Source of the DNA: Bacillota bacterium
GTDB taxonomy: Bacteria > Bacillota > Clostridia > Tissierellales > Peptoniphilaceae
Direction of reading: 5' to 3'
Length of the DNA stretch: 64,000 nucleotides
Assembly: GCA_030532225.1 (NCBI GenBank)
Contig: JAUNLQ010000001.1
Span: forward strand, 124,001 to 188,000
Below are positions 1 through 64,000 of the stretch, piece after piece (position 1 is the first letter of the stretch; every line of letters starts with the position of its first letter). Both the position numbers and the translations under genes were made by a program. The notes beneath the pieces were generated by a model. That model was not told where the DNA came from. It made no database searches and was given only the letters and a program-made list of their open reading frames with translations.

Positions 1-141
1 TTCCATTAGCCTTTGCAAAATTGGTCCAGAGCGAGAAAATGCCAGTAGCATCACTATTAGGTGGGCTACTGACACTATGGTAATCCTCTTTCTTAATTCG
101 TCTAAATGGCCACTTATAGGCATATCTTTATCTGAATTCAA
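1..141 (-). CDS. tatC: Sec-independent translocase TatC, N-terminal part (cut by window edge)
   Basis: TatC is the membrane receptor of the twin-arginine pathway, which binds RR signal peptides and works with TatA to export folded, often cofactor-containing proteins. Only the first 47 codons lie in the window. Seen: the reading begins at a TTG preceded by AGGTG and continues through an internal ATG at 123 into PISGHLDELRKRI, the N-terminal cytoplasmic signature of TatC (family pattern xxHLxELRxRI), followed by the start of a hydrophobic first membrane helix. The gene lies 17 bases downstream of tatA on the same strand, the usual tatAC order. TTG at 141 is preferred because of its ribosome site; ATG at 123 is the alternative. 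The rest lies left of the window. Confidence 0.88.
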   Translation of the reverse strand, partial: MNSDKDMPISGHLDELRKRITIVSVAHLIVMLLAFSRSGPILQRLME

Positions 142-158
142 ATATCTTACACCTAGCC

Positions 159-392
159 TTATTTGTCCTTATTTTGAGCTTGGTCGATTTGTTCTCCAAG
201 ATGCCCATCTGTTTTTTCTTCTTTTGAAATTTCTCCTTGGTTTAAGCTGTCTTCTAGGTCTTTTTGGCCTTTTCTAAATTCTCTTACAGCTTCTCCCATG
301 CCCTTGGCTAATTCTGGTAACTTTTTAGGTCCAAATACTATTAAAACTATAGCTAGGACAATAAGTAATTCTCCAAATCCTATTTTTCCCAT
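159..392 (-). CDS. tatA: Sec-independent protein translocase TatA/E family
   Basis: Pore-forming component of the twin-arginine translocase; many copies gather around TatC to let folded proteins cross the cytoplasmic membrane. The 77-residue length is typical. Residues 1-22 form the single membrane helix (GFGELLIVLAIVLIVFGP), followed by the conserved FGPKKLPELAKGMGEAVREF hinge and amphipathic helix, then a charged, low-complexity tail rich in E, K, D and Q. A weak SD-like purine run (AGAAAGAGG) lies 7-8 bases ahead of the ATG. The gene is followed directly by tatC, so a minimal two-component TatAC system is likely, as in many Gram-positive bacteria. Confidence 0.95.
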   Translation of the reverse strand: MGKIGFGELLIVLAIVLIVFGPKKLPELAKGMGEAVREFRKGQKDLEDSLNQGEISKEEKTDGHLGEQIDQAQNKDK

Positions 393-502
393 TTATATAC
401 CTCTTTCTATTTTGATTTATTGGTTTTCTTTGATGGACTTAAAATATTCCTGCAGATTTTCTCCCTATAAACTACAAAATATATAAAAGTCTTTCTCTTC
501 TA

Positions 503-531
503 ATATTACAGTAGAGTCGGCTTCTTGTCCA
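503..531 (-). promoter_or_regulatory. Candidate promoter for tatAC
   Basis: Reading the minus strand, TGGACA (526-531) and TAATAT (503-508) are separated by 17 bases, an acceptable sigma-A arrangement about 110 bases ahead of tatA. A terminator-like hairpin separates this unit from the upstream molybdenum operon, so an own promoter is expected. This is motif matching only. Confidence 0.4.
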
Positions 532-630
532 GTCTAAAGAAAAAGTTCATTAAAACATCATTAAGTTTTTCTTACTATTATTTCTATGGACTTATCTTAG
601 TTTAAAATCCTGTGTTTGTCAATAAAAAAA

Positions 631-664
631 CAAAAAGCTAAGAAAACAAAAATATTTTCCTAGC
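631..664 (-). terminator. Rho-independent terminator after moaB
   Basis: On the minus strand AAGCTAGGAAAA pairs with TTTTCTTAGCTT around a short AT loop and is followed by a T run. It closes the molybdenum operon and separates it from tatA. Confidence 0.7.
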
Positions 665-673
665 TTGATTTTT

Positions 674-1189
674 TTATTTATTTTCCTTGGCACAGTCTGC
701 CTGGCCTCCCCTTAACATGTCCAAACCATGTTCAAGGGAATGGGCTATGGCCTGAAGATTTTCCTTTATGGCCTTTGGTGAGCCTGGAAAATTTATTATA
801 AGGCTAGAGCCTCTCAAGCCTGCTTGGGCCCTAGAAAGACAGGCTCTGTTAGTAATCTTGGCTGAGTAGGCCCTCATCATTTCTGCAAGGCCTGGAGCCA
901 GTCGGTCACAAACTTCTATGGTGGCCTCTGGAGTTATGTCCCTTGGAGAAAAGCCTGTTCCTCCAGTTGTTGCCACTAGGGCAAGGTCTCCAGACTCTGT
1001 CATGATTTTTAAAGCTTCAACGATTTGGTCCTTTTCATCTGGCACAATGGCCATATCCACAACTTCAAAGCCTAAATCTTCTAAAAGCTCTTTTAAAAGT
1101 GGTCCTCCTAGGTCTTCTCTTTGGCCAGCAAAGGACCTGTCAGATACTGTTAGGACTCCAGCCTTATAGCCGTTTTTTTCCTTGGTCAT
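674..1189 (-). CDS. moaB: MoaB/MogA-family molybdopterin adenylyltransferase
   Basis: MogA/MoaB proteins adenylate molybdopterin to prepare it for molybdenum insertion by MoeA. The protein has 171 residues, about the family length. It shows the MoCF-fold signatures TTGGTGFSPRDITPEAT (about residues 89-105) and, near the C-terminus, the substrate-binding loop NFPGSPKAIKENL. It starts at the ATG whose first base coincides with the end of the preceding MoeA-like gene (TAATG coupling), so it is the last gene of the molybdenum operon. MoaB and MogA are not separable by eye; the role is the same in either case. A terminator follows. Confidence 0.92.
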   Translation of the reverse strand: MTKEKNGYKAGVLTVSDRSFAGQREDLGGPLLKELLEDLGFEVVDMAIVPDEKDQIVEALKIMTESGDLALVATTGGTGFSPRDITPEATIEVCDRLAPGLAEMMRAYSAKITNRACLSRAQAGLRGSSLIINFPGSPKAIKENLQAIAHSLEHGLDMLRGGQADCAKENK

Positions 1190-2166
1190 TATAGTAGCCC
1201 TCCTTCTCCCATGGCAATAAAGTCTTCTTTCTTCAATTCAATTTTTGCAAATATCCTTGGCAGGGCAAAGTCAAAGGAAGTTACAGGAGAATGGATAGAT
1301 GCTCCTGGTACTCCAATTAAAATTGTTCCATCAAGGTCTCCAATTGTTAGCATGTTGCCAGGTTGAACTGGTAGGCCTTGGATAATCATTGTGGCTCCTG
1401 AATTTTTTATGGCTCTTGGTGTTAAATCATCTGGGTCAACGCTCATGCCTCCAGTGAAAATAACCAGGTCTGCCTGATTTTCTAAATAAAAGTCTAAGGC
1501 CTCTTGGATTTTTTCCAAATCATCTGGACACTTTCTTACGTCTATAATTTCTGAATCAAAGGCTGCCAACTTGTCCCTTAAAACTGGTTCAAACCTGTCC
1601 TTAATCCTACCGTAATAAACTTCGTCTCCAGTTATTATTATTCCAACCTTAAGCTTGTGGTAAGGGTGGACTTGGAAGAGGGGATAAATTTCCTTGGCTA
1701 AGGACTTAGCTTGTTCAACTTGGTCCCTAGAGGTCCAAAGGGGAACGATCCTAGCTCCACAAAGCTTGTCTCCCTTTTTCACCTGGCTAAAGTTTTTTAT
1801 TGTAGCCAAGGTGTAGTCTCCCAAGGAATTTATTTGGAATAGTCCTGGAGAATTTAAGGTAAAGAGTCCATCAGCTTCTGCCTTTAAAGTAATTTTTCCT
1901 TCAGCTACTCCACTACTAGTAACATTGGGTCCACATAAAAGGTCTTTAAGCTCTAAGATAGCATCTTCTTCGTGAACTTGGTCTGCTTCTAAGTCACCAA
2001 CATAAACATGGTCCTTGCCTAGGTCCTTTAGGGCTTCAATGTCCTCTTCTTTTATTATATGATTTCTCTTAAAGACAACTCCCTTAAAACCATTTTCCAA
2101 GATGCCAGTTATGTCGTGCAAGAGAGGCTGGCCTATTGCTTCTTCTGTTTTTATTTTCTTTATCAT
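1189..2166 (-). CDS. MoeA-like molybdopterin-binding protein
   Basis: This is a 325-residue protein whose C-terminal half is a MoCF/MoeA-type molybdopterin-binding domain (GIIITGDEVYYG at about 174-185 and IFTGGMSVDPDDLTP at about 236-250). The N-terminal half lacks the full MoeA domain arrangement; it begins IGQPLLHDITGI and resembles the MoeA-like proteins common in clostridial molybdenum clusters. It probably binds molybdopterin or Moco and may help metal insertion, storage or delivery to a specific enzyme. This is inferred from family and context. It is shorter than true MoeA (about 400 residues), which is encoded separately in this operon. It lies 10 bases after the MOSC gene and overlaps moaB by one base. 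Confidence 0.82.
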   Translation of the reverse strand: MIKKIKTEEAIGQPLLHDITGILENGFKGVVFKRNHIIKEEDIEALKDLGKDHVYVGDLEADQVHEEDAILELKDLLCGPNVTSSGVAEGKITLKAEADGLFTLNSPGLFQINSLGDYTLATIKNFSQVKKGDKLCGARIVPLWTSRDQVEQAKSLAKEIYPLFQVHPYHKLKVGIIITGDEVYYGRIKDRFEPVLRDKLAAFDSEIIDVRKCPDDLEKIQEALDFYLENQADLVIFTGGMSVDPDDLTPRAIKNSGATMIIQGLPVQPGNMLTIGDLDGTILIGVPGASIHSPVTSFDFALPRIFAKIELKKEDFIAMGEGGLL

Positions 2167-2176
2167 AGTCTGACTC

Positions 2177-2605
2177 CTAGCTTAAAATTTCTATTGGGTC
2201 TTCAGGATAGATCTTGCCTTCTTTTATAACGATGGCGAAAATTCCCTCCCTTGGCATTACACAGTCTCCAGTAAGTTTTCTAATTTCACAGCCTTGGTGG
2301 CATTCCTTGCCGATTTGGGTAACTTCCAGTTCAGTTTCTCCAACTTTAAGTCTGGTGCCAATAGGCAGTTCATAAAGGGTCAGGCCCTCAGTCATAATAT
2401 TTTCTGCAAAGTCTCCAGAGTCTAAATCTGGCATTTTGTCCTTCATCTTGTTCAAGGACTCTTGGCCTAAAAGACTAATTTGTCTGTGCCAGTTGCCAGC
2501 ATGGGCGTCCCCTATGATGCCATGGTCTTTTTTTATTTCCACAAAGGCAACCTTGTGCTTTCTTGTTCCCTTTTTTTCACTTATACAAACTGAAACTACT
2601 TTCAT
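2177..2605 (-). CDS. MOSC-domain protein
   Basis: MOSC domains are the C-terminal sulfurase domains of Moco sulfurases; small stand-alone versions occur next to Moco genes and are thought to bind sulfur or the cofactor through a conserved cysteine. Here [19 protein letters not shown] near the C-terminus carries the conserved Cys, and [10 protein letters not shown] is the typical MOSC core. A longer reading begins 12 bases upstream, but the GGGAGG ribosome site falls inside it, so the ATG at 2605 is chosen. That gives 142 residues and a 4-base ATGA overlap with moaC, which implies translational coupling. The exact biochemical role is unknown. Confidence 0.88.
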
Positions 2606-3087
2606 TTTTCCTCCCATTTATAATCAGCTGACTTACCGCCAGATTTTTCCAATAATTTTATATCTGTAATTACTATGTCCCTTTGGACAGCCTTGCACAT
2701 ATCATAAATTGTTAGGGCTGCTGTTGCCACTGCAGTTAAGGCTTCCATTTCCACTCCAGTTTCGCCAACCACCTTAGTTGTTGCAATAATTTCAATTTCA
2801 TAGTTTTCTTCATCTAGGACAAAGTCTATGTCTGCTCCAGTTATGGCAATTGGATGGCACATGGGTATAAGGTCAGAGGTTTTTTTGGCTGCCATTATGC
2901 CAGCAACTTGGCTAACAGCTAGAACATCTCCCTTTTTTATGCCCTGGTTAACAAGGAGCCTAAAGGTCTCTTCGTTTAATATAACCTTGGCAGCTGCCTT
3001 GGCTATTCTTGTGGTCTTGTCCTTGGCTGACACATCTACCATTTGTGCCCTGCCTCTTTCATTTAGGTGGGTAAGTTTTTTGTCCAT
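2602..3087 (-). CDS. moaC: Cyclic pyranopterin monophosphate synthase MoaC
   Basis: MoaC acts with MoaA in the first step of molybdenum cofactor synthesis, converting the MoaA product 3',8-cyclo-GTP into cyclic pyranopterin monophosphate. The 161-residue length matches the family. Visible signatures are the N-terminal [18 protein letters not shown]-like strand (here [18 protein letters not shown]), [14 protein letters not shown] (about 77-90) and [20 protein letters not shown] (about 113-132). It begins 1 base after moaA ends and overlaps the MOSC gene by 4 bases, as in a single translationally coupled operon. Confidence 0.96.
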
Positions 3088-3088
3088 G

Positions 3089-4030
3089 TTAACCTCCTAT
3101 GGTGTTCATAAATCTGTGACTATGGCTTGGTCCCTGATCCAAGTTGTGCTTTTCAGGCTTGTTAAAAATCCCCTTGGCCAATGCTTCTTCCAGGTCTTGG
3201 CCCTTAAGGCCCCTAAGATTAATTTCTGTATCTGAATGCAAACAAGGCTTTAGCTTGCCGTCAGCTGTAAGTCTAATTCTGTTACAGTCTTGGCAGAAAC
3301 AAGAGGATATTGGAGATATGAGGCCAATAGTCCCCTGGTAGCCTGGCAGCCTATAAGTTTGGGCCACTCCTTCTACTTGAAGCTTTTCAAGGCTTGGAAG
3401 CTTTTCTAAGACTAGCTTATTGGACACAAAGGCAGAGTCATCCCAGTCTAAAGTTTGGCCAATTTTCATTAGCTCTATAAAGCGAACTTGAATATCTTGG
3501 TCCTTGGTCAGGTCAACTAGGTCTTTAATTTCATGGTCGTTAAAGCCACCGATTAAAACAGAATTGATCTTAACTTTAAGGCCTAGGTCCAAGGCCAGGT
3601 CTATGGCTGCTAAAGTATCTTCTAGCCTGCCTCCCCTAGTTATTTTCCTAAACTTTTCAGGGTCCAAAGTGTCTAGGGAAAAGTTGACCCTAGAAAGGCC
3701 TGCCTCTTTCAAGGACCTGCCATAGCTGGTGAACAGGCCTCCATTAGTCGTTAAGGTAATTTCTTCTATGCCTGGAATGGCAGAAATGTTTCTACAAAAA
3801 TCTACAATTCCCTTTCTAACCAAGGGCTCTCCCCCAGTTAGCCTTATTTTTTTTATTCCAAATTTTGCAGCCTGCCTCACAATTTCCTCTACTTCTTCTA
3901 GGGTCATTATGTCATTGTGGCTGCACTTGTCTATGCCCTCCTGGGGCATGCAATAAAGACAGCGAAAGTTGCACCTGTCTGTTAGGGAAATTCTTAAATA
4001 AGAAATATCCCTATTATAAAAATCTCTCAT
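3089..4030 (-). CDS. moaA: GTP 3',8-cyclase MoaA (radical SAM)
   Basis: MoaA is the radical SAM enzyme that cyclises GTP at the start of Moco synthesis. The protein has 313 residues. The N-terminal radical SAM cluster CNFRCLYC (about 19-26) binds one 4Fe-4S centre, followed by the SAM-binding GGEP motif. A second C-terminal cysteine set, [20 protein letters not shown], binds the second 4Fe-4S cluster that holds GTP. The protein ends in Gly-Gly, the C-terminal double glycine needed for activity in characterised MoaA proteins. It sits between moeA and moaC. An anaerobic, iron-replete cytoplasm is implied. Confidence 0.97.
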
Positions 4031-4046
4031 TACTTATCACCATTTG

Positions 4047-5279
4047 CTAAAAAAGCTGGTCCACTAAGTAAACCTTAATCAAATCTCCAGCTTCCATATA
4101 GGCTGTTCCTGCAGGCACTTCTGCAAAAACCTGGCAGTCTACAAAAGAAGATAGAACTCCATTGCCTTGGCCAGATTTTTCTACAAAATAAACCTTGCCT
4201 CCAGCATATTCTAAGTTGCCTCTAAGAATTCTAATTCTTGGGCTTTTCTTTTTCATAGGCTCTTTCAAAATCGCCTGGAAAGATGGACAGTAAAGGTCCT
4301 TGTAGCCTAAAAGTTTTTTCAAATAAGGCAGACAAACTCTAAAAAGTCCTAAGATTGCAGAGGCTGGGTTGCCAGATAGGTTAAGAACAGTCTTGTCTTT
4401 AAGTCTAGAAGCTACTAAAGATCCACCAGGTTTCATGGCAGTTCTTGTAAACAAAATTTGGCCTCCTAGGATTTCAACAGCCCTTGAGCTGTAGTCGTAG
4501 TCTCCAACTGAAGCTCCTCCAGTTGTAACAACAAGGTCACATTCATCTACAGCCCTTTGGGTCAAGGCTACAATTTGGTCAAAGTCATCTGGAACTAGGC
4601 CATAGGATTTTACATCAAAGCCCATAGTCTTAAAAATAGACACAAAGGTAAGATGGTTAGAGTCATAAATTTGGCCAGGTTCAAGGTCTTGGCCTACTTC
4701 CTTAAGTTCACTACCAGACAAGAAAAATCCTAGTTTTGGTTTTTTGTAAACAGAAATTTTTTCTATGCCTTGGCTGGCTAGGACTCCCAAGGAAGGACTG
4801 TCTAGGCGGCTGCCCTTTTCCAAAAGTAGTTGGCCTTTTTTCATAGACTCACCCTTTGTAACCACATTAGAATTTGCAGTCACTTCTTCCTTTATAAAAA
4901 CTTCCCTTTCAGTAAAGTCTGTAGCTTCAAACTTTATGATGCAATTAGCTCCTTGAGGTAGGGCAGACCCTGTTAGGATCTTTGCAGCTTGAAAATCTCC
5001 AAGGGCTTTTTTAGGAAAGGCTCCAGCTGGAATCTCTTCAATTATTTCAAAGGCTATAGGCTGGTCCTTGCTGGCTCCCTTGGTGTTTTCTGCCTTTAAG
5101 GCATAACCGTCATAGGGAGACTTATCAAAGGAAGGCACATCAATTCTAGCAACAACATCTTCTGCCAATATTCTGCCTAAGCCTTGCTTAATATGAATTT
5201 CTTCTAAGTCATAGGTCCAAGGAAAATCTAAGAGGATTTGGCTTCCTTGGTCTGGACTAAGTTGGTCTTGGTAGGTCAT
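4047..5279 (-). CDS. moeA: Molybdopterin molybdenumtransferase MoeA
   Basis: MoeA inserts molybdenum into adenylated molybdopterin to give Moco. The 410-residue length matches canonical MoeA. Seen: the N-terminal block with DVPSFDKSPYDGYAL (about 46-60), the TGSALPQGANCIIKFE segment, and the MoCF domain motif VVTTGGASVGDYDY (about 250-263), followed by MKPGGSLVAS and NLSGNPASA. The order is domain III/II/I/IV as in the family. It follows modC by 15 bases, so molybdate uptake and insertion are co-expressed. A shorter MoeA-like protein is encoded downstream in the same operon. Confidence 0.95.
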   Translation of the reverse strand: MTYQDQLSPDQGSQILLDFPWTYDLEEIHIKQGLGRILAEDVVARIDVPSFDKSPYDGYALKAENTKGASKDQPIAFEIIEEIPAGAFPKKALGDFQAAKILTGSALPQGANCIIKFEATDFTEREVFIKEEVTANSNVVTKGESMKKGQLLLEKGSRLDSPSLGVLASQGIEKISVYKKPKLGFFLSGSELKEVGQDLEPGQIYDSNHLTFVSIFKTMGFDVKSYGLVPDDFDQIVALTQRAVDECDLVVTTGGASVGDYDYSSRAVEILGGQILFTRTAMKPGGSLVASRLKDKTVLNLSGNPASAILGLFRVCLPYLKKLLGYKDLYCPSFQAILKEPMKKKSPRIRILRGNLEYAGGKVYFVEKSGQGNGVLSSFVDCQVFAEVPAGTAYMEAGDLIKVYLVDQLF

Positions 5280-5294
5280 AATTTTCTCCTTGCT

Positions 5295-6344
5295 TTAAGA
5301 ATCTAATAAAATTATCTTATCTCTATCTAGGCTAAGATATAAGTCCTTATTTTTCTTTAAATCTGCCCATTGGTCCTTGGCTAGGGAAAGTCTAATTTTC
5401 CCAAACTTGCCCTGGTTTTTTGGACTGGCAACAATAAGAACTGTTTCAAATACATCGTCTATTTCTATATAATCTTGAATTTTGAAAGAATTTTCTCCTG
5501 GTTGAAGTTCAACCTTTACATGGTGGGACCTAATGCCAATAATATCTTGGTCTGCCAGGTTCCTTAGCTTAAGATTTATGCCCCAATCTAAGGCTTGGGC
5601 TGTGTTCTCATTAATTTTTTCTATCCTAGAATAATTTTTGCAGCCAGAAATTAAGGCAGCTGCCAGGGTCTTAGGCTGGTCAAAAAGATCTGTAGTCTTC
5701 ATCTTCTCTTCAGACTTGCCGTTTTTTATAACAGAAATGCTGTCGCACATTCTATAAACTTCGTCCCTAGAATGGGAAACCAAAATAGCAGGTAGCTGGT
5801 GCTTTCTAATTATATCCTTTAAAGAAATTTCTATCCTCCACCTTAAAAATTCATCTAAGGCAGAAAAAGGTTCGTCTAAAAGCAAAATCTCAGGCTGGTT
5901 AACTAAAATCCTAGCCAAGGCAGCCCTTTGGCGTTGGCCACCTGACACTTCATAGGGATAGTGGTCTCCATGGTCTGCCAGTTCCAAGTCCTTTAAAATA
6001 TTGTTGGCAATTTCATTTCTCTCAGCCTTTGTAAGCTTGTCCCTGATGCCAACTAGGACATTTTCTTTTAGGGTCATATTAGGAAAAAGAGCATAGTCTT
6101 GGAAAAGATAGCCTACCCTTCTGTCTTGGGGCCTTAGGTTAATCTTCTTTGCAGAATCAAAAAGCACCCTGTCATTTAAAACAATTCGACCAGAGTCAGG
6201 CTTTTCAATGCCAGCTATACACTTTAAGGTCAAAGACTTGCCTGAGCCAGAAGCTCCTAAAAGGCCTAGGATTTCATTGTCAGACTTAAAGTCCACATCT
6301 AGCTTAAAGGTCCCATAGTCCTTGGTGATTTTCACTTCAATCAT
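5295..6344 (-). CDS. modC: Molybdate ABC transporter ATP-binding protein ModC
   Basis: ATPase subunit of the molybdate importer. Residues 1-230 carry the ABC core: Walker A GASGSGKSLTLKC (about 31-43), Q-loop FQDYALFPNMT, signature SGGQRQRAALARIL (about 134-147), Walker B LLLDEPFSALDE and the His-switch VSHSRDE. The C-terminal 100 residues form a TOBE-like regulatory domain, as is usual in ModC. It overlaps modB by four bases (ATGA). The partners are the permease ModB and lipoprotein ModA. Tungstate cannot be excluded as a substrate from sequence alone. Confidence 0.95.
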   Translation of the reverse strand: MIEVKITKDYGTFKLDVDFKSDNEILGLLGASGSGKSLTLKCIAGIEKPDSGRIVLNDRVLFDSAKKINLRPQDRRVGYLFQDYALFPNMTLKENVLVGIRDKLTKAERNEIANNILKDLELADHGDHYPYEVSGGQRQRAALARILVNQPEILLLDEPFSALDEFLRWRIEISLKDIIRKHQLPAILVSHSRDEVYRMCDSISVIKNGKSEEKMKTTDLFDQPKTLAAALISGCKNYSRIEKINENTAQALDWGINLKLRNLADQDIIGIRSHHVKVELQPGENSFKIQDYIEIDDVFETVLIVASPKNQGKFGKIRLSLAKDQWADLKKNKDLYLSLDRDKIILLDS

Positions 6345-7033
6345 AGAAAGTCACCTGCCTTTTCAACTTTCAGCTTAGTCTGTTCCCTGTTTTCTAAAAT
6401 ATTAATACAAAGGAGAACCAAAAGGGAAATTAGCACATTAATCATAACCCAGCTATAGGCCTCAAAGTCCTTGCCTGTTCTCCAAAGCTGATAAACTGTA
6501 GTGGAAATAGTTGCAGTCTTGCCAGGAGTGTAGCCAGCCACCATAGAAGTAGCTCCATACTCTCCCAAGGCCCTAGCAAAGGCCAAGACTAAGCCTGCTA
6601 AGATTCCAGACTTAGAATTAGGAAGATATAATCTCCAAAAAATCCACTTATTAGACTTGCCTAAGGTTTGGGCAGCATATTTTAAGTCCTCATCAAAGGC
6701 CTCAAAGGCACCCCTGGCAGTCCTATACATAAGGGGAAAGGTTACAATAACAGTGGCGAAAATTGCAGAATACCACTTCATAACCACAGAAGTTCCACTT
6801 AGACTTTGGATCAAAGATCCTAGACCAGAATTAGGCCCTAGGCTTTTTAAAATAAAAAATCCAATAACCGTTGGGGGCAAAACTAAGGGCAGGGTCAAAA
6901 AAACATCAAGGACCCCCTTAAGGGTCCTAGGTAGTCTCTTAATTTCATAGGCACAAAAAATACCTAAGAAAAAAGTTATAATTGATGAAATTATAGCAAT
7001 TCTCAAGGAATTGTATAGGGGAAAAAAGTCCAT
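6341..7033 (-). CDS. modB: Molybdate ABC transporter permease ModB
   Basis: Membrane-spanning subunit of the molybdate importer. The 230-residue length and about five membrane helices fit ModB. The cytoplasmic EAA loop that couples to ModC is visible as AAQTLGKSNKWIFWRLYLPNSKSGI (shown here only by position, about residues 140-164), followed by ARALGEYGATSMVAGYTPGKT. An SD (GAGGAG) precedes the ATG. It lies 20 bases after modA and overlaps modC by 4. Confidence 0.95.
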   Translation of the reverse strand: MDFFPLYNSLRIAIISSIITFFLGIFCAYEIKRLPRTLKGVLDVFLTLPLVLPPTVIGFFILKSLGPNSGLGSLIQSLSGTSVVMKWYSAIFATVIVTFPLMYRTARGAFEAFDEDLKYAAQTLGKSNKWIFWRLYLPNSKSGILAGLVLAFARALGEYGATSMVAGYTPGKTATISTTVYQLWRTGKDFEAYSWVMINVLISLLVLLCINILENREQTKLKVEKAGDFL

Positions 7034-7053
7034 TAAAGCTCCTCTAATAATTT

Positions 7054-7875
7054 CTATTTAGCAGGGCTAAAGCCAACACCTTCAAAGATTTCTGTAGCTT
7101 CAGGTCCTTGTAGGTAGTCTAAAAACTTACCAGCTTCTTCAGCCACTTCACTATTGGCAACAAGGGCTGCAGGATAAACTACAGGAGTTTCTAAATGGCT
7201 ACCATCTTCTTCATAAACTACTTCAAGGCCAGCAGAATAAGCATCAGTCTTATAAATAAGTCCACAGTCTACAACAGCTTCAGCAACCCAGGTAGTAACT
7301 TCCTTAACATTAGAACCGTAAGTTACCTTGTCTTGGATTTGGTCCCAAATTCCTAAGTTAGTAAGAATTTCTTCAGAATATTGGCCAACAGGAACGTCAG
7401 AGTTTCCTAGGGCTATAGCCTCAACAAGATCAGTGTTTAAGTCTTCAAAAGAGCTAATGCCTTTTGTAGAACCCTTTGGCACTACTAAACAAACCTTGTT
7501 TTCTAAAAGGTCAATTCTAGAAGCAGAGTCAATTGTCTTATCTCCAAGATCAGCGTTCACTTCAGGGTCAAGGGCGTTCATTTGTTTTTGGGCAGCTGAA
7601 ATAAAGATATCAGCTTTTCCACCTTCTTCAATTTGAGTCTTTAAAGTACCTGAAGAATCAAAAGTATATATAATGTTTACATTGGGATTTTCTTTTTCAT
7701 AAAGTGCCTTAATCTCTTCCATTGATTCAGTTAAAGATGCAGCAGCAAATACAATAATATCCATTTTTTCACCATCCTTTTCTCCACTTGCTTTTTCACT
7801 ATCATTTTTACCTTGACAGCCAACTAGGCCAAAAAGTAAAAGACAAGACAAAGCTAACAATAATTTTCTTTTCAT
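7054..7875 (-). CDS. modA: Molybdate-binding lipoprotein ModA
   Basis: Extracellular solute-binding lipoprotein that captures molybdate (or tungstate) for ModBC. The start is placed at 7875, where GGAGG precedes MKRKLLLALSCLLLFGLVGC, a signal peptide ending in the lipobox LVGC; a longer reading to 7911 would put a poly-A-encoded leader before the signal peptide and is rejected. The mature protein has the ModA fold signatures FAAASLTESMEEI (binding-site serines) and GNSDVPVGQYSEEIL, and a conserved C-terminal FLDYLQGPEATEIF. It is the first gene of the operon, directly downstream of the Moco-type riboswitch. Confidence 0.95.
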   Translation of the reverse strand: MKRKLLLALSCLLLFGLVGCQGKNDSEKASGEKDGEKMDIIVFAAASLTESMEEIKALYEKENPNVNIIYTFDSSGTLKTQIEEGGKADIFISAAQKQMNALDPEVNADLGDKTIDSASRIDLLENKVCLVVPKGSTKGISSFEDLNTDLVEAIALGNSDVPVGQYSEEILTNLGIWDQIQDKVTYGSNVKEVTTWVAEAVVDCGLIYKTDAYSAGLEVVYEEDGSHLETPVVYPAALVANSEVAEEAGKFLDYLQGPEATEIFEGVGFSPAK

Positions 7876-7924
7876 AATTTCCTCCAAAAAAAAAGTTGTT
7901 TTGGACAACAAAACAACAAAAAAA

Positions 7925-8041
7925 GTTATATGTCGTCCTTTTCAAATACGGAAGGCCAGCAGATTTCTCAACTGACCCGAAACTCCAAAGAGTTTGGCAA
8001 AGACTTCATAGTTCCCCTTAGAAGATCTTGCTCGGATTCAT
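7925..8041 (-). promoter_or_regulatory. Moco-type (molybdenum/tungsten cofactor) riboswitch
   Basis: Between the promoter and modA, the minus-strand leader holds the element GGGTCAGTTGA and, near its 3' end, GCCTTCCGTATTTGAAAAGG then ACGACAT. These closely resemble the conserved GGGUCA and GCCUCCCGUAUCUGGAAAGG blocks that I recall from the Moco RNA ahead of E. coli moaA. A multi-stem fold is visible: ATCCGA pairs with TCGGGT (with wobble), enclosing AAACTC-TTTG-GAGTTT. The distance between the two conserved blocks is shorter than in E. coli, which may indicate a Tuco-like variant lacking a stem. In the family, ligand binding lowers expression of molybdate transport and cofactor genes. Confidence 0.78.
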
Positions 8042-8053
8042 ATTTACTAGTAG

Positions 8054-8082
8054 ATTTTACCATAAGATTTTGTTAGAGGCAA
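8054..8082 (-). promoter_or_regulatory. Promoter of the molybdenum operon
   Basis: On the minus strand TTGCCT (8077-8082) and TAAAAT (8054-8059) are spaced by 17 bases. Transcription would start about 8047, just ahead of the riboswitch. No other convincing promoter is seen up to moaB. Confidence 0.65.
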
Positions 8083-8117
8083 ATTGTCATAGGAAAATCA
8101 GGCTATCAAATTTTATT

Positions 8118-8180
8118 TATTAGTCTTTTAGGCAAGATGGACTTCTTCTTTATTTGTAAATCGCTGTCGCCGTTTGCTGA
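8118..8180. repeat. Dispersed repeat, right-end copy
   Basis: TTAGTCTTTTAGGCAAGATGG followed by a TTTGTAAATCGC-type stretch is repeated, with drift, at 8515-8570 and again at about 47930-47990. This copy has only the right-hand part of the longer element described next. No protein can be read through it. Confidence 0.6.
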
Positions 8181-8228
8181 TTTAATTATAATTAAATAAT
8201 ATATTTTTATTTTAAGCGACTTCGGTTT

Positions 8229-8590
8229 GCTTCGCCATTACTGTACTTTATTGTGACTCTATACTTTTATTCGTTAATAAACTAAACTTCAACGTCAGGA
8301 GGGGAACTAAGGAGACCTAGGCAGTGAAATTCTGCCAATCGAGCTTCCTTGCAGTCGCTCTCTTGGGAATTTCTTGCATGAGACCTGTTACGAAATCGAA
8401 GATTTCAACTAGGGCTTCAAACCCCCGTCACGTTCCCCTCCTTGACAATCCACCCCTTCCTTCACCCACTTGACCCCTTGCATGGAGCTGCGAGAGACCG
8501 AAATAGTTTCTGTTAATTAGTCTTTTTTAGGTAAGATGGTATTTTTCTTCGTAAGTAACGGCTTGCGCCGTTTAGCTATCGCCGTTAAAG
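8229..8590. repeat. Dispersed repeat element, long copy with inverted-repeat core
   Basis: This copy aligns over its left 78 bases with 47739-47816 (GCTTCGCC...GACTC...TTCGTTAA...CTTCAACGTCA then GAGGGGAAC), and again from the right arm GTTCCCCTC onward (CCACCCCTTCCTTCACCCACTT, quoted by parts, and CATGGAGCTG). The arms GAGGGGAAC (8299-8307) and GTTCCCCTC (8432-8440) are exact inverted repeats, extended to about 14 paired positions with one bulge. About 124 bases lie between them here, but only 23 at the other locus. Frames contain stops in all readings, so it looks like a non-coding, possibly mobile, structured repeat. This element and the partial copy above fill most of the 8.1-8.6 kb gap. 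Confidence 0.72.
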
Positions 8591-8637
8591 TACTTTTCCT
8601 CGACTCGATAGTTTCCATAAATATGTTCAAATAAGAG

Positions 8638-8665
8638 TTGACACGTTCTAAATACGTGTTAGAAT
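8638..8665 (+). promoter_or_regulatory. hicAB promoter with embedded operator
   Basis: A consensus TTGACA (8638-8643) and TAGAAT (8660-8665) are spaced by 16 bases. The spacer contains the inverted repeat ACACGT (8641-8646) / ACGTGT (8654-8659), overlapping the -35 and abutting the -10. HicB antitoxins with a DNA-binding C-terminus repress their own promoter, so this is the likely operator (inference). Confidence 0.75.
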
Positions 8666-8688
8666 ATTAATAGGAGGTAAAATCATTT

Positions 8689-8883
8689 ATGATGAATAAC
8701 TCCAGGGAGATAATAAAAAGGCTTAAGGCAGAAGGTTGGGAATTAGTAAAAGTACAGGGTTCTCACCATCATTTTAAACATCCTAATAAGGGTGGAAAGG
8801 TGACGGTGCCTCACCCTAGAAAAGACTTAAAGACTAAGACGCTAAAAAGCATTTACAAACAAGCGGGCTGGATTTTTAACTAG
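8689..8883 (+). CDS. hicA: HicA-family mRNA interferase toxin
   Basis: HicA toxins are small double-stranded-RNA-binding-fold RNases that cleave mRNA and arrest growth until neutralised by HicB. The 64 residues match the family: REIIKRLKAEGWELVKVQGSHHHF contains the helix and the catalytic-histidine segment GSHHHFKHP (about 25-33), then VTVPHPRKDLKTKTLKSIYKQAGW. It is preceded by AGGAGG 11 bases before the ATG. A second ATG follows immediately and could be used instead. It is on the opposite strand from its neighbours and stands as a two-gene cassette with hicB. Confidence 0.95.
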   Translation: MMNNSREIIKRLKAEGWELVKVQGSHHHFKHPNKGGKVTVPHPRKDLKTKTLKSIYKQAGWIFN

Positions 8884-8925
8884 CCCCTATCTCCCTACAT
8901 CTTTAATTATTAAGGAGGGAATTAA

Positions 8926-9318
8926 ATGGAAAATATAATTTATCCAGCTATTATTGGAAGAGATGAGGATGGCAACTATATTAGATTTGATGACGAAAAT
9001 TTAATTCCTGTTTATGGAGATACAGTTGAAGAAGCTGTAATAGAAGCACAGGAAGTTCTAAGTTTAGAAATCATTGATTATGAAGAGAATGGAAAAAAGT
9101 TTATTATTCCAGAGGCTGAAACAGCTCTTTTGCAAGAAGGAGAAAGTATTATTTATCTTAATTTATGGATGCCTTACCATAGATCTAAGGTGGAAACTAT
9201 TTATAAAAAGAAAACTTTAACTATCCCAACCTGGTTAGATTTATTGGCTCAACAGAAAAAAATTAATTTTTCCAATGTTTTAGTTAAGGGATTAAAAGAG
9301 GAGTTAGGTATTCAATAG
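8926..9318 (+). CDS. hicB: HicB-family antitoxin with ribbon-helix-helix-like C-terminus
   Basis: HicB binds and inhibits HicA and represses the operon. The N-terminal 70 residues show the HicB partial-RNase-H-fold pattern (YPAIIGRDEDGNYIRFDD, then GDTVEEAVIEAQEVL). The C-terminal 35 residues (TLTIPTWLDLLAQQKKINF followed by SNVLVKGLKEELG) look like a ribbon-helix-helix DNA-binding unit. It starts after AAGGAGG, 42 bases behind hicA. At 130 residues it is of normal length. The palindrome inside the promoter is the likely binding site. Confidence 0.93.
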   Translation: MENIIYPAIIGRDEDGNYIRFDDENLIPVYGDTVEEAVIEAQEVLSLEIIDYEENGKKFIIPEAETALLQEGESIIYLNLWMPYHRSKVETIYKKKTLTIPTWLDLLAQQKKINFSNVLVKGLKEELGIQ

Positions 9319-9343
9319 AGAGAGAAATCTCTCTATTTTTTTG
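9315..9343 (+). terminator. Rho-independent terminator of hicAB
   Basis: ATAGAGAG and CTCTCTAT form a stem beginning at the hicB stop codon, followed by seven T. Confidence 0.85.
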
Positions 9344-9412
9344 CTTTGCAATTTTTGCTGTCGCAATTTGGGGCTTTTGCCCCTGGTAAAATTTCGCCTA
9401 CTTGAAATTTTA
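9343..9412. repeat. Short repeat remnant downstream of hicAB
   Basis: TTGCTTTGCAATTTTTGCTG then TCGC matches TTGCTTCGCAATTTTCGCTG then TCGC at about 47967-47990 (a few mismatches), the right-hand end of the dispersed repeat. It places repeat-derived sequence on both sides of the hicAB cassette. A small GGGGC/GCCCC hairpin follows. Confidence 0.5.
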
Positions 9413-9454
9413 TACATTTTTTATGATCATTGTCATAGCTTGGTCATTTAAATC

Positions 9455-9488
9455 AAAAAAATAGTGCAAGCTTGATCTCGCACTAAAT
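9455..9488 (-). terminator. Terminator after wecB
   Basis: On the minus strand TTAGTGC and GCACTA flank a 12-base loop and are followed by seven T, ending the wecB-side operon. Confidence 0.75.
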
Positions 9489-9493
9489 TTTTC

Positions 9494-10603
9494 TTAATTT
9501 TTTAAGTTTTTTAATATTTCCACTATTTGCTTGGCTGCTGTTCCGTCTCCGTATGGATTTTGGGACTTGGCCATTTTATTATAGGCTTCTTTGTCATCTA
9601 AGAGTTCTCTTAGGTTATCTCTTATTACTTGATAATCTGTCCCCACAAGTCTGGCTGTGTTGGCTTCTACTCCTTCCATCCTTTCTGTTTCCTTTCTCAA
9701 TACTAAAATTGGCTTGCCTAAGGATGGGGCTTCTTCTTGGACTCCTCCTGAGTCTGTCATTACTAAATAAACCTTGTTCATTAAATTTGTAAATGGTAGG
9801 TAGTCCAATGGCTCTACAAAGATTACTTGGTCCATGCCTTCGAAGACTTCATAGGCCACTTGTCTTACTTTCGGGTTTAAATGTATTGGAAAGACCACTT
9901 TCACTTCAGGTCTGTCTTTAATTTCATCTTTTACAGCTGTGAAAATATTTCTCATTGGTTGGCCTAGGTTTTCTCTTCTGTGAGAGGTTAAGAGAATAAT
10001 CTTATCCCTGTCATAGTCTAGGTCGTTAAGGACCTGGTCTTCAAAGACATAGTCTTCTTGGACTGTGTATTTTAGGGCATCTATTACTGTGTTACCTGTT
10101 ATATATATGTCTGAATCCTTGTAGCCTTCTCTTAAAAGGTTCTGTCTGTTAGCATCTGTTGGACAGAAATGGTAGTTGGTAATTGTGCCTACCATCTTCC
10201 TGTTGGCTTCTTCTGGATAAGGAGAATATATATTTCCTGTCCTTAGGCCTGCTTCTACATGGCCAATTTTTATTTGTTGGTAGAAGGCTGCTAGGGCTCC
10301 TGAAAATACTGTGGTTGTGTCTCCTTGGACCAAGAGTACATCTGGCTTTTCCTTGGCCAAAACTTTTTCAATGCCTTCAAGGGAATTTACTGTAATGTCT
10401 GTTAGGCTTTGGCCTGGCTTAAATATATCCAGGTCATAGTCAGGTTTTATGTCAAAGACTTCTAAGACTTGGTCTAACATTTCCCTGTGCTGGCCAGTAA
10501 CACAAACTACTGTTTCTATGTCTTCTTGTTTTTTTAGTTCTTTAACTATTGGGGCCATTTTTATTGCCTCTGGTCTAGTTCCAAAAATTAAAGCTATTTT
10601 CAT
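9494..10603 (-). CDS. wecB: UDP-N-acetylglucosamine 2-epimerase (non-hydrolysing)
   Basis: Interconverts UDP-GlcNAc and UDP-ManNAc for wall teichoic acid linkage units or other envelope polymers. The 369-residue length and GT-B fold motifs fit: start KIALIFGTRPEAIKMAPIV, then VTGQHREMLDQVL, HVEAGLRTGNIYSPYPEEAN (about 109-128), LTSHRRENLG (about 206-215) and TDSGGVQEEAPSLGKP (about 283-298). It overlaps the upstream wecA gene by 4 bases (ATGA). With the WecA-type transferase it suggests a coupled pathway of lipid-linked GlcNAc-ManNAc synthesis. Confidence 0.96.
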   Translation of the reverse strand: MKIALIFGTRPEAIKMAPIVKELKKQEDIETVVCVTGQHREMLDQVLEVFDIKPDYDLDIFKPGQSLTDITVNSLEGIEKVLAKEKPDVLLVQGDTTTVFSGALAAFYQQIKIGHVEAGLRTGNIYSPYPEEANRKMVGTITNYHFCPTDANRQNLLREGYKDSDIYITGNTVIDALKYTVQEDYVFEDQVLNDLDYDRDKIILLTSHRRENLGQPMRNIFTAVKDEIKDRPEVKVVFPIHLNPKVRQVAYEVFEGMDQVIFVEPLDYLPFTNLMNKVYLVMTDSGGVQEEAPSLGKPILVLRKETERMEGVEANTARLVGTDYQVIRDNLRELLDDKEAYNKMAKSQNPYGDGTAAKQIVEILKNLKN

Positions 10604-11658
10604 TTCTTCTCCTTTTTTTGATTCACTTTCTTGTCATCTGCTTGAAAAATTCCTATTCTCTTGGCTCCAACAATTATTAAAATGATTATACCTAAGGCCA
10701 AAAGATTGCCATAAAGGCCGCCTATAAGGCTAACTAAAATTGCCAAGATTCCTAAGAGTCCAGCCATCATATAGAGAATTAATACTGTTTGTTTAACAGT
10801 GTAGCCTCTGGCTAAAATTTTATGGTGAAGGTGGCCCTTGTCTGCTACTGCAAAGGACTGACCACTTAAGGTTCTTCTAACTATGGCAAAAAGAGTGTCT
10901 GATATTGGCACTGCTAATACTAAAATTGGCACTACAATAGCAACAGTTGCTGCAGTTTTCATTACCCCCTCAATGGTGAGAACTGAAAACAAATAACCAA
11001 GGAGCAAGGCTCCAGTGTCTCCCATAAAAATCTTGGCTGGATTAAAATTATAAGGCAAGAAGCCTAAACAGGCACCTGCCAAAATTAAAAACATAGTTCC
11101 AACTTGGCTATTGCCAAATAAGAAGGAAGTTATGGCTAAGGAAACAGCAGCTATTAAAGAAATCCCATCTGCCAAGCCATCCATGCCGTCTATAAGGTTA
11201 ACTGCATTAGTTACTCCCACTATCCACAAAATTGTAAATGGATAGGACAAGATTCCCAGGCCAATTGTAGAGCCTTTTTCTCCTAAAAGATTAGAAAAAC
11301 TATCTACATAAAGGCCTCCATAAACTGCTATAAAGGCAGCTATAAGTTGAAAGATTATTTTTAGTGATGGGCTCAGGCCCTTAGTGTCATCAAAATAACC
11401 TGAAATTACAATTACAGCTGAACCAAATACAATGGCTTGAAATTCCTTGGACAAGGGTCTCATAAACAAAAGTGTGGCAAATAAAAAGCCACCATAAATA
11501 GCCAACCCTCCTAAAAGAGGTATTGGCTTCTTGTGCATTCTTCTGTTGTCTTTAGGAACATCAATGGCTCCAGATTTTTCTGCTATTACTTTTACTAAGG
11601 GTGTTAGCAAATAAGTACTAGCAAAGGCAAAAATAAATATTTTTAAATAGTTTAGCAT
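10600..11658 (-). CDS. wecA: Undecaprenyl-phosphate GlcNAc-1-phosphate transferase (WecA/TagO family)
   Basis: Polytopic membrane enzyme that moves GlcNAc-1-phosphate from UDP-GlcNAc to undecaprenyl phosphate, starting wall teichoic acid or polysaccharide synthesis. The 352 residues contain about ten hydrophobic helices. Family motifs are present: DVPKDNRRMHKKPIPLLGG (about 34-52), NAVNLIDGMDGLADGIS (about 151-167, Mg-binding aspartates) and FNPAKIFMGDTGALLLGY (about 207-224), then the HLHHK loop. SD AAGGA precedes the ATG. The next gene downstream is wecB. Confidence 0.95.
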   Translation of the reverse strand: MLNYLKIFIFAFASTYLLTPLVKVIAEKSGAIDVPKDNRRMHKKPIPLLGGLAIYGGFLFATLLFMRPLSKEFQAIVFGSAVIVISGYFDDTKGLSPSLKIIFQLIAAFIAVYGGLYVDSFSNLLGEKGSTIGLGILSYPFTILWIVGVTNAVNLIDGMDGLADGISLIAAVSLAITSFLFGNSQVGTMFLILAGACLGFLPYNFNPAKIFMGDTGALLLGYLFSVLTIEGVMKTAATVAIVVPILVLAVPISDTLFAIVRRTLSGQSFAVADKGHLHHKILARGYTVKQTVLILYMMAGLLGILAILVSLIGGLYGNLLALGIIILIIVGAKRIGIFQADDKKVNQKKEKK

Positions 11659-11669
11659 ATTCCTTTTTT

Positions 11670-12302
11670 CTACTTAGTACCAAATAGCCTGTCTCCTGCA
11701 TCTCCTAGACCTGGAATAATATAGGCATCTTCGTTTAAGTGGTCATCTACTGCTGCCACATATATATCCACATCTGGGTGGGCAGCTTGTACCTTTTCAA
11801 TTCCTTCAGGAACGGCTATTAAATTTACACTTTTTATATTCTTGCATCCAGCTTTTTTTAATACATCAATAGCAGCAATCAAGGATCCACCTGTTGCTAG
11901 CATTGGATCTATAAGATAAAGGGTTCTTTCAACAACATCCTTTGGAAGTTTTGAGTAGTATTCTACTGGTTCTAAACTTTCTGGATCTCTATACAAACCA
12001 ATATGGCCTACCTTGGCATTGGGAACAATATTTAAAAATCCATCTACCATACCAAGACCTGCCCTTAAAATTGGAATAATTCCTAGTTTTTTTCCTGAGA
12101 TTTTCTTGGCTGCCATTTTTTGGCCCATGGCTGTTGTGATTTCCACATCTTCTAGTTCTAGGTCCCTAGTTACTTCAAAGGCCATTAAGGTAGAAATTTC
12201 AGTAACTAACTCCCTAAATTCCTTGGAAGATGTTTCCTTGTCTCTTAAAATTGTAAGCTTGTGTTGAATTAAGGGATGATCAAATACTATTACATTAGAC
12301 AT
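11670..12302 (-). CDS. upp: Uracil phosphoribosyltransferase
   Basis: Converts uracil and PRPP to UMP (pyrimidine salvage). The 210-residue length is typical. The PRPP loop appears as [19 protein letters not shown] (about 128-146) and the uracil-binding C-terminal end as [17 protein letters not shown]. The N-terminal [17 protein letters not shown] is a family hallmark. It lies between rpiB and wecA in an order common in Bacillota. Confidence 0.97.
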
Positions 12303-12315
12303 AAGCTTTCTCCTT

Positions 12316-12741
12316 CTATACTAGTTTATCAATACGTCTTTGGTGCCTGCCGCCTTCAAATTCTGTTTCTAAGAAGACCTTCAAGCACTCTTGGGCCATT
12401 TCAAAGCCTGTAAGTCTGCCACCCATAGCAAGAACATTGGCGTTGTTGTGCATTCTAGAAAGTTTGGCAGAAAGTGGTTCAGAAACAAGGGCACACCTAA
12501 TTCCATCTACCTTGTTGGCAGCAATGGAAATACCAATACCTGATCCACACACAACTAGGCCTCTGTCAGCCTGACCTGAAGCTACTCTTTCCCCTACTTT
12601 TTTGCCATAGTCTGGGTAATCTACAGAATCCTTTGAAAAAGTTCCTTCATCTAAAACTTCATAGCCTTGGTCTTCTAAGTATTTTTTTAATTGTTCTTTT
12701 AAATCAAAACCTGCGTGGTCGCTTCCAATTGAAATCTTCAT
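12316..12741 (-). CDS. rpiB: Ribose-5-phosphate isomerase B
   Basis: Interconverts ribulose 5-phosphate and ribose 5-phosphate. The 141-residue RpiB/LacAB fold is clear: [17 protein letters not shown] at the N-terminus, catalytic-cysteine segment [20 protein letters not shown] (about 64-83), and [12 protein letters not shown] (about 97-108). SD AGGAGA sits 4 bases ahead of the ATG. It begins 2 bases after sua5 ends, and the sua5-rpiB-upp order is widespread in Bacillota. Confidence 0.96.
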
Positions 12742-12742
12742 C

Positions 12743-13780
12743 TTACTCTCCTATATATCTATTTGCAGTGGATTTTTTCAGCCTGTTCATTATTGCCAGG
12801 CCTAGGCCATCTTCAGAAAAGGCCTCAACTATAATTATATCTACGTTCTTTCTGTCTAAATCTCTTAGGCCCTTAAAAATCATAGAGGCTACTTGGTCCA
12901 AATCTTCCCAAGGTCCTAAATCCTCAACTTCCAAATTGCTGTTAGAAAAAATATCACTTAGCTGAGAAGAAGCCATTAGGCCAATTTTCTTGTCAGGATT
13001 TTCTCTAATAAAGTCTGTAAGCTTGTTAACCTTGCCTAAAAGGGACCCTCTTATCATATAGGCTTCAGCCTTAGGGGCATAGTGCTTGTACTTTTGTCCT
13101 GGAGACTTAGGGGCCTGGTCTGGACTTAAAAGACCTAGGTCAATATCAGCCTCAGGAAAAACTTCCCTTAGCATTTCTAAGGTTATGCCTCCTGGCCTAA
13201 GTATTAGGGGCTGGTCTACAGAAAGGTCTATAACTGTAGATTCTAAACCAACCTTAGTAGGACCACCATCTACAAGCAAAGGGATTTTTCCATCAAGGTC
13301 TTCTAGGGTAGTTGATGCATCAGTTGGTGAAGGTCTACCAGAAATATTGGCAGAAGGGGCTGCTATTGGCCTGCCAAGGCGTCTTATTAATTCTTGGGCA
13401 ATTTTGTTACTAGGCAGCCTTATGGCAACAGTGTCCAAGCCTCCACTTATAATTCCTGGGACCAGGTCAGATTTTTTTAAAACTAAGGTCATAGGCCCTG
13501 GCCAAAATCTATCTGCCAAAATCCTAGCCCTAGTCAAGTCTCCCCTAGTCAAGTCTTCTAGCATTTTAAAATCACTTACATGCAAAATAAGAGGATTGTC
13601 TTGAGGCCTGCCCTTGGCCAAGAAAATCTTCTCAACAGCCTGAGGATTAAGTCCATCGGCTCCCAGACCATAAACTGTTTCAGTAGGAAAGGCTACAAGT
13701 TGGCCTTGGGCTAAAAGGTCCACAGCCTGGTCTAAACTATTAAAATTTTCATCTTGAATTTTAATAACTTTAGTCTTCAT
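12743..13780 (-). CDS. tsaC: Threonylcarbamoyl-AMP synthase, Sua5 type
   Basis: Makes threonylcarbamoyl-AMP from threonine, bicarbonate and ATP for the t6A37 modification of ANN-decoding tRNAs. The protein is the long (345-residue) Sua5 form: YrdC domain in residues 10-205 (VAFPTETVYGLGADG, FLAKGRPQDNPLI, SANISGRPSPTDA) and the C-terminal Sua5 domain beginning after SPGQKYKHYAPKA (about 226-238). A TATAAT (13790-13795 on the plus strand as ATTATA) lies only about 10 bases ahead of the ATG, so either the mRNA is almost leaderless or the real promoter lies further upstream. Confidence 0.95.
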   Translation of the reverse strand: MKTKVIKIQDENFNSLDQAVDLLAQGQLVAFPTETVYGLGADGLNPQAVEKIFLAKGRPQDNPLILHVSDFKMLEDLTRGDLTRARILADRFWPGPMTLVLKKSDLVPGIISGGLDTVAIRLPSNKIAQELIRRLGRPIAAPSANISGRPSPTDASTTLEDLDGKIPLLVDGGPTKVGLESTVIDLSVDQPLILRPGGITLEMLREVFPEADIDLGLLSPDQAPKSPGQKYKHYAPKAEAYMIRGSLLGKVNKLTDFIRENPDKKIGLMASSQLSDIFSNSNLEVEDLGPWEDLDQVASMIFKGLRDLDRKNVDIIIVEAFSEDGLGLAIMNRLKKSTANRYIGE

Positions 13781-13922
13781 ATCCCTATAATTATATCACA
13801 TGATTCATTAACTTGGTTAAAAAACTATTAAAAATTGACCTCTTAAGGCTGATAAAAGATTTTTCATAAGGGGAAATTTTTTTAAATTTTTGTTATACTT
13901 AAAGGAATAAGAGGTGATAAGA

Positions 13923-14453
13923 ATGTCAAATGAAAAACTACTGGAAATTTTGAAAGAAAGATTTGAAACTCATATGGAAAGGCACAGAAAGCTATCTTGG
14001 GACCAGGTCTTAGAATATTTTGAAAAAGATCCAAGTCTCCTAGCCAAAGTTCAAGCCATGGAAGACAGCGCTGGCCAACCAGATGTTTTTGTCCTAGACC
14101 AAAATATTTATTTCATCGACTCAGCCAAAGAAAGTCCTGAAGGCAGAAGGTCCCTTTGCTATGACCAAGAGGCCAGAGAGAAAAGAAAGAACCGCCCTGC
14201 CCTGTCATCTGTTGAAGAAGCCTGCAAGGCAATGGGAGTAGAACTTGTAGACGAAAAAATGTATTTGGCCTTACAAGCCTTGGCAGACTTTGACTTAAAG
14301 ACCACATCTTGGCTAAAGACTGATCCTGCCTTTAGAGCCCAAGGAGGAGCCATCTTCGCCAACAAACACTATGGCAGAAGCTTTGTCTACTACAACCAGG
14401 CTGACGCCTACTACTCATCTAGGGGCTTTAGGACCTTTGTAAAAATTAAATAG
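13923..14453 (+). CDS. DUF4256 family protein
   Basis: I recognise the family (DUF4256) but its function is not known. The protein is about 176 residues, cytoplasmic, with no signal peptide or membrane segment. Conserved stretches are LKERFETHMERH, GQPDVFVLD, SAKESPEGRRSLCYDQEA (about 61-78) and, near the C-terminus, LKTDPAFRAQGGAIFANKHY and VYYNQADAYYSSRGFR. A longer reading from GTG at 13914 exists; ATG at 13923 is preferred because GAGGTG (13911-13916) is the ribosome site. It is a lone plus-strand gene converging on the thioesterase, with a shared terminator. Confidence 0.85.
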   Translation: MSNEKLLEILKERFETHMERHRKLSWDQVLEYFEKDPSLLAKVQAMEDSAGQPDVFVLDQNIYFIDSAKESPEGRRSLCYDQEAREKRKNRPALSSVEEACKAMGVELVDEKMYLALQALADFDLKTTSWLKTDPAFRAQGGAIFANKHYGRSFVYYNQADAYYSSRGFRTFVKIK

Positions 14454-14495
14454 CCTAAAAAAATAGACCTTGGCCTTAGCCTTGGTCTAAAATTT
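14454..14495. terminator. Convergent terminator between DUF4256 gene and thioesterase
   Basis: TAGACC ... GGTCTA flank an imperfect stem, with A and T runs on the two sides, fitting a bidirectional terminator. Confidence 0.65.
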
Positions 14496-14924
14496 TTATT
14501 CGTGCATATGGGACACTTGGGATTTTACTGCATAGGTCATAGTTGCTATACATAAAAGATTTTTCATTTGGTCTTCTACTTCTACCTTAAATCTTAAGAT
14601 TTTTCTGCCCTTGCTTAGGACTGTTGCCTTGGCATAAAGGGTTTCTACGCCAATGCCAGGGTTCAAGTATTCAATGTTAGCATTAACTGTTACTACGTTG
14701 TGGCCATAGGTTCTAGCTGCTGTTCCTCCAACGTCATCTGCCAAAGCAAATAAAAGTCCTCCATGGACTATTAGTTGGGCGTTGTTAAATTCTGGCCTCA
14801 TTTCAATTTTTCCTTGGGCCATACCTTCGTCTAAGGCTATAGTTTCAACATTTATATATCTAGCAAAGCCCTTGTCTTCGTTTCTTGCGTTTTTTAGGCG
14901 CTCTAGTTTTTCATCTTCTGTCAT
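14496..14924 (-). CDS. PaaI-type hotdog-fold thioesterase
   Basis: Predicted acyl-CoA thioesterase of the hotdog fold (142 residues). The typical active-site loop NNAQLIVHGGLLFALADDVGG lies at about 46-66 and the second strand block NANIEYLNPGIGVETLYAKA at about 79-98. The substrate cannot be read from sequence. The start overlaps the 3' end of the upstream HAD gene by 14 bases. Together with that gene, GDT1, truA and the ecf genes it forms a long minus-strand series. Confidence 0.88.
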   Translation of the reverse strand: MTEDEKLERLKNARNEDKGFARYINVETIALDEGMAQGKIEMRPEFNNAQLIVHGGLLFALADDVGGTAARTYGHNVVTVNANIEYLNPGIGVETLYAKATVLSKGRKILRFKVEVEDQMKNLLCIATMTYAVKSQVSHMHE

Positions 14925-15648
14925 TTATATCACCTTCTAAAATTTTTATAATATCTAAAAGTTTATTTACCCTAATAATTCCCTCTTCTAAAAAAATTTT
15001 TTCTCTTGCTGTTACAAAGGGAGAAAAAGTTGGCGAGTCAAAAAATATGGCCTCCATGCCAGCATCTTTAGGGCCCTTGTAGTCACAAAGAGGATTGTCC
15101 CCAATATAAAGACACTGGTCCAAGGAAAATCCAGCCAAGTCTGCTGCTAGAGTAAAGATTTTTCTGTCTGGTTTTCGGTAGTATCTGTCTCCAGAGCTTA
15201 TAACCAGGTCAATATCCCTATCTAAAACTTCCTTTAGTCTTTGGCTTAGTACATTTTCTGAAATAGAAATATTGGAAATAACTCCATAAGCAAGGTTTTT
15301 TTCTTCTAAATAAGCCAATAATTCCTTGGCTCCTTCCATGGCAAAGCCTTGGGCATGGGTATCAAAGTAGGACTTGACCATGGCCTCAAAACTTAAGGCA
15401 GACTTAAGTCCATTTTCTTCAAAGACTTCTTGGAAGACTTTGTCATACAAAAAATCCCTGTCTTTTGGAAAGTATTCATTTTGGTAGGCCCTAACTTTTT
15501 CCTTAAAGCTTGTATAAAATTCTTTTAGGCCAAGTTTAGGATTTTCAATTGTTTGGTAAATTTCTGCTAAGGTTTTTGGTCCATGGGCCACCTTTTCATA
15601 AACTAAGGTGTTGCCATAGTCAAAAAATATCATCTTTATATTTTTCAT
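14911..15648 (-). CDS. HAD-superfamily hydrolase
   Basis: A 245-residue haloacid-dehalogenase-like protein. Motif I is IFFDYGNTLVYE: the nucleophile Asp is present but the usual second Asp two residues later is Gly. Motif II is GVISNIS (about 118-124), motif III the lysine in YRKPDRKIF (about 156-164) and motif IV the acidic cluster CLYIGDNPLCDYKGPKDAG (about 175-193). The cap between motifs I and II is helical (C1 type). Substrate unknown. Loss of the second Asp may mean non-phosphatase chemistry, although some active HAD subgroups share it. It overlaps the upstream GDT1 gene by 4 bases. Confidence 0.85.
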   Translation of the reverse strand: MKNIKMIFFDYGNTLVYEKVAHGPKTLAEIYQTIENPKLGLKEFYTSFKEKVRAYQNEYFPKDRDFLYDKVFQEVFEENGLKSALSFEAMVKSYFDTHAQGFAMEGAKELLAYLEEKNLAYGVISNISISENVLSQRLKEVLDRDIDLVISSGDRYYRKPDRKIFTLAADLAGFSLDQCLYIGDNPLCDYKGPKDAGMEAIFFDSPTFSPFVTAREKIFLEEGIIRVNKLLDIIKILEGDINDRR

Positions 15649-16553
15649 CTGTCTTTTATCTTGTCCATATAATTTGAATCTACAATAGTTTGATAAAGTC
15701 TGTAATAGCCCTTTGGAGACATTTTCTTTAGGCCTTCAATATATTTTATTACGCTGCCAACATAGGCCAGGTCTCCACCTAGGTACTCCCTAGTTAGGCG
15801 TTCTATGTTGTCCCTAGTTTGGCAGTTACATGTTTCTTCTGTACAGCCAATACAGTTGTTTAGGTTTCTAGTAATTTCGTCAATATAATAGGCATCCTTG
15901 GACTTTTGGTTTTTCTTTACAACCAAGAAAATCCCCAAGGCTAAAAGCCCAATGACTAGGATCGTATAGATCTTGGCTATGGCAAAGTATTCAAAGCCTT
16001 CCCACAAGCCCCTTAGGCCAAAGAAGATAAAGAGGCCAGCAGCAATTAGGTTCATAGTCATTTCTGGCAGCTGCTTTTTCAAAACTCTAGCAACTAAAAT
16101 TCCTATTAGGGACACTACCATCATAGAGGACCAAGTGGCCAGGAAGGTTAAAAGCTTGTTGTCAGAAACTGCTCCCATAGTCATGGCTATAATTTGGGTC
16201 TTGTCTCCTAGTTCTCCTAGGAAAAATGTTCCAGCTATTAAAAGCACTGGGCCAAGTTTTTGAAACCTTTGGTCTTCTTCCTCTTCCTCTCCATATTCAA
16301 AGACCAAGGACAAAAGCCCAAAGACTAAAAATAAAATGGCTGCTAAAAATTTAATTACATTTAAGTCCATAAAGGACCCAATAAGGGACCCTAAAATAAT
16401 GGCTAGACCATGGTTAAGACCAATGCCCAAGGCAATTCCCAAAATAACCTTGGATAACTTGTACTTAGATGCAAAGGCCAAGGCCAAAAACTGGGACTTG
16501 TCACCCATTTCTGCAAAAAATACTATTAAAAACGTCTCAATAAAACTACTCAT
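15645..16553 (-). CDS. GDT1/TMEM165 (UPF0016) family manganese exporter with Cys-rich tail
   Basis: Members of this family export Mn2+ (and Ca2+ in eukaryotes). Two copies of the hallmark E-x-G-D-K-[ST] are present: FFAEMGDKSQFLAL (about 12-25) and FFLGELGDKTQIIAM (about 112-126), in two halves of three helices each, with a seventh hydrophobic segment at about 190-210. Unusually, about 85 more residues follow on the cytoplasmic side, containing CIGCTEETCNC, which looks like a metal- or redox-active site. No riboswitch precedes it; it sits in the truA series. SD AGGAGAG precedes the ATG. Confidence 0.88.
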   Translation of the reverse strand: MSSFIETFLIVFFAEMGDKSQFLALAFASKYKLSKVILGIALGIGLNHGLAIILGSLIGSFMDLNVIKFLAAILFLVFGLLSLVFEYGEEEEEDQRFQKLGPVLLIAGTFFLGELGDKTQIIAMTMGAVSDNKLLTFLATWSSMMVVSLIGILVARVLKKQLPEMTMNLIAAGLFIFFGLRGLWEGFEYFAIAKIYTILVIGLLALGIFLVVKKNQKSKDAYYIDEITRNLNNCIGCTEETCNCQTRDNIERLTREYLGGDLAYVGSVIKYIEGLKKMSPKGYYRLYQTIVDSNYMDKIKDR

Positions 16554-16578
16554 TTTCTCTCCTAATTTTTCTTACAAG

Positions 16579-17343
16579 TTAAGATTCCCTAAACTTTATA
16601 GGTTGGGAATATTTTACCTCCATTAAAAACAGGCCACAAGCTGGAGCTGTAAAGCCTGCCTTGGTCCTGTCTTTTGCCTCTAAGGCTCTTTCAATAAAAT
16701 CAACTGGCAACTTCCCTCTACCAATGTCGCACAAAGATCCTACTAAAATCCTTATCATATTTTTTAAAAATCCCTTGCCATGAAAGACCAGTTCAACAAA
16801 GTCTCCCTGGCGATTAATATCTACTGAATAAACTGTCCTAATAGAATCCTTTACATCTGCATATCTACCCATAAAGGAATGAAAATCATGACAGCCTACT
16901 ATAGACTGGGCAGCCTGTCTCATTAAATCAATGTCCAAGTGATGGGGAAAACAAAAAGAAAAGTCTCCGTAAATGGCAGACCTATAGCGGTTGTTGTAAA
17001 TTACATACTTGTAGATTTTAGACTGGGCTGAAAACCTAGCTGAAAAGTCTTGGTCTACAAAGGCAGCACCTACAACAGAAATATCCTCTGGCAGGTAGGC
17101 ATTGACAAGCTTTGGCAAGTTGCCTATGTCAATCTTGCACTGGTCTACAAAAAAATTTATTACCTGGCCGTAGGCGTGGACTCCTGCATCTGTCCTTCCT
17201 GCCCCAACAATTTTTATTTCTTGGTCAAAGATTTTTCCCAAAGCTGCTTCTAAAAAGCCCTGAATTGTTGGCTGGTCTGGTTGGATTTGAAAGCCAGCAT
17301 AGGCCTTGCCCTTGTAAGAAACTTTCAGGCCTATATTAATCAT
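16579..17343 (-). CDS. truA: tRNA pseudouridine synthase A
   Basis: Converts uridines 38-40 of the tRNA anticodon arm to pseudouridine. The 254-residue length is usual. The catalytic Asp lies in GAGRTDAGVHAYGQVINF (about 47-64). YKYVIYNNRYRSAI and FLKNMIRILVGSLCDIGRGK are further TruA blocks. It overlaps ecfT by 4 bases (ATGA), a truA-after-ecfT order found throughout Bacillota. Confidence 0.96.
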   Translation of the reverse strand: MINIGLKVSYKGKAYAGFQIQPDQPTIQGFLEAALGKIFDQEIKIVGAGRTDAGVHAYGQVINFFVDQCKIDIGNLPKLVNAYLPEDISVVGAAFVDQDFSARFSAQSKIYKYVIYNNRYRSAIYGDFSFCFPHHLDIDLMRQAAQSIVGCHDFHSFMGRYADVKDSIRTVYSVDINRQGDFVELVFHGKGFLKNMIRILVGSLCDIGRGKLPVDFIERALEAKDRTKAGFTAPACGLFLMEVKYSQPIKFRES

Positions 17344-18140
17344 ATAAGTTTCTCCACAAAATAAATTGCTGCGAAAATTCCAATTGTAACAAAGAATACT
17401 GCCAGGTCCTTAGAATCAATTTTAAGAGGATTCAGTTTGGTCCTGCCTGCATCTCCATGGTAGCACCTGGCCTCCATGGCTATGGCCAGTTCGTCAGCCC
17501 TGTTAATAGAACTAAGCAAAAGTGGAATTATTAAAGGCACTGTGTTTTTAGCTCTTTTAATTACATTGCCAGACTCAAAGTCTGCTCCCCTGGCCATTTG
17601 AGCCTTCATAATCTTGTCAGTTTCGTCTATTAAAGTTGGCACAAATCTTAAGGCTATTGTTATCATCATAGCCAGTTCATGGGCTGGGAAACCAACTTTC
17701 TTAAAGGGACTTAAAAGACCTTCAATACCATCTGTCAAGGAAACTGGAGAAGTGGTTAAGGTTGTAAGGGAGGTTCCCATTACTAAAAGTGCCAGCCTTA
17801 CAGCCAGTCTTGATGCGTTATAAAGTCCTTCTTCTGTAATTTTTATTGGTCCTAGGCTATAAATAATCGTACCTTTAGTAAAAATCATATTTATAAAAAA
17901 GGTTATTAAGATTATCCACCTTAAGGGTCTTAGGCCCTTTACTATTAATTTTATAGGAATCTTTGCCATCCAAGTAGCGAAGAGCACCCACAAAAAGGCT
18001 AAGCCATAGCCGAAAAATGTATCAATAATAAAGAGGAAAATAATAAAGATAAAGCCTAAAATCATCTTTACACGAGGATCAGTCCTGTGGACTATAGAGC
18101 CAGTGGGAAAATACTGACCAACAGTTATGTCCTTAAGCAT
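17340..18140 (-). CDS. ecfT: ECF transporter transmembrane protein EcfT
   Basis: Energy-coupling membrane subunit shared by many vitamin and metal S-components. The 266 residues carry about five to six hydrophobic helices. The coupling-helix signatures ARG and ARC-type motifs are present as KAQMARGADFESG (about 187-199) and AMEARCYHGDAGRTK (about 228-242). VHRTDPRVKMILGF near the N-terminus is also typical. It overlaps ecfA2 by 8 bases. The RibU S-component at 54.7-55.3 kb is one plausible client. Confidence 0.96.
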   Translation of the reverse strand: MLKDITVGQYFPTGSIVHRTDPRVKMILGFIFIIFLFIIDTFFGYGLAFLWVLFATWMAKIPIKLIVKGLRPLRWIILITFFINMIFTKGTIIYSLGPIKITEEGLYNASRLAVRLALLVMGTSLTTLTTSPVSLTDGIEGLLSPFKKVGFPAHELAMMITIALRFVPTLIDETDKIMKAQMARGADFESGNVIKRAKNTVPLIIPLLLSSINRADELAIAMEARCYHGDAGRTKLNPLKIDSKDLAVFFVTIGIFAAIYFVEKLI

Positions 18141-18996
18141 TTTTTCTCCTCCTTAATAAATTTTCTATTTCAATTTTTGCATCTTCAATATTAATTATAT
18201 CAGTATCCACATCACAGCCCTTGGCCTTTAAGGCCTTCATAAAGGATGTAATTTGAGGAACTCCAAGACCAATACTAACTAGGTCTTCTTCATGGCGGAA
18301 AATTTCCTTAGGCTGGCCGTCCATAAAGACTTGGCCTCCCTTCATTACAATAATTCTGTCAACTAATTCTGCCACATCGTCCATAGAGTGGGAAACCAAA
18401 ACTACTGTAATGCCTAGACCTTGGAAAATTTCCTTTATTTCACTTAAAATTTCTGCCCTACCCCTTGGGTCCAAACCTGCAGTAGGTTCATCTAGGATCA
18501 AAAGCTTAGGCTGCATAACCAAGACTCCAGCTATGGCAACCCTTCTCTTTTCTCCACCAGATAGGGACATGGGAGATTGGTCCTTGTATTTTTCATAGTC
18601 AAGGCCTACTCTTTCCATAGTTTCCTTGACTAATTTTTCAGTTTCTTCTTGGCTACGACCTAGGTTCAAAGGCCCAAAGGCTATGTCCTTGGCCACAGTT
18701 TCTTCAAAAAGTTGGTGTTCAGGATATTGGAAAACCAGGCCTACCTTTTGGCGAATTTTTGCCTTGTTGGTCTTTGGGTCCTTAAGGGACTGACCCTCAA
18801 CAAAGACTTCTCCCTCACTTGGATCAATAAGGCCATTAAAGTGTTGGATCAAGGTGGACTTGCCTGAGCCTGTGTGGCCTATAATGGCGACAAATTCTCC
18901 CTGGCCAATTTGCAAGTTTACATGGTCCAAGGCTCTAACTTCAAAAGGAGTCCCCTTGCTATAAATATAAGATACATCTTTTAATTCAATTAACAT
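18133..18996 (-). CDS. ecfA2: ECF transporter ATPase EcfA2
   Basis: One of the two ATPases that power group II ECF transporters. The 287 residues hold Walker A GHTGSGKSTLIQH (about 39-51), Q-loop FQYPEHQLFEETV, signature LSGGEKRRVAIAG (about 146-158), Walker B LLILDEPTAGLDP and switch VSHSMDD. The Q-loop PEHQLFE is typical of EcfA2. It overlaps ecfA1 by 7 and ecfT by 8 bases, so all three subunits are translationally coupled. Confidence 0.96.
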   Translation of the reverse strand: MLIELKDVSYIYSKGTPFEVRALDHVNLQIGQGEFVAIIGHTGSGKSTLIQHFNGLIDPSEGEVFVEGQSLKDPKTNKAKIRQKVGLVFQYPEHQLFEETVAKDIAFGPLNLGRSQEETEKLVKETMERVGLDYEKYKDQSPMSLSGGEKRRVAIAGVLVMQPKLLILDEPTAGLDPRGRAEILSEIKEIFQGLGITVVLVSHSMDDVAELVDRIIVMKGGQVFMDGQPKEIFRHEEDLVSIGLGVPQITSFMKALKAKGCDVDTDIINIEDAKIEIENLLRRRKNA

Positions 18997-19808
18997 ATTC
19001 TTTCAACTAGCTCCTCTATATTTAACACCTTGTAGTCGTCTAAAAAGCCATCTTGGTTTAGTTTGTAGGCAAGTTCTGTTACAGCTGGCACATCTAGGCC
19101 AATTTCCTTTAGGTCCTGGACCTTGGAAAATATTTCTCTTGGGCTGCCTTCTAGGTAGACCTGGCCCTTGTTCATTACAATAACCCTGTCGGCTCCAACA
19201 GTTTCTTCCATGTTGTGAGTTATTAAAAGTATGGTCTTTTTTTCTTCTTCATTAAGCCTATAAACTGTATCTATAACTTCCTTCCTGCCAGTTGGGTCTA
19301 ACATGGCAGTAGGCTCATCTAAGATTATACAAGATGGGTTCATAGCCAAAATTCCAGCTATGGCTATACGCTGTTTTTGGCCACCTGAAAGAAGGTGAGG
19401 GGCGTGGTGGAGGTACTTTTCCATTTCCACAACCTTTAGGGCATAGTCGATTCTCTTTCTAATTTCTTCCCTTGGTAGACCAATATTTTCTGGGCCAAAG
19501 GCGATTTCTTCTTCTACAATTGTAGTTACAATTTGGTTGTCTGGATTTTGGAAGACCATGCCTGCAGCCTCTCTAATGTCCCAGATCTTGTCTTCGTCCT
19601 TGGTGTTCATTCCCTTAATGAAAATATCTCCAGCTGTTGGCATATAAAGACCATTTAAAAGCTTGGCTAGGGTAGACTTGCCAGAGCCATTGTGGCCAAT
19701 AATAGCCACAAACTCTCCTGGCTTAATATGCAAGTTTATAGCCTTTAAGGCATATTTTTCATCTTCATGGTCATTATATTTAAAATATACGTCCTCAATT
19801 TTTATCAT
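18990..19808 (-). CDS. ecfA1: ECF transporter ATPase EcfA1
   Basis: Second ATPase of the ECF module. Walker A GHNGSGKSTLAKLLNGL, Q-loop FQNPDNQIVTTIVEEEIAFG (EcfA1-type PDNQ), signature LSGGQKQRIAIAG, Walker B CIILDEPTAMLDP and switch ITHNMEE are all intact. A reading from GTG at 19820 is possible, but that GTG is part of the AGGTG ribosome site; ATG at 19808 is therefore chosen, giving 272 residues. It heads the ecfA1-ecfA2-ecfT-truA series and follows the SLH gene by about 35 bases. Confidence 0.95.
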   Translation of the reverse strand: MIKIEDVYFKYNDHEDEKYALKAINLHIKPGEFVAIIGHNGSGKSTLAKLLNGLYMPTAGDIFIKGMNTKDEDKIWDIREAAGMVFQNPDNQIVTTIVEEEIAFGPENIGLPREEIRKRIDYALKVVEMEKYLHHAPHLLSGGQKQRIAIAGILAMNPSCIILDEPTAMLDPTGRKEVIDTVYRLNEEEKKTILLITHNMEETVGADRVIVMNKGQVYLEGSPREIFSKVQDLKEIGLDVPAVTELAYKLNQDGFLDDYKVLNIEELVERIC

Positions 19809-19842
19809 TCTTTTATTCACCTAAAATTTTTATCTTTTATAT

Positions 19843-21927
19843 TTAATTCATAATTATTGGAAGAAGATTTATTATCTCTTCTTTTTGCCTAGGGCTAAGT
19901 CCTGAGTATGGATTATTAATTGTATCGTATAATTTAAGAAGATGACTTCCATCAATTCCTGCTCCAGTCAATAATCCTTCAAGCTGATATCGTGGCAACT
20001 TAAATAACGCTACATAGTCCATTTTTAAATCTACATTATAAATTTCTGGCAATTGCCAAGGAATTTGTCTTTGGTCAAAGGAAATTTCTATACCCATGTT
20101 TTTAGCCATCATTAACTTCCCTCTATCTTCCGAAGAAAACTTATATAGTTCCTGCTTATAGGCCACGCCATCTTCTCTTTGTTCCACTAAGACTGTGCCT
20201 TCCATAGGATTTACTTGTTTTACAAAGGCAGTTTTTTTGTCAGCCCTGTAACCAAATTGCAGACTGCCCCTTAGATCATCTGGCACAATAGAAACAGCCA
20301 CAACTTTAAAAGCAGTTAGGTCCAAATCTGGAGCTGGGACCTGACCAGCTAATTGCATTAGAAAACCTGGCGGCAAGATCAAGGCCTGAACATGATCTCC
20401 TTCTTTCAACTGGCCTGGACTAAAAATAGCAGTTTGGCCTAGAGGAAGGGGTAGTTCCTTATTGTATTGGTCTCTTAAAACTAAACTTCTGCCATCATAG
20501 GCATGAACCTTATAAACAGGGTCGTCTTCATAGTCAATTAACTTCCTAGGAGCCTTGGTCAGTTTTCCAGACTCATAGGAATCGAAGTTCATTAAGATTA
20601 CATCCATATAATCTAGGTCTAAGCTGCCAGGAAAAACTCCAGCCTCAGAAAGGTCAAAGACCTTTTCCTTGCCTTCGATCATTGACTCAGCAGTAAATCT
20701 AAAATTAGAAGCTACAGGACTAAGAATTCTCCTTAGCTCTTCCTTGCCTTGGTACTTGTCAACCTTATTAAAGACCAAAACATTGGCTTCATTATAGCCG
20801 TCATATTCACTATAGGCCATATACACATTTTCCAAAGGCAGTCTATTGACCATATATTCTTCAAAAACTTGGCCCAGGTCCTTAATTGGCCCCAGGATGT
20901 TATTGTCCTTATCTGCTGCAAAAAGCAAGCTGTCCTTGGTAATTTCTGCCTTAATGCCAGCTACTGTAATTTCATAGCTGCCAGTATAATTATCTGTAAA
21001 AAAGCTATTAGTTTTAGCAGACACTAGTTTTTGACCAAGATCTGGCCAGCTATCTCCCAAGGCCAAATCCCTTGGATTGCCAAGTTCCATAATAGTTTCC
21101 ACATGGCCATCTTGGTCAGCAATAAAGTTAATCAAAGAGCCAGTAAAATCTTCATAAGGGAAAAAATCAAAGCCCTTAGAAGCATTGGCGAAAACTGTAT
21201 TTTCATCTATTTTATAAAGCTTGTCTCCATCTTGGTTGACTTCCAAGACTCCAGCTTGGTATTTAGAAACAATGGCCAAGCGATTGCCAAAGTCCACCTT
21301 CTTTTCTTCAATAAGCAGGCCTTCCTTGGCATTATAAATCATAACAAAGGCCTCTTCCCTAGTCACTCTTTTTTTAGAATCACTATAGGAAATGTCCTGG
21401 AAAATTCCCAGCTCCTTTGCCCATAACAAATAAGAACCAGGCCAAATAGCATTTTTTTCATCTTCACTGGTCAAATCTTCTTTGTTAACCCTAACTAAGA
21501 TAGTGGCCAATTCTTCATAGGAAATATCCCTTTCTGGCAAAAATCTTCCATCAGGAAAACCTAGGATCAATCTTCTTTCTGTATTAGAAATAGAATTTGA
21601 GCTAGTAAGAACATTAATATAGCCTGCTGCCCAGTGGCTAGAAGGTACATCAGAAAAAACAGAAGCAGTTCCATCTAGGGCCTTGGCCATATCTTCTAGG
21701 TCCAAGAGATGGACTAGCATTTTAGAAAGCTCTGCCCTAGTAATATTTTTGTCCAAGGCATAGTCAACTTGGCCCTCAATATCACCTGGTCTGCCTTCTA
21801 CAATATCATTATCAATTAAATATTGGACCTTAAAAAGTCTACTCGTATTTTCTTCAGCTCCTACTAGGCTAGAAGAATTTATTAATAATAAGGCTAGCAA
21901 GAAAAAACTTAATATTTTCTTTTTCAA
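19843..21927 (-). CDS. Secreted SLH-domain surface protein
   Basis: Probable cell-surface protein anchored to secondary wall polymers. A signal peptide (KKKILSFFLLALLLINSSSL then VGA) precedes roughly three S-layer homology repeats in residues 30-210, recognised by KNITRAELSKMLVHLL, SSHWAAGYINVL, GFPDGRFLPERDISYEELA and KRVTREEAFVMIY. The remaining about 480 residues form a large beta-rich extracellular region with no family that I recognise. Start: the minus strand has AAAGGGTG then TTG, so the TTG at 21927 is chosen over GTG at 21936, which is inside the ribosome site. It is divergent from the stalk-domain gene at 22.1 kb. Confidence 0.88.
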   Translation of the reverse strand: MKKKILSFFLLALLLINSSSLVGAEENTSRLFKVQYLIDNDIVEGRPGDIEGQVDYALDKNITRAELSKMLVHLLDLEDMAKALDGTASVFSDVPSSHWAAGYINVLTSSNSISNTERRLILGFPDGRFLPERDISYEELATILVRVNKEDLTSEDEKNAIWPGSYLLWAKELGIFQDISYSDSKKRVTREEAFVMIYNAKEGLLIEEKKVDFGNRLAIVSKYQAGVLEVNQDGDKLYKIDENTVFANASKGFDFFPYEDFTGSLINFIADQDGHVETIMELGNPRDLALGDSWPDLGQKLVSAKTNSFFTDNYTGSYEITVAGIKAEITKDSLLFAADKDNNILGPIKDLGQVFEEYMVNRLPLENVYMAYSEYDGYNEANVLVFNKVDKYQGKEELRRILSPVASNFRFTAESMIEGKEKVFDLSEAGVFPGSLDLDYMDVILMNFDSYESGKLTKAPRKLIDYEDDPVYKVHAYDGRSLVLRDQYNKELPLPLGQTAIFSPGQLKEGDHVQALILPPGFLMQLAGQVPAPDLDLTAFKVVAVSIVPDDLRGSLQFGYRADKKTAFVKQVNPMEGTVLVEQREDGVAYKQELYKFSSEDRGKLMMAKNMGIEISFDQRQIPWQLPEIYNVDLKMDYVALFKLPRYQLEGLLTGAGIDGSHLLKLYDTINNPYSGLSPRQKEEIINLLPIIMN

Positions 21928-22089
21928 AAAAATCACCCTTTAATATCTAATTTACTCTATTCTATTATACTTTATAATCTGACAAATTAAAGTCTTTCAG
22001 CAAATTATAATAATAATTTCATCTTAACTTCTTTGTAACCCTCAAAGAAAGTCTATTGGATATAATATAGGAAAGGAGTTGATCAAGGG

Positions 22090-23094
22090 ATGAAAAAGAA
22101 AATCTTACTACTAAGCCTCATATTTGTAAGCTTATTTTCCAAGCTAGCCTATGGCCAAGAAGACCAGCCAAGAATTTTTATTAATGGCCAAAGTCTAGAC
22201 CTACAGGGACAAGAACTCATCCTAAAAGATGACCGTTACTTTCTTCCTCTTAGGTCCCTATGCCAAGACTTAGGCTACAAAGTAAGCTGGAAGCAAGAAG
22301 ACAAAAGTGTTTTGTTGACTACAGAAAATTTAAAAATCCATATGACCATTGCCAGCCCAGAATTTTTTGTTAATAATCTTCCTAGAACAATGGATGTAAG
22401 TCCCTTTATAGAAAATGATAGGACCTATGTTCCTCTTCGTTTCCTTGCCCAAGCCTTAGGCAAGGAAGTTTTGTGGAAGGGAGCAGATAAGACTATCTAT
22501 ATAAAAGACAAGACCTTCCAAGGAGACTCTAGCCTAGACAAGTATCTTAACAAAGACCAAGTCTTGAAAAATTTCCTAGAAGAAAATATAGGGTCGTCAA
22601 CACCTAGACTTGTTTATGCAAGCCCAAAATATTCCCTTATCTTAAACTACAACGGCATCCTTCTTGTAGACAAGGATCAGGAGGAACTTAAGGCAGCCAT
22701 TGACAACAGAGGCCTAGGCTACAACCAACTACAAGGAGACGACTATGTAAAAGTCTTTGCAAAAGACGATAAGTTTTTCCTTATCCAAAAAAACTCCCAG
22801 CCTTCATCTGGCTATGTTTATTCCATAGAAGACAACAAACTGAAATACTATGAAAATACAGGAGACTTTGCCTTCCAAGAAGGAGAAAGTGTAGGCTTGG
22901 AAGAAGAAAAAACTCTCTTGGAAAAAATAGAAGCTAGCCATAGCTTTTCCTACTCTTTAATAAAATATGACCAAGGCATGGATTTCTTAGAAGTTAATAC
23001 AAATAATCTTCCAGACTCAAAAATAAGAATCTTTGACCAAGACTTAAATGAAATTAAAACTATAGAATTAAAAGAACTACAAGTCCAAGACTAA
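22090..23094 (+). CDS. Secreted protein with copper-amine-oxidase-N-like stalk domains
   Basis: A 334-residue exported protein. The N-terminus KKKILLLSLIFVSLFSKLAYG is a signal peptide. Residues 28-145 carry two tandem stalk (CuAO_N1-type) modules seen as IFINGQSLDLQGQELILKDD, YFLPLRSLCQDLGYKVSWK and TYVPLRFLAQALGKEVLWKG. The remainder is of unknown fold. The stalk module is widespread on clostridial surface proteins and is not evidence for amine oxidase activity; no copper or TPQ site is present. TATAAT lies about 30 bases ahead, and AAAGGAG precedes the ATG. A TAATAGG/CCTATTA hairpin after the stop may terminate it. Confidence 0.85.
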   Translation: MKKKILLLSLIFVSLFSKLAYGQEDQPRIFINGQSLDLQGQELILKDDRYFLPLRSLCQDLGYKVSWKQEDKSVLLTTENLKIHMTIASPEFFVNNLPRTMDVSPFIENDRTYVPLRFLAQALGKEVLWKGADKTIYIKDKTFQGDSSLDKYLNKDQVLKNFLEENIGSSTPRLVYASPKYSLILNYNGILLVDKDQEELKAAIDNRGLGYNQLQGDDYVKVFAKDDKFFLIQKNSQPSSGYVYSIEDNKLKYYENTGDFAFQEGESVGLEEEKTLLEKIEASHSFSYSLIKYDQGMDFLEVNTNNLPDSKIRIFDQDLNEIKTIELKELQVQD

Positions 23095-23120
23095 GTAATA
23101 GGAGTTAAGGATTCCTATTA

Positions 23121-23160
23121 GCTTTTGGAGGTCAGGGCGAAATATTGCTTTGGCAAAAAT
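23121..23160 (-). pseudogene. Second tRNA-Arg remnant (5' half only)
   Basis: The minus strand aligns with the 5' half, through the anticodon loop, of the decayed tRNA at 23199-23275 (shared ATTTTTGC, CGCCCTG, CCTCCAAA) and then stops matching. It lies one period (about 113 bases) further downstream, so it is the third, most eroded unit of the same tandem array. Confidence 0.6.
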
Positions 23161-23162
23161 AA

Positions 23163-23191
23163 AAAAGAGCAACTATGAAAAGTCACTCTTC
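23163..23191 (-). terminator. Terminator of decayed tRNA unit
   Basis: AAGAGTGACT pairs completely with AGTTGCTCTT on the minus strand, allowing two G-U pairs, then six T. It differs in sequence from the next unit's terminator but keeps the stem. Confidence 0.7.
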
Positions 23192-23198
23192 TTTAGCA

Positions 23199-23275
23199 TG
23201 GTGTTGGTTACGGGAAGCTAGCCCACAGCCTGACCCTTTGGAGGCCAGGGCGATATCATGCTTTATTGCAAAAAT
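23199..23275 (-). pseudogene. Degenerate tandem copy of tRNA-Arg
   Basis: This 77-base stretch aligns without gaps over its 3' 63 bases to the intact tRNA-Arg, including the encoded CCA end, GCC-TCC anticodon region and GTGGG of the T arm. The anticodon stem and T loop (TTCGACT changed to CTAGCTT) no longer pair or match consensus, so it cannot be a normal tRNA. It starts within the T run of the intact gene's terminator. Confidence 0.78.
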
Positions 23276-23278
23276 AAA

Positions 23279-23310
23279 AAAGAGTAACTTTTAGAAAGCT
23301 ACTCTTAAAA
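23279..23310 (-). terminator. Terminator of tRNA-Arg
   Basis: AAGAGTAGCTT / AAGTTACTCTT stem followed by six T directly after the tRNA 3' end on the minus strand. Confidence 0.85.
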
Positions 23311-23312
23311 CA

Positions 23313-23389
23313 TGGTGTTCGTGGCGGGAGTCGAACCCACGGCCTTTCGCTTAGGAGGCGAACGCTCTATCCTGCTGAGCTACACAAAC
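23313..23389 (-). tRNA. tRNA-Arg (CCT)
   Basis: Minus strand, 77 bases including an encoded CCA. Acceptor GTTTGTG pairs with CACGAAC, D arm GCTC...GAGC, anticodon stem TTCGC/GCGAA around loop CTCCTAA (anticodon CCT, reading AGG), and T arm GTGGG-TTCGACT-CCCGC. All arms are intact. A promoter TTGACA-17-TATTAT lies upstream. Confidence 0.96.
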
Positions 23390-23411
23390 TTTTTACTCTT
23401 AATACTTAATT

Positions 23412-23440
23412 ATAATACTTAAAATTTCTATCTTTGTCAA
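23412..23440 (-). promoter_or_regulatory. Promoter of tRNA-Arg
   Basis: Minus-strand TTGACA (23435-23440) and TATTAT (23412-23417) with 17-base spacing, placing the start about 15 bases ahead of the tRNA. Confidence 0.7.
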
Positions 23441-23546
23441 ATGTAAAATACCAGTAAAAAAAATAATTTATTTGGCCTATTTAGTTGTTTTAGGGTATAA
23501 TTAATATATAAACAAGTGTTTACTATTTTAGAAGGGAGGCATACTA

Positions 23547-25346
23547 TTGAAAGCTATAAAAAAGGATAGGTACAAACTCATTACTGCCTTAATCATCTTT
23601 GCTTTTTTCCTAAGTTTGTCTGTGCCAGTTTTGGCCCAAGGAAATTTTGGGGATTATTTGTTTACTAATAGGAAATCTTATGTTATTTCTGAAATTAACA
23701 CTCTAGCAGATATAGACAGTAACGGAGATATGTACATAAGACAGAAGTGGGTTTTTGACGATAGTTTCGCAGAAGGAACTGAGCACTATATTGTTTTCGA
23801 CAAAAATTCACTAAACGAAGTTTCCATGAAGGACTTTCAAGTTAGACAAAATGGCAGGGCCTTAAGAGAGGTTCCTTGGAATGTTGATGCTAGTTTCTCA
23901 CAAAAAGCAGGGAAATTCGGCCTTAACGAAACCTCTAACAGTTGGGAACTTTGTTTTGGTATTGGTGAGAATATTCCTAACAACAGTTTTGAAGTTAGCT
24001 ATGTAGTTGAAGATGCCATAGAAAGAACTGAGGACGATACATGGTTCTTGCATTGGAAATTTATTAACGACCAGCTTTCTGATCCTGTTGGCAAAGTTAG
24101 GTTGGAAGTTTCTTTTCCAACTAGGGTGAAAAAAATTTACGGTTTTGGTTACCAGGGCATAGTTGCCATGTCTGCTCATAGAGACAACACAGTTGTCTAT
24201 GAAAATGGCCCTGACCAACCACTAAGAGAAAACAACCAAGTTATTGCCTTAATTGAGCTTGAAGGTCCTTACACCTATTATAGGGACAGAGACCAGACTA
24301 GAAAAGAAGTTTATAAAGAAGCCTTTAAAAACAGCTCTTACAAACTTTCTGAAATTGACAATAAGAATCTTCTACTAGATGAGTACCAAGTTTTGGATGA
24401 AATAGAAAAAGGCCAAAGCAACACTAACTTTTCTGTAGAAGATACCTCCTCTAAATTGCCTACTATATTTATGGGAGCATTTCTTATTATTGCAGCCATA
24501 GTTGGAGTGGTCTTGTTCATCTTTTCTAAATTTGGAATAAAAACTGGCTTGACTAGAAGTGAGAAGAAGGATTCCTACTTTAGGGACAAAGTTTCTACTC
24601 CTCCTAACCAAATGCTACCACTTTTAAAAGAAGAATACCTGACTCGTATGTCCCATCTAATTCTTTACTATTTTGTAAAATGGCACAACGAAGGTATTAT
24701 TGACGTAAGAAAAGAAGTAACACAAACATTCTTCAAAAAAGAAAAAGAAGTAGATACAATATACTTTAATGATGTAATTCCTGAAATGGACCATATGGAA
24801 AGAGAATTTTATAAGTTCTTCTTAATTCATGCAGAAATTGACAGCCAAACAAATGAGAAAATGCTAAACTCTGAAATCCTAAAGGACATAGACTATAGCT
24901 CTCTAAACACAAACTACAACGAATACACCGATTCAGATGAGGCCTATGACCTTATTGCCGACTTCTTCGCTCCTAATAATAAGGGCAAAAAAGTTTTAAA
25001 TGAAGAGGGCAAGAGCCAACTTTTACAATACTACGGTATGAGAAACTTCTTAAAGGACTTTACTCTTATGGATGAAAGAGAAATCCAAGAAGTAAAATTG
25101 TGGTCCTACCACCTTGAACTGGCAGCCCTTTTAGGCCTAGCTGAAAAGGTTCAAAAACAACTAGAACTTCATCCAGAAGCCTATGCAGATACAGTTAATG
25201 TCATGGACTTAAGCACAACCACAATGATTTTAAGTTCCTATGGAGCAGCTTCGTCATCAAGTTCATCTTCTGGCTCAGGAGGATTTTCATCTTCTGGAGG
25301 CGGAGGAGGCTTCTCAGGTGGCGGATCTGGCGGTGGAACTAGATAG
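23547..25346 (+). CDS. DUF2207 membrane protein
   Basis: A 599-residue predicted membrane protein of the DUF2207 family, function unknown. It has a signal-like helix (KLITALIIFAFFLSLSVPVL), an extracellular beta-rich DUF2207 domain with WVFDDSFAEGTEHYIVFD and DTWFLHWKF, a membrane helix at about 300-327 (IFMGAFLIIAAIVGVVLFIF), a cytoplasmic alpha/beta part (LTRMSHLILYYFVKWHNEG) and a C-terminal Ser/Gly-rich tail (SGGGGGFSGGGSGGG) typical of the family. GGGAGG precedes a TTG start at 23547; no nearby ATG fits. LemA follows 9 bases later, a conserved pairing. Confidence 0.9.
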   Translation: MKAIKKDRYKLITALIIFAFFLSLSVPVLAQGNFGDYLFTNRKSYVISEINTLADIDSNGDMYIRQKWVFDDSFAEGTEHYIVFDKNSLNEVSMKDFQVRQNGRALREVPWNVDASFSQKAGKFGLNETSNSWELCFGIGENIPNNSFEVSYVVEDAIERTEDDTWFLHWKFINDQLSDPVGKVRLEVSFPTRVKKIYGFGYQGIVAMSAHRDNTVVYENGPDQPLRENNQVIALIELEGPYTYYRDRDQTRKEVYKEAFKNSSYKLSEIDNKNLLLDEYQVLDEIEKGQSNTNFSVEDTSSKLPTIFMGAFLIIAAIVGVVLFIFSKFGIKTGLTRSEKKDSYFRDKVSTPPNQMLPLLKEEYLTRMSHLILYYFVKWHNEGIIDVRKEVTQTFFKKEKEVDTIYFNDVIPEMDHMEREFYKFFLIHAEIDSQTNEKMLNSEILKDIDYSSLNTNYNEYTDSDEAYDLIADFFAPNNKGKKVLNEEGKSQLLQYYGMRNFLKDFTLMDEREIQEVKLWSYHLELAALLGLAEKVQKQLELHPEAYADTVNVMDLSTTTMILSSYGAASSSSSSSGSGGFSSSGGGGGFSGGGSGGGTR

Positions 25347-25355
25347 GAGGAAAAT

Positions 25356-25907
25356 ATGGGATTAATAATAGCCTTAGTAGTTATAGTTGCCGCAGTTGGT
25401 GTGTGGTTTTTGACTACCTATAACATGTTTATTAGACTAAGAGAAAGACTAAGAAACTCTAAGTCTCAAATAGCAGTACAAATGGAATCAAGGTGGAATG
25501 CTTTAACTAACCTTATTACAGCCACAGGCAAGTATTCAACTTATGAAAGAGATACCTTAAAGGAAATAGTAGACCAAAGAACAAAACTTACTGGCAGTTC
25601 AGACATGGGCCAAATTGAAAAATCTGAAAGTCAATTTGCCAGAGCCTTTTCATCAATAATTGCTGTAGCTGAAGCCTACCCTGACCTAAAAGCAAGTGAA
25701 GTTTATAAGTCTACCATGGACTCAGTAAACAAGTATGAAGACAACGTAAGATATGCTAGGATGACCTTTAACGATATGGCCACCAAGTATAACCAAGCCC
25801 AAAAACAAATACCTGCAAATTTTGTAGCAGCTATGATGGGTCTTGAAGAAGAAAGATACTTTGAACTAAGCCAAGAACACAAAGCCGATATGCCTCAGTG
25901 GTCTTAG
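25356..25907 (+). CDS. LemA family protein
   Basis: LemA proteins have one N-terminal membrane helix and an extracytoplasmic helical bundle; their role is unclear and they are repeatedly found next to DUF2207/TPM-type proteins. Here 183 residues: helix at 2-22 (GLIIALVVIVAAVGVWFL), then YNMFIRLRERLRNSKSQI, the family motif RWNALTNLITATGKY and VRYARMTFNDMATKYNQA near the end. AGGAGG lies ahead of the ATG. It closes the operon and is followed by a strong terminator. Confidence 0.95.
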   Translation: MGLIIALVVIVAAVGVWFLTTYNMFIRLRERLRNSKSQIAVQMESRWNALTNLITATGKYSTYERDTLKEIVDQRTKLTGSSDMGQIEKSESQFARAFSSIIAVAEAYPDLKASEVYKSTMDSVNKYEDNVRYARMTFNDMATKYNQAQKQIPANFVAAMMGLEEERYFELSQEHKADMPQWS

Positions 25908-25933
25908 AAAATTATTAGAAAAAATAAAATTGA

Positions 25934-25972
25934 CCCTCCTTGCTGAACAAAGCAGTAAGGAGGGCCTTTTTA
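25934..25972 (+). terminator. Rho-independent terminator after lemA gene
   Basis: CCCTCCTTGCTG pairs with CAGTAAGGAGGG (one mismatch region) around a short loop, followed by five T. Confidence 0.9.
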
Positions 25973-26042
25973 ATACATGTGTAGAAAATAGTATTAACGA
26001 AAAATTTTATCGGCTCTATTTTTAGCTTTAAGGAAAAATAAC

Positions 26043-26074
26043 AAAGACTCAGAAATTCCTTCCTGAGTCTTTTA
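26043..26074 (-). terminator. Terminator after L,D-transpeptidase gene
   Basis: AAGACTCAG / CTGAGTCTT stem with a T-rich tract on the minus-strand side; it may act in both directions. Confidence 0.7.
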
Positions 26075-26147
26075 TGGTTTATTGTTTTCTTTATCAGTAA
26101 TATTGAACAAAGAATCTTTTCTCTATTATTTATCCACTTCTTAACTT

Positions 26148-27044
26148 TTACATATCCTTGCCTGGTATTATTATTGAGTCAGGATTTGCTACAAAGTTTT
26201 CTATGATTTCTTTGGCTTCTGCTTCTGTTTGGCTTTTACTTTCTTCTGCTACAATTTCCACTTGAACTTGGCCTTGTGCTTTTGCTTCTTCTGAAGTTTC
26301 TTCTGTAACTGCTTCTGGCTTTTCTTGACTTTGGTTGTTGGAGATTCTATCTACATATTGTAGGACTCCCCATTCTTTTAGTTCTTGGTCTGTTCCTATC
26401 CAAACTGGAGCTCCTGATTTCAGCCTTGGGAATACATAGTTTTCTATGTCATAATTAAACATTCTAATACAGCCATTTGATACATAGCCGCCAATTTGCC
26501 AAGGTTTTATGGTTCCATGGATGCCATAGCCTGATTTGCCAGGTATTTTTAGGCCCATCCATCTTTCTCCTAGGGGATTAAGTGGATCGTTGGCTTTTCT
26601 TGGTTGATACTTGCCATTCATGCCACCCCAGGCTGGATTTTTGGCCATGTTGGTTATTGTGGCCTTGGCTGATGGTGTTGGAGTCTTAGATGTTCCAAGG
26701 GCTACTGGATACTTAAATTCTACTACGTCTCCATGATAGACTGTTAGAATTCTCTTTGTCTTATTTACTACTATCCACCTGTCCTTGCTAGGTGGGTTTT
26801 TTACTAGGTCGTATCTTTGGTAGTCTGGGTCATTTAGCATATCTTCTGTTAGCTTATCAAGTTTGCCTGTTACAATAATGTTGTTAAGGGCTTGGAATCT
26901 CTTGATTTCTGCTACTCTCTCTGCCCCTTTTGCATTTACAAAGCTGTTTTTTCTTTGGAACTTTTCTGCTTTTACAGTTTTGTTAAAAATTAAAAGAGTA
27001 AAAGCCAAGGCTAGGACCAAAACTTTTTTCGTATTTTTTAACAT
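26148..27044 (-). CDS. Secreted L,D-transpeptidase (YkuD domain)
   Basis: Peptidoglycan cross-linking or wall-anchoring transpeptidase. The 298-residue protein begins with a signal peptide (KVLVLALAFTLLIFNKTV then KA). A YkuD catalytic domain spans about 90-215, with DRWIVVNKTKRILTVYHGD at its start and the active-site signature GIHGTIKPWQIGGYVSNGCI (His about 174, Cys about 192). The 70-residue C-terminal tail is rich in E, A, Q and S and probably disordered. A short helical region between signal peptide and catalytic domain (RFQALNNIIVTGKLDKLTED) resembles a peptidoglycan-binding motif. Confidence 0.93.
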   Translation of the reverse strand: MLKNTKKVLVLALAFTLLIFNKTVKAEKFQRKNSFVNAKGAERVAEIKRFQALNNIIVTGKLDKLTEDMLNDPDYQRYDLVKNPPSKDRWIVVNKTKRILTVYHGDVVEFKYPVALGTSKTPTPSAKATITNMAKNPAWGGMNGKYQPRKANDPLNPLGERWMGLKIPGKSGYGIHGTIKPWQIGGYVSNGCIRMFNYDIENYVFPRLKSGAPVWIGTDQELKEWGVLQYVDRISNNQSQEKPEAVTEETSEEAKAQGQVQVEIVAEESKSQTEAEAKEIIENFVANPDSIIIPGKDM

Positions 27045-27137
27045 CTATTTCCCCCCAATTAATTATAGTCTTCTTCTATAATATCAAAAAGCTTAGAGAA
27101 AAGTAGTTACAATTTAGTTAAATTTAAAGATTTTTAA

Positions 27138-27965
27138 TTAATTTAGACTAATTTTTTCAGGGAAGATTTTTATTTGTCTTTCTTTATAAAGTTTGCCTAT
27201 GGCTCTTTTAAAGTTAGTTTTTGAAAGTCCTGTTATTTTTTTGATCTCTTCTGCTTTTGACTTGTCTCCTATTTCTAGGCTTCCTCCATTGTCTTCTAAA
27301 AGATCTAAGATCATTTCTGAATCTTGGTCGATTTGGTAGTGGGCCTGGTTGTCAAAGCTAAGAACTAATTTGCCGTCTTTGTTTTTGAATATAACTTCAG
27401 CTGTTATTACTTCCCCTACTTGATAAATCCCCTTGACTTGGTCTTTTGGTACTAGGGAATCGTATTTTTCATCTACTGCTACAAAAAGTCCATGGTCCTT
27501 ATGGCTAGAATAAATGACTCCACTTACTAGGTCTCCCTTTTGGTAAGGAGAGTCTGTTCTTAGATAGTCTCTTATTTTCATAGTCAAGGCCAATCTTTCT
27601 GACTTGTCCAAATACATTCTCACCAAATAAGGCTGGCGGTCGTGAATCTGGCCTAGCATTTCTGCAAAGGGTAAGAGCACGTCTTTTTCTATGCCTATGT
27701 CCATAAAGGCTCCGATTTTTGTTTTTGATACTACTTTTAGCAGGCCTATTTGGTCCACTTCTAGGTAGGGTTTCTTTGTAGAGGCTTTTATTTGTCCCTT
27801 GTCCTTGTAAGGGAAAACCCAAAGCTGGTCTTCTTTTTTTGCTGTCTGGGCTAATTTTTCTTCTAATAAGACTAGCCTATTAGGGTCTATTCCGTCATAT
27901 AGGTAGGTCCCTTCTTTGGCAAATTTATAAATTTTTAGCTGCTGTCTTTGACCTAATTTTATCAT
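27138..27965 (-). CDS. cvfB: CvfB-like S1-domain RNA-binding protein
   Basis: CvfB/YitL proteins bind RNA through several S1-like domains and influence virulence or mRNA processing in Gram-positives. The 275 residues contain S1-like segments (IGLLKVVSKTKIGAFMDIG then KDVLLPFAEM; KGDLVSGVIYSSHKDHGLFV) and a C-terminal winged helix (KAEEIKKITGLSKTNFKRAI). Length matches the family. It follows mutS2 by 9 bases in the zapA-U32-mutS2-cvfB series. Confidence 0.9.
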   Translation of the reverse strand: MIKLGQRQQLKIYKFAKEGTYLYDGIDPNRLVLLEEKLAQTAKKEDQLWVFPYKDKGQIKASTKKPYLEVDQIGLLKVVSKTKIGAFMDIGIEKDVLLPFAEMLGQIHDRQPYLVRMYLDKSERLALTMKIRDYLRTDSPYQKGDLVSGVIYSSHKDHGLFVAVDEKYDSLVPKDQVKGIYQVGEVITAEVIFKNKDGKLVLSFDNQAHYQIDQDSEMILDLLEDNGGSLEIGDKSKAEEIKKITGLSKTNFKRAIGKLYKERQIKIFPEKISLN

Positions 27966-27974
27966 TAATTTCTC

Positions 27975-30353
27975 CTATTTTAATTCTACTACTGTTACTC
28001 CATCTCCACCTTCGTCTAGGTTTCCGTATCTGGTCTTTTTTATATGCTTGTGGGATTTAAAGTAAGGTTTAAGGCCTTCTCTCAAGGCTCCTGTTCCCTT
28101 GCCATGAATTACTTCTACTGTTTTGAGACCTGATAGGTAGGCATCGTCTAGGTACTTGTCTAGTTTGAAAATGGCGTCTTCTACATTCATGCCCCTTAAG
28201 TCTATTTCTTTTTTTATAAATTTAGACTTGGTGCTATAAATCTTCTTGGTTTTTTCTTGGGCCTGGCTTTTTGCCTGACCTTCTATGGCCAAGAGGCTGG
28301 TTTTTGGTAGGGACATTTTCATAATGCCTACTTGGACCATAACCTTGCCATCTTGGTCTTCTTCACTTAAGATAACTCCTTCTTGTCTCAAGGAAGGAAT
28401 AGAAACTGAGTCGCCAACCTTTAGGTCCTTGGTGGATTTTTCTACATCTAATTTCAATAAGTCTGAGCCTAGCTGGTCCCTTAGTTCTTTTTCTTTGGAT
28501 CTAAGAAGTTCTGTTGCCTGGCCTAGTCTTCTAGCTGAGTCTCCCTCTATGTTTCTAGAGATTTCTTTTATTTCATCTATTACTAGCTTGGCTTCTTCTT
28601 TGGCCTGTCTTATTATGTCTCTGGCTTCTCTTCTAGCCTGATCAAGGAGGTCTTCTCTCATTTCTTCAGTTTTGTCCCTGTAGGCCTTGGCTTTTTCTTC
28701 TAGCTTCTTTGTTTCTTCCCTAGATCTTTCTGCTTGGGCCCTTTCTTCTGCTATTATCTCCCTGTTTTTTTCAATTTCCCCTAGCATATCTTCAAATTGA
28801 ATGTTTTCTGCTTCTACTAGGTCCTTGGCAGAACTTATAATTTCTTGTCCTAGGCCAAGTCGTCTGGATATTTCAAAGGCGTTGGATTTGCCTGGTATGC
28901 CTATTAAAAGTCTAAAGGTTGGGCTTAGACTTTCTATGTCAAATTCCATAGAGGCGTTTTGGACTCCTGCTGTGGTCATGGCATAAACCTTAAGCTGGTT
29001 GTAGTGAGTTGTGGCTATGGCCCTTACATCTTTTTTTCTAATTTCTTCTAAAATTGCTATAGCCAAAACTGACCCTTCAGTTGGATCTGTTCCTGCCCCT
29101 AATTCGTCAAATAAAATTAGGGAATTGTCCTTGTAGCGATTTAATATATCTACAATATTGACCATATGGGCAGAAAAAGTTGACAAGGACTGTTCTATAG
29201 ATTGTTCGTCTCCAATGTCTGCATAAATGTTATCAAAAACAGCCACTTGGGAATTTTCTCCTGCTGGTATAAATAGTCCACTTTGGGCCATGGCTGTTAG
29301 TAGGCCAACAGTCTTTAAGGACACTGTCTTACCACCAGTATTAGGTCCAGTTACTACTAGGGTGTCAAAGGTCTCCCCAATAAATATGTCAATTGCCACA
29401 ACTTTTTCTGGGTCTAACAAAGGATGTCTGGCCTTTTTCATATTGATTATGCCCTCTTGGTTCAAAACTGGTTTGGAGGCCCTTTGTCTTAGGGCTAATT
29501 TCCCCTTGGCAAAAATAAAGTCTAGCCTTTTCAGGATTTTCTCATTAATAGAAAGTTCTCCAGATCTTTGGCCAACTTTGGCAGATAGGTCTCTTAGGAT
29601 TCTTTCTATTTCCTTTTTTTCTTCTAGGTCTAGTTCTCTAATTTGGTTGTTAAGTTCAACAACAGCCATAGGCTCTACAAAAAGAGTGGCTCCTGATGAA
29701 GACATATCGTGAACCATACCTGGCACTTCTGCCTTAAACTCCCTTTTTACTGGGACTACATACCTGCCATCTCTAAGGGTGTAAATTGAATCTTGCAAGT
29801 ATCTCTTGTTAGTTTCTGAGGTAATCATAGAGTTAAGCTTGGACTTTATGCCTTCAGCCCTTCTCTTTTTTTCTATTCTTATGGTTCTTAATTTTGGAGA
29901 TGCATCATCAGAAATTTCATCTTCTGAAATTATGGCCCTGTAAATAGCCTTTTCTATATAGTCAAAATAAGACAGCCTAGAAATCATTTCTTCAACTAAG
30001 GGATAAGAAGCTGAGTCTTCTTCTTGGCTTTCTGAAAAATATTCTTTAAGGTCATGGGCACATCTTAAACTTTCTGCTATTTTCAAAAGCCCTTCTGGAC
30101 TAAGAACTCCTCCCATTTGGCTTCTTTTTATTTCATTGTAAATGTCCTTGACTCCATAAAGGGGAGGCTTACCTCTTTTTATTAATAGTTTAAAGGCCTC
30201 ATCTGTCTCCTCTATCCACTGGCTAACTTGGTCCAAGGATGAGGAAGGTTTTATAGTCAAAATAAAGTCCCTAGTTACAGAGCTTTCTGCTTCCTCTGCT
30301 AAAAGGCCTATTATTTTTTCATATTCTAAGGTTTTTAAGGATTTTTCGTACAT
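27975..30353 (-). CDS. mutS2: Endonuclease MutS2
   Basis: MutS2 limits recombination and, in Bacillus, rescues collided ribosomes; it does not belong to mismatch repair. The 792-residue length is typical. The MutS ATPase has Walker A GPNTGGKTVSLKTVG (about 335-349), FDELGAGTDPTEGS (Walker B) and ATTHYNQLK (signature His). A long coiled coil at about 515-620 and a C-terminal Smr nuclease domain (DLRGMNVEDAIFKLDKYL, VIHGKGTGALREGL) follow. It overlaps the U32 gene by one base. Confidence 0.97.
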   Translation of the reverse strand: MYEKSLKTLEYEKIIGLLAEEAESSVTRDFILTIKPSSSLDQVSQWIEETDEAFKLLIKRGKPPLYGVKDIYNEIKRSQMGGVLSPEGLLKIAESLRCAHDLKEYFSESQEEDSASYPLVEEMISRLSYFDYIEKAIYRAIISEDEISDDASPKLRTIRIEKKRRAEGIKSKLNSMITSETNKRYLQDSIYTLRDGRYVVPVKREFKAEVPGMVHDMSSSGATLFVEPMAVVELNNQIRELDLEEKKEIERILRDLSAKVGQRSGELSINEKILKRLDFIFAKGKLALRQRASKPVLNQEGIINMKKARHPLLDPEKVVAIDIFIGETFDTLVVTGPNTGGKTVSLKTVGLLTAMAQSGLFIPAGENSQVAVFDNIYADIGDEQSIEQSLSTFSAHMVNIVDILNRYKDNSLILFDELGAGTDPTEGSVLAIAILEEIRKKDVRAIATTHYNQLKVYAMTTAGVQNASMEFDIESLSPTFRLLIGIPGKSNAFEISRRLGLGQEIISSAKDLVEAENIQFEDMLGEIEKNREIIAEERAQAERSREETKKLEEKAKAYRDKTEEMREDLLDQARREARDIIRQAKEEAKLVIDEIKEISRNIEGDSARRLGQATELLRSKEKELRDQLGSDLLKLDVEKSTKDLKVGDSVSIPSLRQEGVILSEEDQDGKVMVQVGIMKMSLPKTSLLAIEGQAKSQAQEKTKKIYSTKSKFIKKEIDLRGMNVEDAIFKLDKYLDDAYLSGLKTVEVIHGKGTGALREGLKPYFKSHKHIKKTRYGNLDEGGDGVTVVELK

Positions 30354-32692
30354 TATTTTACTCCTCTAAAGTAGTGGCCATAGGTTATGTTGGTCCACTG
30401 GTCTTTTAGTTTTTCGTTCAAGTCTGTTGGCTGACCAGCCCTTGCCTTAACAAAGGCTGCCAAAATTTGGTCAGGATTTTCTTCAAAGGAAAAGTCTAAG
30501 ACCAAGTAGTCTAGGCCTGCTTTTTCCAAGTCTTTTATATAGTCAACCATGGATATAGGATAGGAATTATAAATTATAGTCTTGTCATTTTCTCTCTTGG
30601 TTTTAAAGTCTACGTTCATTTGGTCTCTCAAGGAATAACCCTGGCTAAAGTTACAAGTCTGACACTTTCTATCTTGACCACAATTTTTTATTAGAGAATA
30701 AGGACAGTGGTCCATGGTCATAACTCTTACAAAGCCATAGCCTAGGCCTTGGAGAATAGCTGAATTTTTGGACCTAATGTTAGAAATTTGGTCTAGGGTC
30801 AGTTCTGTAGACAAAATTGTATCTTCAATATTAAAGTCTTTTAAAAAGTCTAAGGCATAGGATGAAAATACATTAAGGCCTGTGTCGCCTATTAGCTTGT
30901 GGTCTGGAAAGGCTTCTATGATGCCAAGATTGTCTGCTAAAATTCCAGTCATTGGAAGGTCTTTAACTTTTTCTTTTAAGTCTTCCAAATCCTGGTGGTA
31001 GAGAATTTTTTCTGGCCTAAAATAAACTTCCTTGCCAGCCTTTAAAAGGTCTGAATAAATTTTTTGGTCCAAAAATCTCAGATAGAACCTGTCTACCTGG
31101 TCCCAGGAAATTTTTTCAAAGGCTTCTTTAGTCTCAAAGGACACAGCAAATTTAATTGGCCCTGGATTTTTTCTTGAAATTTTTTCCTTGGCTAGGGAAA
31201 CTTTTTTGTAGGCTCTTTTGTCTTCCTTGGCAATTTTCTTAGTCAAGTCTTCACTTAGGTCCCTTCTTAAGGCATTTAGGAGGCCCCTTGGTATAAACAC
31301 ATTTGGGTCCAGGTCCACTTTCAGAGATCTTAAATAAAAGTCTGTGTCTCCAAGTTTGGCCATTTGGTCTTCAACTTGGTCTGGACTTAGGGGAGCTGAC
31401 TTAGCCTCTTGGACCAGCTGGTCTCCTTGGACTTGGGCCTGAAAAGAATCTACATAGCCCTTGAGAAGAGGATAGGCCCCTAACTTTCCTTCAAATACCA
31501 AGTCTATTGGCTTTTTGTACTTGTCTTCTTGGTAGGACTCTCTAGCCTGGGCCTGGTCTGCTGCCTTGATAATTCTTCTAACTTGACTGCCTGCTAGGGC
31601 CAAGAAGTTTGTAGGCAGAGAAACTTTTCCTGGCTTATAGGCCTGACCAATGGTCAAAGTCTTTCTGCCCTTGGCTGTATCAAATTCTAAAAGGTCCTCC
31701 TTGCCTAGGTCCTTGTAAAGGTCCACTTGGACTTCCTTGGCCTTGGCTAATAAGACCTTGCCAACTTCTACTCCTCTGTTGTCTGGCCTAGAGTCGTCTA
31801 CAAAGTCTCTGCCAAAGGCCTTAAAGGCCCTGCCCCTAGTAAAGCCCCTATTAAAGGCCTGGCTTAGTCTTTGTCTTTGGCCCTTAAGGGACTGGCGGTC
31901 TATGGCTTTTCTGTAGGCATTAGTAACTGTGGCCACATAGTCTGGTCTTTTCATTCGTCCTTCGATTTTCAAGGAGTCTATGCCGATTTCCATTAATTGG
32001 TCCAAATCTTCTAAGGTGTAAAGGTCCATAGGAGATAGCAAGTAGGCCCTTTGGTCTTTTAAAACTCTGCCATCTTCCTTTATTATCTTATAGGATTTTC
32101 TACAAGGCTGGGCACACCTGCCTCTGTTACCTGACCTGCCTCCTATCATTGAGGACATATAGCACTGGCCTGAATAGGCTACACACAAGGCCCCATGCCC
32201 AAAAACTTCTATCTCAACCTTTGTAGAGTCTTTTATTAACTTCATTTCTTCAAGTGGAGTTTCCCTGGCTAGAACAAGTCTAGTAAAGCCTAGCTTTTCC
32301 AAAAGTCTGGCTCCTTCTAGGGAATTTATAGTCATTTGAGTAGAGGCGTGAAGGTCAAAGTCTGGAAAGTGTTCTTTGACTAATTTAGCTAGGCCCAGGT
32401 CTTGGACTATAAGGCCGTCTACTCCAATAGAATAAAGATAGGCAACATAAGTCAAGGCTTCTTCTACTTCCCTGTCATCAAGGAGGGTGTTTAAGGTTAG
32501 ATAGATCTTCACTCCTCGAAAATGGCCGTAGAAAACAGCCTCTTCTAATTCTTCATTGGAAAAGTTGTTGGCAGAGGCCCTGGCTGAAAAGTTTTTTCCT
32601 CCTAGATAAACTGCATCTGCTCCATTTTGTACTGCTGCAACAAAGGCCTCCATAGACCCTGCTGGTGCTAGTAGTTCCATTTTATTTTTCAA
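30353..32692 (-). CDS. U32-family peptidase-like protein (RlhA/TrhP type)
   Basis: U32 proteins such as RlhA and TrhP are now linked to prephenate-dependent RNA hydroxylation rather than proteolysis. The 779-residue protein has the U32 block in residues 1-330 (LLAPAGSMEAFVAAVQNGAD, YLGGKNFSARA, EVFGHGALCVAYSGQCYMSS, GNRGRCAQPCRKSY, SLKIEGRMKRPDYVA), then a DUF3656-like region, and C-terminal cysteines DHCPYSLIKNCG and CQTCNF that complete an Fe-S site in the family. The target RNA is not evident. It overlaps zapA by 11 bases and mutS2 by one. Confidence 0.9.
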   Translation of the reverse strand: MKNKMELLAPAGSMEAFVAAVQNGADAVYLGGKNFSARASANNFSNEELEEAVFYGHFRGVKIYLTLNTLLDDREVEEALTYVAYLYSIGVDGLIVQDLGLAKLVKEHFPDFDLHASTQMTINSLEGARLLEKLGFTRLVLARETPLEEMKLIKDSTKVEIEVFGHGALCVAYSGQCYMSSMIGGRSGNRGRCAQPCRKSYKIIKEDGRVLKDQRAYLLSPMDLYTLEDLDQLMEIGIDSLKIEGRMKRPDYVATVTNAYRKAIDRQSLKGQRQRLSQAFNRGFTRGRAFKAFGRDFVDDSRPDNRGVEVGKVLLAKAKEVQVDLYKDLGKEDLLEFDTAKGRKTLTIGQAYKPGKVSLPTNFLALAGSQVRRIIKAADQAQARESYQEDKYKKPIDLVFEGKLGAYPLLKGYVDSFQAQVQGDQLVQEAKSAPLSPDQVEDQMAKLGDTDFYLRSLKVDLDPNVFIPRGLLNALRRDLSEDLTKKIAKEDKRAYKKVSLAKEKISRKNPGPIKFAVSFETKEAFEKISWDQVDRFYLRFLDQKIYSDLLKAGKEVYFRPEKILYHQDLEDLKEKVKDLPMTGILADNLGIIEAFPDHKLIGDTGLNVFSSYALDFLKDFNIEDTILSTELTLDQISNIRSKNSAILQGLGYGFVRVMTMDHCPYSLIKNCGQDRKCQTCNFSQGYSLRDQMNVDFKTKRENDKTIIYNSYPISMVDYIKDLEKAGLDYLVLDFSFEENPDQILAAFVKARAGQPTDLNEKLKDQWTNITYGHYFRGVK

Positions 32693-33266
32693 ACTTTGAG
32701 ATTTCCTCCTTTAAGGCCCTAATACTGTTTTTTAAATTTAAAATTTCCTTGTTTCTTTCAAAGTTCAAGGCTTCTTGGATTTCTAACTTGTTCTTTACTA
32801 AGTCATAGTCTTGGATATAAGAGTCGTATTGGGCTTTTTGGTCTGCTACTTGTTTTTCCAGGTCGTCAATAATCTTGTCCTTGCCAGCTAGTCTGTTGTC
32901 AAAGGTTTGGACCTGGTTTTTGTAGTCTCTTAGGTCTTGGTCCCTGTCTTTTAGGTCTTTTTCTAGGCTTTTTATTTTACTTTCTAGGGCTGAGATTTTC
33001 TTTAGATTTTCAGCTTCATAAGAAGCCCCCATAGACTCTTTAAGGCCTTGGGACTTGGACTTTTCTTTTTCTAGCTGGTCTTTTAAGTTTAAGGCAAGCA
33101 AAATTATTCCTTCTAGCTTAGAAAGATAGGGCTTGGACCTAGTATTTTCTTCTATAACAGAATTTATATATCTGGCCAGGTCTCTAACATATTTTTCGTC
33201 AGTGTTGCCTGATACAGCAAAGTTTATTCCGTCAATTTCCACACGAATTTTCTTTTTTTCATCCAT
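32682..33266 (-). CDS. zapA: Cell division protein ZapA
   Basis: ZapA bundles FtsZ filaments at midcell. The N-terminal 90 residues carry the ZapA fold (KKKIRVEIDGINFAVSGNTD, YVRDLARYINSVI, ILLALNLKDQLEKEK). The remaining about 100 residues are one long coiled coil (SALESKIKSLEKDLKDRDQD), making this 194-residue protein about twice as long as Bacillus ZapA; long ZapA variants occur in clostridia. Location after pheT and before the U32 gene is conserved. AAGGAG precedes the ATG. Confidence 0.9.
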   Translation of the reverse strand: MDEKKKIRVEIDGINFAVSGNTDEKYVRDLARYINSVIEENTRSKPYLSKLEGIILLALNLKDQLEKEKSKSQGLKESMGASYEAENLKKISALESKIKSLEKDLKDRDQDLRDYKNQVQTFDNRLAGKDKIIDDLEKQVADQKAQYDSYIQDYDLVKNKLEIQEALNFERNKEILNLKNSIRALKEEISKFEK

Positions 33267-33282
33267 AAGATCAGCTCCTTGT

Positions 33283-33310
33283 CAAAAAAGGCAGACCTTG
33301 TAGCCTGCCT
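33283..33310 (-). terminator. Terminator between pheT and zapA
   Basis: On the minus strand AGGCAG(GCTACAAGGT)CTGCCT is followed by six T, and the zapA ribosome site begins just after. It would allow partial read-through from pheST to zapA. Confidence 0.8.
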
Positions 33311-33315
33311 CAGTT

Positions 33316-35706
33316 CTAATCTCTCAAAGTAGCATTAAGTTCAGACTCTAATGCTTGAACAATTTTTTCCATTTTTTCATTTACTTCTTTGTCAGTTAAA
33401 GTTCTTTCATAAGACCTAAATTTCAAATTAAAGGCTATGGATTTTTTCCCTGCCTCAATTTGGGATCCAGTATATATATCAAACACTTGGAAGGATTCTA
33501 ATAAATCTCCTGCATTTTTTATAGCCAGGTCCTTAATTTCAGCTACCATTACAGCCTCATCTACAATTATTGCCAGGTCTCTATCAGAAGTTGGGTACTT
33601 TGGTAGAGCCTTGAAAGTAATTTTGTCAGTTGACTTTTCAACTATAAGGCCAAAATCAAATTCTCCTCCTATGGTCCTAGTTTTGATTTCAAAGTTTTTC
33701 ATAACTTGTGGATGAATTTCTCCAAAAGTTCCTAGAAGCTGTGAACCTATATAAACATTGGCACATCTGCCTGGGTGGTAGATAGTGTTATTTTCTTCTC
33801 TTTGCAAGCTTAAGTCCTTTATTCCTAGACGGGCCAAGGCCTTTTCCAAAGACTCTTTAAAGTAGTAGAAGTCGTCTTTGCCATAAAGGGCCATAACTAG
33901 CTTTAGGCCTTCTGTTGGAATCTTGTCCTTGTCTAATTTCTTAGAGAAGGTGTTGCCAATTTCATAGGCGCGCATGTCTTCTATGTTTCTGTTTTGGTTT
34001 CTAGAAATTACATCTAGCATATTGCCAAGTAGGGTAGTTCTCATTACGGAAAATTCTTCTCCCAGTGGATTTAGAATTCTTACATTGTCCCTTCTTGGGT
34101 CTCCTTGTGGAATCATTAGCCTGTCGTAGGTCTTTGGTGAAATAAAGGAATAGGTCAATATCTCGTTGTAACCAAAACCTTTAAGGGCTTCCTTAAGCTT
34201 AGAAGATACTTCCATAAAGTGAGGCTTAGATCCTCTAGTCATTGTAGTATAAATTTCTGTTGGCTTAATGTTGTTTAGGCCATAAAGTCTGCCTACTTCT
34301 TCAATAAGGTCAGCTTCAATGCTAAGGTCTCCTCTAAAGGATGGAATCTTGCAAACTAATAGGTCTCCTTGGTCTTCAAGCTCAATGTCTAAGGCCTGAA
34401 GATAAGCCACCATAGCTTCCTTGGAAATTTCCACTCCTAGAAGTTTTTGGCATCTTTCTGGTCTAAGGCTAATTTGGACCTGTTCAGGCTTTTCTTGGTA
34501 TATGTCATAGTGGCCAGCAACAACTGTAGCTGCACCAATTTCTTCTGCTAGCTTACAGGCTCTTTCTACTGCTAGTTTGGCAAGTTCAGGATCTAGGCCC
34601 TTTTCAAATCTAGAAGAGGCTTCAGTTCTTAGGCCTAATCTTTTAGATGTGTGCCTAATTGATGGTCCTGAGAAGTTGGCTCCTTCAAGGACTATAACCT
34701 TGGTATCTGCCTTTACTTCTGAATCTAAACCTCCCATAACTCCAGCTATACCTATGGTTCCTTGGCCATCTGCTATTACTAGGTCTTGAGAGCTTAGCTT
34801 TCTTTCTTGGCCGTCAAGGGTAGTGAAGATTTCTCCTTCTTGGGCTTCCTTGACTACAATTTTTTCATCTCTTAAATCAGCCAGGTCAAAGGCGTGCATT
34901 GGAATACCTAGTTCTAGCATTACATAGTTAGTAATGTCAACCATGTTGTTTATAGGTCTAACTCCTGCTGCCACTAGGTTATTTTGCATCCATTGAGGTG
35001 ATGGGCCGATTTTCACATCTTTTAAGACCCTTGAATAGTATCTCTTACACTTAGGCGATTGGATTTCCACTGCCTTTAAGTAGTTTTCTATAGAGTCTTC
35101 TTCATTTTTAACACTTAGATCCATGGCCTTAAGGTCCTTGGCTAAAGTCGCCTTGGCTTCTCTGGCCATGCCTACTATAGACAGGCAGTCTGGTCTATTA
35201 GGAGTAATTTCTATTTCTAAAATATCTCCATCAAGGCCTAAAAGCTCTACTACATCTAAGCCTATAGGAGTTGCTGGATCAAATACATAAATTCCGTCTC
35301 TGTATTGTCTTGGAATAACTGAATTGTCATAGCCTAGTTCTGCTAGAGAACAAAGCATACCATTTGAAACTATGCCCCTAAAGTCTGTAGCTTGAATTTC
35401 AATTCCACCTGGTAGGCTGGCTCCAACTGATGCCACAATAACAACTTGGCCCTCTAAAACATTTGGTGCTCCAGTTACTATTGTTTCTACTCTTGACCCT
35501 AAATCGATTTTACAAACAACTAACTTGTCTGCATTTGGATGGTCTGTAATTTCTAATATTTTTCCTGTTACTAGGCCAGAAATACCTTGAGCCCTTGAAA
35601 TTATAGACTCAACATGGGATCCAGAGTCAGTTAAAAGGTCTGCTAGCTTTCTTGAATCTACATCTATATCAACATAATCTTTTAGCCAATTAATTGGTAA
35701 TAACAT
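33316..35706 (-). CDS. pheT: Phenylalanine-tRNA ligase beta subunit
   Basis: Beta chain of the alpha2-beta2 PheRS. The 796-residue length is normal. The N-terminal EMAP-II-like tRNA-binding domain (VTGKILEITDHPNADKLVVC, residues 46-65), the B3/B4 editing domain (residues 200-380, with MVDITNYVMLELGIPMHAFD), the B5 domain, and the C-terminal ferredoxin-like anticodon-binding domain (KYPTSDRDLAIIVDE onward) are all present. It lies 9 bases after pheS. Confidence 0.97.
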   Translation of the reverse strand: MLLPINWLKDYVDIDVDSRKLADLLTDSGSHVESIISRAQGISGLVTGKILEITDHPNADKLVVCKIDLGSRVETIVTGAPNVLEGQVVIVASVGASLPGGIEIQATDFRGIVSNGMLCSLAELGYDNSVIPRQYRDGIYVFDPATPIGLDVVELLGLDGDILEIEITPNRPDCLSIVGMAREAKATLAKDLKAMDLSVKNEEDSIENYLKAVEIQSPKCKRYYSRVLKDVKIGPSPQWMQNNLVAAGVRPINNMVDITNYVMLELGIPMHAFDLADLRDEKIVVKEAQEGEIFTTLDGQERKLSSQDLVIADGQGTIGIAGVMGGLDSEVKADTKVIVLEGANFSGPSIRHTSKRLGLRTEASSRFEKGLDPELAKLAVERACKLAEEIGAATVVAGHYDIYQEKPEQVQISLRPERCQKLLGVEISKEAMVAYLQALDIELEDQGDLLVCKIPSFRGDLSIEADLIEEVGRLYGLNNIKPTEIYTTMTRGSKPHFMEVSSKLKEALKGFGYNEILTYSFISPKTYDRLMIPQGDPRRDNVRILNPLGEEFSVMRTTLLGNMLDVISRNQNRNIEDMRAYEIGNTFSKKLDKDKIPTEGLKLVMALYGKDDFYYFKESLEKALARLGIKDLSLQREENNTIYHPGRCANVYIGSQLLGTFGEIHPQVMKNFEIKTRTIGGEFDFGLIVEKSTDKITFKALPKYPTSDRDLAIIVDEAVMVAEIKDLAIKNAGDLLESFQVFDIYTGSQIEAGKKSIAFNLKFRSYERTLTDKEVNEKMEKIVQALESELNATLRD

Positions 35707-35715
35707 TTTTGCCTC

Positions 35716-36738
35716 CTAAAATTGTTCCAAGAACCTATTGTCATTTTCAAACAATAATCTAATATTTGGAATACCGTATTTTACCATGGTAATTCTATCT
35801 ACTCCAAAACCAAAGGCAAAACCTGTGTATTTTTCAGAGTCTATGCCACAATTTTCTAGAACCTTGGGATGGACCATGCCAGCTCCTAAAAGCTCCATAG
35901 ACCAGCCAGTTCCCCCACAGGCAGGACAGCCCTTGCCATGGCAAGAGTGACAGGTAACATCTACTTCTACTGAAGGTTCAGTAAATGGGAAGTAGTGAGG
36001 TCTGTACCTAGTTTTCATATCTTCCCCTAAAAATTCCTTAATGAAAATTTCCAAGGTTCCAATTAAATCTGCCATAGAAATATTCTCTCCAACAACAAGG
36101 CCTTCCATTTGGTGGAACATTGGTGAGTGGGTGTCGTCAACATCATCGAACCTAAAGGTCCTACCAGCTGAAACCATTTTTATTGGAGCTCCATACTCCT
36201 TCATAGTACGAATTTGTACTGGAGAAGTGTGGGTCCTAAGTAGGGTCTTTTCGTCTATATAAAAGGTATCTGACATATCCCTTGATGGGTGGTCTTCAGG
36301 TGAATTAAGTAGGTCAAAGTTGTTTTCAACTGACTCAATTTCTGGACCTGAAATAATTTTAAAGCCCATAGATACAAAAAGGTCTTCTAGTTCATCCATA
36401 GTTTTTATTAAAGGATGGTCGTGGCCTAATCTTATATTTTCTTTTTCTAGAGAAATGTCAATAACTTCCCTTTTTAGTCTTTCCTTAAGAAGGGCTTCTT
36501 GAAATTTTTCCCTTTTTTCCTTAATGGCTCCTTGCATTTCAGCAGATATTTCATTGGCCAATTTACCAATAACTGGTCTTTCTTCTTTTGAAAGTTTGCC
36601 CATGCCCTTTAAGGCTTCAGTCATAAGTCCCTTTTTGCCAAGGTACTTAACCCTAAGGTCTTCAAGGCTTTCAGTATCTTCAATTGAGCCTATTTTTTCT
36701 ACAAATTCTTTTTTTATATTATTTAATAGCTCTTTCAT
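35716..36738 (-). CDS. pheS: Phenylalanine-tRNA ligase alpha subunit
   Basis: Catalytic subunit of PheRS. 340 residues, starting with an N-terminal coiled coil that contacts tRNA-Phe. Class II motif 2 appears as RTHTSPVQIRTM (about 168-179) with AGRTFRFDDVDDTHSPMFHQ, and motif 3 as GFAFGFGVDRITMVKYGI. No T-box leader is seen; the gene starts 16 bases after the antiporter gene and may be read from its promoter. Confidence 0.97.
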   Translation of the reverse strand: MKELLNNIKKEFVEKIGSIEDTESLEDLRVKYLGKKGLMTEALKGMGKLSKEERPVIGKLANEISAEMQGAIKEKREKFQEALLKERLKREVIDISLEKENIRLGHDHPLIKTMDELEDLFVSMGFKIISGPEIESVENNFDLLNSPEDHPSRDMSDTFYIDEKTLLRTHTSPVQIRTMKEYGAPIKMVSAGRTFRFDDVDDTHSPMFHQMEGLVVGENISMADLIGTLEIFIKEFLGEDMKTRYRPHYFPFTEPSVEVDVTCHSCHGKGCPACGGTGWSMELLGAGMVHPKVLENCGIDSEKYTGFAFGFGVDRITMVKYGIPNIRLLFENDNRFLEQF

Positions 36739-36754
36739 AGTCCCTCCATAAAAT

Positions 36755-38380
36755 TTATTTTCTTTTTAACTTTTTTAGACCCTTAAAACTAGGATCATCT
36801 TCATTGGCTTTTATTGTAACTAAGGTGTCTCCCTCACAGATTATAGTGGCTCCAGTAGGAACTATAATTTCGTTGTCCCTAGTTTGGACCATAATAATCA
36901 GCTCGTCATCAGGCAGGTTAATTTCCTTTACAGTCTTGTTGGCCCAAGGATGGGAATGGGGAATAGTAAGCTCAACTAGCTCATCTGAAGCCCTATCAAA
37001 ATAAACCTCTCCCCCTAAAACAACTAGGTCATCTTCCTTTAAAACTGTAGACCCTCTAGGTACAATGGTCTTTCCCCTTCTTTCGATTTTGGCAACAATA
37101 ATATTAAAAGCAAGATTTAAAGTAGAAACAGGTTGGTTAATCCACCTGGACCCTGGCCTTATAACAGTTTGAATAAAGCCAAGTTCACTTTTATCTTGGT
37201 AGTCATTAAAGTTTTTAAGTACAGTATCATTTGGATCTAAAATATCTAATTTTCTAGAAACCCATGGCATAATCGACCCTTGCAAAAGAGCAGAAATTAC
37301 ACAGACTCCAAAGACAATATGATAAATATCCATATTCAGCTTAACGCCAGAATTAATTACTAAAATAGCAAAGGCTATGGCTGCTGCCCCTCTAATTCCA
37401 GCTAGGGAAATCATTAGCTTTTGATTTCTCGGTCCCTTAAAAGGTGCCAGCAAAAGAAAAGTAGCAAAAGGCCTAGAAACCAATAACAAAAACAAACACA
37501 CAGCCAAGGCTTCAGGAAGATGGGAAATAAAAGCATCTACATTAGAAAGCAAACCTAGCATAAAAAATAAGCCAATTTGCAATAGACTGGTAATTCCATC
37601 TAAGAAAAACACAGACTGTCTCTTGCCTTTAAACTGTTGGTTACCAACATAAATCCCGAAAACATAAGTTGCCAGATAGCCATTTCCCTTTATTAAGTTG
37701 GCAAAAGAGAAAGTAAACAAGGCTGTAGCAGCAAGAAAGATTATAAACAAACCGTCACGATCAAACTTGGCTATCCTAACAATCTTCATAAAAATCAAGG
37801 AAACTCCAAAGCCAACTACAAGGCCAAAGGCTATTTGAGTAAATATAGTTAAGGGAACTAAAATTTCTCTGCCTAAAAGTAGAGACAGAAAAATCATAGT
37901 TAAAGTATAGGCTGTAGGGTCATTGGATCCTGACTCTAACTCTAAAAGTGGTGCAGTAGAATATTTTAGGTTAAGATTTTGGGACCTTAAAATATTAGAA
38001 ACTGAAGCAAAGTCAGTAGACGAAATAACAGAGCCTAAAAGCATTCCCTCTAAGTAAGAAACTTTTAAAAAATAGTGACAAAAAATTCCAGTTATCAAAG
38101 CCGTCAATAAAGTTCCGAACAAACTCATAATAATAGCTTCCCTAGCAACAGGCTTGGCCATTTTCCATTTGGTAGAAAAACCTCCTTGGAAAATAATAAT
38201 CATTAAAGCCAAGGATGCAAACTTATCTGCAATTTCATAATTATTAAAATCAAAGCCAAATTTGGAAAAAATAATTCCAAAAACAATAAAAATTAATAAG
38301 GATGGAATACCAGACCTATTAGAAATCTTTATAGCAAAAATAGCTAAAAATAAAATAATAGCAACAATTAATATATCCAT
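36755..38380 (-). CDS. NhaP2/CvrA-type K+ (or Na+)/H+ antiporter
   Basis: CPA1-family antiporter with a regulatory RCK-C tail. About 12 hydrophobic helices occupy residues 1-380, with the family core SVISSTDFASVSNILRSQNL (about 116-135), LELESGSNDPTAYTL (about 146-160, antiporter aspartate region) and LAGIRGAAAIAFAI. The C-terminal 130 residues (NIIVAKIERRGKTIVPRGST, VVLGGEVYF) are a TrkA-C/RCK-C domain, and a second such block ends the protein. Likely role is K+ or Na+ export linked to pH homeostasis; the ion is not decided by sequence. Confidence 0.93.
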   Translation of the reverse strand: MDILIVAIILFLAIFAIKISNRSGIPSLLIFIVFGIIFSKFGFDFNNYEIADKFASLALMIIIFQGGFSTKWKMAKPVAREAIIMSLFGTLLTALITGIFCHYFLKVSYLEGMLLGSVISSTDFASVSNILRSQNLNLKYSTAPLLELESGSNDPTAYTLTMIFLSLLLGREILVPLTIFTQIAFGLVVGFGVSLIFMKIVRIAKFDRDGLFIIFLAATALFTFSFANLIKGNGYLATYVFGIYVGNQQFKGKRQSVFFLDGITSLLQIGLFFMLGLLSNVDAFISHLPEALAVCLFLLLVSRPFATFLLLAPFKGPRNQKLMISLAGIRGAAAIAFAILVINSGVKLNMDIYHIVFGVCVISALLQGSIMPWVSRKLDILDPNDTVLKNFNDYQDKSELGFIQTVIRPGSRWINQPVSTLNLAFNIIVAKIERRGKTIVPRGSTVLKEDDLVVLGGEVYFDRASDELVELTIPHSHPWANKTVKEINLPDDELIIMVQTRDNEIIVPTGATIICEGDTLVTIKANEDDPSFKGLKKLKRK

Positions 38381-38518
38381 TTTATCCTCTTTCTAAGACT
38401 TTTATCCTTCTTATTATAACAGAAAATGAAGCAAATAGTTAGTCCTCTACAAATAAAGTATAAATGAAAAAAGACAGAGGACCTTGCCCCTGCCTAAAAT
38501 TTTTTTGTATAGAATATA

Positions 38519-40147
38519 TTACTTGTAAAGCAAATACTTTTCTCTAATAACCATAAAGTCCCTTAATTCATCTTGGTAAAGACCTACAATTTCTTCAGGA
38601 CTTAATTTCATCTTTAGAGCTTGGCCCATCATAGGACCTCCATGGATTTTTTCAAACATTGGAACCTTGCCATCTACTTCTTCTGGAATATTTATAGCAT
38701 CTAAAAGATTTGCTGTAGCCAAAATATAAGTTCCTGTCTTTTGTGGACTGTAAAGGTGGTAGTCAGTAATAGTAAGTCTAACTCCTCCTCTTTCCCCCTT
38801 GTCTTCAGCAGTAAAATAAAGACCTGGAAGACCATAGGCGTTTAATCTTCTAGCAAATTCTTGGGAATCAAGACCCTTGGCTCCAACCCAAGTAAATTTG
38901 TCAGCCTGACCAAGGCCTGTGTTGTCTCCAATACCTGTTGCCATATAGTTAAAGGCAGATTCTAGGTTTGGAATATTAGGACTTGTTTGAGAAAATGGAA
39001 GGTCTGTGTCTTGCCAGATCATAGATCTTTTGTAGCCCTTCATCTCTACAATTTCAAGATCTGCTCCAATATTTCTGTTGAAAAACTGGGCCAATTCTCC
39101 TACTGTCATTCCATGAGCCATTGGAAGCTTATCAACTCCAACAAAGGTTTTGTAGCCTTCATCTAATACAAAGCCTTCAACGATTTGTCCTCCTAGAGGA
39201 TTTGGTCTGTCTAAAACTATAAGAGGTATCTTAGCTGTAGCTGCTGCCTTCATAGCATAATTTAAGGTGGAAATATAGGTGTAGGTTCTAGAACCAATGT
39301 CTTGGATATCAAATATTAATACATCAATGCCCTTTAGCATGTCAGGACTTGGCTGTCTAGTCTTGCCATACAAGGAATATACTGGTAGTTTCAGTTCTTG
39401 GTCAATATAAGATTCTACATATTCACCTGCCAGGTGTTTGCCATCTAGGCCATGTTCTGGAGAATAAATAGCCTTTAGATTTGCAGGTCCATAGTGATAA
39501 AGTTTGTCTACTGTTCTCTTGCCTTCAGAGTCAATGCCTGTTTGGTTAGTAATCAAACCTAGGCTCTTGCCATCAATAAGATGGGAGTATTCTTCTACTA
39601 GTCTTTCATTTCCTAGGACTAGCTTCTTAGCTTGGGGAACCTTAATGGTAATGACGTTGGTATAAATTATTGCTGCATTGGCAGCTTCATTATAGTCAAC
39701 TTGGTAATCAAGATATTGGCCCATGTCCCTAAGCTTAAAATAGTTGTAGCCGTCAATATTATAGGCTGTAATTTGGTAGCTTTGGTCCTTGCCATTTTTA
39801 ATTAATTTTAAGGTCATTTCCTTGGCTGTGGCAGAAACCTTGGCGTCCTCTTTGTAAATAGTTGCCTTGTCTTGGCCTGGATCGTAGGATTCATCTAGGT
39901 TAATAATTATTCTCTTGTTGTCTCCCCACAAGGAAAAATTATAATCATGAAGCTTCAAAACCTGGGCCAGGTCTCTAAGTCTGTAATAGTTGTTGTCATT
40001 AATATTAAAACCCTTAAGATCTGTTTTTTGTTTGTTCACATAAAGGTCTTGGGGACTTCTAAGGCCTGTATAAGTAGTTTTTGCCATAATATTACTTGGC
40101 CATACAAGCAATAAAGCCATTAAAATAAATAAAATTTTCTTTTTCAT
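38519..40147 (-). CDS. NamZ-like exo-beta-N-acetylmuramidase (DUF1343, GH171) with N-terminal stalk repeats
   Basis: DUF1343 proteins such as B. subtilis NamZ release MurNAc from the ends of peptidoglycan chains during wall recycling. The GH171 catalytic part covers about residues 175-540 (KSLGLITNQTGIDSEGKRTV, AIYSPEHGLDGKHLAGEYVE, VLIFDIQDIGSRTYTYIST, IVLDRPNPLGGQIVEG). It is preceded by a signal peptide and two stalk-like modules (NNYYRLRDLAQVLKLHDYNF, YNYFKLRDMGQYLDYQVDY), an unusual addition. Start: a longer reading to 40186 is rejected because TATAAT (minus-strand, 40164-40169) lies inside it; ATG at 40147 follows GGGTGAT. Confidence 0.88.
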   Translation of the reverse strand: MKKKILFILMALLLVWPSNIMAKTTYTGLRSPQDLYVNKQKTDLKGFNINDNNYYRLRDLAQVLKLHDYNFSLWGDNKRIIINLDESYDPGQDKATIYKEDAKVSATAKEMTLKLIKNGKDQSYQITAYNIDGYNYFKLRDMGQYLDYQVDYNEAANAAIIYTNVITIKVPQAKKLVLGNERLVEEYSHLIDGKSLGLITNQTGIDSEGKRTVDKLYHYGPANLKAIYSPEHGLDGKHLAGEYVESYIDQELKLPVYSLYGKTRQPSPDMLKGIDVLIFDIQDIGSRTYTYISTLNYAMKAAATAKIPLIVLDRPNPLGGQIVEGFVLDEGYKTFVGVDKLPMAHGMTVGELAQFFNRNIGADLEIVEMKGYKRSMIWQDTDLPFSQTSPNIPNLESAFNYMATGIGDNTGLGQADKFTWVGAKGLDSQEFARRLNAYGLPGLYFTAEDKGERGGVRLTITDYHLYSPQKTGTYILATANLLDAINIPEEVDGKVPMFEKIHGGPMMGQALKMKLSPEEIVGLYQDELRDFMVIREKYLLYK

Positions 40148-40235
40148 ATTATCACCCAAGTAAATTATAACATTATTAATAAACAATTAAGTTAAAGTCT
40201 TGTTACATTAATTTACAAAAATTTCACAGGGTTTT

Positions 40236-40299
40236 TGATAATAATTATTGAAATCTCTAATCCTTTCTTGTATAATCTAGTTAATGATAATAGTAATCA
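40236..40299 (+). promoter_or_regulatory. feo promoter with two Fur boxes
   Basis: TTGAAA (40248-40253) and TATAAT (40271-40276) are spaced by exactly 17 bases. Box 1, TGATAATAATTATTG (40236-40250), matches the 7-1-7 Fur box TGATAATNATTATCA at 12 of 14 defined positions and overlaps the -35. Box 2, TGATAATAGTAATCA (40285-40299), also matches 12 of 14 and lies just downstream of the -10. Fur repression when iron is plentiful is inferred. Confidence 0.82.
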
Positions 40300-40388
40300 A
40301 TTAGTTTTCTTGGCCAGAAATTTTTAGGCCTTAAGATTTCTACTTGTTTTATCATAAATATATTTCATAAGATTTAAAGGAGGATTTT

Positions 40389-40616
40389 ATGGAAACTTTA
40401 AAAGAAGGAAAGGTTGGCAAGACCTACAAGATTGTAAAAATTCATGGGTCTGGACCTTTAAAAAGAAGAATTATGGATATGGGCCTAACAAAAAGGACAG
40501 AGCTTTTAATTAGAAAGGCTGCTCCCTTTGGTGATCCTATCCAAATAAATGTTAGAAACTACGAGCTAAGTATGAGAAGAGCTGATGCTGAGCACATTGA
40601 AGTAGTGGAGGTATAA
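40389..40616 (+). CDS. feoA: Ferrous iron transport protein A
   Basis: Small SH3-fold cytoplasmic partner of FeoB. 75 residues: TYKIVKIHGSGPLKRRIMDM, LTKRTELLIRKAAPFGDPIQ and LSMRRADAEHIEVVEV are the family's three blocks. AAGGAGG precedes the ATG. It starts the feoA-feoB-Cys-rich peptide operon, 8 bases ahead of feoB. Confidence 0.96.
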   Translation: METLKEGKVGKTYKIVKIHGSGPLKRRIMDMGLTKRTELLIRKAAPFGDPIQINVRNYELSMRRADAEHIEVVEV

Positions 40617-40623
40617 AAACCTT

Positions 40624-42741
40624 ATGACTATTAAAATCGCTTTAGCTGGCAACCCTAACTCAGGCAAGACCACCCTTTTTAATGCCTTAACTGGCAGCCA
40701 CCAATATGTAGGCAACTGGCCTGGGGTTACTGTGGAAAAAAAGGAAGGCTTCTATAGAAAGGATTCTTCTGTAGTCCTTACAGACCTGCCTGGAATTTAT
40801 TCTCTTTCCCCTTACACCCTAGAGGAAGTTGTGGCTAGAGATTTTCTCTTAAAGGAAAAGCCTGATGCCATTATTAATGTTGTTGACGGCTCTAACATCG
40901 AAAGAAACTTGTACTTATCTACCCAGCTATCTGAGCTAGGTATCCCTCTAATTATAGCCCTTAATATGATGGACTTAGTTAGAAAAAACAAAGACTTTAT
41001 TGACATAAAAAAAATTGAAAGGGAACTTAACTGTAAGATAGTAGAAGTTTCTGCCTTGAAAAACGAAAACATAGACACCCTTATAAATGTTGCCAAGGAA
41101 CTTGTCCTTGCAGAAAATCATTCACCTACTATTAAGGCCTTCCCTAAGGATCTGGAAATCTTTATACAAAGAATTGAAGCCTTGCTTCCTGAAATAAATA
41201 AGGACCAAGGAAAGAGATGGAAGCTGGTAAAGATTTTTGAAAGAGACCAAAAAGTTTTAGCAGATCTTAACTTGTCTGAGGACCAAGTTTTCGCCTTAGA
41301 AAAAATAAGAAGTGAAGCTGAAGAAGTCTTTGATGATGATGTTGAAGGAATTGTCACCAATGCAAGATATAATTTTGTAAGTGAACTTTCTTCTTCTACT
41401 GTAAAAAAGGGCCGCCAAGGCCTAACTCTTTCTGACAAAATCGACAAGATTGTTACTAGTAAGATTTTTTTCCTGCCAATTTTTATAGGAGTTATTTTCT
41501 TAGTCTATTTTTTGGCCATTTCTGTTGTTGGAGGAGATGTAACTGACTGGACCAATGATGTTCTTTTTGGAGAAATTATTGGCTCAAGATTAGATAGCCT
41601 TTTGACAAATCTTGGAACTTCACCAATGGTTCACTCCCTAGTAATGGATGGAATCTATGCAGGTGTTACTGGAGTTTTAGGCTTCCTGCCTGTTATAGCC
41701 AGCCTATTTATTTTTATTTCTCTACTAGAAGATATTGGTTATATGTCTAGGATTGCCTTTATTTTAGACAAGATTTTTAGAAAGTTTGGTCTATCTGGCA
41801 AGTCCTTTATTCCAATTTTAGTAGGAACTGGTTGTTCTGTTCCTGGCATTATGGCCACTAGAACTATAGAAAATGATGCAGATAGAAGAATGACCATAAC
41901 TGTTGCTTCTATGATGCCTTGTGGGGCCAAGACTGATATTATAGCCATGTTCGCTGCTGTTTGGGGTGGAGCTTGGTGGTTCGGCCCTCTTTGGTACTTT
42001 GGTGGGATTTTAGCTGTAATGGTTACAGGTTTGATCCTAAAGAAAACTGCCAGATTCCAAGGCGACCTGGCTCCCTTTATTATGGAGCTGCCAGAATACC
42101 ACCTGCCATCTGCCTATAATATTTTTAGGGCCACTTGGCAAAGAGTCAAGGCCTTTATAGTTAATGCAGGGACTGTTATTCTTTTAGCCTCAATTTTTGT
42201 TTGGCTAACTACTAATATAACTGTGAATTTCACCTTTGAGCCCTTTGGCCAGTCTGAAGTTGATTCTATTTTGGCCTTTGTTGGAAAGAAAATCCAGTGG
42301 ATCTTTATTCCCCTAGGCTTTGGTGATTGGTTGGCAACTGTAGCCACCTTCTTAGGCCTTGTTGCCAAGGAAATTGTAGTTTCAACCTTTGGTATTATTG
42401 CAAATCTTGGAGACCTTGCAGGCAACACTGGAGCCCTAACAGGCTTTATTAAAGAATATTTTTCAACAGCTTCTATGTTGTCCTTTATGTTCTTTAATCA
42501 GCTTACCATTCCTTGTTTTGCAGCTGTTGGAGCCATTAGACAGGAAATGGATGACAAGAATTGGACCCGCTTTGCCCTAGGCTATATAGTAATCTTTTCC
42601 TATACTGTAAGTTTAATGGTCTACCAATTTGCCAGAGTTTTCATTGATGGTGGAAAGCCAGATATAGGTACTTTTGTAGGACTAATAATTTTAGTTGTAT
42701 ATTTATACTTGATCTTCAGACCATCAAAGTATAAAAAATAG
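40624..42741 (+). CDS. feoB: Ferrous iron transporter FeoB
   Basis: GTP-gated Fe2+ permease. The N-terminal G domain shows G1 GNPNSGKTTLFNALTG (about 9-24), G3 DLPGIYSL and G4 NMMD. The GDI-like helical domain spans about 170-270. The membrane part has two Gate motifs including GTGCSVPGIMATRT (about 400-413) and ASMMPCGAKTDI, with the conserved cysteines. 705 residues, near the usual length. Expression should follow Fur through the two upstream boxes. Confidence 0.97.
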   Translation: MTIKIALAGNPNSGKTTLFNALTGSHQYVGNWPGVTVEKKEGFYRKDSSVVLTDLPGIYSLSPYTLEEVVARDFLLKEKPDAIINVVDGSNIERNLYLSTQLSELGIPLIIALNMMDLVRKNKDFIDIKKIERELNCKIVEVSALKNENIDTLINVAKELVLAENHSPTIKAFPKDLEIFIQRIEALLPEINKDQGKRWKLVKIFERDQKVLADLNLSEDQVFALEKIRSEAEEVFDDDVEGIVTNARYNFVSELSSSTVKKGRQGLTLSDKIDKIVTSKIFFLPIFIGVIFLVYFLAISVVGGDVTDWTNDVLFGEIIGSRLDSLLTNLGTSPMVHSLVMDGIYAGVTGVLGFLPVIASLFIFISLLEDIGYMSRIAFILDKIFRKFGLSGKSFIPILVGTGCSVPGIMATRTIENDADRRMTITVASMMPCGAKTDIIAMFAAVWGGAWWFGPLWYFGGILAVMVTGLILKKTARFQGDLAPFIMELPEYHLPSAYNIFRATWQRVKAFIVNAGTVILLASIFVWLTTNITVNFTFEPFGQSEVDSILAFVGKKIQWIFIPLGFGDWLATVATFLGLVAKEIVVSTFGIIANLGDLAGNTGALTGFIKEYFSTASMLSFMFFNQLTIPCFAAVGAIRQEMDDKNWTRFALGYIVIFSYTVSLMVYQFARVFIDGGKPDIGTFVGLIILVVYLYLIFRPSKYKK

Positions 42742-42750
42742 GAGGAAATT

Positions 42751-42897
42751 ATGGGAGATATAATTGTATTGTTGGTAATAGGCTTAGTTGCCCTAGTTGC
42801 CTTTTTGAAAATAAGAAAGAATAAAAAAGCTAAAAACTGTTCTATTGGCTGTGCATCCTGCCCTTCAGCAGCTTCTTGCCAGGCCTATAGAAAATAG
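42751..42897 (+). CDS. FeoB-associated Cys-rich membrane peptide
   Basis: A 48-residue peptide directly behind feoB, with AGGAGG ahead of its ATG. Residues 3-20 are a membrane helix (DIIVLLVIGLVALVAFL), followed by a basic stretch and a cysteine cluster, CSIGCASCPSAASC. This matches the FeoB-associated Cys-rich proteins often found in this position in Bacillota; the cysteines may hand over or sense Fe2+ (inference). It is shorter than usual gene-calling cut-offs. A terminator hairpin follows at 42911-42940. Confidence 0.9.
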   Translation: MGDIIVLLVIGLVALVAFLKIRKNKKAKNCSIGCASCPSAASCQAYRK

Positions 42898-42910
42898 TTT
42901 ATGTAGAAGA

Positions 42911-42940
42911 AAATCCTTGGTCCTAGCCAGGGATTTTTTA
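42911..42940 (+). terminator. Terminator of the feo operon
   Basis: AAATCCTTGG ... CCAGGGATTT stem, then a T-rich stretch. Confidence 0.8.
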
Positions 42941-42953
42941 TAAATTTTTTATT

Positions 42954-42972
42954 TTTTAGAATAATTCTAAAA
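42954..42972 (+). promoter_or_regulatory. PerR-like operator ahead of the peroxiredoxin
   Basis: TTTTAGAATAATTCTAAAA is a perfect 9-1-9 inverted repeat that contains TTAGAATAATTCTAA, close to the PerR box TTATAATNATTATAA. It lies about 105 bases ahead of the start codon. Control by peroxide-sensing PerR is inferred. Confidence 0.68.
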
Positions 42973-43078
42973 TTAGTGTTAGTTTAGTTTTTTATTGGGT
43001 AATTAATAAGTAGTCTCATTTAGCGCTAAACACAATTGAATAAAAAGTATGAGAACAATTAAAGGAGGAAAAATATTT

Positions 43079-43753
43079 ATGGAAGAAAGAAATGTACAAC
43101 AATTTCCATTAATCGGAACACCGGCACCGAAATTCGTTGCCCAAACAACTCAAGGAACTATTAATTTCCCTGATGATTATGAAGGACAATGGGTTATCCT
43201 ATTTTCCCACCCAGCAGACTTTACTCCAGTATGTACTACTGAGTTTATGACTTTTGCCAGCATGTATGATGAATTTAAGGCATTAAACACTGAGTTAGTT
43301 GGACTTTCCATTGACTCTATCCACTCTCACCTAGGCTGGTTAGATGCTATTGAAGGCTATACTTGGAACGGTATTGAAAATCCAAAGGTAGAATTCCCAC
43401 TAATTGCAGATATTAAGATGGAAGTTGCCAATAAATACGGCATGCTTCAAGGAGAATCTGACACTAGTGCAGTTCGTGCAGTATTCTTTATTAATCCAAA
43501 GGGAATTATAAAGACTATTCTTTACTATCCTGCATCTTTAGGAAGAAACTTTGCTGAATTAAAACGTATTTTATTAGGTTTACAAAAATCTGAAAAAGAC
43601 GGCGTTGCCCTTCCAGCTGACTGGCAACCAGGCAAGGACGTTATTGTTCCACCACCAGCAACTAGAGAAGAAATTAGAGCACGTAAGGAACTAGTAAAAG
43701 AAGACGGTTATGACATGAAAGACTGGTTCTTAACCTTTAAGACAGACAAATAA
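43079..43753 (+). CDS. Peroxiredoxin (Prx6/1-Cys-like AhpC/TSA family)
   Basis: Reduces hydrogen peroxide and organic peroxides. The peroxidatic cysteine is in HPADFTPVCTTEF (about residues 40-52 of this start), and the long C-terminal arm with LPADWQPGKDVIVPPP is typical of the Prx6 group. There is no clear second catalytic cysteine. A longer reading from 43049 is rejected since AAAGGAGG lies inside it; ATG at 43079 is preferred, giving 224 residues. It stands alone behind a perfect PerR-like palindrome, and a terminator follows. Confidence 0.93.
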   Translation: MEERNVQQFPLIGTPAPKFVAQTTQGTINFPDDYEGQWVILFSHPADFTPVCTTEFMTFASMYDEFKALNTELVGLSIDSIHSHLGWLDAIEGYTWNGIENPKVEFPLIADIKMEVANKYGMLQGESDTSAVRAVFFINPKGIIKTILYYPASLGRNFAELKRILLGLQKSEKDGVALPADWQPGKDVIVPPPATREEIRARKELVKEDGYDMKDWFLTFKTDK

Positions 43754-43798
43754 TTAAAAAAAAGAAAGCTCCTAGCTTAAGAAAGAACTTTCAAATTT

Positions 43799-43831
43799 AA
43801 AAATCCAGAGACCACAAATCTCTGGATTTTA
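43799..43831. terminator. Convergent terminator between peroxiredoxin and FNT genes
   Basis: AAATCCAGAGA / TCTCTGGATTT stem with A and T runs on both sides, usable in both directions. Confidence 0.85.
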
Positions 43832-43832
43832 T

Positions 43833-44459
43833 TTATTTTCTGTCTTCTAAAAGTCTAACACTTGGGACCAAAAGTCCGCCTACAGAATTTCCTAAAACTA
43901 TTACTAGGATTCTTAAAACTGCATCAAGGGACCAGCTTTTTGCCATAGCAAAGTAGAAAATATCTGCAACAGAGTGTTCAAAACCAGCAAGAATAAAGAC
44001 CATAACAGCAAAGATTAAACCTAAATATTTGCCAAGTTCATGAGGGTTGGACTTGTATTCTTCTACGCCAAAAACTACAAATATATTACAGAAAAGTCCT
44101 AAAATAAAAAGGCTAAGATAAGAATCATTTAGCTTAGTAGTAACTAAGGCCAAGGCTCTTTCTTCTAAGAAAAGGCCATTTCTACTTAGACTAAGTAAGG
44201 CTGCAACTGCTATAGCTCCAATAGTATTTCCAAGTAAAACCTTTAACAAAAACTTGCTATAGGATTTTTTTTCATTATAAAAAAAGTAGCCAACCTTGCC
44301 TGTAAATAGATTGTAGCCTAAAGTACAAACTCCAAAAAGCCCAACTGAAAACATAAGGGATCCTAGGTACTTGTTTTCGATCATTAAGAAAACTACTCCC
44401 CCAAGGGCAATAAAGGCTCCAGCCATAATGGCATAAATAAAGTCTAAGTGTTTTTTCAT
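43833..44459 (-). CDS. Formate/nitrite transporter (FNT) family channel
   Basis: FNT proteins are pentameric channels for small anions such as formate, nitrite, lactate or hydrosulfide. Six hydrophobic segments are visible. Family motifs are GYNLFTGKVGYFF (the ELFTGN-like loop), LFCNIFVVFGV and ILAGFEHSVADIFYF (GFEHSVAN motif), then VIVLGNSVGGLLVPSV. At about 208 residues it is shorter than FocA (about 285), with trimmed ends. The substrate cannot be told from sequence. TTG at 44468 is an alternative start. Confidence 0.88.
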   Translation of the reverse strand: MKKHLDFIYAIMAGAFIALGGVVFLMIENKYLGSLMFSVGLFGVCTLGYNLFTGKVGYFFYNEKKSYSKFLLKVLLGNTIGAIAVAALLSLSRNGLFLEERALALVTTKLNDSYLSLFILGLFCNIFVVFGVEEYKSNPHELGKYLGLIFAVMVFILAGFEHSVADIFYFAMAKSWSLDAVLRILVIVLGNSVGGLLVPSVRLLEDRK

Positions 44460-44595
44460 GATAATCAATTTTCTCCATTCTTAAAATACTATAACTTATT
44501 GTACCAAAAAACCCTGAAGAATTATAGAAGTTAAGGAAAGTTTAAAATTTAATTATATAAAAGGCCCTGAAGAAAAGCTCCAGGACCCTAAAATA

Positions 44596-46659
44596 TTAAT
44601 TATCTTCTTTTTTAGCTTCAGCTATAATAGCTTCTTGGACTTCTCCAGGAACTTGTTCATATCTGGCAAATTCCATAGAGAAATTACCTCTACCTTGGGT
44701 CATAGCCCTTAAGTCAATAGAGTATTCAAACATTTCAGCTTGAGGAGCTTCGGCGAAAATTAGTTGAGAACCATCTGCTTGTTGGTCCATACCTAAAATT
44801 CTACCTCTTCTCTTGTTAATATCTCCCATTACATCTCCTAAATAAGAATCAGGAATTGTAATTTCTACCTTCATAATAGGTTCAAGTAAAACTGGTTTAG
44901 CTTGTTCCATACCATTTCTAAAGGCTAGATGAGATGCAAGTTTAAAGGACATTTCATTAGAGTCTACATCGTGATAAGATCCATCATATAAAACAGCCTT
45001 AAAGTTTACAACTGGGAAACCAGCCAAAACTCCCTTTTCCTTAGCTTCTTCCAAGCCCTTTTCAACAGCTGGGAAGTAGTTCTTTGGAACAGAACCACCA
45101 AATACTTCTTCATCAAAGATAAATTCTTCTGTTGAAGGTTCAAATCTAATCCAAACATCACCATATTGGCCAGCGCCACCAGATTGTTTCTTGTGCTTAC
45201 CTTGGACTTCAACAGTCTTAGTAATAGTTTCTCTATAAGGAACAATAAATGGTACAACCTTAACCTCAACACCAAAGTTGTTCTTAAGCTTATCAAGGAT
45301 AACTTGAAGTTGAACAGAACCTTGGCCACCAATAGTAAGCTGTTTAGTTTCAGCATTTCTGTTGATTACGAAAGATGGGTCTTCTTCTTGTAACTTCACA
45401 AGTGAAGAAGAAATCTTTTCTTCATCTCCCTTAGAAACAGGTTCGATAGCATAGAATAAGTTGGCTTGTGGGTATTTTAATCTCTTATAAACAATTTTCT
45501 TGTCCTTGTCAGAAATAGTGTCTCCAGTTTGAGTCTTAACAAGTTTTGTAGTAGCTCCAATATCACCAGCTTGGATTTCGTCTACTGCAAGTTGTTCCTT
45601 GCCTCTTATTACGAAAAGGCCGCCCATTTTTTCTGTAGAGTCCTTGCTAGAATTGTAGAATTCTGTATCCTTAGTAAGTTTTCCAGAAATAACCTTGAAA
45701 ATAGAAACCTTACCAACAAATGGGTCAGTTATAGTCTTGAAGACAACAGCTGAAAGAGGCTCATTAACATCAACATTTCTAGGATCTCCACTTTCTACCC
45801 TAAAGCCTAGGTGGGCTTCTGGATGGTTAGGAGCTGGCATAAAGTTAGAAATCATATTTAATAAAATATCAATTCCAATAGCCTTTTCACCAGAACCAAC
45901 AATTAGAGGAACAGCATCACCTTGGGTAACAGCAAGAGTTACGCCCTTTAGGATTTCTTCCCTAGTGAAAGTTTCTCCTTCAAAGAATTTATTTAATAGG
46001 TCTTCGTCAGATTCTGCAATAATTTCTGTAATTTCTTCATAAATTCTCTCAGTTGCCTTTAATTGGTCGTGGTTTAGTTCAATTTCAACTGGAGAACCTT
46101 TTTCATATTTATAGCCCTTTTGGAAAATAATGTCAGTAACACCTTCAAAATTTTCCCCTTCGCCAATAGGAGTAGCAAAAGAAATAACCTTTTTGCCGAA
46201 CTTTTCTTCAATTTCTTCCATTAGCTTTCTGAAGTTTACGTTTTCACCATCGATCTTATTAACGAAGATCATTCTTGGTAGGCTAATTTCTTCACAGTAT
46301 TTCCAAACAAGCTCTGTACCAACTTCAATACCGCTAGTTGCGTCAATAACTAAGATAGCTGACTCTGCAGCCCTTAAAGAAGCATAAACTTCTCCAACAA
46401 AGTCTAAATATCCAGGTGCGTCAATTACGTTTATTTTCTTGTCTCTCCACTCAACAGGGATAACAGATGTTCCAATAGATGATTGTCTTTGGATCTCCTC
46501 TTTAGAGAAGTCAGACATAGTATTCTTAGAACTGACAGTACCCATCCTATTAGTTGCTCCAGTTTGATAAAGCATAGCTTCAGTTAGGTTGGTCTTACCA
46601 CTTCCACTATGGCCAACAAGGGCAACATTTCTAACTTTGTCAGTTGTATAAACTTTCAT
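44596..46659 (-). CDS. Elongation factor G paralogue (EF-G2/FusA2 type)
   Basis: Translation GTPase of the EF-G family, about 687 residues with all five domains. The P-loop is GHSGSGKTNLTEAML (about 18-32) instead of the canonical AHIDAGKTT; G3 is DAPGYLDF and G4 VNKIDG. Domain IV contains QSGGAGQYGDVWIRF and DSNEMSFKLASHLAF. The deviating G1 is typical of a second EF-G clade in Bacillota whose role (for example in stress or ribosome recycling) is not established. A GTG start at 46671 would include the ribosome site AAAGGTGG, so ATG at 46659 is chosen. The canonical fusA is presumably elsewhere. Confidence 0.92.
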   Translation of the reverse strand: MKVYTTDKVRNVALVGHSGSGKTNLTEAMLYQTGATNRMGTVSSKNTMSDFSKEEIQRQSSIGTSVIPVEWRDKKINVIDAPGYLDFVGEVYASLRAAESAILVIDATSGIEVGTELVWKYCEEISLPRMIFVNKIDGENVNFRKLMEEIEEKFGKKVISFATPIGEGENFEGVTDIIFQKGYKYEKGSPVEIELNHDQLKATERIYEEITEIIAESDEDLLNKFFEGETFTREEILKGVTLAVTQGDAVPLIVGSGEKAIGIDILLNMISNFMPAPNHPEAHLGFRVESGDPRNVDVNEPLSAVVFKTITDPFVGKVSIFKVISGKLTKDTEFYNSSKDSTEKMGGLFVIRGKEQLAVDEIQAGDIGATTKLVKTQTGDTISDKDKKIVYKRLKYPQANLFYAIEPVSKGDEEKISSSLVKLQEEDPSFVINRNAETKQLTIGGQGSVQLQVILDKLKNNFGVEVKVVPFIVPYRETITKTVEVQGKHKKQSGGAGQYGDVWIRFEPSTEEFIFDEEVFGGSVPKNYFPAVEKGLEEAKEKGVLAGFPVVNFKAVLYDGSYHDVDSNEMSFKLASHLAFRNGMEQAKPVLLEPIMKVEITIPDSYLGDVMGDINKRRGRILGMDQQADGSQLIFAEAPQAEMFEYSIDLRAMTQGRGNFSMEFARYEQVPGEVQEAIIAEAKKEDN

Positions 46660-46829
46660 ATTCTTTTCCACCTTTCATTTATCGATTAAAAATTTAAATA
46701 CTGCTATAAGTATAACATATTTAGCAAGTTTATGAAAACGATTTTTCTACATTGGAAGAAAAACTTTAAGGAAAAATTTTGAAAACCAGGCGAAAAGATT
46801 TTTCACAAGTCTTTTCAAAGAAACTATGT

Positions 46830-46835
46830 TATAAT
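46830..46835 (+). promoter_or_regulatory. Candidate -10 element ahead of the 46.9 kb membrane protein gene
   Basis: TATAAT 24 bases ahead of the ATG. A clear -35 is not seen. Confidence 0.4.
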
Positions 46836-46858
46836 AAATTCTAACAAGGAGGCTCACA

Positions 46859-47446
46859 ATGACCAATAGAAAGAAATCCAAGTCTGAAATGAAAAAAATT
46901 TATTTTATGAGAAGGCTTATAGCCCTACTTATACTAGCACTAATAGTTGTCTTAATAGCAACAAGATGTGGAAAGACAGACTCAGACCCAAAAGAAAATT
47001 CTAACAAGACCCAAAATCAAATACTAGGAGAAAACCAAGTAGAAGGAAATGTAAGTGACCCTAACCTTGAAAATCAAAAGGATCAAAACAAAAGCCCAGA
47101 CCAAGAAGACAACCTAAACCAACGTCTGGAAGAAGAAGAAGAAAAATTACAAAAAGACTACCAAACATATGCAGAAGTTTCCTTGGAAAAAGAAAACAAA
47201 ACCTACCACTTTAGCCTAAAAGATGACTATAAAGACTTGGTAGAAAATAGAGAAAATCCAGAAAATCAAGAAGACTTCAATCAATTTTGGGAAAACTTTA
47301 AATTCAAACTAAAAGAAAGCTCTACAAAACTAACAGAATTTATAGAACCAGGCATAGAACTACAAGTCCTAGACCCAAAAGACAAGACAACAGTCATCTT
47401 AATGATTTCAGATGGAGCCGAACTCTTTGATAGAACATCAGAATAA
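46859..47446 (+). CDS. Unknown membrane-anchored protein with acidic extracellular domain
   Basis: No family recognised. The 195-residue protein has a basic N-terminus, one membrane helix at about 18-36 (RRLIALLILALIVVLIATR) followed by CGKTDSD, then a low-complexity region rich in N, Q, E, D and K (about 40-100), and a folded-looking C-terminal part with FSLKDDYKDLVENR and LQVLDPKDKTTVILMISDG. The cysteine after the helix is not in a good lipobox, so membrane anchoring through the helix is more likely than lipidation. AAGGAGG precedes the ATG. It is divergent from the EF-G2 gene and followed by a strong terminator. Low-complexity composition makes homology hard to trace. Confidence 0.8.
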   Translation: MTNRKKSKSEMKKIYFMRRLIALLILALIVVLIATRCGKTDSDPKENSNKTQNQILGENQVEGNVSDPNLENQKDQNKSPDQEDNLNQRLEEEEEKLQKDYQTYAEVSLEKENKTYHFSLKDDYKDLVENRENPENQEDFNQFWENFKFKLKESSTKLTEFIEPGIELQVLDPKDKTTVILMISDGAELFDRTSE

Positions 47447-47460
47447 AGAATAAAGAAGAA

Positions 47461-47496
47461 AATCCTCAAGACTTATATAGCTTGAGGATTTTTTGT
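47461..47496 (+). terminator. Terminator after the 46.9 kb gene
   Basis: AATCCTCAAG / CTTGAGGATT stem followed by six T. Confidence 0.88.
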
Positions 47497-47620
47497 GATT
47501 TTGAAATTTTTTATTTTTTCATATTAATAATATCTACAAAGTTTAATTAGACTTTACCTTTCTAGTTTTTACATTAATTGTTTATTGTCCCTTGACCCAT
47601 ATCTTCACTTTGGTTTTCAG

Positions 47621-47720
47621 CTTCGCCGATTTCTTTACTCAATTGCGACTCGAAATCTTTTTCGTTAACTAGTTGAACTTCAACATTATGAGGGGAAGAA
47701 AGGAGACCTAGGTAACCTCT
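47621..47720. repeat. Dispersed repeat, left-part copy (first of a tandem pair)
   Basis: CTTCGCCGATTTCTT...GCGACTCGAAATCTTTTTCG...GTTGAACTTCAAC is repeated 118 bases later, with few changes. The end GGAGACCTAGG also matches the 8.3 kb copy. Read on the minus strand it allows a 60-residue open frame, but the same frame is stopped in the other copies, so it is not called as a gene. Confidence 0.72.
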
Positions 47721-47738
47721 ATATGCTTTAATTTTTTG

Positions 47739-47995
47739 CTTCGCCGATTTCTTCACTCAATTGCGACTCGAAATCTTTTTCGTTAACTAGTTGAACTTCA
47801 ACGTCATGAGGGGAACTAAGGGGAGCCGAACCCCCTCACGTTCCCCTCCCGACACCCACCCCTTCCTTCACCCACTTCGGCCATTGCATGGAGCTGTGAG
47901 AAGAAAGGCTTGGTTTCGGCAAATAACTTTACTTCGATAAGATTATCTTTTTCCTTGTCTGTAAATTGCTTCGCAATTTTCGCTGTCGCCTTTAG
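47739..47995. repeat. Dispersed repeat, compact full copy
   Basis: Same element as 8229-8590. The arms GAGGGGAAC (47808-47816) and GTTCCCCTC (47840-47848) enclose 23 bases containing a second nested GGGG/CCCC hairpin. The right part holds the CCACCCCTTCC and CATGGAGCTG blocks and ends near a TTGCTTCGCAA hairpin. The central 100 bases of the long copy are absent. Confidence 0.72.
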
Positions 47996-48065
47996 CTTAA
48001 TTTTTTTGATTTTTATTTTATCTTTATTTGTTTTATTCTCAAATTTAAAAGTTTCATTTTATATT

Positions 48066-48099
48066 AAAAAAAAGCTAACCTTTAGGCTCCTTGAGTTAG
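48066..48099 (-). terminator. Orphan minus-strand terminator-like hairpin
   Basis: CTAAC ... GTTAG hairpin followed by a run of eight T on the minus strand, with no intact minus-strand gene upstream of it; perhaps the tail of a lost gene. Confidence 0.4.
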
Positions 48100-48241
48100 G
48101 GATTTTAGAAAACAGATTTGATAACTCTTTAGGTGGCAAGATAAAAGGCTGTGAAATGAAATACTTTTAACCTTTTTATTTTGCTTAATTACTGAAATAC
48201 AGATCTTTATAATCTTGACTTATCTCTCGTAATACGGGAAT

Positions 48242-48477
48242 ATGTACTTACCAAGAGAAAAGAATGGTAAAACTATGGAACAAGAAAGTTTACAAAGATT
48301 AGAAATAAAAGTTAAGCCTTGCAAAAGATACATAGAAAACTCAATAAAAAAAGAAAAAAAGGAAACATTGTAACAGCATTAAACTTCCCAGATATATCAA
48401 ACACAGCAAAGACGTGTGCAGACCGAGTACATGAAGAATTTTGGAAGATTTCAAAAGGAATTTTAACTAATGAATAA
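48242..48477 (+). pseudogene. Decayed small gene with a frameshift
   Basis: From ATG at 48242 the frame reads MYLPREKNGKTMEQESLQRL and on to a stop at about 48372. Shifting frame near 48350-48360 continues as GNIVTALNFPDISNTAKTCA, then DRVHEEFWKISKGILTNE, ending at 48477. The combined product of about 78 residues loosely resembles small transposon-encoded proteins of the TnpW kind (a weak resemblance by eye). There is no convincing ribosome site. It looks like a remnant of a mobile element. Confidence 0.42.
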
Positions 48478-48569
48478 TTTAAGCTTTTTTTAGAATCAGA
48501 GACTTTGGGTGTAGAGATAAAAAGGACCTGCTAAGAGATAAAGAAAGCAGGAGAATAAAACAAATAAAA

Positions 48570-48611
48570 GAAAGAGTCTACCATAGATTATCTCAAAATA
48601 GACTCTTTTAT
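48570..48611 (-). terminator. Terminator of the restriction-modification operon
   Basis: AAAGAGTCTA / TAGACTCTTT form a 10-base perfect stem downstream of the endonuclease stop codon. Confidence 0.8.
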
Positions 48612-48616
48612 ATAAC

Positions 48617-50068
48617 TTATCCAAATTTTGCTAGTGTTAATTCGGATATCTTTAAACTTACATCTGTTCCTAAATTATTTATCACTATCTCATGAATTTC
48701 TCCATAGTCCATATTGCGGTTGTTAGAAATAATATTATTATAAAAATATTCAGAAAGAGTATTAGCCTTAATAATTACTATGTTTTGATCTTCAATGTCA
48801 TATTGTACACTAGGAACATATCTAGGTGTTACAACTATTGTGTATTTTGCACCAATAATTTTACGATGTCGTTTTAATCTACCAGCATTTATCCCCACTA
48901 ATTTATTCGATGTAGATTTTGCTTCAACAGCAAACTTCTGAGATATCGTTAAATATAAACACTCTATATCCGTTCTACCAGCACCAGAAAGTTTTTTCGC
49001 CTCAATGTTAATAAACATATTAAATGCCTCTTCTAAGATATCTTCAAATAAATCTGAAGTTTCATTATTAGGATTGTTTGAATATTTATCTATTAACTTA
49101 GGTAAACGAAGCATTTTCGTTTGTATCTGATTTATTTCTTCTCCTATTTCTTTTAAAAGTATATCTGGGTAAAAAGAGTATATCTCTTTTACAACATCTG
49201 ATGATCCTCTTTTTGAATCATTTAATATTATAGGATTTGCTAGAAATGAATATTCTTGCAATAGACTTTCAATATAATCTACAAGTTTTAAGTTTAATGA
49301 AAAATATCCATTATTTATTTTTCGTTTTGTAGGCTTAGATTTACTTTTGGGTTTTTGAGGGTGATACAAGTCAACCGTTTTATCACCCATGTCACGTTTT
49401 ATTATTTTGGCATCTTCTAATAACTTAGAAACATAATATTGCCATTCATATGTGCTCTTAACGATAGCCGCCTCATTATTTTTTAGATATTGGAACTTTT
49501 GTTCATCAGCTAATTTTCTAGACAAAAGAATATCTGACACTAACCTTTCATATGTTTCTTCAGATATTTTGTCTAGATAAATAATAAATCGATATATTTC
49601 AAAATTATACAATTTTCCACCTAGTCGTTCATCCAAAAGTAATTTAAATATTAGTCTAAAAGGATATAAATAAAAATTCTCACTTGGGAAACTAGCTGGA
49701 TGCGGAAACTGAATACTAAAAAGCATTGTAGCAAATATTTTTTGTATTTTTTCAGAATCAGACAAGTATTTTAAAAATAAATTCCCTAAGGGACTAAAAA
49801 TAAATTTTTCTTCACCATCAATTTTATCAGAATATCCGAACATATAATAATTTAATTCTCTAATCCTATGACTCATTGCATCTATAGGTTTCTCTCTAAT
49901 AGAATCTCTTGGGTTGTACATCAAACTTCTTGAAAATTCATCATACATCTTTTCTTTATCTTCACTTGAAATCGAAGATTTTGTTGATTTCAAATACAAA
50001 GCAACATCAACTAATTTAGTGATGCTATTTGTATGTTTTTTAAATATCCAATGTCTTCTATTCTCCAA
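48617..50068 (-). CDS. Putative type II (probably IIS) restriction endonuclease
   Basis: Large protein (about 483 residues) encoded last in an operon with two cytosine-5 methyltransferases and a small regulator, so it is most likely the matching endonuclease. The C-terminal third carries a PD-(D/E)xK-like pattern: [12 protein letters not shown] ... [11 protein letters not shown] (D about 367, E about 382, K about 384 counted from this start). The rest is helical and basic and may bind DNA; overall it recalls AlwI/FokI-like type IIS enzymes but I cannot assign a family. Start: an ATG at 50128 would overlap the methyltransferase by 71 bases, whereas TTG at 50068 follows GGAGGGG by a normal distance and overlaps by 11. 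Confidence 0.75.
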
Positions 50069-51134
50069 AATATTCCCCTCCATTTGGGAAGCAAATTTTT
50101 TCAAGTAGTTTGGGAGGTATTGCTTCACCTATTATTGTACGTATAAATGTATCAGAAGTGTTCTCAGGAAACTCTATATTAGGGCTTATAGAGCTTACAA
50201 TAAAGGTTTCTAATAAACTAAGAACTCTAGGATCAGAATAAGTTCCGTCTTTTTTAATTCTTCCTGGGTGCACGTTATTGTGAGAACTTATACTGCCACT
50301 ATAAGTTGTTCTTGCCGGGGCTGGTTCATCCCAAGTCATACGCTTATATGTGTTATGAAACCCTTTAATTCTTTCTCCATTTTCTTTTTTAGGATAGTAA
50401 ACTTCGTTACTAATAGCACTTGTCCCTGGTTTTGTATGTCTTAAACATTCTATAATTTGGTCTCGCGCCTTATTTGCATAGTGCCATTTAAGTTTCGAAT
50501 TTTCTCCAGGCTCTAATGAAGGAAGGAATCCAATAGCTTCTCTCAAGGAAATCTCTTTTTCTTTACTAGGCCAATTCCAAATTAACCCTTTTTTATAAAG
50601 TTTAATTATTGATCGTGGTCTTGATTGAGCAATTCCATAATCTTTAGCATTGATTACTCTAGATTCAATATTGTAGGTAGATGAATACTTTATTTCTAAT
50701 ATTTCATTCAATTTTAAAAAATCATTTCTATATGGAAAATACATTTCCAAGAATTTCGGAACATTTTCAACTAATATATAGTCTAAATCTAACTTGTCAA
50801 TAAATTCAAAAATCTCAAAAATCAAAAAGTTACGCTCATCTCTTTCAAAATCTTTTTGAAATTTATTTTTACCAACAGTACTCAATCCTTGACAAGGAGG
50901 AGTTACTAATAAAAATTTTACATTATTATCACAAGCTTCAGCAAGTATCTTATTCTTTATTTCTTCATCCAAAATATTGCCTTGAATCATTTTTGTATTG
51001 GGGTAGAAAAACTCATATGTTTTAGCACGCTTTTCTAACAACTCATTGGCTACAACAAAGTTTACATTGTTGTTATGAATATTTAATTCTCCGATTCCGG
51101 CACTTGAGAACAATGACATAGCATTAATTTTCAT
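50058..51134 (-). CDS. DNA cytosine-5 methyltransferase, second of pair
   Basis: Methylates the C5 of cytosine in a specific DNA site, protecting it from the co-encoded endonuclease. 358 residues. Motifs in order: [24 protein letters not shown] (catalytic Cys), [31 protein letters not shown], a short target-recognition region with [15 protein letters not shown] and HNNVHPGR, and [14 protein letters not shown]. It closely resembles the preceding methyltransferase throughout, suggesting a gene duplication. Each probably modifies one strand of an asymmetric site. It overlaps the first methyltransferase gene by 11 bases. Confidence 0.93.
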
Positions 51135-52194
51135 CGATAAATATCCCTCTACTTATTTTTTCTACAAATAAAGGAGGTATTGATTCTCCAATAACTTGTC
51201 TTATTAGTATTTCATCTGTTTCCTCATTAATAGGCCAATCATCAGGCAGTGTAGTTAATCTCATTAATTCTAATATAGATAACACTCTTGCATCAGAGTA
51301 AGTACCATCTTCTAGTTTTCTGCCAGGGTGTACGTTTCTTTGTGAGCTAATCGCATCATTTCTTATTGTAATAGTTGGTGCGGGCTCATTCCAATTTATT
51401 CTTCTATACGTTGTATTATAACCTTTTATTCTTGTACCATCCTTTTTTTGTGGAAAATATACCTTATTATCAAATGCGGTTGCACCAGTTGGTGTATTTT
51501 TCATCCATTGTATATGTTCTTCTGAATGCATACGACCAAAATGCCACTTTATATTACTTCTTTCCCCGGATTCAATCGATGGCAAATCTCCTATAGCATC
51601 TTGAACCGTTATTTTCTTATTTGATTTTTCGGGCAATTCCCAGATTAATCCTTTTTGCTTAAGTCTAATAATAGCCCTTTTTCTAACTTGTGGAACATCA
51701 TAATCTGATGCATCTAATACTCTACAGTCAATATCATAGCTGTTTTTGAATTCTTCTTCTAATAAATCCTCAACAGATTTAAAATCTTTATTTATATATA
51801 GTTGTAGTTTTAATAACCTAGGTACATTTTCTATTAAGATAAATTTAGGTTTTACAACTTTAATCATTTTAACAACATATTTAATTAAATAGTTTCTTTG
51901 ATCATTTGCCATTTCAAATATTCCTCTATTCTTACCAGCTATACTAATACCTTGGCAAGGAGGAGATGCAATTAAATAATCAACCTTATTTTCTAAAGCT
52001 ATTTTTGCGATATTTTCAAAAATTATAGGGTCTCTAATATCTCCTTCTATCATAGTAGTATTGGGATATATATTTCGATAAAGTTCTGCTCTTCTGGAAA
52101 TAATTTCATTAGCTACAACGATATTAATTCCAATTCTAGATAAATAAAATTCACCTATCCCAGCCCCAGAGAACAAAGACATACCATTCATCAC
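51124..52194 (-). CDS. DNA cytosine-5 methyltransferase, first of pair
   Basis: 356 residues with a full set of m5C motifs: [13 protein letters not shown] (about 6-17), [45 protein letters not shown], recognition region with [19 protein letters not shown] and QRNVHPGR, and [14 protein letters not shown]. Motif order is the normal I-VI-VIII-TRD-IX-X. It starts 4 bases inside the upstream HTH gene (ATGA overlap). The pair of similar enzymes plus one endonuclease is the arrangement known from type IIS systems with cytosine methylation, such as HgaI. Confidence 0.94.
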
Positions 52195-52436
52195 TCACTA
52201 CGCTCATTTCTATTAAATTTATCTATATGTATTGGACTTATTTTATATTCCAATACTTCTCCTACATCACACTTAAAATACTTACAAATTCTTCCTAATA
52301 TTTCCATACTTACATTCTCATCTCTGCCTATTTTGGCAATGATTCGAGGACTTGTTACTATGGCCTTTTTTAAGTCTAGTTTTTTCATTTTTTCGTCAAA
52401 TAATTTTCTCCATAATCTATCATAGGAAAATCCCAT
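52191..52436 (-). CDS. Small XRE-type helix-turn-helix regulator
   Basis: 81 residues: an HTH of the Cro/CI (YozG-like) class, SYDRLWRKLFDEKMKKLDLK, SPRIIAKIGRDENVSMEILG and RICKYFKCDVGEVLEY. As the first gene of the restriction-modification operon it is in the position of a controller (C) protein, which delays nuclease expression when the system enters a new cell; some such regulators are simple repressors. SD TAGGAG precedes the ATG. The operon order regulator-M-M-R supports timing control (inference). Confidence 0.88.
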   Translation of the reverse strand: MGFSYDRLWRKLFDEKMKKLDLKKAIVTSPRIIAKIGRDENVSMEILGRICKYFKCDVGEVLEYKISPIHIDKFNRNERSE

Positions 52437-52468
52437 CTTGGACTCCTAAGAATCTCACTTTATATAAT

Positions 52469-52474
52469 ATTATA
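52469..52474 (-). promoter_or_regulatory. Candidate -10 of the restriction-modification operon, at the ISL3 junction
   Basis: Minus-strand TATAAT sits about 33 bases ahead of the regulator ATG and exactly where the ISL3 reading frame ends. No good -35 is visible at 17 bases; a controller protein may assist it. Confidence 0.45.
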
Positions 52475-52700
52475 CTACATTTAGCATCATAATATTTATA
52501 TCTCTTAATTTCTGTATTCTTTTATGGTGATAATGAAGCTTTTTGTTCCCACAATTAGGACAACACTCTGGCTTAGCTTTCTTTAAAGACATTGAAATAT
52601 CTATTGATTTATCTAAACTCTTTACATTTTTAACTTTAAAATCTTTTAATCCTAAAAATTTTATGATATTATTGTTACACACTTGTATCTCTCCTTTCAT
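52470..52700 (-). pseudogene. ISL3-family transposase, N-terminal stump
   Basis: 76 codons carrying the N-terminal zinc-finger region of ISL3 transposases: IIKFLGLKDFKVKNV, CCPNCGNKKLHYHHKRIQK and LRDINI, after which the frame diverges (MMLNVV) and stops. Full transposases have about 400 residues, so over 80% is missing. GTG behind AGGAGAG may be the original start. The restriction-modification operon begins immediately at the break, implying replacement or deletion of the rest of the element. Confidence 0.85.
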
Positions 52701-52762
52701 GTGTGGTTTGGTTGCTTACATTGTAATGGATAATTGGGTACAAGTGTTATTTTTTTGCAAAA

Positions 52763-52808
52763 AAATATCTGTAAGGGGATATTGTTCTATCTCCTACAGA
52801 TATTATAA
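52763..52808 (-). terminator. Terminator of mgtE
   Basis: AATATCTGTA / TACAGATATT stem with a long loop and seven T on the minus strand. Confidence 0.8.
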
Positions 52809-52818
52809 AACCTTTTTT

Positions 52819-54198
52819 CTATATTCCTGTAAATATTTTTTCTAGTAGCATGGTTGCTATGGAAAAGTATGAGAACAGGGCTATCATATCGTTTATGGTT
52901 GTTATGAAGGGTCCTGATGCTACTGCTGGGTCTATGTTTATTTTGTTAAATAAGACTGGCACTGTGTAACCTACTATTGTGGATATGGATACTGTGCATA
53001 ATAGGGACACTGCTACTACTATTGATAGGTGAATGTTTCTAAATAATACAAAGGCAATTGTGGCTATTACTGCTGAGGACACCATGCCCATTATTATTCC
53101 TGCTCCTAGTTCTTTGAAAAACAAGGACCAAAAGCCTTCGCCGTCATCGTCTATTGTTAGTCTTCTTACTGATACTGCCAGGGCCTGGGTGCCTACGTTT
53201 CCTGCTGTGTCTGTTAGTATTGGCATAAAGACTGCCAGTTGGACTACTTTAGACAGGGTGTCTTCAAAGGCGTTAATTAAATTAGCTGAGATTAGGCCCA
53301 TAAATAAAAGCATTATTATCCATGGTAGTCTGGACTTGGTCATGCCTAGGATAGTTGTTTCGCTACCTTCTTGGCCGTCTTCTAATTCTCCTGATATACC
53401 CCCCATTTTGTAAAAGTCTTCTGTGGCTTCTTGTTCGATTACGTCCATTACGTCGTCTACTGTTACTAAGCCCTTTAGAACATTGTTGTCATCTACTACT
53501 GGTATGGCTAGTAGGTCATATTCTTGGATTAGGCTAGCTACTTCTTCTTGGTCTGTGTTAATGTTTACTGATACTACTTGGCTGTTCATTATTGAACTAA
53601 TTTCTTCTGCTGGTGGAGCAAGGATTAAGTCTCTTAGAGATAGGACCCCATATAGTCTGTCCTTGTCGTCTACTACATATATATAATAAATAAGTTCTGC
53701 TTGGCGGCCAACTGATCTCATTGTTTCTATGACTTTGTTAGGCTTGTCGTGGATGGAGACTTTGACTAATTCAGTGGTCATTATAGCCCCTGCTGTGTCT
53801 TCTGTGTGCTTCATCAGGGATTCTATAAGCCTTCTGTCTTCTAGATTCATTTTGGAAATAATTTCTCTAGCCCTATCTTCTTCTAGATTTTTTAGGAAGT
53901 TTACTAGGTTGTCGTCTGATACATATGTGAATACTTCTTTCATATAGGAGTCTGGCATTACTTGGTAGGTTTCTTCTTGTTCAAAGAATTCCATTACGTC
54001 AAATATTTCTGCAAACTCTTCTGCTGATAGTAGTTCTGTGGTCTTGGCCTTGTTTTCGGGGTAGAGTTCATTAAATACCTCTGCTTGATCTATGCCGTGG
54101 AGTTTTAAAAATAAGGACCTAAAGAGTTCTCTATCTTTATTTTTTACAGCCCTGTAAATATCTTCATAATAGGCTTGTTTGTCTACTTTTAATTCCAT
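52819..54198 (-). CDS. mgtE: Magnesium transporter MgtE
   Basis: Mg2+ channel with cytoplasmic gating domains. The N domain occupies residues 1-125, two CBS domains 130-250 (MTTELVKVSIHDKPNKVIET, VVSVNINTDQEEVASLIQEY, GLVTVDDVMDVIEQEATED), and five membrane helices 275-459 with PILTDTAGNVGTQALAVSVR (selectivity region). A start at 54222 would run through the ribosome site AAGGAAGGTG; ATG at 54198 gives 459 residues, close to the family length. No M-box riboswitch is evident upstream. Confidence 0.95.
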   Translation of the reverse strand: MELKVDKQAYYEDIYRAVKNKDRELFRSLFLKLHGIDQAEVFNELYPENKAKTTELLSAEEFAEIFDVMEFFEQEETYQVMPDSYMKEVFTYVSDDNLVNFLKNLEEDRAREIISKMNLEDRRLIESLMKHTEDTAGAIMTTELVKVSIHDKPNKVIETMRSVGRQAELIYYIYVVDDKDRLYGVLSLRDLILAPPAEEISSIMNSQVVSVNINTDQEEVASLIQEYDLLAIPVVDDNNVLKGLVTVDDVMDVIEQEATEDFYKMGGISGELEDGQEGSETTILGMTKSRLPWIIMLLFMGLISANLINAFEDTLSKVVQLAVFMPILTDTAGNVGTQALAVSVRRLTIDDDGEGFWSLFFKELGAGIIMGMVSSAVIATIAFVLFRNIHLSIVVAVSLLCTVSISTIVGYTVPVLFNKINIDPAVASGPFITTINDMIALFSYFSIATMLLEKIFTGI

Positions 54199-54306
54199 TG
54201 TCTTCACCTTCCTTTTCTTCATTTTTCTTCTTTAAGTGTAACATATAAGTAATAAAATTATAAGTTTTTTTAAAAAGGGAAATTTAATTTTTTGTAAATT
54301 TTTCCA

Positions 54307-54340
54307 TAAAAAAACAAACCTCTTTCAAGGTTTGTTAGCT
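54307..54340 (-). terminator. Terminator after veg
   Basis: Minus strand AACAAACCT(TGAAAG)AGGTTTGTT followed by seven T. Confidence 0.9.
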
Positions 54341-54345
54341 TTCTT

Positions 54346-54579
54346 TTAGTCAATTATTAATAATTCTACTGTATTTGTAAGTAGGTCTGAATATGTGAAG
54401 GTCATCTTCCTACTTGGGCTGTCTTCATTTTCTAAATCTACAACAAAAATTGACGGATACACTGCATCTAGTCTGCCCTTTCTCTTAATGTATCTCTTTC
54501 TTCCTCTATCGGCCTTCAGATAGACTTTCTTTCCTACCTGACTTTCCAATTCCCTTTTTATCATGTTCATCGAAGTCAA
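54346..54579 (-). CDS. veg: Veg family protein
   Basis: Small beta-barrel protein linked to biofilm control and spore outgrowth in Bacillus; here the match is to the family only. The recognisable part is MIKRELESQVGKKVYLKADR, GRKRYIKRKGRLDAVYPSIF and MTFTYSDLLTNTVEL. A longer reading from 54645 would start inside the -35 promoter box (54640-54645), so it cannot be translated from that promoter. TTG at 54579, nine bases behind GAAAGG, gives 77 residues, the normal Veg length. Confidence 0.88.
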   Translation of the reverse strand: MTSMNMIKRELESQVGKKVYLKADRGRKRYIKRKGRLDAVYPSIFVVDLENEDSPSRKMTFTYSDLLTNTVELLIID

Positions 54580-54616
54580 AGTATCACGCCTTTCATTTAT
54601 TATTGCGACTATTTCA

Positions 54617-54645
54617 ATGATAGCACAGAATTGGCATATTGTCAA
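54617..54645 (-). promoter_or_regulatory. Strong promoter of veg
   Basis: Minus strand TTGACA (54640-54645), 17 bases, TATCAT (54617-54622). In B. subtilis the veg promoter is among the strongest sigma-A promoters. Confidence 0.82.
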
Positions 54646-54712
54646 ATAAATCTAATATTTTAATTCAAAATGGCAGACTTGTCAATATTTTTTTTGAAAT
54701 TTTTTAATTTTT

Positions 54713-55309
54713 TTATAGATATTTTTTTACTCTTTTGTAAACTGCAAATGTTACTAGGCCGTTTATGGCTCCTTTTATTAGGTTAAAAGGTAGAACTGAT
54801 AGGACCATCATCTTGCCTAGGGAATCTATAGCTGGGTTTATGGCTGTTCCCATGGATATTAGGGTTTCCATTGGTATCATAAGCTTGGCATAAAGTGGAA
54901 ATACTACAAAGTAGTTTGATGCCATGGCTAGGGCTGTCATTGCTAAGACCCCTACTATTAAGCCTACAACAGCTGATTTTATGGTTTTTTTCTTGTGGTA
55001 GATTAAAGATGATCCTAGGACATAGGCTGATCCTACTATAAAGTTAGATAACTCTCCTACTCCTCCTGTCATGGTCTTAGTTACGTTTAATAGGTTTTTC
55101 ACTAGTTGAACCATTACCCCATAAACTGGTCCCATGGCAAAGCCTGCTATTAGGGCAGGTACATCTGATAGGTCCAATTTCATAAATGGTGGGGCTACAA
55201 AGCTTAAGGGCATTTGCAAAAACATTAGCACAAAGGCTACTGCTCCTAAAATCCCTACTCTTACTAGGCTCCTAGTTTTGATACTTCTTGCTGCTAAATT
55301 GTTATTCAT
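54713..55309 (-). CDS. ribU: ECF transporter S component, riboflavin-specific (RibU)
   Basis: Membrane riboflavin-binding subunit that uses the shared EcfA1-EcfA2-EcfT energy module. 198 residues and six hydrophobic helices, with the RibU-typical KLDLSDVPALIAGFAMGPVYG block near residues 52-72 (quoted in part: LDLSDVPALIAGFAMGP). The FMN riboswitch directly upstream supports riboflavin as substrate. GGAGG precedes the ATG at 55309; the longer reading to 55333 begins upstream of that site and is rejected. Confidence 0.95.
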   Translation of the reverse strand: MNNNLAARSIKTRSLVRVGILGAVAFVLMFLQMPLSFVAPPFMKLDLSDVPALIAGFAMGPVYGVMVQLVKNLLNVTKTMTGGVGELSNFIVGSAYVLGSSLIYHKKKTIKSAVVGLIVGVLAMTALAMASNYFVVFPLYAKLMIPMETLISMGTAINPAIDSLGKMMVLSVLPFNLIKGAINGLVTFAVYKRVKKYL

Positions 55310-55332
55310 ATTAACCTCCGATAATCTTGGCA

Positions 55333-55366
55333 ATAAAAAATTGCCTAAAATTTATCTCAGGCAAAA
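55333..55366 (-). terminator. Riboswitch-linked terminator before ribU
   Basis: Minus strand TTGCCT ... AGGCAA hairpin followed by six T, between the FMN aptamer and ribU, fitting transcription attenuation. Confidence 0.85.
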
Positions 55367-55383
55367 AAGATTAGTAATATTTA

Positions 55384-55499
55384 ATCTTCTTTCATCCAGA
55401 CTTTACTGTCGGTTTTGGAATTTCACCAAATCAGCTTCCCTATTAGGAAGGCCGCGGACTTTTACCGCCGGTGAGGAATTTCACCTCGCCCTGAAGATA
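55384..55499 (-). promoter_or_regulatory. FMN riboswitch (RFN element)
   Basis: Classic RFN blocks on the minus strand in order: ATCTTCAGGGC, GGTGAAATTCC, ACCGGCGGT, GTCCGCGG, GGTGAAATTCCAAAACCGAC and AGTCTGGATGAAAGAAGAT. The ends ATCTTC/GAAGAT close P1. FMN binding should favour the downstream terminator and switch ribU off. Confidence 0.97.
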
Positions 55500-55561
55500 C
55501 TTTCATTGTACTACTATATTTTACTGCTGTCAAATTTATCTTTAGTTTTTTTTGTGCAGAA

Positions 55562-55592
55562 AAAAAGACCCAGCTTTTTTACTTCTGGGTCT
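55562..55592 (-). terminator. Terminator after the amidase gene
   Basis: AAGACCCAG / CTGGGTCTT stem with a T run on the minus strand. Confidence 0.85.
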
Positions 55593-55598
55593 TGGTTT

Positions 55599-57506
55599 TT
55601 AGTAACCATAAGTTTCTTGGATATAGGATATTATTCCATTTGCTATGGCTAGGGCACAGGCATCTTTAAATTCTTCTGTCTTCATTATGGTAAGATCACT
55701 AGCATTGGACATAAAGCCTAATTCTACTAATACTGCTGACATTTGGCTTTGGTTTAAGACTATTAAGTCTGGTCTTTGTTTTATGCCTCTTGAGGTCATG
55801 GCAGTTTCTTTTACTAATTCATAGTGAATTTTTTGGGCTAGGGGATATTGTGGGTCGTATTTTACACTTGTTGTATCCCTTGGGGCATAGAGAGTTTCTA
55901 GGCCACTGGCTTGGGAATTTGTTGAGGAGTTGGCATGGATGGATACAAAGGCATGGGCATCTTTGTCGTTGGCTATTTTTGGTCTGTCGTAGGTGTTGAC
56001 TGTTTGGTCTGTATATCTAGTCATTTCTACTGTATAGCCATAGGCTGTTAGTATTCTTTCTGCCCTAAGGCCTATGTCTAGGTTTAGGTCTTTTTCTTCT
56101 GTTCCATCATCTGCACAGGCTCCTGGTTGGCTTCCTCCATGGCCTGGGTCTAGGACTATTACTACTTCTTCTATGGAATTAGGTTGGATCCTAGGTTTTC
56201 TTTCTATTACTTCAACTTCTTCTACTCCGTCAAAATAGCCTTCTTGGTCTACCTTGTCTCCTGAGCCTAAAGGGTTTGATGGTACTAGGTCTGGGTCTGT
56301 TAGGTTCTGGCCATTTGATGGGCCTTCTTGGGGTATTAAGATTAGGTCAAAGTCCTTTTTCTCTATTTGGACATGGCCTTCATTTATGCCTGCCTTGCTG
56401 TCTAAGACTATTCTAACTATGTTGTCATTTTCTGAGTAGTTTTGGTCTGGTATAAATTGGTTGGCCCTTATACCACTTATAAAGCCTGTTTCTATATCGA
56501 ATTTTGCTGCCTTTTTGTCTGCTAGGAGACTGGCATCTTTTATGTCTATTACATATCTAAAAGGGTCTTTTAGTTTTATAACGTTGTATTCACTGCTTTG
56601 GACATTTTCTATTAGGACTGCTTCTTGGCCCTGGTAGATTATTGGTCTCAGGCCTGTTATTTCGTTGGTAAAGGACACTTTTAGGGCCTTGCCTTGGTCT
56701 AGACTTTTTATGTCAGGCTTGGCAAATCTTTTTAGTTGGATTCTTATTGTAGATGTTAGGGTTTTTTGGTCAGTTGAGTATTCAACTGAGTCTACAATTT
56801 TTCCGTCTATGGTCATTTGCCCTGCTTCTTGTGAGTCTATGTTTAGGCTAGCATTTTTTATTGTTAGCAAGAGGGAATTTTTTTCTTCTTCAAATCTATA
56901 GCTATAGTCTAGGGTCTGACTTGCTGTGATTTTTATTTGTTCGTTTTTTGAAGATCCATTTATTTTTTCTATGGTCTTTATTTGGTTATTGTTGGGATTT
57001 TGGGCCTGAGATGGTCCTTGCTTGATGGTTACCAGTCTTTGGTCCCCGTCCCAGTCTACTTGGTAGCCTAATAGTTCTGAAATTAGTCTTAGGGGTACCA
57101 TGGTTTTGGCTTGGCCATTTAGGTAGTCTACTAGGCCTGGCACTTGGTCTGCTGGCAGGCTTATTAGTTCTCCACTTTTTATGGCTTCGCTTTTGCCTAT
57201 GGTTAATACTATTAGGTCTGAGTCTTTTGTTATTATGGCTGTTTTAGTGTCTTCTTTCCATTCTACTTGGGAGTCGAAGCTTTCTGCTACTAGCCTTACT
57301 GGCACAAAGGTTCTGTCCTTGTGTATATAGGGTTTGAATTCTGTTGAAACTTTTTGGTCTCCTAGTTTCAAGTTTACGTCATATACTTTAGTTTCTTTTC
57401 CATCTATTTTTACATTAAAAGCAGAGCCTGGACTTGCATAGGCTCTACTAGGTATGGTTAATATTAAGGCTAGCAAAAGTAGAACTAGACTTAGGGATTT
57501 TTTCAT
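55599..57506 (-). CDS. Secreted N-acetylmuramoyl-L-alanine amidase with stalk and AMIN-like domains
   Basis: Cell-wall amidase that cleaves the MurNAc-L-Ala bond. Start at 57506 behind AGGAGGC; the longer reading to 57569 lacks a ribosome site. Signal peptide (KKSLSLVLLLLALILTIPSR then AYA), then a stalk (CuAO_N1) domain in residues 30-165 (HKDRTFVPVRLVAESFDSQV, KTMVPLRLISELLGYQVDW), an AMIN-like beta domain in about 185-390, an acidic linker, and Amidase_3 from about 440 (VVIVLDPGHGGSQPGACADD, EKDLNLDIGLRAERIL, AFVSIHANSSTNSQASG, VLVELGFMSNASDL). Zn ligands His and Glu are present. The protein is about 635 residues. Confidence 0.94.
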   Translation of the reverse strand: MKKSLSLVLLLLALILTIPSRAYASPGSAFNVKIDGKETKVYDVNLKLGDQKVSTEFKPYIHKDRTFVPVRLVAESFDSQVEWKEDTKTAIITKDSDLIVLTIGKSEAIKSGELISLPADQVPGLVDYLNGQAKTMVPLRLISELLGYQVDWDGDQRLVTIKQGPSQAQNPNNNQIKTIEKINGSSKNEQIKITASQTLDYSYRFEEEKNSLLLTIKNASLNIDSQEAGQMTIDGKIVDSVEYSTDQKTLTSTIRIQLKRFAKPDIKSLDQGKALKVSFTNEITGLRPIIYQGQEAVLIENVQSSEYNVIKLKDPFRYVIDIKDASLLADKKAAKFDIETGFISGIRANQFIPDQNYSENDNIVRIVLDSKAGINEGHVQIEKKDFDLILIPQEGPSNGQNLTDPDLVPSNPLGSGDKVDQEGYFDGVEEVEVIERKPRIQPNSIEEVVIVLDPGHGGSQPGACADDGTEEKDLNLDIGLRAERILTAYGYTVEMTRYTDQTVNTYDRPKIANDKDAHAFVSIHANSSTNSQASGLETLYAPRDTTSVKYDPQYPLAQKIHYELVKETAMTSRGIKQRPDLIVLNQSQMSAVLVELGFMSNASDLTIMKTEEFKDACALAIANGIISYIQETYGY

Positions 57507-57586
57507 AAGTTGCCTCCTGTTTCTAAAATTAATTATATTAGAGGAGATTTTGAAAGCAACACTTTTCACAAAATTGTAATCTTAAT

Positions 57587-58576
57587 TTAATATAAATTTC
57601 TTGCTAAGGCGGTGTATAGTTCGTCTGCTTTAGGTTGGCCTAGGGGAACAACCTTGCCGTCTTGTCTTAAGTAGGCTCCCTTAGAGTCTGTTACTCTGCC
57701 TATTACTGTGGCCTTTATCTTTTCTGCTTGTAAGTGGTCTAAGGCTTTTATAAAGTCTTTTTGGGATATGATGGCTAACATAGACCCAGAGGATATTAGT
57801 CGTCTATAGTCTATGGAATATTTCTTGCTAATTTTTTCTGTTACAGGACTTAGGGGGAAGCTATCATCAAAAACTACCAAGCCTATGTCATTGGCCTTGG
57901 CTGCCTCCCAGGCTGCTCCTAAGATTCCACCTTCTGTTATGTCGTGCATATACTTGGCTCCTGCTGCCTTTAGAATTCTACCTTCTGTCACTACTGAGGT
58001 TTGGTCCCCATAGGATATGGCTTCAGCGTATTCTTCTGCTGTTAGAAAACTTTTTACTTGGTCTTCTTTTTCCTTGGCCAAAATTGCTGTTCCTTCTAAG
58101 CCTAGGTTTTTTGTTACTACTACAAGGTCATTGGTTTCAACTTTTTCTTCTTGGTAAGGGCCTTGTATAGTGCCAAATACTGTTGTTGATACTACTGGCC
58201 TAGTTACTGCATCAGTTATTTCTGTATGGCCTCCTATTAGGCTAAGATTTATTTTTCTAGCTGCCTCTTTTGCATCTTCCATTAGCTTTCTAAGGTAGGC
58301 TTCTGTAGTATTGGCTGGTAGCAAAATTGTAAGCATGGCTCCTAAAGGTTCTGCCCCTTCTGTGGCCAGGTCATTTACTGCCACATTTATAGCCAAGGAT
58401 CCTATGTCCTTGGTAGCTCCAGTTATTGGATCTGTAGACACTACTAAGAGTCTGTCTTTTAAATCTAAAATAGAGGTGTCTTTGCCGATTTTTGTGCCAA
58501 CAAGAACCTCTGGTCTATTTTCTATGCCTGCTATTAGCTCTTCTAAGAGAGAGTTTGGTACTTTTCCTATTTCCAT
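57587..58576 (-). CDS. AIR-synthase-related protein (HypE/ThiL-like)
   Basis: Member of the PurM/AIR synthase ATP-binding fold that includes HypE and ThiL. About 329 residues. Visible: KIGKDTSILDLKDRLLVVST with STDPITGATKDIGSLAINVA, NDLATEGAEPLGAMLTILLP (PurM N domain), IGGHTEITDAVTRPVVSTT, and HDITEGGILGAAWEAAKAND (PurM C domain). It lacks the C-terminal Cys of real HypE, and no hydrogenase genes are near, so the substrate is unknown; a phosphorylation or activation reaction is likely. ATG at 58576 follows AGGTGATG. Confidence 0.83.
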   Translation of the reverse strand: MEIGKVPNSLLEELIAGIENRPEVLVGTKIGKDTSILDLKDRLLVVSTDPITGATKDIGSLAINVAVNDLATEGAEPLGAMLTILLPANTTEAYLRKLMEDAKEAARKINLSLIGGHTEITDAVTRPVVSTTVFGTIQGPYQEEKVETNDLVVVTKNLGLEGTAILAKEKEDQVKSFLTAEEYAEAISYGDQTSVVTEGRILKAAGAKYMHDITEGGILGAAWEAAKANDIGLVVFDDSFPLSPVTEKISKKYSIDYRRLISSGSMLAIISQKDFIKALDHLQAEKIKATVIGRVTDSKGAYLRQDGKVVPLGQPKADELYTALARNLY

Positions 58577-58640
58577 TTTCATCACCTGTCTTTAATTTTA
58601 TCATAGTCCAATCTTTTATAAAAGCTAGTATCTTTAAAGG

Positions 58641-58676
58641 AAAAAGCCCATAGTTTTTAAACTACAGGCCAGCTTT
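58641..58676 (-). terminator. Terminator after msrAB
   Basis: Minus strand GCC-TAGTTT ... AAACTA-GGGC stem followed by five T. Confidence 0.75.
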
Positions 58677-59761
58677 TATTCTACAAATTTTTTATAGGCT
58701 CCATAGCCTTGGTCATCCATTTGGTCATAGGGAACAAATTTTAAGGCTGCTCCATTTATACAATAACGAAGGCTACCTGTATGTCTTGGTCCATCTTCAA
58801 AAACATGGCCAAGATGGGCATCTCCGTCTTTGGATTTTACTTCTATTCTAGACATGCCATGGCTATTGTCAGCCTTGTAGTCCACTGCATAAGATGATAT
58901 TGGCCTGGTAAAGGATGGCCAGCCACAGCCAGCGTCATACTTGTCCCTTGATGAAAATAGGGGTTGGCCTGTGCTTATATCTACATAGATTCCCTTTTGG
59001 TCAAATTTGTCATAGGCTGATGAAAAAGGTCTTTCTGTTCTTCCTTCTTGGCTAACTTGGTATTGAAGGTCTGTAAGCTTTTCTTTTAAGTCTGAGTCTG
59101 ACATTTTTTCATAGGTCCCATAAAGGGGCTGGTCAGCTAAACTTAGGTCTATATGGCAGTAGCCTCCAGGGTTTTTTTCTAGATAGTCTTGGTGGTAGTC
59201 TTCTGCCTTTATATAGTTTTTTACTTCTTGGACTTCTACTACTATAGGTTTTTCGTAGGAGGCTTGGATATTTTTTATATAGGCTTGGACTTGGTCCAAA
59301 ACTTTTTCATCATCTGAATAGACTCCAGTCCTATACTGTCTGCCTCTGTCGTTGCCTTGCTTGTCTATTGAAGTTGGATCAATTATCCTAAAGTAATGGT
59401 CCATTATTTCTTCTAGGGATATTTTGTTAGCGTCATAACTTAGTTTCAAGGCTTCTGCATGGTCTGTCTCCCTTAGTTCTTGGTAGGAAGTCTGGTCTGT
59501 TTTTCCATTTACATAGCCTACTTGGCTGTCTAGAACTCCTGGGATTTTGGAAAAATATCCTTGGACTCCCCAAAAACATCCTCCTGCTAAATAAAGGGTC
59601 CTTGGATCCTGGGTCCCTAAATCATTTATTGAAAAATTTTTCTCCATTTGATTTGCTCCTTGGTTTTGGTAGTTTTTAGGTCTGGTTTTTTGTCTCATAG
59701 TGGCTAAATATATTAAGGCTATAAGAGCCAATACCACTATTATTATTTTTCGGTCCTTCAT
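58676..59761 (-). CDS. msrAB: Membrane-anchored methionine sulfoxide reductase MsrA-MsrB fusion
   Basis: Repairs both stereoisomers of methionine sulfoxide. An N-terminal membrane helix ([16 protein letters not shown], about 5-20) places it outside the membrane. MsrA lies at about 50-205 with active-site [22 protein letters not shown] and [14 protein letters not shown]. MsrB follows at about 215-355 with [20 protein letters not shown] and [11 protein letters not shown] (active-site Cys). No cytoplasmic-only form is seen here. ATG at 59761 is chosen: a longer reading from TTG at 59770 has no ribosome site. It overlaps the PPC gene's stop region. Confidence 0.95.
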
Positions 59762-59762
59762 T

Positions 59763-60182
59763 TTAATCAAATTTTATTAGATTAACTCCATTGTCTCCTA
59801 AGAATCTGTCGATTTCTCCATCTATTAGGTCTACAACAATTTCTGCTGTTGCTGATACTATAGCCCTATTAAGATGGCCGCCAAAGGTTTTTTGGTTAAC
59901 ATCTGAAATTAGAATATGGAGGTGAACATATTTTTCTCCATCTTTTGTTGATAGGTTGCCTTGAAGGTTGGAAACTTCAAAGTCTCCTTGGTAGCTGTTA
60001 GAATAATATTTCTTTTCTTCTAGGTTAAAAAGGCCTATTTCTGCATAGGATACTGCTCCTAGTCCACTTACAGAGGCTAGTTTAATGTCTTCTTTCTTGG
60101 CTAGGTCTAAAAGAGACTTAACTATGTCGTCTCCTTTTTCTAGTCTTACTAGGTATTTATCTTTAAATCTTTTGTATAACAT
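59763..60182 (-). CDS. PPC-domain (DUF296) DNA-binding protein
   Basis: 139-residue protein of the PPC/DUF296 family, found in plants as part of AT-hook proteins and in bacteria as stand-alone trimers; bacterial function is unknown. Family blocks: [38 protein letters not shown] and [20 protein letters not shown], then [16 protein letters not shown] precedes the ATG. It is upstream of and overlapping with msrAB. Confidence 0.93.
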
Positions 60183-60242
60183 ATTATCAACTCCTTAGCT
60201 ATATTATAGCCAATTTTTCTTATCTTAAAATTTGCCAGAAAA

Positions 60243-60272
60243 AATCCCCTAAGCTTTTGCCTAGAGGATGAA
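60243..60272 (-). terminator. Terminator after the metal P-type ATPase
   Basis: Minus strand ATCCTCTAGG ... CTTAGGGGAT imperfect stem followed by six T. Confidence 0.8.
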
Positions 60273-60275
60273 AAT

Positions 60276-62129
60276 TTATTCTTTCATTAGTCTCATTGAG
60301 TTTAAAATTGCTATTAACATTACTCCCACATCTGCAAAAATGGCCATCCACATTGTAGCTAGACCAAAAACTGACAGAATTAGGACTAGGATTTTTATGC
60401 CTAGGGAGAAGACAACATTGAACTTTGCTGTTGCCAAAGTTTCTTTGGAAATTTCTATGGCCCTTGGAAGCTTGTCTAGCTTGTCGTCCATTAGGACCAG
60501 GTCTGCAGCTTCTATGGCTGCATCTGTTCCCAAGGCTCCCATGGCTATGCCTACATCTGCCCTTACTATAGTTGGAGCATCATTAATACCATCGCCAACA
60601 TAGGCTACCATAGAGTCTTTCTTGGATTTTTCCAAAATACTTTCAAAAATTTCCAGCTTGTCTGCTGGTAGAAGTTCAGAATAAACTTGGTCAAAGCCCA
60701 AATAAGATCCTACTTCTTGGCCAACTTGGTCCTTGTCTCCTGTTAGAAGAACTAGGTTTTTGACCCCTGCTTGTCTTAGGTCTTCAAGGGCTTTCTTGGC
60801 TCCGTCTTTTATTATATCTGCTATTACTAAAGAGCCTATAAGTTTTTGGTCATAGGCTACATAAACCTTGCTACCAAGACTTTGGCTTTGAATTATTTCT
60901 ATATTATAGTCTGCCAAAAGTTTCTCGTTACCTACTAGAAGGACTTTTCCTTGGTAGGTCCCTACAAGGCCTCTGCCATGGATTTCTTGAACTTCTGTAA
61001 TTTGGTCTTTTTCTTTGCTGCCGTATTTGTCTTCAATAGACCTGGCTATTGGGTGGTTTGAGTAGGCTTCTAAACTTCCTGCCAAGGACCTAAAGTCCAC
61101 TTGGGAATAGGAATTTTCTTCTATTATCTCAAAGTTTCCCTCTGTTAGGGTTCCTGTTTTGTCAAAGACTAGGCTGTCAACTTTGGCTAAGGCTTCTAAA
61201 TAGTTAGAGCCTTTAACTAAGATTCCAGACCTTGACGCCTTGCCAACTCCTGCGAAAAAGGCCAAGGGTATAGACAGAACTAAGGCACAAGGACAGGACA
61301 CTACTAAAAATATTAGGGCTCTTTTAAACCAAGGTCCAAAGGCCTGATTGAAAATTAAAGGAGGTAAGATGGCTAAAAATAAGGCAGAGAAAACAACTAC
61401 TGGAGTGTAGTATCTGGAAAATCTATTAATAAAGTTTTCTAAAACAGATTTTTTCTCTGAAGATTCTTCTATTAGCTCTAGGATTTTTGAAACTGTAGAG
61501 TCGTCAAAGGTTTTTTCTACCTGGATTTGTAGGTGGCCTGAAAGATTTATGGCTCCACTAGGAACTTGGTCTGCTGGGCCTATGTCTACTGGCAGAGATT
61601 CTCCTGTTAGAAAGGCTAGGTTCAGTGAAGATGATCCTTTTATAACCTGGCCGTCTAAGGCAACTTTTTCTCCTGGCAAAACTGAAATAATTTCTCCTAT
61701 GTTAACATCTTCTGGGTCTACAATTTCTTCCTTGCCATGTCTTAGGACCCTAACTTGGTCTGGGGCATATTCTAAAAGACTTTGGATAGACTTTCTAGAC
61801 TTGCCTACTGCCAGGTCTTCAAAAAATTCTCCAGCCTGATAAAATAGCATAACAAAAACTGCCTCATAATAATCTCCTAGGCCAATGGCTCCAAGAGTGG
61901 CTATGGACATTAAAAAGTTTTCATCAAAAACTTGGCCATTTTTTATATTATACAGGGACAGTTTCAATACATCTAGGCCTACAAGAAGATAGGATCCAGC
62001 CAAGGCTGCTAGAGTAAAATACTGGTAGTCTTTTACAATAAAGGCAAGTATTAAAAGTCCACCAGCTATAAGAATTTTATTTAGTTGGGATTTTTGTCCC
62101 TTGGTCAAGGACTTGTACTTATCTAACAA
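60276..62129 (-). CDS. Heavy-metal-translocating P-type ATPase
   Basis: P1B-type pump, most like Zn/Cd/Co exporters. 617 residues, eight hydrophobic helices. The metal site helix has SCPCALVLSIPLAFFAGVGK (CPC motif), the phosphorylation motif is DKTGTLTEG, the HP motif SNHPIARSIED, and the hinge GDGINDAPTIVRADVGIAMG. TGES lies in FLTGESLPVDIG. It has no N-terminal HMA domain; that function is supplied by the separate 75-residue HMA protein that overlaps it by 11 bases. Copper is less likely because Cu pumps usually have extra signature residues in helices 7-8. Confidence 0.95.
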   Translation of the reverse strand: MLDKYKSLTKGQKSQLNKILIAGGLLILAFIVKDYQYFTLAALAGSYLLVGLDVLKLSLYNIKNGQVFDENFLMSIATLGAIGLGDYYEAVFVMLFYQAGEFFEDLAVGKSRKSIQSLLEYAPDQVRVLRHGKEEIVDPEDVNIGEIISVLPGEKVALDGQVIKGSSSLNLAFLTGESLPVDIGPADQVPSGAINLSGHLQIQVEKTFDDSTVSKILELIEESSEKKSVLENFINRFSRYYTPVVVFSALFLAILPPLIFNQAFGPWFKRALIFLVVSCPCALVLSIPLAFFAGVGKASRSGILVKGSNYLEALAKVDSLVFDKTGTLTEGNFEIIEENSYSQVDFRSLAGSLEAYSNHPIARSIEDKYGSKEKDQITEVQEIHGRGLVGTYQGKVLLVGNEKLLADYNIEIIQSQSLGSKVYVAYDQKLIGSLVIADIIKDGAKKALEDLRQAGVKNLVLLTGDKDQVGQEVGSYLGFDQVYSELLPADKLEIFESILEKSKKDSMVAYVGDGINDAPTIVRADVGIAMGALGTDAAIEAADLVLMDDKLDKLPRAIEISKETLATAKFNVVFSLGIKILVLILSVFGLATMWMAIFADVGVMLIAILNSMRLMKE

Positions 62130-62346
62130 TTTTACAGTCCCTTTCTATTTTAGAAATTTCTTCTTGCATATTGTCAAGAAGCTTTTGGTCTGTAGGGTCA
62201 GTTGACTCCTTGGCTGTAAGCTTTAGTTTTGAAGTCATAAAGTTTATAGAAACATCTTCTACTCCATCTAGCTTTTTTATAGCATCTTCCATTTTTATGG
62301 CACAGGCTGCACAGCCTAGGTCTTGTAATTTGTAAGTCTTTTTCAT
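62119..62346 (-). CDS. HMA-domain metal-binding protein
   Basis: 75-residue heavy-metal-associated protein. The metal site is the CAAC of LQDLGCAACAIKMEDAIKKL (residues 7-26), followed by DGVEDVSINFMTSKLKL. The C-terminal tail (DQKLLDNMQEEISKIERDC) is helical and has one further Cys. It serves as the detached N-terminal domain or chaperone of the pump it overlaps. AAAGGAGG precedes the ATG. A strong promoter and a palindromic element lie just upstream. Confidence 0.93.
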   Translation of the reverse strand: MKKTYKLQDLGCAACAIKMEDAIKKLDGVEDVSINFMTSKLKLTAKESTDPTDQKLLDNMQEEISKIERDCKIVR

Positions 62347-62375
62347 TAAAAATCCTCCTTTAAGCTAAGCTTAGT

Positions 62376-62399
62376 TGAACAAAGATGACTGATTGTTCA
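62376..62399 (-). promoter_or_regulatory. Candidate metal-responsive operator
   Basis: Inverted repeat TGAACA (62376-62381) / TGTTCA (62394-62399) with a 12-base centre, between the -10 box and the ribosome site. TGAACA...TGTTCA half-sites occur in operators of ArsR/SmtB metal sensors, although the usual spacing differs. Regulator not seen in the window. Confidence 0.5.
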
Positions 62400-62416
62400 T
62401 CTGTTTTCTTGCTCAT

Positions 62417-62445
62417 ATGATAACATTTTTTCTTGCTTTTGTCAA
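62417..62445 (-). promoter_or_regulatory. Promoter of the HMA-P-type ATPase operon
   Basis: Minus strand TTGACA (62440-62445), 17 bases, TATCAT (62417-62422). Confidence 0.78.
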
Positions 62446-62489
62446 TGGTTGAACTGGTCATAAGAAAACTTTCACAAAACTTTTTTCAA

Positions 62490-62520
62490 AGAAAAACCCC
62501 TAAGACTTTCTTAGGAGTTT
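62490..62520 (-). terminator. Terminator overlapping the 3' end of the 4Fe-4S protein gene
   Basis: Minus strand ACTCCTAAGA ... TCTTAGGGGT stem followed by five T; the stop codon lies inside the hairpin. Confidence 0.8.
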
Positions 62521-63377
62521 AGCTTTTCTTCTTTGCCTGTCTTTGGCTTAGTTAGTGAAGTGGATATGGCCTTAGTTGGACAGACTCGCAAACAGTCTCC
62601 ACATCTTATACATTCCAGGGCCGCCTGGTTTTCTGTAATATCTACATCCATTTTACAAACTTTTGCACACTTTCCACAACTAATACAAGTATTTTGGTCC
62701 ACATGATATTGGTAGAAGGACAGCTTGTTAAATAGAGAATAAAAGGCTCCAAGAGGACAAAGCCACTTGCAGAAAGGCCTATAATAAAACACTGACAAAA
62801 TAATTATAAGAACTAGAATAGACAGCTTTAGGAAAAACAAGGGTCCAAGGCTAGCTCTAATACCAGGATTGGCTGCTGCTAAAGGCAGACCTGCTTCAAG
62901 GATACCTTGGGGACAAACATATTTGCAAAAATATGGTGAAGCAAGACCACCTGGTCCTACAAATATTAGGCCAAAAAGCCAAACTACTAGGACCATGATT
63001 AAGTACTTTATATATCTTAAAGGCTTTAGTTTCTTAGTAGAAAATTTCTTTGAGGGAATTTTGTGGAGAAGATCTTGGAAAAATCCAAAGGGACAAAGTA
63101 GGCCACAAATTAGTCTACCTATCAAAACTCCAAAAAACATCATTAGGCCAAGGACATAATAGGAAATGGAAAAGTCTCCTCCCCCTACTACTGCTTGGAA
63201 GGACCCTATAGGACAGGACCCAACAGCTCCTGGACAAGAATAACAATTTAGTCCTGGCAGACATAGCTTCTTTCCTGGTCCTGTATAAATTCTACCAAGG
63301 AAAAAATTTTTTAGTTTTATATTAGACCCTATAGTGGCCAGGGTCTGGATTAGGTATTTATTAAACTTTTTTTCCAT
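62511..63377 (-). CDS. 4Fe-4S membrane protein (NapH/CcoG-like)
   Basis: Polytopic electron-transfer protein, 288 residues. CLPGLNCYSCPGAVGSCPIG is the N-terminal cysteine set; RLICGLLCPFGFFQDLL and YRPFCKWLCPLGAFYSLF are the CxxxCP loops of the NapH family; the C-terminal cytoplasmic part has two ferredoxin clusters, CISCGKCAKVCKMDV and CIRCGDCLRVCP. About five membrane helices. Start: ATG at 63377 overlaps the stop codon of the preceding CXXC peptide gene (TAATG), indicating coupled translation; the longer reading to 63404 lies inside that gene. Its electron partner is unknown. Confidence 0.9.
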   Translation of the reverse strand: MEKKFNKYLIQTLATIGSNIKLKNFFLGRIYTGPGKKLCLPGLNCYSCPGAVGSCPIGSFQAVVGGGDFSISYYVLGLMMFFGVLIGRLICGLLCPFGFFQDLLHKIPSKKFSTKKLKPLRYIKYLIMVLVVWLFGLIFVGPGGLASPYFCKYVCPQGILEAGLPLAAANPGIRASLGPLFFLKLSILVLIIILSVFYYRPFCKWLCPLGAFYSLFNKLSFYQYHVDQNTCISCGKCAKVCKMDVDITENQAALECIRCGDCLRVCPTKAISTSLTKPKTGKEEKLNS

Positions 63378-63514
63378 TAGCCTATACCTACACATTCTAA
63401 ACAAATTCTAATGGCCTTGGCAAAAACTGTGTCAATTTCTCCCCTATAGGCTCCATAAATTATTAAGGCCAAGGACAGGGCTAAAAACAGCCAGGATTTT
63501 TTCTTAGTCTTCAT
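63377..63514 (-). CDS. Small CXXC membrane peptide (CD1871A-like)
   Basis: 45-residue peptide, too short for routine gene calling. Basic start (KTKKKSW), membrane helix LFLALSLALIIYGAY (about 9-23), then RGEIDTVFAKAIRICLECVG with a CxxC motif and a Gly-Ile-Gly end. The pattern matches the CD1871A family of CXXC peptides of Clostridia, which are often encoded with 4Fe-4S proteins. SD AAGGAG precedes the ATG. The two genes are linked by TAATG. A role in redox or thiol chemistry next to the Fe-S protein is inferred. Confidence 0.85.
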   Translation of the reverse strand: MKTKKKSWLFLALSLALIIYGAYRGEIDTVFAKAIRICLECVGIG

Positions 63515-64000
63515 TGGTCTTTGCTCCTTGTAAGTAGAGGGCCAACTTTTCTAAGGCCTTGTGTCTGTGGCTAATTTGGTTTTTTTCTTCTGGGCTCATT
63601 TGGCCTAGGCTTCTTTCGTAGTCTTTTGGTATAAAAAGAGGATCATAACCAAAGCCTGCACTTCCCTTTTCTTCTAAGGCAATATGGCCTTCAAGTCTAC
63701 CTTCTATAAAGACTGGGGCCTTGCCTTCTTGAACTAAGGCCAAAACAGTTATAAAGGCTGCTGTCCTAGCTCCCTCATTAACCTCCTTTAGTTCTTGTAA
63801 AAGTTTTTTCTTGTTGTCTTCATCATTGTGCTGGTCTCCTGCATAACGGGCAGAGTGAACTCCTGGTTCCCCCTTTAAGGCGTCAACAAAAAGTCCAGTA
63901 TCATCTGCCAAAACCAAATACTTAGATCCAACTAAGTTACTTAAGGCTTGGGCCTTTAAAAGGGCGTTACCTTTTAGGTCTGGGGCATTTTCTTCAACGT
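63504..64000 (-). CDS. rdgB: XTP/dITP diphosphatase (RdgB/HAM1), N-terminus cut by window edge
   Basis: House-cleaning enzyme that hydrolyses non-canonical purine nucleotides such as dITP and XTP. The frame is open through the right edge of the window: VEENAPDLKGNALLKAQAL (family pattern T-F-E-E-N-A-x-L-K-A) then LADDTGLFVDALKGEPGVHS, ARY, SAGFGYDPLFIP and SHRHKALEKL. The internal start that a gene caller would use (63917) falls in the middle of the fold and is not real. About 30 N-terminal residues are missing from a usual length of about 195. It overlaps the CXXC peptide gene by 11 bases. Confidence 0.93.
   Translation of the reverse strand, partial: VEENAPDLKGNALLKAQALSNLVGSKYLVLADDTGLFVDALKGEPGVHSARYAGDQHNDEDNKKKLLQELKEVNEGARTAAFITVLALVQEGKAPVFIEGRLEGHIALEEKGSAGFGYDPLFIPKDYERSLGQMSPEEKNQISHRHKALEKLALYLQGAKTNED

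Follow-up and report, generated by a model that had tools for sequence, protein, structure and literature searches.

An inner element of about 100 nt, enclosed in the loop of a larger repeat, is a real structured mobile repeat that extends across the order Tissierellales. It is best read as being of the REP/PATE kind; no earlier description was found, and a literature search with its sequence motifs returned unrelated papers only. The element has a conserved, covarying fold, is dispersed within and between genera, occupies intergenic positions and is placed cleanly in hairpin loops for which matching empty copies exist. It is probably a non-autonomous REP/PATE-like mobile element that folds as a single strand and enters hairpin loops, with the outer repeat (modules U and D) as its target.

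Modules of the repeat in the window

The window, a stretch of 64,000 nucleotides, belongs to a Neofamilia-like Tissierellales genome of 1.43 Mb in 32 contigs (G000). The first-pass annotation had described a repeat of four copies at two distant loci, built around an inverted repeat with a loop of variable length, and had proposed a nucleotide search of the genome and its relatives, a covariance model and an inspection of the ends for target-site duplications. The inverted repeat, GAGGGGAAC/GTTCCCCTC, is indeed an exact 9-base match (8299-8307/8432-8440 with a loop of 124 bases, 47808-47816/47840-47848 with a loop of 23). The two loci align in blocks (about 8219-8321 and 47607-47712, 77%; 8226-8315 and 47735-47824, 79%; 8420-8495 and 47829-47901, 87%), and both partial copies were recovered: the left-only copy (47608-47706) is 90% identical to 47726-47824, and the right-end-only copy is listed in Table 1. 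The repeat is dispersed, as annotated, but four copies at two loci is an undercount. As a nucleotide query, the 372-bp long form has 54 matches in this genome, many of them at contig ends, and further matches in other genera, which excludes chance similarity; the caveat that the repeat might be confined to these two loci and lack relatives no longer applies.

Splitting into modules gives the layout U - hairpin - D1 - D2, with the hairpin closed by GAGGGGAAC/GTTCCCCTC (Table 1). At 47.8 kb this outer hairpin is empty (41 nt), and at 8.3 kb it is filled by a 101-bp segment. The annotated loop lengths are thus correct, but they do not reflect plain length variation, as the 124-base loop contains a separate element that had been overlooked: the same outer hairpin underlies both forms, and only the long one carries an insert, which is absent from most copies of the outer repeat. 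The contig stretches examined in this genome contain 7 filled and at least 11 empty outer hairpins. The best explanation of the outer U/D repeat at both loci is a REP/BIME-like mosaic of the genus's own, which serves as target of the inner element.

Minus-strand frames of the window copy resemble protein. However, a coding origin was rejected, since frames and stops vary among relatives. In the surroundings of the repeat, a HicA-type toxin gene (8689-8880, Pfam HicA_toxin, E 9.4e-24) starts about 100 bp past the long form; the following ORF (8926-9318) has no Pfam match and stands at the expected place of a HicB partner. The window also contains a molybdenum/tungsten riboswitch (7919-8049, minus strand), located before a solute-binding protein gene, and an FMN riboswitch (55380-55502, minus strand).

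Table 1. Coordinates of the inner element and of the outer repeat modules in the window.
Feature	Position	Strand	Basis
Inner mobile element (core), 101 bp, two adjacent hairpins	8320..8420	-	cmsearch with R1, 88.7 bits, 8321-8420; conserved across genera
Core hairpin A: TGAaGCCctaG..(variable hairpin)..CaGGTcTCA	8379..8419	-	RNAalifold pairs, covariation
Core hairpin B: GCN..stem with variable inner hairpin..N'GC	8320..8377	-	covariation
Outer hairpin arms GAGGGGAAC/GTTCCCCTC, core-filled long form	8299..8440		exact match 8299-8307, 8432-8440
Outer module U (left part), long form	8232..8308	+	nhmmer
Outer module D1 (right part), long form	8444..8495	+	nhmmer
Right-end-only copy	8116..8175	+	blastn, 74% to 8513-8573
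Outer module U, extra tandem copy	47621..47697	+	nhmmer
Outer module U, short form	47739..47817	+	nhmmer
Empty outer hairpin, core-less; perfect 9-bp arms close a second G-rich/C-rich stem	47808..47848		fold z-score -3.45
Outer module D1, short form	47843..47905	+	nhmmer
Outer module D2, short form	47906..47995	+	nhmmer

Fold and distribution of the inner element

The inserted segment was taken as the conserved unit because relatives outside the genus match mostly that segment. Its alignment was built by iterated profile searches over many genera; copies from named genomes were gathered by a search pattern in which GAAGCCCTAG and AGGTCTCATGC were fixed, so that invariance is overstated at those columns but at no others. 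The element is 83-129 nt long (median 100), and its minus strand forms two adjacent hairpins. Hairpin A consists of TGAaGCCctaGCC, a variable hairpin and GGCaGGTcTCA, while hairpin B opens with a GCN-stem, encloses another variable hairpin and closes with a stem-N'GC. Over 20 pairs, 145 double-change cells were counted versus 38 in shuffles, and 93% of cells are paired versus 31-43% when the partners are slid. In hairpin B, the base after TGC covaries with the base before the final GC (A-U 26, C-G 14, G-C 6), and the trinucleotide at the 5' end of the element covaries with its internal partner (TGA/TCA, CGA/TCG, TAA/TTA and once TTA/TAA). Single-sequence folding is mildly better than in shuffles and alike on both strands; therefore, the case for structure is based on covariation.

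With the covariance model R1, copies were recovered from 129 of 249 Tissierellales genomes, representing 47 of 92 genera. Among 391 sampled Clostridia, relatives included, there are 28 carriers, with sporadic occurrences in records named Emergencia, Eubacterium and Family XIII. Outside Clostridia, R1 gave only 3 weak matches in 398 genomes of the phylum, and plasmid and phage collections gave none. Copy number varies from 0 to 63 among relatives, with 63 in G027, about 26 each in G018 and G050 and 19 in G002, which belongs to the same genus as the window genome. The G027 copies agree at only about 89%, and recent movement is thus not required.

Most copies (116 of 129) lie outside ORFs, in gaps that are convergent in 27 cases and divergent in 6, and the element's strand is indifferent to flanking transcription (21 same, 24 opposite, p = 0.77). 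A DNA-level element therefore fits better than a cis-acting RNA: the context profile matches REP-like DNA repeats and counts against the latter. No consistent replication-strand bias was found (pooled 78/166); two genomes lean one way and in another all copies are co-oriented the opposite way. Neighboring genes include no recurring partner. Several repeat arrays flank S-layer-like surface protein genes at three loci of the window genome (L059, L061 and L064, contigs C3, C30 and C21), whose contigs end in repeat arrays that could be recombination points; S-layer-like and other clusters were considered as partner genes and looked like general context.

Insertion sites and comparison with known systems

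In Urinicoccus massiliensis (G059), the 23-nt palindrome GTAGGGGCGACCCTGTGTCGCCC occurs empty and, elsewhere, interrupted in its loop by the 100-nt element, and GTAGGGGCGACCC[..]TGTGTCGCCC without the element is identical to an empty hairpin of the same genome. The GATTT^TATATC hairpin, present in five empty copies, is matched by three more copies of the element. Insertion is exact but for one ambiguous T. In G027, the element occupies loops of the GTTATACCC..GGGTGAC and GTCAGATCC..AGGATGAC repeats; about 100 of these REP-like palindromes, at loci L211-L230, have other loops instead, and several small hairpins are interchangeable in the same loop. Short palindromes such as GTAGGGGCGAC..GTCGCCC and GTCAGATCCTTCG..CGCTCAGGATGAC provide the hairpins whose loops house the element, but they are separate repeats and numerous without it. 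Host palindromes are unrelated between genera. Over 46 genomes, flank pairing around the element gives a stem score of 11.87 versus 9.96 +/- 0.49 for swapped flanks. Some carriers, such as the Gallicola-like G013 (mean stem score 4.2), have no flanking palindrome, and the idea that the outer stem is intrinsic to the element was rejected because several carrier genomes lack it. In G052 (L078, 3180-3460), one copy starts inside a tRNA-Leu fragment, at its anticodon loop. A stretch of about 62 bp with promoter and 5' tRNA sequence is present there in duplicate, and the tRNA-Leu(CAG) gene downstream is intact.

Two hairpins (one at each end), no terminal inverted repeats and no target duplication are features that the element shares with IS200/IS605 ends and their non-autonomous derivatives (PATEs). 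No autonomous copy sharing its ends was found among 20 Y1 loci of about 3 kb, in contrast to what is expected of a PATE. TnpAREP and guide tetranucleotides have been described (PMC6006769), and the pairing of the short 5' motif (TGA/CGA/TAA) with an internal motif recalls target-guide pairing, except that it encloses hairpin A rather than lying 5' of its foot. With the REP/BIME/REPIN systems (TnpAREP/RAYT) it has in common the intergenic, multi-copy, hairpin-forming character, species-specific arms, clusters and mosaics. REPs are 20-40 bp long and carry a GTAG or CGTC tag (PMC3733652). In contrast to their single hairpin, the element has two unlike ones and a length outside the REP range; a conserved tag is missing (GT[AG]G occurs somewhere in the element in 27 of 46 genomes, CGTC in 3 of 46), its core sequence is common to an order, and Y1/RAYT-type genes are not consistently present. 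REP dimers occur within palindromes in the A. variabilis GTAG-15, T. roseum GTAG-23 and H. neapolitanus CGTC-1 families (PMC3733652), and nesting thus has precedent. The element works like the REP and the IS200/IS605-derived systems but is not an established member of either.

By analogy with IS200/IS605 and REP, a Y1 (HUH) enzyme is most plausibly the natural candidate mover. Over the 249 genomes, presence of Y1_Tnp and of the element are not associated (86/43/76/44, p = 0.60), and within the family the association is weak (p = 0.018). The near-complete single contig of G050 has 26 copies and no detectable Y1, and R1 found no copy in the 20 Y1-gene loci, a sample that is not exhaustive. No enzyme is linked to the element by these data. 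In G002 (L070, L074), the distance to a copy is about 260 bp for 2 of 13 Y1 genes, both of IS200 type, but the copy is on a different side of the gene in each case.

Alternative readings and significance

The preferred reading, a non-autonomous element that enters hairpin loops, would involve spread as folded single-stranded DNA. A hairpin-recognizing enzyme would act in trans, with the HUH/Y1 kind that serves IS200/IS605 ends and REP sequences as the most plausible one, and loops would be preferred as insertion sites because they are exposed as single strands. In the window, the target would be the outer hairpin, which is filled at 8.3 kb and empty at 47.8 kb. A more far-reaching version, conceivable but rather unlikely, is a new class of mobile element that targets hairpin structure itself: as a folded single strand of nucleic acid, it would insert precisely in loops of palindromes that are unrelated to each other (REPs, perhaps also the anticodon loop of a tRNA), with an internal guide covarying with the 5' boundary (TGA/TCA, CGA/TCG, TAA/TTA) and an enzyme not yet known.

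The first-pass annotation had listed a structured RNA family, a MITE-like element and a repeat mobilized by an absent transposase. The last fares best, in that a dispersed, structured, non-coding repeat moved by something absent is supported. Structure is also present as an RNA family would require, and a regulatory or trans-acting RNA, multi-copy by chance, would account for the strong covariation, for the very conserved unpaired motifs and for a near-invariant G.U pair on one strand (columns 6-60, 45 of 46). However, G.T pairing is also possible in single-stranded DNA, and no sign of strand-specific RNA use was seen: the orientations given above are evenly divided and copies are enriched between convergent genes. 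Rfam gave no match to the window copy at gathering scores, nor, with E relaxed to 5, to copies in six loci, and relatives differ in copy number over the whole range given above; the RNA reading is unlikely. The size, copy number and intergenic position would also suit a classical MITE deleted from an IS with a DDE transposase, and the bacterial MITEs RUP, NEMIS and ERIC resemble the element in size class and location. In contrast to their terminal inverted repeats of 15-30 bp, the longest inverted end match has a median of 4 nt and a maximum of 8. No target-site duplication accompanies the clean sites of U. massiliensis, and abutting direct repeats are at the null level, which makes such an origin very improbable.

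The mosaics could have arisen with no dedicated mobility, by replication slippage and template switching at palindromes that place hairpins within hairpins. Many different hairpins occupy the same G027 repeat loops, the outer modules are tandem mosaics and the tRNA-Leu copy is flanked by its 62-bp duplication, all in favor of this reading. Yet the same core, with its conserved unpaired motifs, recurs in 47 genera within unrelated palindromes, and slippage would hardly produce clean insertion at single loop positions, so that this explanation appears quite unlikely.

The repeats explain the assembly breaks of this genome at these sites. The covarying fold is precise enough for the design of binding and cleavage substrates, and hairpin-loop insertion becomes directly testable. 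The means by which short palindromic repeats spread in bacteria are not well established, and the families described so far are for the most part REPs that have a tag and are linked to RAYT enzymes. The inner element represents an order-wide family outside this scheme, and empty as well as filled loops occur naturally within a single genome.

Follow-up and report, generated by a model that had tools for sequence, protein, structure and literature searches.

A putative type IIS restriction-modification operon of HgaI-like kinship, most likely specific for GACGC, in a Peptoniphilaceae bacterium

Gene content and genomic setting

We analyzed a stretch of 64,000 nucleotides (the window) from contig JAUNLQ010000001.1 of a Peptoniphilaceae genome. 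Between positions 48617 and 52436, all four open reading frames were confirmed on the minus strand, in the order of an HTH regulator, two m5C methyltransferases (Ma and Mb) and an endonuclease (R), each overlapping the next (Table 1). The overlaps are 4 nt for HTH/Ma, 11 nt for Ma/Mb and, counting R from its ATG, 26 nt for Mb/R, which agrees with the HTH-M-M-R order proposed in the initial annotation. The longest reading frame of R (48617-50128) encodes 503 aa from a GTG at 50128; by comparison with relatives, the ATG at 50083 was taken as the probable start, and a TTG at 50068, behind GGAGGGG, is another possible one. Two neighboring m5C methyltransferase genes followed by a single endonuclease gene make up the HgaI-type layout, and judged by its genes the operon is a type II restriction-modification system.

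Table 1. Genes, predicted domains and catalytic codons of the operon (window positions)
Feature	Position	Strand	Remarks
HTH (XRE) regulator, first gene	52191..52436	-	81 aa; AGGAG precedes; PF13443 HTH_26
Ma, m5C methyltransferase	51124..52194	-	356 aa; PF00145 E 1e-59; M1-like
Mb, m5C methyltransferase	50058..51134	-	358 aa; PF00145 E 1e-40; M2-like
R, predicted type IIS restriction endonuclease	48617..50083	-	488 aa from ATG; PADLOC PDLC03533
R N-terminal half, ~residues 2-305	49169..50080	-	predicted winged-helix DNA-recognition part
R C-terminal half, ~residues 324-481	48641..49114	-	predicted PD-(D/E)XK nuclease domain
R D372 codon, first catalytic acid	48968..48970	-	D in 10/10 aligned members
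R E387-A388-K389 codons, (E/D)xK motif	48917..48925	-	E/D and K in 10/10 aligned members

The operon has a G+C content of 0.296, against 0.373 for the window, and adjoins an ISL3 transposase remnant. Synteny with genome G002 stops at 47494 and 52820, and in G002 the two flanks lie about 120 kb apart. Given the low G+C content, the transposase remnant and the broken synteny, horizontal gain of the operon is the best reading.

The first gene product matches PF13443 HTH_26 (E 7e-10) and a VanU-like NCBIfam model, the latter with 62.3 bits and below the cut-off of 150. A candidate operator palindrome ahead of this gene (arms 52466-52473 and 52489-52496) was rejected as evidence because it lies within chance, with 166 of 1000 dinucleotide shuffles yielding one as good. 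A promoter scan returned 18 sites against a shuffle mean of 28.8, none of them at the operon start on the minus strand. C-protein-controlled systems, as defined in the MhoVI report, carry the controller gene directly upstream of R and the M gene on the opposite strand (PMC12376442); here the HTH gene precedes the M genes and all lie on one strand. Timed expression by the HTH protein is plausible.

The methyltransferases and the endonuclease

Ma and Mb match the C-5 cytosine methyltransferase family PF00145, contain the PPCQG, ENVP and QxRxR motifs, and are 44% identical to each other over 347 columns. Ma shares 55% identity with the only m5C enzyme of another locus, L043, and 43% with M1.LlaJI, and the best PADLOC model is common to Ma, Mb and M2.LlaJI. 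For the phylogenetic tree, which was rooted by midpoint only, 90 N-terminal residues were trimmed from M1.LlaJI and from the first enzymes at L016 and L021. Not entered in the tree were L017, truncated at its 5' end, the 88-aa L018, the distant L022 and, as members of another family, the first methyltransferases of L038 and the L008 group; within that group, the assignment comes from a family-library scan for L008 itself and from weak blastp matches for the others. LlaJI is the sole directly characterized system among the rows, which include no MhoVI or HgaI sequence.

A 14-row set (support 100/99) held Ma, Mb, the pairs of L005, L009, L032, L039 and L040, and the enzymes of L043 and L006, with the LlaJI rows falling outside it. 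Ma grouped with the L043 and L006 enzymes, both gammaproteobacterial, with moderate support only (90/89). Mb fell into an eight-row set (99/99) with five other second methyltransferases and two first ones, at the end of a long branch (0.74). Because each has closer relatives elsewhere than in its partner, Ma and Mb are, as far as the tree tells, old paralogues that did not arise by duplication inside the present operon; the initial annotation was thus right about their paralogy and wrong about its origin. The tree also contains systems with a single methyltransferase (L004, L007, L011 and L014), suggesting that specificity has changed in places across it.

The endonuclease had been described as belonging to no nameable family. 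It has no significant match in Pfam or NCBIfam; it nevertheless matches PADLOC PDLC03533 over its full length (E 1.3e-125, 418 bits, residues 26-490 of 503), which places it in a type II family already catalogued. The D...ExK motif noted near its C terminus was confirmed as D372, E387 and K389 (numbering from the ATG), with E347 in the preceding helix, and the four columns carry E, D, E/D and K in all ten aligned family members, window R included. R is 48% identical to the L043 enzyme over 480 columns and 27-32% identical to the other eight of nine aligned relatives. The recognition half is less alike than the nuclease half in L043 (43 vs 57%), L008 and L013 (27 vs 40%) and L038 (26 vs 37%), a difference not seen for the remaining five.

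We compared a predicted model of R (pLDDT 79.7, pTM 0.71; four other models, 67-73) with known structures. The N-terminal half resembles the BpuJI recognition domain (2vla; Z 16.4, 255 residues, 3.8 A), and the C-terminal half resembles the small subunit of R.BspD6I (R.BspD6I2, 2p14; Z 13.5, 153 residues, 3.1 A) and HindIII (2e52; Z 13.1). The whole chain was matched to FokI (2fok; Foldseek E 3.9e-7, TM-score 0.24), and the model aligned with N.BspD6I at Z 19.6 and an rmsd of 22.6. A FokI-like build, with an N-terminal recognition part and a separate C-terminal PD-(D/E)XK domain, is therefore found on the predicted model. Because its recognition half is FokI-, BspD6I- and BpuJI-like and its nuclease half separate, R appears to be of type IIS design and would cut outside its recognition site.

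Full-length relatives of R stand behind at least one methyltransferase of HgaI-like kind at 12 other distinct loci. Seven of these (L005, L008, L009, L010, L012, L013 and L019) were found by a methyltransferase scan, so that the M-R link is built in; the other five (L032, L038, L039, L040 and L043) were found with the R model alone. L033 and L034, from the contigs of L019 and L005, were each counted once with those loci. Outside the 12, R is represented at L007 by its N-terminal part alone, fused to an HNH domain, and L041 (Ruthturnera) is a fragment close to a contig end that covers just the 53 C-terminal residues of R. Short partial PDLC03533 matches at L003, L028, L029 and L031 (E 1e-4 to 1e-3) were dropped as chance; L003 is without restriction-modification genes. 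We found no R relatives in plasmids and phages (tblastn, E 1e-5), in viral contigs (peptide scan) or in genome contigs when searching from R alone; a scan of genome contigs with the methyltransferase pair recovered the loci. HTH genes at the R loci were sought among ORFs of at least 45 aa within 900 nt upstream, by eye and by blastp against the window HTH. At least one of the 12 loci, L043, is HTH-led, and this count may be low because the Pfam scan covered only the L043 HTH.

The L043 system, from genome G1539 (class of Candidatus Ruthturnera), resembles the window operon in having an HTH gene directly upstream as well as in its related m5C enzyme and R. It differs in that its second methyltransferase is a DPPY amino-methyltransferase (PF01555) downstream of R, and in that the best match of its HTH is HTH_3, HTH_26 being one of the weaker ones. 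Because only one strand of GACGC contains an A, the Ma-like enzyme of L043 should serve the other strand.

Kinship with characterized systems and the recognition site

RM.MhoVI of Mycoplasma hominis is described as an HgaI homologue with the gene order XRE-M1-M2-R, and methylation of GACGC/GCGTC was demonstrated by nanopore sequencing and protection from HgaI (PMC12376442). On the strand served by M2.MhoVI the same account is contradictory, giving GA(mC)GC (80.1%) in the results and GCGTC in the discussion; it describes the XRE gene as confined to the M. hominis copy of the HgaI-type cassette, with four other species compared (PMC12376442). The window operon has the same gene order on one strand, and its m5C enzymes compare with MhoVI enzymes of 362 and 358 aa that are 49% alike; R.MhoVI is reported at 520 aa (PMC12376442).

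We decoded 11 RM.MhoVI primers (M1_R1 and the flanking primers were left out) and used the best peptide among the open frames of each printed primer. The R.MhoVI peptides RFSQMCF, ALQYPHP and IVVAPRFS match the window R family, with none of 100 shuffles as good for each, so that R appears homologous to R.MhoVI, which is known here only through these printed-primer peptides. The best rows for them are L032 and L040, 29 and 27% identical to window R, which itself lies in another, distant subgroup. For three of six M.MhoVI peptides the match is less clear, 2, 4 and 6 of 100 shuffles being as good, and for the HTH proteins the XRE_R and XRE_F peptides were equaled by 4 and 34 of 100 shuffles, which leaves that kinship unproved.

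The window system is likened to HgaI of Haemophilus gallinarum (GACGC, type IIS) through MhoVI rather than by direct sequence identity. HgaI has two m5C enzymes, one for each strand, and cuts at 5/10. Ma and Mb are likewise paired m5C enzymes, probably one per strand of an asymmetric site, as the initial annotation proposed when it likened them to HgaI; the comparison looks like kinship rather than analogy.

LlaJI of the Lactococcus plasmid pNP40 is likewise reported as specific for GACGC/GCGTC, with restriction subunits described as McrBC-like (PMC1459862). It has twin m5C enzymes in common with the window operon but differs in having R1, annotated as an AAA ATPase, and R2, annotated as a LlaJI family endonuclease, in place of one R, and in having no same-strand ORF of at least 45 aa within 900 nt ahead of M1. 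A GTPase R1 and McrC-like R2 of the LlaJI type were not found in the window operon, whose one R gene lacks an AAA/GTPase match.

Because LlaJI and the relatives nearest MhoVI flank the midpoint root, GACGC is the most parsimonious state for the branches that lie between them, and the site is most likely the asymmetric five-base 5'-GACGC-3'/5'-GCGTC-3'. We compared 389,450 of the 1,427,534 bases of the genome with 399,801 bases from a single genome of the same genus that lacks R. GACGC is less frequent in the genome bearing the operon, ranking 17 of 484 five-mers with enough counts (16 fell further), and the deamination products GATGC and GACAC are commoner, ranking 439 and 443. This is a weak hint in the right direction, and a hint only because both genomes hold fewer GACGC than expected (0.75 for the genome itself, 0.88 for the relative). 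Within the window, GACGC is not depleted (12 found, 8.7 expected).

Proposed mode of action and alternatives

The four genes, their families, the catalytic residues, and the relatedness of R to R.MhoVI and of the methyltransferases to LlaJI can be read from the sequences. We consider the operon an HgaI-like type IIS restriction-modification system that was gained by horizontal transfer and is most likely GACGC-specific, with a probability of about 0.8. Ma and Mb would each methylate a cytosine on one strand of the asymmetric site, Mb as the probable GA(mC)GC-strand enzyme and Ma as the probable G(mC)GTC-strand enzyme. The N-terminal winged-helix half of R would bind the unmethylated site and the C-terminal PD-(D/E)XK half would cut a few bases outside it, destroying incoming DNA. 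FokI cuts after pairing of two molecules, and two R molecules probably pair in the same manner before cutting. The HTH gene is probably co-transcribed, and its product would tune the operon's own promoter so that modification precedes restriction.

The initial annotation had regarded this operon as the best candidate for a new specificity in the window, which is unlikely because LlaJI (by its tree row) and MhoVI (by its primer peptides) both modify GACGC/GCGTC. The site of R could have drifted, since its identity to the five relatives closest to R.MhoVI (L005, L009, L032, L039 and L040) is no more than 27-29%. A twin-m5C, FokI-like type IIS system with an asymmetric site one or two bases off GACGC would fit the divergence of R from eight of its nine aligned relatives, the less conserved recognition half in four of them, the long Mb branch and the single-methyltransferase relatives, which imply that sites can change. 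We nevertheless think such a change improbable: LlaJI and the relatives nearest MhoVI have one site in common across the midpoint of the tree, and both Ma and Mb lie inside the M-M-R enzyme set. It is similarly doubtful that the R proteins of the window and L043 represent a separate HgaI-like branch with an exchangeable second-strand partner, led by HTH genes of more than one type and perhaps directed at a site other than GACGC.

A captured island that is decaying or silent, its restriction activity lost, would account for the insertion sequence remnant, the rearranged flanks and the long Mb branch, but four open, overlapping frames and intact checked motifs in Ma, Mb and R make this quite unlikely. 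Hardly credible at all is a LlaJI-like system in which twin m5C enzymes act with a GTP-driven McrBC-like nuclease. The identity of Ma to M1.LlaJI and the common PADLOC model recall such a system; it is contradicted by the single R without an AAA/GTPase domain in Pfam, by the FokI/BspD6I-like fold predicted for R and by the position of Ma and Mb outside the LlaJI branch.

The analysis thereby assigns an anonymous endonuclease to a family and provides it with a predicted fold and a site that can be tested. We did not encounter the operon in the literature searched, and it may nonetheless be published. What is new is modest: one more operon headed by an HTH gene that does not come from Mycoplasma, and a subgroup of R distant from that of R.MhoVI. 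The window operon and L043, with its different HTH, show that an HTH gene can lead operons with this R family in organisms other than M. hominis. The exchange of a one-strand enzyme around the R family, among m5C enzymes, another m5C family and an amino-methyltransferase, is a small natural experiment that bears on the protection of two different half-sites in type IIS systems.

Architecture of the operon and its endonuclease

Judged from its sequence, the operon appears to be a real, intact-looking, HgaI-type type IIS restriction-modification operon of an already known kind. Its four overlapping genes encode a small HTH protein, two C-5 cytosine methyltransferases (Ma and Mb; both PF00145, 44% identical to each other) and an endonuclease (R), as the initial annotation had proposed. 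The same annotation could assign R to no family. R has no significant match in Pfam or NCBIfam, but nearly all of it matches PDLC03533, a PADLOC model of type II endonucleases (E 1.3e-125).

R was modelled using AlphaFold2 on 8 sequences, and the best of five models was retained (pLDDT 79.7, pTM 0.71; other four, 67-73). Foldseek against the PDB ranked FokI first (E 3.9e-7), but with a TM-score of 0.24 and an rmsd of 24 over the chain; next came the recognition domain of BpuJI (E about 4e-4 to 8e-4), then HindIII (2e-3). Over the whole chain, VIA-align matched N.BspD6I (Z 19.6) with a large rmsd, 22.6, that we read as domain movement. Aligned in parts, residues 2-305 resembled the recognition domain of BpuJI (Z 16.4 over 255 residues at 3.8 A), and the C-terminal part resembled R.BspD6I2 (Z 13.5 over 153 residues at 3.1 A) as well as HindIII (Z 13.1). 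All 10 aligned R members retain E347, D372, E/D387 and K389, the last three of these residues confirming the D...ExK motif noticed earlier. As modelled, R is built like a type IIS enzyme, the class to which HgaI belongs.

Coordinates of the operon, its surroundings and features at related loci
Locus	Position	Strand	Feature
Window	52436-48617	-	HTH, Ma, Mb, R
Window	50073-50091	both	terminator-like stem-loop at the Mb/R junction
Window	52470-52700	-	N-terminal part of a truncated ISL3-family transposase (PF14690 zinc ribbon, E 4e-7), adjoining the island; gene end abuts the operon promoter region
Window	47608-47824		99-nt stretch present twice left of the island, copies 90% identical, start-to-start 118 nt
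L043	2952-3581		DPPY amino-methyltransferase (PF01555; PADLOC PDLC03386) just downstream of R
L041 (Candidatus Ruthturnera)	658-1620		DPPY amino-methyltransferase (658-1440) adjoining the last 53 R residues (1462-1620), near contig end
L007 (Arcobacter vandammei)	5992-8149		one Ma/Mb-kind methyltransferase, then a 370-aa protein: R N-terminal part plus HNH nuclease domain
L004	3154-5113		one Ma/Mb-kind methyltransferase, then a 304-aa protein lacking any significant match in Pfam or PADLOC
L009	4056-4358		small ORF upstream of twin methyltransferases, resembling the extension at the N-terminus of M1.LlaJI (about 31% across 72 residues)

Kinship with MhoVI and LlaJI

According to PMC12376442, RM.MhoVI of Mycoplasma hominis is an HgaI homologue whose genes (XRE, M1, M2, R) stand in the same order as those in the window, and its GA(mC)GC/G(mC)GTC methylation was measured. 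Peptides, rather than full proteins, were decoded from the primers in Table 1 of that paper (TGA as Trp, best open frame; 100 shuffles each). Three R.MhoVI primers gave RFSQMCF, ALQYPHP and IVVAPRFS, which match the window R family, best in loci L032 and L040; none of 100 shuffles did as well in each case, so the two R families are kin. Among six methyltransferase primers, M1_R2, M2_R1 and M2_F beat all 100 shuffles, with weaker matches for M1_F (2/100 shuffles as good), M1_F2 (4/100) and M2_R2 (6/100). For the regulator, XRE_R matched weakly (4/100) and XRE_F did not match (34/100), making the window HTH no more than a possible relative of the MhoVI XRE.

The Lactococcus system LlaJI, with an M1 that shares 43% identity with Ma, is likewise specific for GACGC/GCGTC according to PMC1459862. 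A new specificity, for which this operon had been put forward as the best candidate in the window, is possible, but it is not the most likely reading.

Relatives of R and descent of the methyltransferases

The named genomes, scanned with the Ma/Mb alignment, yielded 16 loci, 7 of which carry a full-length R homologue after the methyltransferase genes. Two (L005, L009) are M-M-R with both methyltransferases of the Ma/Mb kind; in five (L008, L010, L012, L013, L019), R follows an Ma/Mb-kind enzyme that is itself preceded by an m5C enzyme seemingly from a different family. Whole-genome searches with PDLC03533 (counts exclude each starting genome) found full-length R to be rare: 0/397 genomes in the phylum, 0/248 in the order (one partial match discarded), 1/394 in the class of L008 (the already known genome of L019; two partial matches discarded), 1/247 in the order of L007 (one discarded), 1/339 in the class of L006, and 3/297 in an order whose matches read TGA as an amino acid and which we therefore infer to be mollicutes. 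These added five loci, for 12 distinct loci in all: M-M-R in L032 (order of Arcobacter) and the mollicute loci L039 and L040, a mixed methyltransferase pair plus R in the mollicute L038, and HTH-M-R-N6/N4 methyltransferase in L043 (class of Candidatus Ruthturnera). At loci with one Ma/Mb-kind methyltransferase, the L007 370-aa protein may have had its cutting half replaced by another domain, and the L004 304-aa protein is possibly an endonuclease of another type. The L009 small ORF is perhaps a separate regulator.

In a methyltransferase tree of 32 rows, Ma and Mb fall within a 14-row set (100/99) alongside the pairs of M-M-R operons. Inside that set, a group of 8 rows (99/99) joins Mb to the second enzymes of L005, L009, L032, L039 and L040 and to the first ones of L005 and L009. 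Ma clusters with the L043 and L006 enzymes (90/89). On this branching, the twins did not arise by duplication within the window operon.

At L043, beside the closest relative of R (48% identity), the amino-methyltransferase stands in for the second m5C enzyme. Only one strand of the site, GACGC, contains an adenine, so the Ma-like enzyme of L043 and, by extension, Ma would be expected to modify the GCGTC strand. This assignment is tentative, since PMC12376442 places M2.MhoVI on GA(mC)GC in the results and on the other strand in the discussion. The L041 amino-methyltransferase gene is similar to that of L043, and the Candidatus Ruthturnera genome has an Ma/Mb-kind m5C gene close to the end of another contig (L006).

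Regulation and genomic setting

An HTH gene lies directly upstream at 1 of the 12 R loci (L043; ORFs of at least 45 aa within 900 nt upstream), and the window is another case; from position, the HTH protein would regulate the operon. The region scanned holds 5 terminator-like sites versus a shuffle mean of 1.6; the one between Mb and R might lower R expression or might be a chance occurrence.

The operon forms an island of G+C 0.296 versus 0.373 for the window. In G002, a genome of the same genus, the right flank is collinear to window position 52820 and the left to 47494. About 120 kb separates the two flanks in G002, which yielded no R, placing the window operon at a rearrangement point; it thus looks acquired.
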